A DNA stretch of 23,367 nt. It comes from a virus. How positions within the stretch are numbered: position 1 is the first letter of the stretch; every line of letters begins with the position of its first letter. Under the pieces are notes generated by a model, which was not told the origin of the DNA, made no database searches, and saw only the letters and a list, made by a program, of their open reading frames with translations. Of the stretch, positions 1 to 23,367 are shown in pieces. The position numbers were made by a program, and so were the translations under genes. The stretch covers positions 1 to 23,367 of IMG/VR virus record IMGVR_UViG_3300024308_000062. One strand, 5' to 3'.

Positions 1-17
1 AAGAAGGAAGCCCTGCA

Positions 18-728
18 ATGACCATCCCCGCCATGCCGACCGCTGCCGGCATCCTGCAGGCGGGCATCAACCATATGGCCGACCGCGCAGTGTCCTACGA
101 TGCGCCGCAGGGTGAGCGTTCGATAGGCATGACCATCGATATGTTCAACGTGCTGGTGGCCAAGAAGCTCAAGGAGCCGCTGTCCGAGGAGGACGGCTGG
201 AACTTCATGGAGCTGCTGAAGCTGGTGCGCTCCAAGCAGGGTGAGTTCAAGGCCGACTCCTATGAGGATCGTGCAGCCTATGCCGGTTTGGCTGCTGAGG
301 CGGCCTATAAGGATCGCGTGGCGCTGCCAGTGATCGGCGATCTGCGTGGAGGCAATCGAGAGCACAAGCTGGCACCAGACCTGGGCGCTATGGGCGCACG
401 CGAGCCAATCGGCGCCGATCTGCGCTTCGACCAGTCCGGCCGCCAGGACGCTATCGAGCAGAACGGCAACACCGGCGAGCACTACCTGCCCGAGGGGCTG
501 AGCTGGGATGAGGCGCCAGCGGATGCGATTGCTTTGGTGTCGGGCGATGGCAAGCTCGACGATACAAACATGTACGTGTGGGTTCCGGCGGTCGAGGGGC
601 GTGTGCTCGGGCTGCTGGCGCGTGCGTTTAATGGTCGGGATCGGGGTAGTGCGCAGGGCTGTGATCTGAGCCATCCCGGCAGCGTATGGCGCATCGTCGC
701 CAGGCGCCCCGAGGCGGTAGCGGCATGA
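18..728 (+). CDS. DUF6378-type phage protein, 236 aa
   Basis: This is a soluble phage protein of unknown biochemical role. Residues about 30-100 contain a GERSIGMTIDMFN segment, then EEDGWNFMELLKLVRSKQG, then a D-x-Y-x-D-x-AAYAGLAAEAA segment. This order is the pattern I associate with DUF6378, a family common in accessory regions of siphovirus and myovirus genomes. The C-terminal 80 residues (from about LPEGLSWDEAP) look like a separate small domain with conserved tryptophans, which I cannot name. The ATG at 18 follows an AAGGAA ribosome-binding site at 4-9. The gene ends in an ATGA overlap with the next small gene, so the two are probably translated together. The family call is by motif memory and gives no function. 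Confidence 0.75.
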   Translation: MTIPAMPTAAGILQAGINHMADRAVSYDAPQGERSIGMTIDMFNVLVAKKLKEPLSEEDGWNFMELLKLVRSKQGEFKADSYEDRAAYAGLAAEAAYKDRVALPVIGDLRGGNREHKLAPDLGAMGAREPIGADLRFDQSGRQDAIEQNGNTGEHYLPEGLSWDEAPADAIALVSGDGKLDDTNMYVWVPAVEGRVLGLLARAFNGRDRGSAQGCDLSHPGSVWRIVARRPEAVAA

Positions 729-892
729 TCCATCAACCCAAGGGCTCGATGTGCTGCGCCTGCACCAAGCAGCGCGACAACTGCAGCGGCCTGCCATTCG
801 CCGCCATGCCGGTGATCAAGCGCTATCCAGATAGCACCAAGGCGGTCAAGTGCCAGGCGTTCGAGTCGTCCAAGGGCGCTGATCCGCAGTAA
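725..892 (+). CDS. small Cys-pair phage protein, 55 aa
   Basis: The product begins MIHQPKGSMCCACTKQ and continues through DNCSGLPFAAMPVIKRY to a C-terminal VKCQAFE. Short proteins with this opening and a CxxC pair recur in phages of Pseudomonas, Burkholderia and enterobacteria, but their function is unknown to me. The cysteines (CCAC, later C and KCQ) could bind one zinc ion. I chose the ATG at 725 because it overlaps the upstream stop codon as ATGA. The longer reading frame opening at 686 would run 40 bases into the upstream gene without a better start. It is the last gene before the terminator at 912-944. Confidence 0.7.
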   Translation: MIHQPKGSMCCACTKQRDNCSGLPFAAMPVIKRYPDSTKAVKCQAFESSKGADPQ

Positions 893-911
893 CCATCCCA
901 ATCTACAAGCG

Positions 912-944
912 AAGCGCGGGCCTTAACGGGCGCCGCGCTTTTTT
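912..944 (+). terminator. rho-independent terminator
   Basis: Arms AAGCGCGG (912-919) and CCGCGCTT (933-940) pair perfectly. GCC (920-922) and GGC (929-931) can extend the stem inward around a TTAACG loop. A run of six T (939-944) follows directly. It lies 20 bases past the stop codon at 892 and separates the first operon from the promoter near 1003-1030. Confidence 0.88.
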
Positions 945-1002
945 GTGCGCGCCTGATCTTTCCCAAACATAGCAAAAGCTACTCTAAGACGATAACGGAC
1001 GC

Positions 1003-1030
1003 TTTACACAAGCAAGTCACTTGCTATAGC
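1003..1030 (+). promoter_or_regulatory. sigma70-like promoter with operator-like palindrome in the spacer
   Basis: TTTACA (1003-1008) matches the -35 consensus at five of six positions. TATAGC (1025-1030) matches the -10 at four of six, and the spacer is 16 bases. The spacer is almost filled by the palindrome AGCAAGT-C-ACTTGCT (1011-1025), placed so that a bound dimeric repressor would block RNA polymerase. It lies downstream of the terminator and about 45 bases upstream of the gene at 1075, and could drive the coupled series to 5266. The repressor is unknown. Hexamers and palindrome are seen directly; activity is inferred. Confidence 0.6.
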
Positions 1031-1062
1031 ATCCGCTACACATTGAAACGTCATTTGCACGC

Positions 1063-1067
1063 GAGGG
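1063..1067 (+). promoter_or_regulatory. ribosome-binding site that decides the start of the 1075 gene
   Basis: GAGGG at 1063-1067 is only one base from the first in-frame ATG (1069) but seven bases from the ATG at 1075. The second ATG is therefore the likely start. Confidence 0.6.
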
Positions 1068-1074
1068 AATGTCC

Positions 1075-1284
1075 ATGTCTGCCACCATCTACTGCATCAA
1101 GAAAGCCCGCATCGCCCGCCTTTCACGGGTGCAGCGCTGCGACGCAATTCGCTTTCACGAGCTGATGGCGGTGCCGGATGTGCGCATCGAGCTGACGCGC
1201 CGCAATGAGGTGCTGCTCAAGCGCAATGGCGCAGTGATCGCCGCCGCGCTGGCTGGAAACTATTTCATCGATCCGGCCGCGTAA
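1075..1284 (+). CDS. hypothetical phage protein, 69 aa
   Basis: I do not recognise this product. It is a small, basic, apparently soluble protein: MSATIYCIKKARIARLSRV, then a central DAIRFHELMAVPDVRIEL segment and an alternating strand-like region RNEVLLKRNGAVIAAAL. It is the first gene after the palindrome-bearing promoter, a place where phages often put small regulators or host-takeover proteins, but no helix-turn-helix is evident. The ATG at 1075 is preferred over the one at 1069 because of the GAGGG ribosome-binding site spacing. The next gene starts 20 bases downstream with its own strong ribosome-binding site. Confidence 0.65.
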   Translation: MSATIYCIKKARIARLSRVQRCDAIRFHELMAVPDVRIELTRRNEVLLKRNGAVIAAALAGNYFIDPAA

Positions 1285-1304
1285 GGCCGAAGGGGAGGGG
1301 AATC

Positions 1305-1871
1305 ATGCGTACTTACAAGACCAACGATCCGAAGGTTATCGCCGCCGCCCGCCAGTACCAGGCGGATAGCGAGGCGGTCCAGCAGCTTGGCGAGGCCTTT
1401 GCGGCCCGATACCCGAACGCTAAGCCGCTGTTCTACAGCGACGTGGCGGGGCGCTGCTTTCATGGGCTGAAGTTCACGCCTGCATTGACCGACCCGCTGT
1501 GGACGAAGCCGCTGCCGGCACGCGGTGGCATTCAGACCCCGCGCACCGCACCCGCCAAGGGCAGTAAGGGCGTCGAGCGGCGGCAGCAGATCGAGCAGCT
1601 TGCCGAGCTGAACAACAGCTATCGCGAGCATATGCCGCAGTTCAAGGCGGATCGCGAGGCGTTGTGGGAAGCGCTGGGCACTGATTGGGGCTCGGTCCTG
1701 TTTGGTGGCTTCCAGTCGTTCGAGCAGGACGGGGTTTTCTACTTCAAGACCGCGATCCCTGAGCGAGAGGGCTGGGTCGAGATTCTGGCTAGCGAGTACG
1801 ACCTGGCACTGGCGACCCACAAGGCCATGCTGGCCGCCAGCAAGACGCCAGCCCAGCAGGCCGCCGCGTGA
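1305..1871 (+). CDS. hypothetical phage protein, 188 aa
   Basis: No family is recognised. The protein begins with a helical segment (residues about 8-35). The middle contains FYSDVAGRCFHGLKFT and a basic, proline-rich linker (PLPARGGIQTPRTAPAKG). A second helical and coiled-coil-like stretch follows (VERRQQIEQLAELNNSYREHM, about residues 90-110). The C-terminal part is rich in aromatics (DWGSVLFGGFQSFEQDGVFYFKT). There is no signal peptide or membrane segment. A strong GGAGGGG ribosome-binding site precedes the ATG. Its end overlaps the next gene as GTGA, showing co-translation within the operon that includes the ParB-like gene. Confidence 0.7.
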   Translation: MRTYKTNDPKVIAAARQYQADSEAVQQLGEAFAARYPNAKPLFYSDVAGRCFHGLKFTPALTDPLWTKPLPARGGIQTPRTAPAKGSKGVERRQQIEQLAELNNSYREHMPQFKADREALWEALGTDWGSVLFGGFQSFEQDGVFYFKTAIPEREGWVEILASEYDLALATHKAMLAASKTPAQQAAA

Positions 1872-2056
1872 GCCGCCTGATGACGATGCTGGCCGTAGCG
1901 CTTGCATCTACCGCAGGACTCGCCATGCGACCGTCGGGCACTAAGCCCGTCCGCCATGCCGCCACCCAAGACAAGCAGGCCGCCGCGACTGCCATCGCTG
2001 CCGCCGAAGCCAAACGCAAGCGCCGCCAAGAGAAGCGCAGGAGCCAACCGCAATGA
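1868..2056 (+). CDS. small protein with hydrophobic N-terminus and basic tail, 62 aa
   Basis: The frame starts with GTG at 1868, overlapping the upstream stop as GTGA, and ends with an ATGA overlap into the ParB-like gene. Residues 1-20 (MSRLMTMLAVALASTAGLAM) are hydrophobic and could be a signal peptide or a membrane anchor. The rest is Ala-, Lys- and Arg-rich (EAKRKRRQEKRRSQPQ). I do not recognise the family. It may be a small anchored or exported protein. It could also be a coupling frame kept open by composition, although the precise overlaps on both sides argue that it is translated. Confidence 0.5.
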   Translation: MSRLMTMLAVALASTAGLAMRPSGTKPVRHAATQDKQAAATAIAAAEAKRKRRQEKRRSQPQ

Positions 2057-3039
2057 CCGAGCCGACCCGTAACAACACCATCGCCAGCATGCTCAGCGCG
2101 AAGATGATCAAGCGCACCGACAAGGGCATGTTCATCGCCCTGGCGAACATCCACATCGACCAGGGGTTCAACAAGCGCCGCGAGTGCCAGCGCCTGGAGG
2201 ACAGCATCGACGAGCTGGTCGAGTTCCTGATCGACCGCGAGGCCGAAGCGCGTGGCGAGAAGAAGCTCAAAGACCTGTCGCAGTACCTGCCGCAGATCGA
2301 GGCCTACCCGCATCCCGAGAGCGGCATCATTGTCGTCGAAGGGCACCGCCGCACCCGCGCGCTGCGCAAGCTCGAAGCCATGGGCTACGAGATACCCATG
2401 GTGCCGTTCAAGCCGTTCGTGGGTACGCCGCTGGAGCGCAAGGCGCGCATCGCCACCAGCAACAGCCAGCTGGAGCTGGAGCCCCTGGACCTGGCCGACC
2501 TGTACATGGACTTTCAGGACAATGACGGGCTGACCCCCGACGAGATCGCCAAGCTGGTGAACAAGACCCGCCAGCATGTCGAGCAGATGCTCAAGCTGGG
2601 GCGCGCCGGTGAGGAGGTGCATGCGCAGATCGAGGCTGGCTTGATCGCCCCAGGCACCGCCGTCGGCATCATCCGCCAGCATGGCGAGAACGCCGCCGCC
2701 GAGATTCAGCGCCAGCACGAGGAGGCCAAGAAGCAGGGCAAGGCCAAGGTCACCAGCTCGACGATCAAGAAGGCCAAGGTGCCGAGCGTGCCGAAGGCGC
2801 TGGCCACCGACATGGCCGCCGCCGCCACCCGCCTGGCGCAGGAGGTGCCAGAGGATGTGCTGGCGCTGGTCGAGCGCTACCGCAACGGCGAGCACGCGCT
2901 CGGTGATCTGCCGGTGTCCGTCAGCATCCGCGCGCTCAACGCGCTGCTGGCCACCACGTCGCACTGGCATGACGTCAAGGCCGAGGCGGAAGCCAAGGTG
3001 ACCAAGGATCTCGACCAGGCGCTGGAGGTGGCAGCGTGA
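2053..3039 (+). CDS. ParB/Spo0J-like nuclease-domain protein, 328 aa
   Basis: The N-terminal half matches the ParB/Srx fold. The key motif is VVEGHRRTRAL at about residues 94-104, equivalent to the ParB GERRxRA nucleotide-binding box. A helix-turn-helix follows at about residues 160-182 (LTPDEIAKLVNKTRQHVEQML), like the parS-reading motif of ParB. A lysine-rich linker and an alpha-helical C-terminus complete it. ParB-family proteins bind DNA and CTP, and phage members occur as partition proteins, nucleases or transcription modulators. No parA partner and no parS-like repeat is visible nearby, so a stand-alone DNA-binding role is more likely than classical partition. It is coupled on both sides (ATGA and GTGA). 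Confidence 0.85.
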   Translation: MTEPTRNNTIASMLSAKMIKRTDKGMFIALANIHIDQGFNKRRECQRLEDSIDELVEFLIDREAEARGEKKLKDLSQYLPQIEAYPHPESGIIVVEGHRRTRALRKLEAMGYEIPMVPFKPFVGTPLERKARIATSNSQLELEPLDLADLYMDFQDNDGLTPDEIAKLVNKTRQHVEQMLKLGRAGEEVHAQIEAGLIAPGTAVGIIRQHGENAAAEIQRQHEEAKKQGKAKVTSSTIKKAKVPSVPKALATDMAAAATRLAQEVPEDVLALVERYRNGEHALGDLPVSVSIRALNALLATTSHWHDVKAEAEAKVTKDLDQALEVAA

Positions 3040-3440
3040 AGCCGCTGCGTTGCTACTTCGCCGGCCACCGCTGGCCGGATGAATACCCTTACGTGCAAGC
3101 CTGCTTTGCCCACAACTCGCGCGACGCCAAGCGGCTGATGTGGCAGCGGGGCGGCCGGATCAACGAGGAGTGCGACGGTCGCTACACCGACATGCGGGTC
3201 ACCTATCAGCCGGAGCTGGACAGCCTGGCGCATAAGTACGGCGTGACCGAGCCCTGCATCATCAGCGATGACAACATCCTGCGCGACCTGGGCTGGCGGA
3301 TCGATGGCGACTCATGCTGCGCGGAGTGCGAAAAGTACAGCTTCGACGGCCTGTATCCCGTCTGCGAGCACTGCGACCTGTGCAGCGAGTGCGGCCACAT
3401 GGATGACTGTCCCGAGAAGGCAAAGGAAGGCGCCCAATGA
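3036..3440 (+). CDS. Cys-rich putative zinc-binding protein, 134 aa
   Basis: Translation from GTG at 3036 overlaps the ParB-like gene by four bases. The N-terminal 85 residues contain HNSRDAKRLMWQRGGRINEECDGRYTDMRV, which I cannot assign. The C-terminal 40 residues hold a dense cysteine cluster: SCCAEC, then VCEHCDLCSECGHMDDC. These are enough ligands for two zinc ions in a ribbon or treble-clef arrangement. No nuclease His/Asn motif is seen. It sits in a series of small Cys-paired proteins between the ParB-like gene and the terminase. Zinc binding is inferred from spacing only; function is unknown. Confidence 0.7.
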   Translation: MKPLRCYFAGHRWPDEYPYVQACFAHNSRDAKRLMWQRGGRINEECDGRYTDMRVTYQPELDSLAHKYGVTEPCIISDDNILRDLGWRIDGDSCCAECEKYSFDGLYPVCEHCDLCSECGHMDDCPEKAKEGAQ

Positions 3441-3871
3441 CCGCGCAATCGAAGGCCGAACGCGCGTGCATGGCCTACGCGCAAAACGCCGCCATGATCA
3501 GCCAGCTCGGCCTGGAGATCGGTCGGCAGCTGGAGCAGTGCAAGGGCGTGCTGGGCACCTTACATCGCTGGTCGCACCAGCATCCCCACGAGCACAGCCA
3601 GGACGAAACGCACCTGACCGCGTATTTCATGGCGGTTCGCGGTGCTGGTGGTTCTGGTGGCGTGAAGGATGCGCGCCAGCAGATGGAGTCCTGCCCGCAC
3701 TGCAAGCGCGCGCACCAGCTCGTGCAGGATCGCAAGACCTTTCGCCAGCGCCTGGGAGCAGCCAAGCGCCTGATCATTGAAGCGGACAAGCTGATCCGTG
3801 CCGAGCACGGCATGCCGACCGCCAAGGATGAGGTGATCGGGCTGATCAAGGCCAGCGAGGTCGCAGGATGA
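3437..3871 (+). CDS. hypothetical phage protein with CxxC motif, 144 aa
   Basis: This is a mostly alpha-helical protein. After a His-rich central segment (HRWSHQHPHEHSQDETH) it carries CPHCKRAHQLVQDRKTFRQRLGAAKRLI at about residues 86-113. The pairing of a CPHC with a downstream RLGAAKR segment is something I have seen in unnamed phage proteins, but I cannot give a family name. One CxxC plus nearby histidines could hold a metal. It overlaps the upstream gene as ATGA and the next small gene as ATGA, so it belongs to the continuous 1075-5266 series. Confidence 0.7.
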   Translation: MTAQSKAERACMAYAQNAAMISQLGLEIGRQLEQCKGVLGTLHRWSHQHPHEHSQDETHLTAYFMAVRGAGGSGGVKDARQQMESCPHCKRAHQLVQDRKTFRQRLGAAKRLIIEADKLIRAEHGMPTAKDEVIGLIKASEVAG

Positions 3872-4017
3872 GCCGCAAGATACGGGTAACGGGCGGGCGC
3901 CATCCGGTCATGGCGCTCGCTCGGGCGCTGGCCAGTGAGCATTGGCTAGCACCGGCCATTCGGCAGCAGCCGCCGTTCTGGTCGGCCGATTTTCGCAACA
4001 AGAGGGGGAAACGCTGA
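3868..4017 (+). CDS. very small basic protein, 49 aa
   Basis: A 49-codon frame begins with an ATG that overlaps the upstream stop as ATGA and ends in TGATG, sharing a base with the next start. The product (MSRKIRVTGGRHPVMALARA and onward to RNKRGKR) is strongly basic with a short central helix. No family is recognised. It is easy to miss because of its length, but the exact coupling on both sides and the absence of any other frame filling 3872-4016 support it. Confidence 0.6.
   Translation: MSRKIRVTGGRHPVMALARALASEHWLAPAIRQQPPFWSADFRNKRGKR
4001..4008 (+). promoter_or_regulatory. strong ribosome-binding site for the 4017 gene
   Basis: AGAGGGGG ends eight bases before the ATG at 4017. This supports that start over the in-frame ATG at 3942, which has no comparable site and would lie inside the 49-residue gene. 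Confidence 0.65.
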
Positions 4018-4262
4018 TGCAAGTACACAACCTGGGAGGCGCCCTGAACGGCATACAGATCATCGCGGTGCCGCACATGGAGGAGAAGAAAGTCGCACAT
4101 ATGCAAGAGCGGAAGTGGGCACGCCGCGTCATGTATCAGCGTGCGCGGCGCTTCGACTACACCTACGCCGATATGGTCGTCCGCATGGGTGACCAGCTAT
4201 TCGCCCATCCGGCTGTAATCGAGCGGATCAAGAGCGCGGCAGAGAAGGCGGGGCGCGAATGA
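4017..4262 (+). CDS. hypothetical protein, 81 aa
   Basis: The ATG at 4017 lies in a TGATG junction behind a strong ribosome-binding site. The product starts MQVHNLGGALNGIQIIAVPH, then becomes basic and helical (MEEKKVAHMQERKWARRVMYQRARRFDYTYADM) and ends with AHPAVIERIKSAAEKAGRE. I do not recognise the family. The basic central helix could contact nucleic acid, which is only a composition-based guess. It ends in an ATGA overlap with the membrane-protein gene. Confidence 0.65.
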   Translation: MQVHNLGGALNGIQIIAVPHMEEKKVAHMQERKWARRVMYQRARRFDYTYADMVVRMGDQLFAHPAVIERIKSAAEKAGRE

Positions 4263-4429
4263 CCCTGGAAGCCGTAATAACCGCCTACTGGGCCGGTGTG
4301 ATCCTGACGGCCATCAACTCGATGCGCAGCCCGTTCGGGGTGTTCCTGCGACGCGCCTACTTGTGGCCGCTGTACTGGTGCGTGGTGCTGATCGAGTTCG
4401 CGCAGGAGGTACGCCGCGCATGGAAGTGA
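4259..4429 (+). CDS. small membrane protein, 56 aa
   Basis: This short frame starts with ATGA coupling at 4259 and ends nine bases inside the next gene. The product has two hydrophobic stretches, VITAYWAGVILTAI (residues 6-19) and YLWPLYWCVVLIEF (residues 34-47). A short positive loop (SMRSPFGVFLRR) separates them, and the tail is basic (EVRRAWK). This suggests a two-segment inner-membrane hairpin. Small phage membrane proteins include holins and superinfection-exclusion proteins. There is no endolysin or spanin neighbour here, so a holin role is not supported. Confidence 0.6.
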   Translation: MTLEAVITAYWAGVILTAINSMRSPFGVFLRRAYLWPLYWCVVLIEFAQEVRRAWK

Positions 4430-4908
4430 AAACCCCCTGGAACCCGAGCAAGAAGGCCATCGCGCGGGTGAAAGACCCGCTGCCGATTCCGGCCATCTGC
4501 CGGTACTGTAATGGCGATGTGCGCATCGTCGGGCATGCGGCGATCTACAACGGCCGCACCTACGGCGAATGGCCTTGGGTCTACCGCTGTGAGTGCTGTG
4601 GCGCCCGCGTGGGCATGCACCCGTTCACCAACCTGCCGCTGGGCACGCTGGCCGACGACAAGCTGCGCGAGGTGCGCAACGTCTGCAAGAAGCCGTTCGA
4701 GCAGCTGTGGCAGGGTGCCGGCATCATGGGGCGCACCGAGGCCTATCGCTGGCTGGCTGAGCAGCTTGGCAAGTCAGTTGCGCAATGCCACTTCGGCCTG
4801 TTCGAGGCCGACGAGTGCGAGCGCGCCAGGACGGCATGCGAAATCCGCCTGACGCAAGAGCCGCCGACGGCTATGCAGCAGGCGTTCAGGAGGGCGAAAG
4901 GTGTCTGA
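4420..4908 (+). CDS. DUF3268 zinc-finger-domain protein, 162 aa
   Basis: The pattern fits the DUF3268 zinc-finger family frequent in phages and prophages. ICRYCNGDVRIVGHAAIYNGRTYG is followed by WPWVYRCECCGARVGMHPFTNLPLGTLAD, then LREVRNVCKKPFEQLWQ, EAYRWLAEQLG and CHFGLFEADECERA. Two CxxC pairs (residues about 27-30 and 56-59) would bind zinc; the C-terminal half is helical. The ATG at 4420 is chosen because AGGAGGT (4404-4410) lies nine bases upstream. The longer in-frame start at 4363 would overlap most of the membrane-protein gene. Function of the family is unknown, and DNA or RNA binding is only a guess. Confidence 0.8.
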   Translation: MEVKTPWNPSKKAIARVKDPLPIPAICRYCNGDVRIVGHAAIYNGRTYGEWPWVYRCECCGARVGMHPFTNLPLGTLADDKLREVRNVCKKPFEQLWQGAGIMGRTEAYRWLAEQLGKSVAQCHFGLFEADECERARTACEIRLTQEPPTAMQQAFRRAKGV

Positions 4909-5266
4909 GTTCGCCACCAAGCGGCGCCAGCGTGATGCCCTGGAGCTGCCGTTATGGCCAGGGCCTACGCCGCCGGAGTACGACGGGCACAAGGCTGTGC
5001 CCAATGAGCGCGATGGCGATCATGGGCGCGAGCGTCGCTGTAGCTGCTGCCGTGAATGGCTGCCGGCCGGAGACGTGCATTTCCACTTCCTGGCGACGCG
5101 CGGCCACTTCGACAGCGAATGCCGTGACTGCAAGGCCGCCAAGGCCCGAGCCTATCGGCGCCGCGTGCGCTTCTTCGCTCGCGTCAAGGCTGCCAGGCGC
5201 AGCTGGCGCAAGGTCGTCATCGCCAAGCGCGTAGCCTGGAAAGAGCCGCAAAAGCAGGTCGCCTGA
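4901..5266 (+). CDS. small zinc-ribbon protein, 121 aa
   Basis: The frame starts with GTG at 4901, overlapping the DUF3268 gene by eight bases, with AGGAGGG just upstream. The central part, CSCCREWLPAGDVHFHF, then HFDSECRDCKAAKARAYRRRVRFF, is a two-CxxC ribbon followed by a strongly basic helix. The layout resembles the zinc-ribbon start of phage HNH or endonuclease VII proteins. The HNH catalytic His/Asn region is absent, so it is either a truncated relative or an independent zinc-ribbon DNA-binding protein. Its position directly before terL is where a small terminase is often found, but nothing in the sequence supports that role. Confidence 0.65.
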   Translation: MSEFATKRRQRDALELPLWPGPTPPEYDGHKAVPNERDGDHGRERRCSCCREWLPAGDVHFHFLATRGHFDSECRDCKAAKARAYRRRVRFFARVKAARRSWRKVVIAKRVAWKEPQKQVA

Positions 5267-5275
5267 CGGCGGTAC

Positions 5276-5302
5276 GGTGTTCGGTGCCAAATACCGGACA
5301 CC
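5276..5302 (+). repeat. intergenic inverted repeat upstream of terL
   Basis: GGTGTTCGGT (5276-5285) pairs with ACCGGACACC (5293-5302), with one G-U wobble in RNA and a seven-base spacer. It lies in the 74-base gap between the zinc-ribbon gene and terL. No T-run follows, so it is not a normal terminator. It could be an RNA stem affecting terL expression or a protein-binding site. A weak -10-like TAGAAC lies at 5320-5325. Confidence 0.45.
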
Positions 5303-5340
5303 CACTGATCACGCCACGATAGAACGGACTTCTTCGCCGT

Positions 5341-7929
5341 ATGGCCACCAAGATTCGAGCCCTAACGGCTGACCCGCGATGGGAAGCCTTTGTAAAGCGA
5401 TACGCCTTTGACGCGGCGCGCTTCGCCATCGAAGTCTGTGGCATGTCGCGGATTACGTGGCAGCAGATGGACTTGTTCGCCAGCGTCTCGCCATTTGGAT
5501 CGCGAACCACGGTTTCATCGGGTCACGGGTGTTTCGCGAAAGGGACCGAGGTCATGCGCGCGGATGGCGCTGTCGTTCCGGTGGAGTCGGTGCGTATAGG
5601 CGACCGCATGATGGGGCCTGACGGAAACAGCTATCGCACGGTGCTGGAGCTGAGGCGTGGTCGGGAAGCCATGTATCGCTTCACCTACGCCGACGGCACC
5701 AGTCATGTATTCAATGAGTCTCACATCCTCTGCCTGGTGGCGACCAACTCGAAAGGAAGGCGCGTTGCTGGCCAGAAAACCACCGTCACCGTGCGCGACT
5801 GGCTGGCCTGGGGAGAAGACAAGAAGCGTTGTCATGCGATCTACCGTAGCGGCGTCGAGCGCTTCGCCAATCAGCCGAAGTCGTTGCCTATCCCGGCGTA
5901 CATCATGGGCGTGTGGCTGGGTGATGGGGATAGTCGAGAGACTACATTCACGACGGCAGATCCTGAGATAGTGGGTGAGCTGGAGAGCTACGCGGATAGC
6001 ATCGCTTGCCGCCTAGTGGATCGTGGTGGCAACTGCGGCAGGGCGACGCGATGGGGCATTACAAGCGGTGGCACGGGGCGATTTGGCAAGAATAGCAACC
6101 CAATGCTTTCGCACCTGCAGATGCTTGGTGTTATCCATAACAAGCACATTCCCGACGCTTATCTGCACGCATCTAAGGCCGACCGCTTGGACCTGCTGGC
6201 GGGTCTGATCGACACGGACGGACATTGCGATAAGGGCAGCACTGGCTACGACATAGTGCAGAAGAATGAGCGCTTGGCGCGACAGATCGCCTGGCTCGCT
6301 CGCTCAGTCGGCTGTCATTCGACCATCAGATCCGTACAGAAAGCCTGCTGCAACAATGGTGTGGTTGGCACCTACTGGCGTGTCACTGTCGGGCGTAACA
6401 CCGACCAGATACCTGCGCGGATCGCGCGCAAGCGCCATCCGCTTGGGCCAAGGCAGCGCGGCAATCTTCATTTCAGCATTCGCTCGTGCGAGCCGCTGGG
6501 GGAGGACGACTATTACGGCTTCGTGCTCGACGGTGATCATCGGTTTCTGGCTGGCGATTTCACCGTGCTGCACAACACCGGCAAGACACGCGCCGCAGCC
6601 GTCACGTCGCTGTGGCACCTGCTCTGCTACGCCGACTCGAACACCTACCTGACCGCGCCCAAGCTCGCCACCCTGCAAGAGGGTATCTGGAAAGAGTTTT
6701 CCGGCCTGAAAGAGGTGATCGAGCAAGGCCCGCACGGCTGGATCGCTGAATACTTCGAGATCAAGGCCAAGAAGGTCTACGTCAAGGGCGCTGGCCTGCG
6801 GTGGTTCATCACCTGCCGTACCGCGCCGCGCGGATCGCCCGAGGGCATGGCCGGTACGCACGGCGCCTACCTGCTGTGGCTGGCGGACGAGGCCTCGGGT
6901 ATCCCTGATGCCAACCTGATGGTCATCGGTGGCGCTCTGACCGATGAGCGCAACCGCTTCGCCATGTTCTCGCAGCCGACGCGCTCGTCGGGGTTCTTCT
7001 ACGACTCGCACCACAAGCTGTCGGTATCCAATGGCGGGCCGTGGAACAATCTGGTCTTCAACTCCGAAGAATCGCCTATCGTCTCGGACAACTTCATCCG
7101 CGACAAGCAGCTGGAGTACGGCGGCGTCGATTCGGTCGAGTACCAGATCAAGGTGCAGGGCCGGTTCCCCGAGCATTCGGACAAGTACCTGCTCAGCCGC
7201 AAGAGCATCGAGAAGCGCGTCGGGGCGCCACGGGTCATCGGCGACGACGAACCCTATGGCAACCTGCTGCTGGTGGACGTCGCGGCCGGCATCTACCGCG
7301 ACAAGACGGTCGCCGTGCATGCGCGTGTCATCGGCCAGGGCGGTCCCGAGTCGCTTGACCCGCGGCGCATGGACGTCATGGATATCCCGATCTTCACCAA
7401 CTCGCACGACTGGACCGACGCGGCGGCGATGGTCGCCAACCAGGCGCGCCAGCTGTCGAACTGCACCGTGCTGGTGGACGTCGGCGGCCAGGGCGTTCAG
7501 TTCGCCAAGCTGCTCGAACGCCTGGAGGTGCCGAACATCGTCAAGGTGAACTGGGGCGTGCTCAACTTCCGCAAGGAGTACCGCGAGCGCTTCCTCAACC
7601 AGCGCGCGCAGTCGAACGTCCACCTCAAGTATGCGGTGGAGCAGAACCGCATCAGCTTCAACGTGCCGACCAATGCGCTGAAAGACATGCTCGACCAGGG
7701 TTCGCGCATCCCGTTCTTCTTCGACGAGAAAGCGCGCTGGCAGCTGCAGAGCAAGGACGACATGAAGAAAGACGGCCTGCCGTCGCCCGACATTTGGGAC
7801 TCCATCGCCTTCGGCTTCCTCGAATCGGCGCAGTACATCCAGACCGACGACTCCGACACCAACGGCAAGGATGAGCGCAAGGCGTCGGCGCGATCCAAGG
7901 CGCTGGCAGCGCTCGGGATGGCGACTTGA
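5341..7929 (+). CDS. terL: terminase large subunit with inserted intein, 862 aa precursor
   Basis: This is the ATPase/nuclease that packages phage DNA into the prohead. Removing the 349-residue intein (residues 64-412) leaves 513 residues, a normal TerL length. The P-loop is split: SGHG (60-63) joins TGKT (413-416) only after splicing. Walker B is LLWLADE (511-517). The RNase H-like nuclease shows three acidic sites: D646 in LLLVDVAAG, D713 in TVLVDVGGQG and D820 in DIWDSIAFGF. The ATG at 5341 is the only start after the in-frame stop at 5320-5322 and has no clear ribosome-binding site. No small terminase is recognised beside it. The TerL assignment is firm; the packaging type cannot be read from the sequence. 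Confidence 0.93.
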   Translation: MATKIRALTADPRWEAFVKRYAFDAARFAIEVCGMSRITWQQMDLFASVSPFGSRTTVSSGHGCFAKGTEVMRADGAVVPVESVRIGDRMMGPDGNSYRTVLELRRGREAMYRFTYADGTSHVFNESHILCLVATNSKGRRVAGQKTTVTVRDWLAWGEDKKRCHAIYRSGVERFANQPKSLPIPAYIMGVWLGDGDSRETTFTTADPEIVGELESYADSIACRLVDRGGNCGRATRWGITSGGTGRFGKNSNPMLSHLQMLGVIHNKHIPDAYLHASKADRLDLLAGLIDTDGHCDKGSTGYDIVQKNERLARQIAWLARSVGCHSTIRSVQKACCNNGVVGTYWRVTVGRNTDQIPARIARKRHPLGPRQRGNLHFSIRSCEPLGEDDYYGFVLDGDHRFLAGDFTVLHNTGKTRAAAVTSLWHLLCYADSNTYLTAPKLATLQEGIWKEFSGLKEVIEQGPHGWIAEYFEIKAKKVYVKGAGLRWFITCRTAPRGSPEGMAGTHGAYLLWLADEASGIPDANLMVIGGALTDERNRFAMFSQPTRSSGFFYDSHHKLSVSNGGPWNNLVFNSEESPIVSDNFIRDKQLEYGGVDSVEYQIKVQGRFPEHSDKYLLSRKSIEKRVGAPRVIGDDEPYGNLLLVDVAAGIYRDKTVAVHARVIGQGGPESLDPRRMDVMDIPIFTNSHDWTDAAAMVANQARQLSNCTVLVDVGGQGVQFAKLLERLEVPNIVKVNWGVLNFRKEYRERFLNQRAQSNVHLKYAVEQNRISFNVPTNALKDMLDQGSRIPFFFDEKARWQLQSKDDMKKDGLPSPDIWDSIAFGFLESAQYIQTDDSDTNGKDERKASARSKALAALGMAT
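5530..6576 (+). other. intein with LAGLIDADG homing endonuclease, 349 aa
   Basis: The insert begins with Cys64 (CFAKGTEVMRADG, block A) and contains NESH (125-128, block B, with Asn in place of the usual Thr). It ends with a block F/G segment YYGFVLDGDHRFLAGD, then FTVLHN, and the extein resumes with Thr413. These are the residues for class 1 splicing: Cys1, penultimate His, terminal Asn, +1 Thr. Two endonuclease motifs lie between: YIMGVWLGDGD (187-197, Asp195) and LLAGLIDTDG (285-294, Asp293). Both acidic residues are kept, so the homing endonuclease may be active. Third-position G/C bias is visibly weaker here than in the flanking exteins, suggesting later arrival. Confidence 0.93.
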
Positions 7930-7972
7930 CGCATAGCAAATGGTTTGCGCGGGACATATCAGGCGTTATAGA
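7926..7972 (+). promoter_or_regulatory. candidate regulatory site or weak promoter after terL
   Basis: The 78-base gap after terL contains GCAAA-TGG-TTTGC (7936-7948), an inverted repeat sharing the GCAA-N5-TTGC frame with the operator-like palindrome at 1011-1025. A -10-like TATAGA is at 7967-7972, but a good -35 at proper spacing is not visible: TTTGCG at 7944-7949 matches poorly. TTGACG at 7926-7931 is too far upstream. An AAGG ribosome-binding site at 7996-7999 serves the next gene. Confidence 0.35.
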
Positions 7973-8007
7973 ATTGGCCGACACTTAATACCTATAAGGC
8001 CAATGCC

Positions 8008-8205
8008 ATGGACCACAAGCAGCGTACTGTCACCATCACCCTGAAAGCCCCGAATGACGGGAGTCTCGACAGCATCATGCCGTTTCTGCAGGCGGGCGCT
8101 CCGGTTGCCATCGGGCGCGGCCTGGCGGTGATCGAGTCGGTCGAGATTGATCAGGCCGCCGAGCAGTCGAGTAGCGAACGCCTGGCGGTTGCCAGTGGAA
8201 TGTGA
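8008..8205 (+). CDS. hypothetical protein, 65 aa
   Basis: This is a small acidic soluble protein starting MDHKQRTVTITLKAPNDGSL, with two alternating strand-like segments (VTITLKA; LAVIESVEI) around a short helix. No family is recognised. The ATG at 8008 follows AAGG (7996-7999) at eight bases. It is the first gene of the accessory block between terminase and structural genes, and may be expressed from the candidate site in the gap upstream. Its end overlaps the next gene by 11 bases. Confidence 0.6.
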   Translation: MDHKQRTVTITLKAPNDGSLDSIMPFLQAGAPVAIGRGLAVIESVEIDQAAEQSSSERLAVASGM

Positions 8206-8731
8206 ATGCGGCTCTGCCCGCATGGCCGACGCCAGCGCCAAGCGCTCGAAGGCCGGCGTAGAGCTGAGCTATCGGGTCTGTGCAACGTGCGGCCGTAACG
8301 AGTACGTGGCGCTGCTGGTGCATGACCAGATCGTCGCGCGCGGCGTCGATGCGCAGCGGCAGTTCCTGGCCATGGAGGAGGGCGGTAAGCCTGCTCCCGA
8401 GCCCTTGCCGGCGCCTGCTGTCGTCGAGCCTGTCGAGTGGATGCCCGTCAGCACGCGCCCATCCGGCGCCGGCCTGGTGCGCGTTCGCTTCATTACCGGC
8501 GGCTACTTCGTCGAGCGCCCGTCCTACTTCGACGAGCGCTGGGATCTAATCGAGGCCTGGCACCCATACGACAACGGGCCGGCGCTGGCCGCATCGTTCA
8601 TCACGCCGCCGATACCGGCCGCCCTGCGCGTAGGCGAGCCGACGCCCGAGCCGAAGCGCCAGGCGCGCCCAATACCGCCACCACCGCCGCAGCCAGACGT
8701 GCAGCGCGGCATGACGCTAAGTCTTTTCTGA
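8195..8731 (+). CDS. zinc-ribbon protein with proline-rich tail, 178 aa
   Basis: From GTG at 8195 the product begins MECECGSARM and reaches RVCATCGRNEYVALL. This gives a CxC and a CxxC pair about 23 residues apart that form a small zinc ribbon. The middle (VEWMPVSTRPSGAGLVRVRF and DLIEAWHPYDNGP) faintly recalls the DUF551 pattern, but I would not assign it. The C-terminus is proline-rich (PIPPPPPQP). An earlier in-frame ATG at 8147 would overlap the preceding gene by almost 60 bases and add residues outside the ribbon, so the GTG is preferred. The ribosome-binding site is weak, suggesting coupling to the upstream gene. Confidence 0.65.
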   Translation: MECECGSARMADASAKRSKAGVELSYRVCATCGRNEYVALLVHDQIVARGVDAQRQFLAMEEGGKPAPEPLPAPAVVEPVEWMPVSTRPSGAGLVRVRFITGGYFVERPSYFDERWDLIEAWHPYDNGPALAASFITPPIPAALRVGEPTPEPKRQARPIPPPPPQPDVQRGMTLSLF

Positions 8732-8741
8732 GGGGGGAATC

Positions 8742-9512
8742 ATGGAGCAGGACAACGACGAAGCGCGCGACCGCGCAATCCGAAAGATCAAACACTGCCT
8801 GGCCTTGTCATCCAGCAGCAATGAGCACGATGCCGCCGCCGCGATGCGCCAAGCCAAGAAGCTGATGGACAAATACCGCCTGACCGAGACGGATCTCCAG
8901 CTTAGCGATGTTGGTAAATCTGATGGTGACGTGGAGAAAAGTGCGCTCAAGCGCTGGGAGCGGGAGCTGTCGGCAATTGTCGCTGAGGCCTTTAACTGCC
9001 AGTCGTTCCGCGTTCGGGCATGGAGCCCGCAGCGGCTTTGCGCCACATGGAAGATGACGTTCATCGGCGTGTCACCAGCGCACGAAATTGCCAAGTATGC
9101 GTTCGATACGCTGCACACAAAGGCGACCCTTGCGCGGCGCGAATATGTGGCGCAGCTCAAGCGTCGCGCCTTGCCAGGCAAAAGCCCCGAGACGCGCGGC
9201 GATCACTTCGCTTTAGCTTGGGTTTACGAGGTGAGCCAGAAGCTAGCTGCCATAGCGCCTCAGCCGGACGATATCGACGCAAGTGGCGAACGCGCACTGG
9301 TGACGATCAGGCAGTCGGAGGATGCTCTGATCGAGAGCTACGTGAAAAGCATGACCGAGGGCAGGGGCGCTACGCAGGCCAGAACGCCGCCAAAGGCGAA
9401 GATCAATCCGGCCGACTGGGTGAGCGGCGCAGTGGCTGGGCGGAAAACTGAACTGAACCATGGCATTGGCGCTACCGGCGCTGATCAATTGCAGCTGGGA
9501 GTTGCCCCATGA
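8742..9512 (+). CDS. DUF2786 domain protein, 256 aa
   Basis: Residues about 10-50 carry the DUF2786 signature: RAIRKIKHCLALSSSSNEHDAAAAMRQAKKLMDKYRLTETDL. This is a helical module with conserved Lys-Ile, Asn-Glu and LMxKY positions, seen in phage and bacterial proteins of unknown role. The rest contains a compact domain with FIGVSPAHEIAKYAFDTLH and ARREYVAQLKRR, which fits the second domain commonly attached to DUF2786. A strong GAGGGGGG ribosome-binding site precedes the ATG. Codon use is less biased to G/C in the third position than in the structural genes, consistent with acquired cargo. The ATGA overlap couples it to the next gene. Confidence 0.8.
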   Translation: MEQDNDEARDRAIRKIKHCLALSSSSNEHDAAAAMRQAKKLMDKYRLTETDLQLSDVGKSDGDVEKSALKRWERELSAIVAEAFNCQSFRVRAWSPQRLCATWKMTFIGVSPAHEIAKYAFDTLHTKATLARREYVAQLKRRALPGKSPETRGDHFALAWVYEVSQKLAAIAPQPDDIDASGERALVTIRQSEDALIESYVKSMTEGRGATQARTPPKAKINPADWVSGAVAGRKTELNHGIGATGADQLQLGVAP

Positions 9513-10135
9513 ATATCGAAAGAACCCAGGTCACCAAGCTGGTGATCACTGGCGCCGAAGCCCTCGACCCGATCACGGTCATTCTCGAAGACCTCGGCAG
9601 TCGCACCCATAAGCGCGAAGGTGAGCCGGACCACATCAGTCGTCAGGGCAAGGTCATTATCGAGTGCTACGGCGAGTCGTGGTCGGGCTACTGGGGCGGC
9701 ATGGGCAATCGCACCGTGGCGCAGTTCATCACCGACGAAAGCGTCGAGTACGTGGTCGGCTGCCTGGCGCGCGGGAGCGTGATCGACCGGCAGGTGTTCT
9801 GCGGTCAAACCCTTGAAGATGCGGTGCGCCGCATCATCGTTGCCTGCCGTCGCGGGCGTGAGTCGTGGAGGTACGAGTGCGGCCACATTGACGACAAGGA
9901 TGAAGCGCGCCGGCTGTACGATGAGGCCGAGAACCTACGTCACTTCGATACGGCCGAAGGGCTCATGCACAGCCGCGACGCAAGCGACTTGCTGACCGTG
10001 CTGTTCGGCGATGAGTGGCACTATGCAGTGTCGGATCATGCCTTTGTGACCCATCCGAAGCGCCTGTATCTGGCGCGCATCGTAAAGGCCGTGCAGGATG
10101 GGCTAAGCCAGGCTGACGTGGGGGTGGCTGCATGA
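9509..10135 (+). CDS. conserved phage protein of unknown function, 208 aa
   Basis: The N-terminus has the pattern VTKLVITGAEALDPITVILEDLGS, then GKVIIECYGESWSGYWGGMGNRTVAQFI, then VEYVVGCLA. This combination occurs in unnamed proteins of many enterobacterial and Pseudomonas phages, in accessory regions near recombination or NinX-like genes. The C-terminal 90 residues (DDKDEARRLYDEAENL onward) are helical. There are no metal ligands, signal peptide or membrane segment. It overlaps both neighbours as ATGA. Family recognition is by memory of the motif; function is unknown. Confidence 0.7.
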   Translation: MNIERTQVTKLVITGAEALDPITVILEDLGSRTHKREGEPDHISRQGKVIIECYGESWSGYWGGMGNRTVAQFITDESVEYVVGCLARGSVIDRQVFCGQTLEDAVRRIIVACRRGRESWRYECGHIDDKDEARRLYDEAENLRHFDTAEGLMHSRDASDLLTVLFGDEWHYAVSDHAFVTHPKRLYLARIVKAVQDGLSQADVGVAA

Positions 10136-10527
10136 AAGCCCTGTCCATACGCCAGCCGTGGGCCTGGCTGATCATCCATGCTGGAAAAACCATCGAGAAC
10201 CGCACCTGGCACACCAAGTTTCGCGGCCGGTTTCTGGTGCATGCTGCGCAGGGCATGACTAAGAGCGAGTACCGCCAGGTGCAGTCATGGCTGACTTACG
10301 CGGACCGCGCCCAGCTGGGCATCCGACTTCCTACGTTCGATCAATTGCAGCGCGGCGGCATCATTGGATCGGTCGAGCTGGTCGATTCCGTGGATAGCAG
10401 CGACTCGCCCTGGTACATGGGCGAGAAGGGGTTCGTTCTGCGCGATGCGAAGCCGCTGCCGTTTGTGCCGCTCAAGGGGCGGCTAGGCTTTTTCGACGTG
10501 CCTGACGCGCTGCTGGAGGCTGTATGA
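10132..10527 (+). CDS. ASCH domain protein, 131 aa
   Basis: The opening KALSIRQPWAWLIIHAGKTIENRTWHTKFRGRFLVHAA (residues 2-39) is the classic ASCH pattern: SIRQPWA, then K-x-IENR and the G-x-FLVHA strand. Then come IIGSVELVDSVDS and GFVLRDAKPLPFVPLKGRLGFFDV, completing the small PUA-like beta-barrel. ASCH domains bind RNA or modified nucleosides, and one characterised ASCH protein (YqfB) is an N4-acetylcytidine amidohydrolase. Which applies here is not known. It overlaps both neighbours as ATGA in the accessory block. Confidence 0.88.
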   Translation: MKALSIRQPWAWLIIHAGKTIENRTWHTKFRGRFLVHAAQGMTKSEYRQVQSWLTYADRAQLGIRLPTFDQLQRGGIIGSVELVDSVDSSDSPWYMGEKGFVLRDAKPLPFVPLKGRLGFFDVPDALLEAV

Positions 10528-10907
10528 ATAACGATATCCGCACCTGCCCCGTCTGCGAGCACCGACAGAAGCGCGACGACCCGAGCCGGCACGTCTGCGC
10601 CCAGGTGCTGCGCGAAACGCTGCGCCAGACGCGCGACACGCTTGATCAGGCGCAAGCTCAGCTGTTCGTCATTGCCGAGACGGTCGGCCATAGCGATCCG
10701 GTCGCGGGTGCCAAGCAGCTCCGGCACGAGCATGATGCGGCCTGGCGCTGGGCAGAGGACGCTTTCGCGCGGGGCAATCGCTTCGGCCTGTTGGTGGCGC
10801 GCTCGCTGGTGTCGAGCCGAATCGCGCGCTGTGCCGTTCAGCGGGTGGTTTGTCCGGTGGGCGTTCGCAAGTGTTACGCACGTTGTCGATATGAAAAACG
10901 GTGGTAA
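10524..10907 (+). CDS. putative zinc-binding protein with coiled coil, 127 aa
   Basis: An N-terminal CPVCEHRQKRDDPSRHVC (residues 8-25) looks like a compact zinc knuckle. A coiled-coil-like helix follows (LRETLRQTRDTLDQAQAQLF), then a helical segment AAWRWAEDAFARGNRFGLLVARSLV and a C-terminal tail with three more cysteines. I do not recognise the family. The last 30 residues are low in recognisable structure, and another frame is open across them. A frame error near the end cannot be excluded, but nothing demands one. It starts as an ATGA overlap with the ASCH gene. Confidence 0.6.
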   Translation: MNNDIRTCPVCEHRQKRDDPSRHVCAQVLRETLRQTRDTLDQAQAQLFVIAETVGHSDPVAGAKQLRHEHDAAWRWAEDAFARGNRFGLLVARSLVSSRIARCAVQRVVCPVGVRKCYARCRYEKRW

Positions 10908-10973
10908 CTCATTCGTTGCGCTCGCTGATGGCGCAGAATGTGTCAGAACTCAATGCAGCATGATGGAGACAAG

Positions 10974-11678
10974 ATGATGAGCGAAGCGAATGGTGGTGCG
11001 CCGGTGTTAGTGGACGCCAAGGCGGTTGCCTTAACCGGCCTCGCCTTGGATTGGGCGACAGGCGTTGCTGATGGGCGGGGATTGCGGATAGATATCGAGG
11101 CGGATCAGCCCGTAATCCGCTGCGTAGAGAGCGGGGTGCGCTGGGCGCCCACATCGGATTGGAATCAGTGTGGAGAACTGCTAGAGCGGCATGGCATCCA
11201 CGTTGAGCGAGGACTGCCAGATAGCGACCCGGATGCGCCTGGGCTATGGGCTGCATACGTCTACGACGAGGATGGCATAACGACGGTCGAAAGCGGCGAG
11301 GTAAGCAGTGCGCGCACCGCAATTTGCCTGGCCGTGGTATTTGCAAGCATGGAAGGTGCTGAGTTTGTCGATGATTTCGAGCTTGCAACGATTAAGCTGC
11401 CGCAGCTGTTCGTAACGAAGGAAATGCAGCCGGGGCGACGTAACGATACAGAAAACCAGATAGAACAGCAGATTTTGGCGCCTTTCACGGGCGCTGGAAG
11501 ACCCGCTGCGCCGACACCTCGCGCAGCGGAAGACCAAGAGCGTGATGTGGGTGGCATAGGGCATTACCTTGGCCGAGTAAACACGTATGCAAACGAGCTT
11601 CGTGCGGCACTGGTGCAGGTGAACGAAGTGCTCCGCGAGAATGGGCTGGAGCCAGTAGTGATTCCTCACATGAAGTAA
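10974..11678 (+). CDS. DUF2591 / NinX-like phage protein, about 234 aa
   Basis: The product shows the DUF2591 (NinX) pattern: VALTGLALDWATGVADG near the start, then VRWAPTSDWNQCGELLERHGIHV, LWAAYV, and ARTAICLAVVFASMEGAEFVDDFE. NinX-type proteins sit in accessory or recombination regions of lambdoid and other phages; their function is unknown. The C-terminus is an added helix (YLGRVNTYANELRAALVQVNEVL). The start is ATG 10974 or 10977, both just after GGAG at 10965-10968; an earlier in-frame ATG at 10938 lacks a good site. Codon use is mixed compared with the structural genes. It is the last gene before the structural region. Confidence 0.75.
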   Translation: MMSEANGGAPVLVDAKAVALTGLALDWATGVADGRGLRIDIEADQPVIRCVESGVRWAPTSDWNQCGELLERHGIHVERGLPDSDPDAPGLWAAYVYDEDGITTVESGEVSSARTAICLAVVFASMEGAEFVDDFELATIKLPQLFVTKEMQPGRRNDTENQIEQQILAPFTGAGRPAAPTPRAAEDQERDVGGIGHYLGRVNTYANELRAALVQVNEVLRENGLEPVVIPHMK

Positions 11679-11683
11679 TCGGA

Positions 11684-11735
11684 TCGGAAACCCCCGCATG
11701 ACCCTATGCTGCCGGTGATGGATCATCGGCAGCAT
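11684..11735 (+). promoter_or_regulatory. TCGGAAA box plus 30-bp near-perfect palindrome before the LysM-like gene
   Basis: TCGGAAA (11684-11690) is followed by a -10-like TATGCT (11705-11710). A palindrome follows with arms 11706-11719 and 11722-11735, 14 bases each with one G-U wobble and a two-base centre. The right arm takes in the first two bases of the start codon at 11734. There is no T-run, so this is not a standard terminator. It may be an operator, an RNA structure that hides the start codon, or both. Activity is not demonstrated. Confidence 0.45.
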
Positions 11736-12030
11736 GATCAAAGCCTCCCGTTTTTACCGCGAAATCCGGCAGTTCGCCGCCACCCGCCAGCCCTGGCAGG
11801 ATGCGGTGCGCTACGACACCCTGCCCGACGAGGAATGGGATATCACGCTGGTTTCGCAGCGCGTCTACGGCAACCGCAACGAGGCATTGGCGGTGATGGC
11901 GGCCGCCGGCCTGGATCGGGTCGATCAGCAGCTGACGCAGCGGCGCCTGATCCTGCCGACGCCGATCCAGCTGGAGGCGTTCAAGCGCCTGACTGGCTAC
12001 TCGACGGCCGTGCGCCAGACGGTGCGCTGA
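11734..12030 (+). CDS. LysM/gpX-like tail protein candidate, 98 aa
   Basis: The central segment has the rhythm of small LysM-like tail proteins such as P2 gpX and T4 gp53: VRYDTLPDEEWDITLVSQRVYGNRNEALAVMAAAG, followed by LDRVDQQLTQRRLILPTPIQ. The shared features are an early Asp-x-x-Asp-x-(hydrophobic), an R-x-YG, an AAGL and a closing LILP. Such proteins help join baseplate parts. The ATG at 11734 is the only start after an in-frame stop at 11716; it has no ribosome-binding site and sits at the edge of a strong palindrome. It opens the structural region. The family assignment is moderate. Confidence 0.55.
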   Translation: MIKASRFYREIRQFAATRQPWQDAVRYDTLPDEEWDITLVSQRVYGNRNEALAVMAAAGLDRVDQQLTQRRLILPTPIQLEAFKRLTGYSTAVRQTVR

Positions 12031-12031
12031 C

Positions 12032-13063
12032 ATGGCCACGACCAAGCCCGAGAAGCCGTTCACGACTGCCGTCAAGGCGCAGCAGGAGGCCAAGGCTCGG
12101 CATGCCGAGAGCGTGCGCGAGCGCGAGCTGTCACGGGTCATTCTGTCGCCGGATGACGTGGCGGGCGCCTATGACGCGGCGCGCGTGCTGTTCACCACGC
12201 TCGGCGGCAAGGCCAGGCCGATCACGGCCGACGACCTGAAGGCCTTTCAGGCGACTGCGCAGCAGCTGGGCAAGAAATTCAAGGGCGGCATCACGGCCAA
12301 GCAGGTCATCGATCTGTCGATGCCTGATGCGCTCAAGCGCGCGCACCAGCAGATCCATACTGGGTTCCCGGTGACCAATCGCGGTGGCCGCGTGCAGTTC
12401 CAGACCAATGCCGGCCCCGACTCCAAGCATCGCCGGCACATGGTCGTCATCGACTTTATGAACTTCGAGGCCTGCGTGGCCAGTCCGGTGGCGCCGAAGG
12501 ATATCGTCAAGCAGATGCTGCGCGGGCCGATTAAGCTCGATTGCAACTGCGAAGATTGGCGTTATCGACTGCGCTTCATCGCCACCAAGGGCAAGTACGC
12601 CGCTGGCCCCTGGTTCGAAAACGGCTTCCCGAAGATCACCAACCCGCTGCTGCATGGTGTGGGCTGCAAGCATTCGCTGCGGATTGCCCAGCTGATCCTG
12701 CACTCGCCGACGTTCAAGAACTACGCCATCAACATGATTGGCCAGGCGCGGGGCGCGGTCGAGCGCAAGAGCAAGAACCTCAAAGTCAAGGAAATGGAGG
12801 CCTTCCGCCAGGCGCTGGCAAAGGAGGGCTACAAGCAGCGGGCGATCAAGACCACCCAGGAAAAGCGCGCCCAACGCCAGGCGCAGCCGTCCTACCAGCG
12901 CCAGCTCGAAGCGCAGCGGGCGATGCGCGCCAAGGCGGCGAGCAAGCCGGCGGCGCAGGCGCGCGTCAGCGACACCAAATTCATTCAGATGCTGATGCAG
13001 GGCGGGTTCAGTCAGGCTGCCGCCGAGGCAGCACTGGCCGCAGCCAAGGCGACCATGGCGTGA
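12032..13063 (+). CDS. SWIM-like CxC/CxH phage protein, 343 aa
   Basis: After a basic helical N-terminus, the middle contains MVVIDFMNF followed by DCNCEDWRYRLRF (Cys171, Cys173). After about 38 residues GVGCKHSLRIAQL follows (Cys212, His214). CxC plus CxH is the ligand set of SWIM zinc fingers, here with a longer insert (GPWFENGFPKITNPL). The C-terminal third is highly basic and helical (KRAQRQAQPSYQRQLEAQRAMRAK), then a short UBA-like helix pair (DTKFIQMLMQGGFSQAAAEAALAAAK). I associate this CxC-DW-YR...CKH pattern with unnamed structural-region proteins of large myoviruses. A role in the head or baseplate or in DNA binding is inferred from position. It ends in TGATG coupling. Confidence 0.6.
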   Translation: MATTKPEKPFTTAVKAQQEAKARHAESVRERELSRVILSPDDVAGAYDAARVLFTTLGGKARPITADDLKAFQATAQQLGKKFKGGITAKQVIDLSMPDALKRAHQQIHTGFPVTNRGGRVQFQTNAGPDSKHRRHMVVIDFMNFEACVASPVAPKDIVKQMLRGPIKLDCNCEDWRYRLRFIATKGKYAAGPWFENGFPKITNPLLHGVGCKHSLRIAQLILHSPTFKNYAINMIGQARGAVERKSKNLKVKEMEAFRQALAKEGYKQRAIKTTQEKRAQRQAQPSYQRQLEAQRAMRAKAASKPAAQARVSDTKFIQMLMQGGFSQAAAEAALAAAKATMA

Positions 13064-13194
13064 TGCGCTGCCCTGAGTTCATCCGCTTCATGCGCCGCTG
13101 CGGCTTCGAGCTGGTGCGTGTCGGTGGCTACAGACCGACGTCGCGGCTTTGGGAAAGCGCCGCGCTGCGCTCGCGGGCTCGCGACGCAGAATGA
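13063..13194 (+). CDS. small basic protein, 43 aa
   Basis: A TGATG junction at 13061-13065 starts this 43-residue frame, MRCPEFIRFMRRCGFELVRV and onward to SRARDAE. It is basic, with two cysteines ten residues apart. No family is recognised. The coupling to the SWIM-like gene is the main support. A further ten-codon frame (13191-13223) links its stop codon to the next start by ATGA overlaps at both ends, which may keep ribosomes moving through the junction. Confidence 0.45.
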   Translation: MRCPEFIRFMRRCGFELVRVGGYRPTSRLWESAALRSRARDAE

Positions 13195-13219
13195 CCGCAC
13201 ATTACGCGAGGTGCGTCCA

Positions 13220-13474
13220 ATGACTGCCAAGATTCTGCCGCTCAAGGGCGCTAAGCCTGCTAGCACATCCGACGAGCTGTCGCAGCAATTGCGCGCACTG
13301 GCCGATAGTCTCGATGGCCTCAACGAGATCGGGCAGCTGAAAATGACGTCCGCCATCATCGTGATCGAGTGCGAGAATGGCGAACTGATACCGACCGTGA
13401 TCGGCCAGGATGACTGGGCGCGCGCCGTAGGCATCCTGTTTGCCGCTGCCCAGCAAGTAGTAAGGGGAGAGTGA
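13220..13474 (+). CDS. hypothetical protein, 84 aa
   Basis: The product begins MTAKILPLKGAKPASTSDELSQQL and continues with a helix (LRALADSLDGLNEIGQLK) and a strand pair (SAIIVIECENGELIPTVIG), ending in a helix. I do not recognise it; it is soluble and acidic. The ATG at 13220 follows GAGG (13208-13211) at eight bases. The longer in-frame start at 13118 would overlap most of the 43-residue gene. It belongs to a group of small proteins just ahead of the portal gene, where connector and decoration proteins are often encoded, but there is no direct evidence for that role. Confidence 0.65.
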   Translation: MTAKILPLKGAKPASTSDELSQQLRALADSLDGLNEIGQLKMTSAIIVIECENGELIPTVIGQDDWARAVGILFAAAQQVVRGE

Positions 13475-13476
13475 CC

Positions 13477-13704
13477 ATGCAGATGCAGAGATTGCCGGCC
13501 GATGGGATCGTGGCGGTGCGCATGCCAGGCCCATTGAAGTTCGAGCATGCCGCATCGCTGCACCAGCGTCTGGAGGAGGTCAAGCGCGAGCAGGGCAGTA
13601 GCGTCAGCTTCGTGGTGGTGCCTGGCGATATCCAGATCGAGGCGCTGTCTGATAGCGACCTGGCCCGCATGGGGCTGCAGCGCATCCCGGCGGTCGCATG
13701 CTGA
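13477..13704 (+). CDS. hypothetical protein, 75 aa
   Basis: The start ATG at 13477 lies eight bases after AAGGGGA (13462-13468); the GTG at 13471 is too close to that site. The product, MQMQRLPADGIVAVRMPGPL, continues with a helix (HAASLHQRLEEVKREQGSSV), a strand (SFVVVPGDIQIEAL) and a C-terminal helix. The sequence looks like a compact alpha/beta unit, but no family is recognised. It overlaps the next gene by seven bases. Confidence 0.65.
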   Translation: MQMQRLPADGIVAVRMPGPLKFEHAASLHQRLEEVKREQGSSVSFVVVPGDIQIEALSDSDLARMGLQRIPAVAC

Positions 13705-14174
13705 GCGCCGTTCCCGAGCAGGTATCGCGCGCCGCGCGGCAGATGGTGATGTTCTCGCCGAACTCGATGCACTGCGTCGTGTTCCGCAAGCAGGTGCTGC
13801 GCCCCGAGGGCGATAGCGGTCTACTGGAGCTGGGCGGCATGGGTGTGCTCGACAGCAGCGACGAGGCGGCCTATGAGTACGTCGAGCTGGGTGAGGGCAA
13901 GATACTGTTCAGCGGCTCCTACACCGCCGCACCGGGCAACGTGATCGACAGCGATGACGGCATCAACTACGCCGAGGGCGTGATGGAATGCCGTGTCGAA
14001 CCCAAGGTCGAAGGTGCCTTCGAAGTGGACAAGAATGACCAGATTCAGGTGCTGCCCGGCAATGGCTTCGTCATGCCCTATGAGGTCGTCGGCATCACCT
14101 CGCCGACCAGCATCCCGCCCTATGTCCGCAAGCTGATTGTCGAGCCGCGCCAGGACGAGCGCGTCGGCATCTAA
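13698..14174 (+). CDS. probable structural protein upstream of portal, 158 aa
   Basis: The protein is rich in strand-like segments: QMVMFSPNSMHCVVFRKQV, AAYEYVELGEGKILFSGSYTA, YAEGVMECRVEPKVEGAFEV, DQIQVLPGNGFVMPYEVVGI and VRKLIVEP. No signal peptide or transmembrane segment is visible. I do not know the family. A beta-rich protein directly upstream of the portal could be a connector, tail-terminator or baseplate component, which is a positional guess. It overlaps the preceding gene by seven bases and is the last gene before an intergenic gap with a TCGGAAA box. Confidence 0.6.
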   Translation: MLSAVPEQVSRAARQMVMFSPNSMHCVVFRKQVLRPEGDSGLLELGGMGVLDSSDEAAYEYVELGEGKILFSGSYTAAPGNVIDSDDGINYAEGVMECRVEPKVEGAFEVDKNDQIQVLPGNGFVMPYEVVGITSPTSIPPYVRKLIVEPRQDERVGI

Positions 14175-14175
14175 G

Positions 14176-14218
14176 TCGGAAAGCTCGCGCCGGTAGCGGT
14201 TGCCCCGCTCGCTACCAT
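14176..14218 (+). promoter_or_regulatory. TCGGAAA box with dyad before the portal gene
   Basis: TCGGAAAGC starts at 14176, one base after the preceding stop codon. GGTAGCG (14192-14198) and CGCTACC (14210-14216) form an inverted repeat. A -10-like TACCAT lies at 14213-14218, 37 bases from the start of the box. The same box-to-TA distance is found in the gap at 21308. No consensus -35 is present. Confidence 0.35.
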
Positions 14219-14258
14219 CGACCGAAATCCATATTGGTCAACGGTGCCCGAGCATTCC

Positions 14259-15884
14259 ATGGCAGAGACTAAATCCAGCATCCTGCAAGGCGTGAAGGCG
14301 GCCACCAAGCGCCTGCTAGGTGTCGTCGATTCTGTCGATGCGATCCGCGAAAACGAGTTCGCCTGGGGCTATGACGGCGTAACCGTGTCCATGCTGCTGG
14401 GCAACAGCAAGCAGCCGGCGCGCTCGCGTATCGACATTTACGCCAAGTGGCACCTGATGATGGGTGACCCCATTATCTCGACGGCCCTGCGCACGCATGT
14501 GACCCAAGCCTTGGGTGGCCACGAGACCAGCGGCGATACGATCTTCATCGAAGCCAAGCCCGACGCCAAGGGGGCGGACAAGAAGCGCGTGGAGGAGATC
14601 GCCGAGCAGCTGCAGCCGATCCTCAACCGCATCGCCCACGGCCTCTGCTTTAACGCAGCGGGCTACGGCGACGCCTATGCGCGGATCTTCACCGAGGACA
14701 AGGTTGGCGTGACCGACCTGTACACCGGTGAAATGCTGATGCCGCCGCTGGTGCAGTCCTATGAGCAGGCCAACACCACCGCAGGCTTCGTGGTCACCAC
14801 CGGCGAGAAGGCGGCCGAACGCCTGACGGTCAAGCAGATGGCGCGCATGAAGATGGCGCGCATGCTCTACACGCCGCAGACCCGCGCAATGGAAATGGCG
14901 CAGCGCATCGCACTGAAGAAGGACCGGCCCGACGAGTGGCCGCACCTGCCGGCTCTGGCCGGTGGTTCGTTCCTTGAATCTGCCGAGGAGCCCTATGACC
15001 GCCTGGCCACGTCCATCATCGGTCTGGTATCGAACCGCATCCTCGGCTCCATCGACGAATCACTGCTGACCGTCAACATGGACGGCATGACCCACGAGCA
15101 GAAGACCCTGTTCATGGGCTCGCTCGGCAACATGCTGAAGAAGGCCAAGGAGCGCACCAGCAAGCTGATCGCCAAGGGTGAGTTCAGCACCGAGCGCGTC
15201 ACGCACATCATCCCGGTGAGCGGTGACAAGCAGATCACCCAGGTCAGCCAGTTTCAGGGCTCTGCCGGCACCGGCACGATCTCCATTGACGACGTGATGC
15301 TGCAGGCGCGGCTGCTGGCCGGCGCGCTGGGCATTGACCTGTCGATGCTGGGCTTTGCCGACCAGCTGGCTGGCGGCCTCGGCGAAGGCGGTTTCTTCCG
15401 TACCTCGATTCAGGCAGCCGAGCGCTCCGAGATCATCCGCACGGCCCTGACCGAGTTCATCCACCACGTCATCGACGTGCATTGCCTGGTGCGCTACGGC
15501 GAAGTCTTCAGCCCGTCGGCGCGGCCGTATCAAGTCAACTTCTACGGCGCGTCCAGCGCGTTGGAGCGCGAGAACCAAGAGTCGCGCGAGCGCGCCATGA
15601 ACGCCTCGGCAATCATGGTGCAGGTGTTCCAGCAGGTGATCGAGCTGGGCCTGCCGGTCGATGTGGTCGAGCAGATCCTGATCAAGTCCATGCAGTTCGA
15701 CGAGGACTACGCCAAGCAGTTGGCCAAGGGCCTGAAAGAGGCCAAGCCGAAGAACGACGGCGGTGATGGGGGCTTTGGGGGCGGCGGCTTCCCAGGCCAG
15801 GACAACGACCCGAACGATCAGGACAACCCCGACTTTGACGAGCCGCGCAAGCCCGCTGCTGTAACCGAGGATGACGAGCAATGA
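14259..15884 (+). CDS. portal protein, about 541 aa
   Basis: The portal is the dodecameric ring at the head vertex through which DNA enters. Size and layout fit: a first domain with ARSRIDIYAKWHLMMGDPIISTALRTHVTQALGG, a central domain with LYTPQTRAMEMAQRIALKKD, and a stem-like helical region containing DDVMLQARLLAGALGIDLSMLGFADQLAGG. Long wing and crown helices follow (RSEIIRTALTEFIHHVIDVH). The tail is acidic and Gly/Asn/Asp-rich. The ATG at 14259 is preferred; an in-frame GTG at 14244 also lacks a good ribosome-binding site, so the start is uncertain. The next gene overlaps as ATGA. The call rests on overall pattern and neighbours. Confidence 0.8.
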   Translation: MAETKSSILQGVKAATKRLLGVVDSVDAIRENEFAWGYDGVTVSMLLGNSKQPARSRIDIYAKWHLMMGDPIISTALRTHVTQALGGHETSGDTIFIEAKPDAKGADKKRVEEIAEQLQPILNRIAHGLCFNAAGYGDAYARIFTEDKVGVTDLYTGEMLMPPLVQSYEQANTTAGFVVTTGEKAAERLTVKQMARMKMARMLYTPQTRAMEMAQRIALKKDRPDEWPHLPALAGGSFLESAEEPYDRLATSIIGLVSNRILGSIDESLLTVNMDGMTHEQKTLFMGSLGNMLKKAKERTSKLIAKGEFSTERVTHIIPVSGDKQITQVSQFQGSAGTGTISIDDVMLQARLLAGALGIDLSMLGFADQLAGGLGEGGFFRTSIQAAERSEIIRTALTEFIHHVIDVHCLVRYGEVFSPSARPYQVNFYGASSALERENQESRERAMNASAIMVQVFQQVIELGLPVDVVEQILIKSMQFDEDYAKQLAKGLKEAKPKNDGGDGGFGGGGFPGQDNDPNDQDNPDFDEPRKPAAVTEDDEQ

Positions 15885-16711
15885 GCCTTAAAACCGGCAT
15901 TATCCGCTTCAACCTGGCCGAGCGTGGCCGTGCCGCGCGCGGCGTAGAACGCAATTTCGACACCGCTGCCGCCGCTCGCCTGATCAATAGTCCGGCGATT
16001 CAGGAGAAGGTCAAGCACGGCGACATGATTGGCTACTTCGGCCACTGGCCGCGCGTCAAGTTCGGCCTGAACGCTGCAGAGGGCGGCATCGTCGGCGGCA
16101 AGCACGTCAGCGTCGAGCCGGCGCTGCGCACGGTCTACCTGAAAGCCTTCCCCGATGGCACCGTCGAGCACGAGGAGGAGTTTCTGGACACCGCCTCGGG
16201 CAAGATCGCTGCGCGCCTGTACGCCAGCAAGGCCGGCGGCTTTTCCTCGGCGATCCGCGCGCCCCAAGTCGGCAGTAAGGCCATCCCCAGCGAGTTCCAC
16301 GGCTTCGACTACGTGCTGGAGCCGAATTACTCGACCAATCGCGGCTATGACGTGGCGCTCGATGGCGTGGACGGTGACGAGGTGTTCGACGCCGTGGCCG
16401 AACAGCAGGCGATCCTCGATCAGTGCAGCGTGATGCTCGACTCGATGCAGTCGGCCTACGACCAGATGGCTGCAGCCCTTGAGCGCGCCACCGAGGAGAA
16501 CGCCTACTACCTGAGCCGTCTGGCCAAGGAGAGCAAGGCGGCCGACATGCTCGACGGCATCATGGACATGACCGTCAACCCGATCACCTCGCACCTCGAC
16601 CGCGCCGACGACTTCCTGACCGCCGATCTGGTGCCGCTGCAACAGCCGAAGAAGCAGAAGCAGCAGGCCAGTCCGCACGCCGAGCGCCAGCTCAGCCGGC
16701 TGGGCGTGTAA
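15881..16711 (+). CDS. candidate prohead protease/scaffold fusion, 276 aa
   Basis: The N-terminal half fits a herpes-type prohead protease. INSPAIQEKVKHGDMIGYFGHWP gives a likely catalytic His in GHW. Then SVEPALRTVYLKAFPDGTVEHEEEFLDTASGKIAARL resembles the core strands, and GGFSSAIRAP offers the catalytic Ser. The C-terminal half is a long helical segment (VMLDSMQSAYDQMAAALERATEENAYYLSRLAKES) like a scaffold. Proteases of this type cut scaffold and capsid during head maturation, and they lie just after the portal gene in many phages, as here. A major capsid gene would be expected next but is not found. It overlaps the portal gene as ATGA. Confidence 0.5.
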   Translation: MSLKTGIIRFNLAERGRAARGVERNFDTAAAARLINSPAIQEKVKHGDMIGYFGHWPRVKFGLNAAEGGIVGGKHVSVEPALRTVYLKAFPDGTVEHEEEFLDTASGKIAARLYASKAGGFSSAIRAPQVGSKAIPSEFHGFDYVLEPNYSTNRGYDVALDGVDGDEVFDAVAEQQAILDQCSVMLDSMQSAYDQMAAALERATEENAYYLSRLAKESKAADMLDGIMDMTVNPITSHLDRADDFLTADLVPLQQPKKQKQQASPHAERQLSRLGV

Positions 16712-16714
16712 GCC

Positions 16715-18925
16715 ATGAAGCTGAACGCCGATAGCGGCGGCTTTCTGGTCGGTTCCGAGCAGGTCGATCTGTCGGGTGAGCAGGACAAGCTGCAGATCCT
16801 GCGCGCGATCAAGGCCGACACGGCCGCCATGCGTTCGGCGCTCAGCCAGTCAACCCGCAAGGCGGCGCAGGCGGTCACGCCGGCAGCCCTGACCCAGGCC
16901 GTGCGCAGTGCCGTGCGGCGCCGTGAGGCGGCCAATGCGCCGCTGGAGCCCTTGGCTGCGCGTTCGCGCAGTGCAACCCCGCGTGAGCGTGCCGAGGTGG
17001 CTGCCCGTGAGGTGGCTGCGCCGGTATCGGCCCGCCGCAGGGCGCCAGCAGAACGCACGGCCGACACCCAGGCGGCGACACCCAAGCGTGCCGCCAATGG
17101 TCGCTTCCTGTCGGCTGCTGAGCGCAATGGCGAGGCTGGCGGCAATGACGCCGGCGAGGCGCGCGAGCGTGGGCGAATGGGTGCGGTCATGGGCAAGCTC
17201 GGCGATGCGGCATCGAAGCTGCGCGAAGGCGTGGCCGGCATGTTCGCCGGCACCGAGCAGGTCGATCCGGCCATTGCCGCGGCCAAGGAGGTCGGCGAGA
17301 TCACGGCGCCGCTGATGGCGCCGATCAAGGGCGTCGGCAGCCTGCTGTTCAAGCCGCGTGACGAGCAGGCCGCACGCGAAAAGAGCGAGAAGAAGGTCAA
17401 GGTGCCCTGGTATCGCCGGCTCTGGAAGGAGCTGCGTGACCTGAATGAGCAGCGTGGCGGCGGCAGTGGCGGCAGTAGCACGGTCAAGCTAGGCGGCCTT
17501 GGTGGCATGCTGATGAAGCTGCCCGGCGTGGGCATGCTCGGCAAGCTGCTTGGCTCGGTCGGTGGCGCGCTCAAACCGTTGCTGAGCCTGGCCGGCAAGG
17601 CAGCGCTTCCGCTGGCTGCGCTGTTCTCGGCATTCAAGTCGTTCAGCACCAGCACCGAAGAATACGCGGCCCGCATGGGTATCGAGCTGAATGGCTCGCT
17701 CGCGCAGGAACTCGGCGTGCGCTTCGTCGGCGTGCTCGGCGACCTGGGCAACACCCTGACCTTTGGCCTGGCGGGCAAGTTTGGCGAGTACATCGCGCCT
17801 GCCGTCAGCGATATGGTCATCGGCATGCTGGACCGCTGGGGCAAGGTGACCGAGTGGATCGAATCGAAGTGGTCGGACATGACCGGCAGGTTCGATGCGG
17901 TGATCGACGGCATCAGCAAGTGGTTTGCGGACAAGTTCGGCGCTGTTGCCGATAAGGTCAAGGAAGTCGGCGCAAAGGTCTCTAACACCGCCGTCGAAGC
18001 CAAGGCGTCGGCCGGCGAATGGGTCGGCCAGAAGGCTGATGCGGTGGCCAGCGCATTTGGCGGAGGCTCCAAGGGGCGCAGCAAGGCCATGCGGCAGGCT
18101 CTGCAGGCGGAAATGACCAGTTCCGGCATCACCGATCCGCGCGAGCAGGCCATGTTCATGGCGCAGATGGATCACGAGTCGGGTGGATTCCGTAACACGC
18201 AGGAGAACCTGAACTATTCGGCGGAAGGCCTGATGAAGACCTTCCCCAAGTATTACAAGAATATCGCTGACGCACAGAAAGACGCGCGCAACCCCGAAGC
18301 CATCGCCAACAAGGTCTATGGCGGGCGCATGGGCAATACCCAGGCAGGCGACGGCTTCAAGTTCCGTGGGCGTGGCGCCATCCAGCTGACCGGCAAGGAC
18401 AACTACGCCGCCGCCAGCAAGGATCTCGGCATCGACCTGCTGGGCAATCCCGATCTGGCAGCCGACCCAGCCGTCGCGGCCAAGGTGGCGACGTGGTACT
18501 GGAAGAAGAACAAGTTGGGCGATGCGGCGCGCCAAGGCGACGTCACGGCGGTGACCAAGAAGATCAACGGTGGCACCAACGGCCTGGCCGACCGCCAGAA
18601 GAAGTATCAGGCGTACCTGGCGGCAGCCAACACCGGCAAGGTGTCCATCGGGCCGCAGGGCGCGGTCTCGAAAAGCGTAAGCCCGACGCCGACCATGGTG
18701 GCGCAGGCCAGTGTGCCGACCGCGCCGCGTCTGGCCAGTGCCGCACCGCCCGCGGATCGCCAGGGCGTGCCGCCGGTGCCCAGCGTGCCGCGCAAGGTCG
18801 CTTCCAACGAATCGAAGGCGTCGCAGCCGGTAGTGGTCGAGCAGCCGCTGTCGCAGAACATCGCCGACCGAGGGCTGGCGCAAGCCGCTACCGGCGGCCT
18901 CGGAATGAACCTGGGAGGGCGCTAA
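16715..18925 (+). CDS. tape-measure-like structural protein with C-terminal GH19 lysozyme, 736 aa
   Basis: Residues 1-200 are Ala/Arg-rich and helical, with a KRAANGRFLSAAERNG motif like the ARGRF segment of many tape-measure proteins. A hydrophobic, Gly-rich stretch (about 265-310; GGMLMKLPGVGMLGKLLGSVGG) could insert in a membrane. Residues about 459-640 form a GH19 chitinase-like lysozyme: likely catalytic Glu488 in DHESGGF and the signature FRGRGAIQLTG at 550-560. The last 90 residues are Pro/Ala/Ser-rich. A virion-bound peptidoglycan hydrolase would open the host wall during DNA entry. It precedes baseplate genes, so a tape-measure or baseplate-hub role is likely; an internal head protein is the alternative. 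Lysozyme is firm, the rest inferred. Confidence 0.8.
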   Translation: MKLNADSGGFLVGSEQVDLSGEQDKLQILRAIKADTAAMRSALSQSTRKAAQAVTPAALTQAVRSAVRRREAANAPLEPLAARSRSATPRERAEVAAREVAAPVSARRRAPAERTADTQAATPKRAANGRFLSAAERNGEAGGNDAGEARERGRMGAVMGKLGDAASKLREGVAGMFAGTEQVDPAIAAAKEVGEITAPLMAPIKGVGSLLFKPRDEQAAREKSEKKVKVPWYRRLWKELRDLNEQRGGGSGGSSTVKLGGLGGMLMKLPGVGMLGKLLGSVGGALKPLLSLAGKAALPLAALFSAFKSFSTSTEEYAARMGIELNGSLAQELGVRFVGVLGDLGNTLTFGLAGKFGEYIAPAVSDMVIGMLDRWGKVTEWIESKWSDMTGRFDAVIDGISKWFADKFGAVADKVKEVGAKVSNTAVEAKASAGEWVGQKADAVASAFGGGSKGRSKAMRQALQAEMTSSGITDPREQAMFMAQMDHESGGFRNTQENLNYSAEGLMKTFPKYYKNIADAQKDARNPEAIANKVYGGRMGNTQAGDGFKFRGRGAIQLTGKDNYAAASKDLGIDLLGNPDLAADPAVAAKVATWYWKKNKLGDAARQGDVTAVTKKINGGTNGLADRQKKYQAYLAAANTGKVSIGPQGAVSKSVSPTPTMVAQASVPTAPRLASAAPPADRQGVPPVPSVPRKVASNESKASQPVVVEQPLSQNIADRGLAQAATGGLGMNLGGR

Positions 18926-19234
18926 ATGGCTGGCAATACACTGAGCACATCGGAAATTGCCGACATGGTGCGGCACTGGCTGGCAACGCCGGTCAATGCC
19001 TACCTGGGTTCCGGCTACGGTAACGACCTCAAGGCCCTGCTGCAGCAGCCCATGAACTCGGGACTGGCTGACGGCTTCCTGCAGAAGCTGGTCGCCGACG
19101 TGCCGGTGCTGGCCGCGCTGCCGGCCGGTGCGCTGAACCTGTACATGGAGCCTGTCGGCAAAGACCAGCAACGATTGATCATCGACATAGCGGGAACCGT
19201 GGTTTCCGTCGATAGCCTGGGGGCGATTGCGTGA
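18926..19234 (+). CDS. gp25/gpW-like baseplate protein candidate, 102 aa
   Basis: The segment MVRHWLATPVNAYLGSGYGNDLKALLQQPMNS resembles the gp25-like pattern, in which a short helix is followed by L-x-T-P, a G-x-x-YG turn and a conserved Pro. The end, QRLIIDIAGTVVSVDS, supplies the closing strands. The gene lies directly before the baseplate J-like gene, matching the P2 order W-J-I-H. gp25 proteins join wedge and sheath and seed tail contraction. A GGGAGGG site (18913-18919) precedes the ATG. Sequence similarity alone is weak; gene order strengthens it. Confidence 0.55.
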   Translation: MAGNTLSTSEIADMVRHWLATPVNAYLGSGYGNDLKALLQQPMNSGLADGFLQKLVADVPVLAALPAGALNLYMEPVGKDQQRLIIDIAGTVVSVDSLGAIA

Positions 19235-20631
19235 AGACGAAAGCGGATTATCTGGCGCGGGCTGAAGCGGTCATCGCCGACTACCCCAAGGCGGCCCTGG
19301 CCTATCAGGTGCGCGACCCGCGCCTGCTGGCCATGCTCGAATCCATGGCCACCATGCTGTCGCTGCACTCGATGGAGCAGGATACGGCCGCCATGGAGCC
19401 GTGGACGAAGGCGCGCGACGTCACCGTACTGGCCGATGCAGCGGTCAAGGGCGTGCTGCCCTTCGGTACGCCCATGCGCGTCTCGCTGAGCGTGCAGAAC
19501 ATCACAGCCACGGCCTTCCCAGTGCTGACCGGGCGGCGCCTGCTCGATCAGCAGGGGCGCATCTACGTGGTCACCACCGGCGCCACGGTGCCCGCCAATG
19601 GCACCGCCACGATTCAGGCGGTGCAGCAGGCGCCGACGCTGATCACGCATACCGTCAGCGCCAATCAGGCGTTCTACCGGATCGAGGTGCCGGCACCGGA
19701 GATCGGCTATATCGCCGAGGTCCGCGTCGCCGACAGCCTGGGCAATGCCTTCACCTACACGCCCGAGTTCACCAATATCGAGATCGAGCAGCGGGTGTTC
19801 CACCTCGAATCGGACGAGAACCGCACGCTCGCCGTAGTGTTCGGCGCGGATGCCATCGGCGGCTACCAGCCCAACGTCGGCGAGGTGCTGAACGTCACTG
19901 CGCAGGTCACCGAGGGCGATATCACCCTGTCCGAGGGCTCGACCTTCGTATTCGAGTACGCCACCACCCTGGCCGAGTCGGGCGCCAAGATCACCCTGAC
20001 GGCGGTCACCCAGCCAGGTGCGGCGCCGATGGATATCGCCACCCTGCGCGAGATCACCAGCTACCCGTCACTCTACGACGGCTCGGCGGTCTATAACGGC
20101 AACTTCGACTTCCTGCTGCGCCGCAACCTGTCGCCGTTCCGCTTCCTGGCGGTGTGGAACGAGCAGCGCGAGGAGGAGGTTCGCGGGCCGAACGTGGATC
20201 ACATGAATCGCCTGTTCATCGCGGCGCTCAAGGATGGCGTCGATACCGCGACCCTGCGCGCTGCCATCGAGCGCGTGGTCTATGCCGCCGACAACTCCTA
20301 CCGCATCCGCTGGGTCGAGGTGGCCGAGAGTGAAATCCCGGTCACCGTCAATCTGCAGGTGCCAGACGTCTACGACAGCGGTGCCGTGCAGCAGCAGGCG
20401 CGCGAGATCATCCTGGCGCAGTACGGCCGCGATTCGGCATGGGCCAAGCGCGGCTCGGGGCGCGTGCTGTACCGGCGCGTCACCTCGCTGCTGGAGGATG
20501 CGATTCAGGCCTGCCAGGCTGATGAGGCCGACATTCAGGTCGTGGTGCAGGACGACGCCGTGCTGCTGCCTGAAACCTACCGCTATGTCTCGGAGACGAG
20601 CCTGGTGGTCAATGTGAGCGTGCCGTCGTGA
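19231..20631 (+). CDS. baseplate wedge protein, J/gp6-like, 466 aa
   Basis: The protein has the layout of baseplate J-like wedge proteins (P2 gpJ, T4 gp6). An N-terminal helical region (DPRLLAMLESMATMLSLHSMEQDTAAM) is followed by a beta-rich domain (ATVPANGTATIQAVQQA and IGYIAEVRVADSLGN). A core contains LREITSYPSLYDGSAVYNGNFDFLLRRNL and FLAVWNEQREEEVRGPNVDHMNRLFIAAL. The C-terminal domain includes VARIANT-like strands around IPVTVNLQVPDVYD. It would form the wedge dimers of a contractile tail baseplate, which is the main evidence for a myovirus. It starts as GTGA overlap with the gp25-like gene and ends with GTGA overlap into the gpI-like gene. Confidence 0.75.
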   Translation: MKTKADYLARAEAVIADYPKAALAYQVRDPRLLAMLESMATMLSLHSMEQDTAAMEPWTKARDVTVLADAAVKGVLPFGTPMRVSLSVQNITATAFPVLTGRRLLDQQGRIYVVTTGATVPANGTATIQAVQQAPTLITHTVSANQAFYRIEVPAPEIGYIAEVRVADSLGNAFTYTPEFTNIEIEQRVFHLESDENRTLAVVFGADAIGGYQPNVGEVLNVTAQVTEGDITLSEGSTFVFEYATTLAESGAKITLTAVTQPGAAPMDIATLREITSYPSLYDGSAVYNGNFDFLLRRNLSPFRFLAVWNEQREEEVRGPNVDHMNRLFIAALKDGVDTATLRAAIERVVYAADNSYRIRWVEVAESEIPVTVNLQVPDVYDSGAVQQQAREIILAQYGRDSAWAKRGSGRVLYRRVTSLLEDAIQACQADEADIQVVVQDDAVLLPETYRYVSETSLVVNVSVPS

Positions 20632-21299
20632 AGCCGCTTGTCGAGAGCTTTGCCAATGGCACCGTAGAGGACGAGCTGCGCCAGCTGTTCGTGCGCCTGT
20701 ACGAGGAGACGCTGGCCGAGAAGGCCGGCGAGATCAACGTCTACGGTGCTCCGCACCTGGGGCCGTTCTCGCTGATCGAGCGGCATGTGGCGGGCGATGG
20801 CCTATCGGTGATCCGCGAGGACAACGAAGCGGCCCTGCGCTACCTGTTCAAGGCCTGGCGCTTTCGCAACCCGCGGCGCGGCACGCATTTTCTGGCTACC
20901 TACCTGCGCGTGCTGTTCGGCGACTACGAGATCGATCAGCTCTATCAGCTCAAGGCGGGCATGTACCCGCAGCAGCTGCGCAGCGAGAAGGAGATTCAGC
21001 AGCTCGGGCACTCGCTGGCCGACTACTTCCTGACCTCACGCCTACGGGTGCAGCTGGTGACCAGTATCGTACCCGAGCGCATCCTGGCGGCGATGAAATC
21101 GGTGGTAGCGGCGCGCCTGATCCTGCAGGTACGGATCGCGCAGCGCACGCGCATGCAGGTCGGCACCGCGCAAATCTGCTACGGCCAGGCCGTTGCGCGC
21201 ATGACCGGTGAACTGCAGGTCCGCAAGCGTGAATCGACCCAGGCCTACGGCATGACGACCCGTTTCGCCGGGAGCAACCTCGCGTACCTGATCAACTGA
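20628..21299 (+). CDS. tail protein I-like baseplate component, 223 aa
   Basis: The protein contains LRYLFKAWRFRNPRRGTHFLATYLRVLFG (residues about 66-94), then YQLKAGMYPQQLRSEKEIQQL, followed by DYFLTSRLRVQLVTSIVPERILAAMKSVVAARL. A helical unit around an RNPRRGT motif, a YP turn and a final mixed domain are common to phage tail protein I/gp48-like components. The gene lies between the J-like gene and the tail fibre, as gpI does between J and H in P2. Such proteins link the wedge to the fibre. The assignment is partly by synteny. It begins with GTGA coupling to the J-like gene. Confidence 0.6.
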   Translation: MKPLVESFANGTVEDELRQLFVRLYEETLAEKAGEINVYGAPHLGPFSLIERHVAGDGLSVIREDNEAALRYLFKAWRFRNPRRGTHFLATYLRVLFGDYEIDQLYQLKAGMYPQQLRSEKEIQQLGHSLADYFLTSRLRVQLVTSIVPERILAAMKSVVAARLILQVRIAQRTRMQVGTAQICYGQAVARMTGELQVRKRESTQAYGMTTRFAGSNLAYLIN

Positions 21300-21307
21300 T
21301 TCGAGGT

Positions 21308-21350
21308 TCGGAAAGCGGCGCCGATTGCGGCTGATCGGCGCCCGTAGAGT
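21308..21350 (+). promoter_or_regulatory. TCGGAAA box with dyad before the tail-fibre gene
   Basis: TCGGAAAGC starts at 21308. GGCGCCGAT (21317-21325) and ATCGGCGCC (21334-21342) form a perfect nine-base inverted repeat. A -10-like TAGAGT is at 21345-21350, with TA 37 bases from the start of the box, as in the gap before the portal gene. An AGGGG ribosome-binding site closely precedes the ATG at 21387. The dyad might instead terminate or attenuate upstream transcription, but no T-run directly follows it. Confidence 0.4.
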
Positions 21351-21386
21351 GGCCCCATTAGGGTTTTCCGCCCAACAGGGGTACTC

Positions 21387-23348
21387 ATGTCCGAACCGAT
21401 TATCTTCCAGCCCAAGGTCACCCAGGCCGGTGAGGCGGCAGCCTTCAACGCGCAGAGCGACGGGCTTGAGCTGACGCTGACGCACGTCTCGTTCGGCTCG
21501 GGCCTGTACACGCCGACCGGCGAAGAAACCGCCCTGCAGAACGAGATCAAGCGCGTCACCATCAGCGGCGGCAGTCGGGTCAATCCGACGCAGATCCGTA
21601 TGCTGTCGATCTGGCCCGACGACTCCGATAACCCGTTGACCAACTCCGGCGCCATTGGCGAGATCGGCTTTTGGGCGGGCGACACGCTGTTTTCCGTCTG
21701 GAGCCGCGAAGGCGAGCCCATGGGCTACAAGTCGCCTGGCGTGGACTTCGTGCTGTTCAACGATCTGGTGTTCAAGCAGTTCGGTCCCGATAGCGTCACG
21801 GTGCAGGTCGATCCGTCCGGCAGTGCCGCGCTCGCCGCGCTCAGTGCCCACGAGGGTGCGTTCAATGCGCATCCGCAGTACCTGCTGCGTCGCGACGTAG
21901 CCAAGGACTCGGGCTCGCTGGCCTGGCTCGGTCTGGCCGCCGGCACAGCCAATGCGCTGCAGCTGAGCTTGGTCGATGACGAGGCGCAGCTGACTGCCTA
22001 CGGCGCTGGTCAGCGCTTCCAGTTCATGGCGGCCGCGACCAATACCGGCCCCGTCACCGCCAACATCGAAGGCCTTGGCGCCATCGCCATCAAGAAGGCT
22101 GGCGATACCGGCCTGGCGGACGTTGACGCGGGTGATATCAAGGCGGGCGCCATATTCGACCTGAATTTCGACGGCACCTACTTCCAGTTGGGCGGTGGTG
22201 TCGGTGGCGGCAAGGCCTTCGAGCGCTTTTCGTTCACGGCCTCGGTCGCGCAAGCGACTTTCACGGCCCAGCACACGCCTGGCAGCGTGATCGTGCTGCG
22301 CAACGGTCGCGAGGTCACCGATTACGTGTCGGCACCGGATGGCCTGAGCATCACGCTAGCCACGCCCTGCAACCTTGACGACAGCGTGGAAATCCTCGCC
22401 TTCAAGTCGTTCAAGGTCGCCGACGCCTACACCAAGGCCGAGATCGATGCGCTCTGGCAGACCGCCAGCGCCCTGCCGGTCGGCGCCATGCTGCCGTTCG
22501 TGATGCCGATTGTTCCGCCTGGGTTCGTCGAGGTCGCCGACCAGGTGCTGAGCAAGGCGGCCATGCCCGACCTGTATGCCTATATCGGGGACACCTTCGC
22601 CAAGGGCGATGAGCCGGCCGGCTTCTTCCGTATGCCAGAATCGCGCGCCGAGTTCTTCCGCGGCTGGGATCATGGGCGGGGCGTGGATGCTGGGCGTGCG
22701 TTGGGGAGTTATCAGGCGGATGAGCTAAAGGCGCATGATCACCTTACATACGCCGAGAATAAATACTCGTCGCCAGCATCCCTCGGTTCGTCTGGAGCCG
22801 TCGCCCCCCATAACGCAGGGGGCACTGCCGGGATTCGGACGGGCATGACTGGCGGCACCGAAACCCGTCCGCGCAACCTGGCAGTCATGTGGTGCATGAA
22901 GGCCTGGAATGCCCCGATCAATCAGGGGCAGATCGACATTGCGGCGCTGGCCTATCTGGCGGCGCAAGCCTCCGAGACGCAGCAGGGCACCGCCAAGGTC
23001 GCCACCGATGCGCAGATGCTTGATAGCGCCAATGACAGCGTGGTCGTAACGCCAAAGAAGCTGCGCAAGGGGTTTGCGATCAGTCTTGGGTCGAACGGCT
23101 ATATCGCGTTCCCCAGTTGGCTGGGTGGGATAGTTTTTCAGTGGGGTAGCGGAACCATAGCGCCTGTCTCTGATACGCCGGTTGCATTCCCACTTGCTTT
23201 CCCAACCGCGTGCCTTATGGCGCTGGCCGGCGCTGGCAATACAGACGGTAGTGAGGCCGAAGTTGCCACGCGGTCGTGGAGCGCCGGAAATGTCGTTCTC
23301 AAGGCTGATACTGGCGGGAGTTACCGCTATTTGGCCGTTGGCCATTAA
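21387..23348 (+). CDS. tail fibre with N-terminal attachment and collar domains, 653 aa
   Basis: The N-terminal 150 residues (PIIFQPKVTQAGEAAAFNAQSDGLELTLTHVSFGSG, then IGEIGFWAGDTLFSVWS) match the phage tail-collar fibre attachment domain that docks fibres to the baseplate. A middle shaft follows. A collar domain (about 363-450) contains PVGAMLPFVMP, PPGFVEV, the MPDLYAYIGDTF and FFRMPESRAEFFRGWD segments, and the EL-K-x-HDH motif. The C-terminus (about 570-653), GYIAFPSWLGGIVFQWGSG, is a fibre-tip receptor-binding domain. From about residue 430 on, third-position G/C bias falls, suggesting a swapped tip. An AGGGG site precedes the ATG. Confidence 0.88.
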   Translation: MSEPIIFQPKVTQAGEAAAFNAQSDGLELTLTHVSFGSGLYTPTGEETALQNEIKRVTISGGSRVNPTQIRMLSIWPDDSDNPLTNSGAIGEIGFWAGDTLFSVWSREGEPMGYKSPGVDFVLFNDLVFKQFGPDSVTVQVDPSGSAALAALSAHEGAFNAHPQYLLRRDVAKDSGSLAWLGLAAGTANALQLSLVDDEAQLTAYGAGQRFQFMAAATNTGPVTANIEGLGAIAIKKAGDTGLADVDAGDIKAGAIFDLNFDGTYFQLGGGVGGGKAFERFSFTASVAQATFTAQHTPGSVIVLRNGREVTDYVSAPDGLSITLATPCNLDDSVEILAFKSFKVADAYTKAEIDALWQTASALPVGAMLPFVMPIVPPGFVEVADQVLSKAAMPDLYAYIGDTFAKGDEPAGFFRMPESRAEFFRGWDHGRGVDAGRALGSYQADELKAHDHLTYAENKYSSPASLGSSGAVAPHNAGGTAGIRTGMTGGTETRPRNLAVMWCMKAWNAPINQGQIDIAALAYLAAQASETQQGTAKVATDAQMLDSANDSVVVTPKKLRKGFAISLGSNGYIAFPSWLGGIVFQWGSGTIAPVSDTPVAFPLAFPTACLMALAGAGNTDGSEAEVATRSWSAGNVVLKADTGGSYRYLAVGH

Positions 23349-23362
23349 AGGGGGGGTAGTAA

Positions 23363-23367
23363 ATGCA
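23363..23367 (+). CDS. start of next gene (partial), likely fibre-associated
   Basis: An ATG at 23363 follows AGGGGGGG (23349-23356) at six bases, directly after the tail-fibre stop codon. Only the start codon and two further bases are in the window. In many phages a tail-fibre assembly chaperone follows the fibre gene, so this is the expected candidate, but the coding sequence is not visible. Confidence 0.4.

Follow-up and report, generated by a model that had tools for sequence, protein, structure and literature searches.

The question raised by this locus is what the 349-residue segment is that divides the Walker A loop of a phage large terminase (TerL), and whether it is still mobile. The window, i.e., the whole stretch of 23,367 nucleotides of IMG/VR record IMGVR_UViG_3300024308_000062 that was analysed, carries the gene (terL) at 5341..7929 on the plus strand as an open frame of 862 aa. 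In the reading favored here, which is considered highly probable, the segment is a class 1 intein, mobile and with a homing endonuclease that looks intact, inserted in the P-loop of a TerL of the P1 PacB type. The element belongs to a well-known kind, and its relatives are found in related phages at an identical codon boundary.

Host gene and genomic surroundings

The N-extein (residues 1-63; 5341..5529, plus strand) ends with SGHG, the first half of Walker A; intein-free TerLs run straight on into TGKT. This second half is found in the C-extein (450 aa; 6577..7926, plus strand). By motif reading the C-extein also holds, on the same strand, a Walker B motif (6871-6894), a C-motif (6967-6987) and three acidic nuclease motifs (7264-7290, 7468-7494 and 7780-7803). 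Walker A, Walker B and the three acidic nuclease positions are invariant in the TerL alignment. The C-extein is 32.6% identical to P1 PacB in a sequence search (E=4e-60), and it is also homologous to TerLs carried by numerous plasmid records (Pseudomonas, Acinetobacter, Burkholderia, Pantoea and Vibrio). No terminase family was matched by the window C-extein in a Pfam scan, and a search of the window and L008 proteins with PF03237 gave no match; Terminase_6N was matched by three of 18 TerL homologues. Because the family is divergent and the Pfam models miss the window protein, the name PacB-type TerL rests on the PacB homology and on the fold. Together, that homology and the terminase fold matches of an intein-free homologue bear out the assignment of the host protein to TerL in an earlier note on this DNA.

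The fold was judged on the intein-free homologue L010, whose C-extein is 74% identical to that of the window. The L010 structure model (pLDDT 86.9) matches the terminases Sf6 gp2 (E=5.1e-19), D6E, T4 gp17 and P74-26, and a TerL profile search reaches Sf6 gp2 by sequence (E=2.7e-4). On the basis of this model and the invariant motifs, the terL product is predicted to consist of an ATPase and an RNase H-like nuclease. Since the P-loop of the model sits between a strand (residues 55-60) and a helix starting at residue 66, an insertion after residue 63 lies within the P-loop.

Neighboring genes of terL in the window encode phage structural proteins and a ParB-like protein, the ParB-like gene lying at 2053-3039, upstream of terL by two to three kb. 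ParB was found in all four of the closest TerL relatives searched, and its occurrence near terL is in keeping with a plasmid-like prophage. A megablast search of the window against plasmids matched no more than 11% of its length, in a P. psychrotolerans plasmid. A scan for promoters and terminators yielded no more candidates than expected by chance.

Features of the intein

The insert covers codons 64-412 (5530..6576, plus strand) from Cys1 to His348-Asn349, and is identified as an intein by Pfam, PDB sequence matches, an AlphaFold2 model and the clade of same-site inteins. Codon reading confirmed the boundaries proposed earlier, between Gly63 and Thr413, as well as the lengths of 349 aa for the insert and 513 aa for the exteins after its removal. 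The junction codons are TGT for Cys64 (5530-5532), AAC for Asn412 (6574-6576), which follows His411, and ACC for Thr413 (6577-6579). The junctions read VSSGHG/CFAKG...FTVLHN/TGKTR (slashes mark the break points), and Walker A is thus interrupted as SGHG/TGKT. Joined exteins read SGHGTGKT, a Walker A of the form S-x4-G-K-T. The P-loop given as G-x-G-H-G in the earlier note has to be corrected, as the junction is preceded by V-S-S-G-H-G. The residues of a class 1 intein are all present as that note had listed them, namely Cys1, the penultimate His348, the terminal Asn349 and Thr+1 as nucleophile.

All intein blocks lie on the plus strand. Block A (CFAKGTEVMRADG, 5530..5568) contains the nucleophile Cys1, which is invariant in 24 relatives. 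Block B (GTSHVFNESHIL, 5695..5730) has the form N62-x-x-H65, with both residues invariant in the same 24. The first LAGLIDADG motif (block C, AYIMGVWLGDGD, 5896..5931) aligns with AYLLGLWIGDG of PI-SceI and the second (block E, LLAGLIDTDGH, 6193..6225) with LAGLIDSDG; the two motifs had been reported with both acidic residues kept, and each does retain its acidic residue. Blocks F and G (DYYGFVLDGDHRFL...FTVLHN) extend over 6508..6576, with Y328, G330, F331 and N349 invariant; block G itself, FTVLHN, was placed at 6559-6576 by motif reading. The Asn for Thr in block B, previously singled out as worth cataloguing, is indeed present, but it is not peculiar to this intein: beyond the relatives aligned, the equivalent position of the Saccharomyces cerevisiae VMA intein is N76 (PMC6805012). 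It is a trait of the family.

Pfam models matched by the insert, at levels well past what chance would give, are Hom_end_hint (E=4.5e-20), LAGLIDADG_3 (E=9.1e-8) and Hom_end (E=4e-5). A PDB sequence search links it to PI-SceI, both with the single sequence (E=6.6e-21) and with a profile (E=4.2e-46). The AlphaFold2 model of the intein (pLDDT 89.4, pTM 0.89) has as its best solved-structure match in Foldseek the PI-SceI miniprecursor (E=2.9e-25, TM-score 0.81), followed by archaeal TliVMA and then by Prp8 inteins. The agreement of the model with PI-SceI and the Prp8 inteins predicts a HINT fold for the insert. The element is classified as a class 1 intein of the PI-SceI (yeast VMA) type, a Hint domain with a nested two-motif LAGLIDADG homing endonuclease.

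The same site in related terminases

A comparison with intein-free TerL homologues and a search of TerL alignments for a shared insertion site, both proposed in the earlier note, were run on 75 non-redundant TerLs, the window counted in, and the site was read in each. It is empty in 61 of them, which read SGxG-TGKT, SGxG-SGKS or a near variant across it, and the remaining 14 carry an insert at the identical codon boundary. Three of these inteins are full-length (window, L008 and L117); L008, located on an 85-kb IMG/VR record, is 96% identical to the window. Three more, of 241-243 aa (L052, L074, L078), have a degenerate endonuclease with broken LAGLIDADG motifs. The other eight are endonuclease-free mini-inteins of 141-151 aa (L009 from Pseudomonas luteola, L126 and six Acinetobacter-type sequences). 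In most relatives, the endonuclease is lost.

That the insert can be separated from its host gene is proved most clearly by the near-identical pair L074/L073, with and without it: both flanks show about 95% DNA identity, and the sole difference at the site is exactly 729 bp. Empty, full, degenerate and mini states all occur at a single codon boundary, so that every stage of the homing cycle is seen at one site. With the near-identical pair, these states make up a natural series in which the homing cycle of phages can conveniently be tested.

At least eight gains or losses of the intein are required by the TerL tree, six of them forced by well-supported branches. In the intein tree the 14 same-site inteins form a single clade (support 99/98), apart from the P-loop inteins of other proteins.

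A same-site mini-intein of 149 aa is also found in the TerL of Acinetobacter phage vB_AbaM_ABMM1 (L001 682-2673). This phage forms plaques at high titre, and the paper describing it built a TerL tree without mention of an intein (PMC10345192). The formation of plaques with the mini-intein in place indirectly indicates in vivo splicing by inteins of this clade. The minis of L009 (3566-4000) and L126 (3075-3500) are missing the penultimate His and end in Arg-Asn and Ser-Asn, respectively. The match of L084 spans a long stretch and raised the suspicion of a further TerL insertion at another position, but the L084 TerL frame is uninterrupted.

Movement and selection

Compared with L117, the window intein is 62% identical in the splicing domain and 48% in the endonuclease, and the exteins are 41% identical; compared with L009, the splicing domain is 55% and the extein 76% identical. 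A vertical Pseudomonas-lineage intein clade was rejected by the AU test (p=0.025); a smaller test was not significant (p=0.14). These data point to transfer of the intein between TerL lineages, with moderate support from the trees. The GC content at third codon positions is lower in the intein than in the extein (0.70 vs. 0.86, p=6e-9), which fits a history separate from that of the extein.

Between the window and L008, a single sequence pair, dN/dS is 0.061 for the endonuclease, 0.044 for the whole intein and 0.079 for the C-extein, and the substitution counts in the endonuclease give a Fisher p of ~3e-19. Judged from this one pair, the window endonuclease is under purifying selection. In a search for the homing target, the closest empty P-loop DNA (L053 and L010) matched 32 of 40 bases of the window site, and the true target was not found.

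Comparison with known inteins

With PI-SceI, the S. cerevisiae VMA1 intein, the element shares fold and domain order (22% identity in the structural alignment), Cys1, the terminal His-Asn, the block B Asn and two LAGLIDADG motifs. PI-SceI differs in its length of 454 aa and in its host, a V-ATPase subunit. In yeast, the VMA-a site precedes the P-loop site VMA-b by about 20 residues (PMC8966425).

P-loop inteins of phage terminases are known as a class, as had been stated beforehand: TerL1-a and TerL1-b have been published from mycobacteriophages, the former located between Lys and Thr of Walker A and the latter one residue away (PMC5050341). Five mycobacteriophage TerL inteins spliced, and TerL1-b and TerL1-c cut intein-free alleles (PMC5050341; Kelley et al. 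2016). The window element resembles TerL1-a and TerL1-b in its insertion in the P-loop of a large terminase, but its break lies three residues earlier (G/TGKT), the host is a PacB-type TerL and the intein is of the VMA type. The distinctness of the site thus held up against the mycobacteriophage registers (PMC5050341), and G/TGKT is a register to be added to those described for terminase P-loops. Other phage TerLs are broken at GK/T (L139, L140) or at GKG/S (L133), the latter register being that of mycobacteriophage Redno2. The literature search brought up no paper dealing with inteins of PacB-type terminases.

The register is shared with the TerL of Salmonella phage ST44 (L062, annotated as terminase only), which reads GGRG/C...HN/SGKT and carries a related intein (35% identity); this TerL, however, is of the Terminase_3 family, and its intein is not a member of the PacB-type clade. 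The register G/TGKT also occurs in the DnaB-like helicase L046 and in an unnamed P-loop protein, L050, whose intein adjoins the terminase clade in the tree with weak support. In L050 (4001-4783) the intein is located at G/TGKS, the host part has no Pfam name and the endonuclease looks reduced. P-loop inteins of phage helicases (gp34 of Jerseyvirus vB_SenS-Ent1 and relatives) are 38-41% identical to the window intein and share the block B NxxH, but are inserted at GK/T and in a helicase. L043, a GpA-type terminase by Pfam scan, has a related intein at GK/T; this assignment leaves the PacB-type clade unchanged. Related inteins thus occupy two registers of the same loop across different ATPases. 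A related intein is also present in crAss-like phage cr118_1 (L063 1501-2562), after GGK and before Ser; the host gene is annotated as portal, not as an ATPase.

PGAP labels some plasmid genes of relatives in Acinetobacter and Pseudomonas as Hint proteins. These, WP_076033728 and WP_206422309 among them, agree with the window in gene, codon boundary and intein clade, but are mini-inteins or have a degenerate endonuclease. They are filed as 'homing endonuclease' despite the lost motifs; for annotation, this means that several intein-bearing TerLs stand under that name.

Proposed mechanism and alternative readings

Splicing and DNA cleavage by the window intein are both expected. Cys1 would attack the peptide bond of Gly63, the N-extein would be transferred to Thr413, and Asn349 would cyclise as SGHG is joined to TGKT. 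This would rebuild the Walker A loop and release a packaging ATPase of 513 aa. The nested LAGLIDADG endonuclease would recognise and cut the P-loop DNA of an uninterrupted terL in a relative that is co-infecting or resident, and the intein would be copied in as the cut gene is repaired. The P-loop would suit homing well: its DNA sequence is conserved, and imprecise removal is fatal to the motor.

With 349 residues in the P-loop, the precursor would probably not bind ATP. The window record is a 23-kb fragment; in the 85-kb relative L008, a second, intein-free TerL was searched for and not found. A single TerL was also found in most other intein-bearing records; G005 (L074) adds a partial ATPase-half paralogue, and copies of this kind that were read have a destroyed Walker A. 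Given the split P-loop and the one TerL found in L008, packaging is likely to depend on splicing, which makes the full dependence asserted in the earlier note a sound inference.

The segment is in frame and free of stops, as a native terminase domain would be. A domain of the terminase would not, however, be exactly absent from 61 homologues, which rules this reading out and leaves it practically no probability; L074 and L073 differ by the insert alone, and the segment has the PI-SceI fold and splits the Walker A loop. The state of the endonuclease is a more serious matter. An intein that still splices but whose endonuclease has ceased to cut, as a relic heading for the mini-intein state of its relatives, is a possibility of some weight, albeit an unlikely one: the endonuclease is degenerate or missing in 11 of the 14 same-site inteins, and the best empty target found is imperfect. 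On the other side stand the open frame, both acidic LAGLIDADG residues, a confident domain model and the low dN/dS, which favor the mobile intein with a working endonuclease.

Much more doubtful is the proposal that the intein serves as a post-translational switch, with splicing following the state of infection or lysogeny and timing the packaging motor. The insert splits the P-loop of what is apparently the sole TerL, relatives occur on plasmid records in lysogens, and conditional splicing is documented for other P-loop and helicase inteins (e.g., PMC6195587, PMC7360933). Such a switch is not needed, however, when 61 of the 75 homologues lack the intein, including one that is almost the same as an occupied relative, and ready splicing was seen in all five terminase inteins tested from mycobacteriophages (PMC5050341). 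If the intein served phage-plasmid-like relatives as a post-translational lock on their packaging motor, with splicing tuned to the lytic cycle, this would account for the persistence of endonuclease-free minis at one codon boundary in several TerL lineages; this idea, too, is given little credence.

Half-length terminase paralogues

In several Pseudomonas phage-plasmid relatives, diverged paralogues of the ATPase half of TerL, with Walker A destroyed (L080: AMTGALDYLHDDD), are found near an intact TerL; the window has no half-TerL paralogues. These dead-looking ATPase halves are located upstream of terL in L060 (687; 243 aa), L066 (2351), L073 (2504), L074 (1733) and L080 (2483). Paralogues of the nuclease half are present in some Pseudomonas phage-plasmid relatives (L077 4897, L081 4853, L083 4818 and L066 1); in these the first catalytic Asp is gone (L077 reads VVVAAG). 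The half paralogues look like the two dead halves of a duplicated terminase, retained as open frames.
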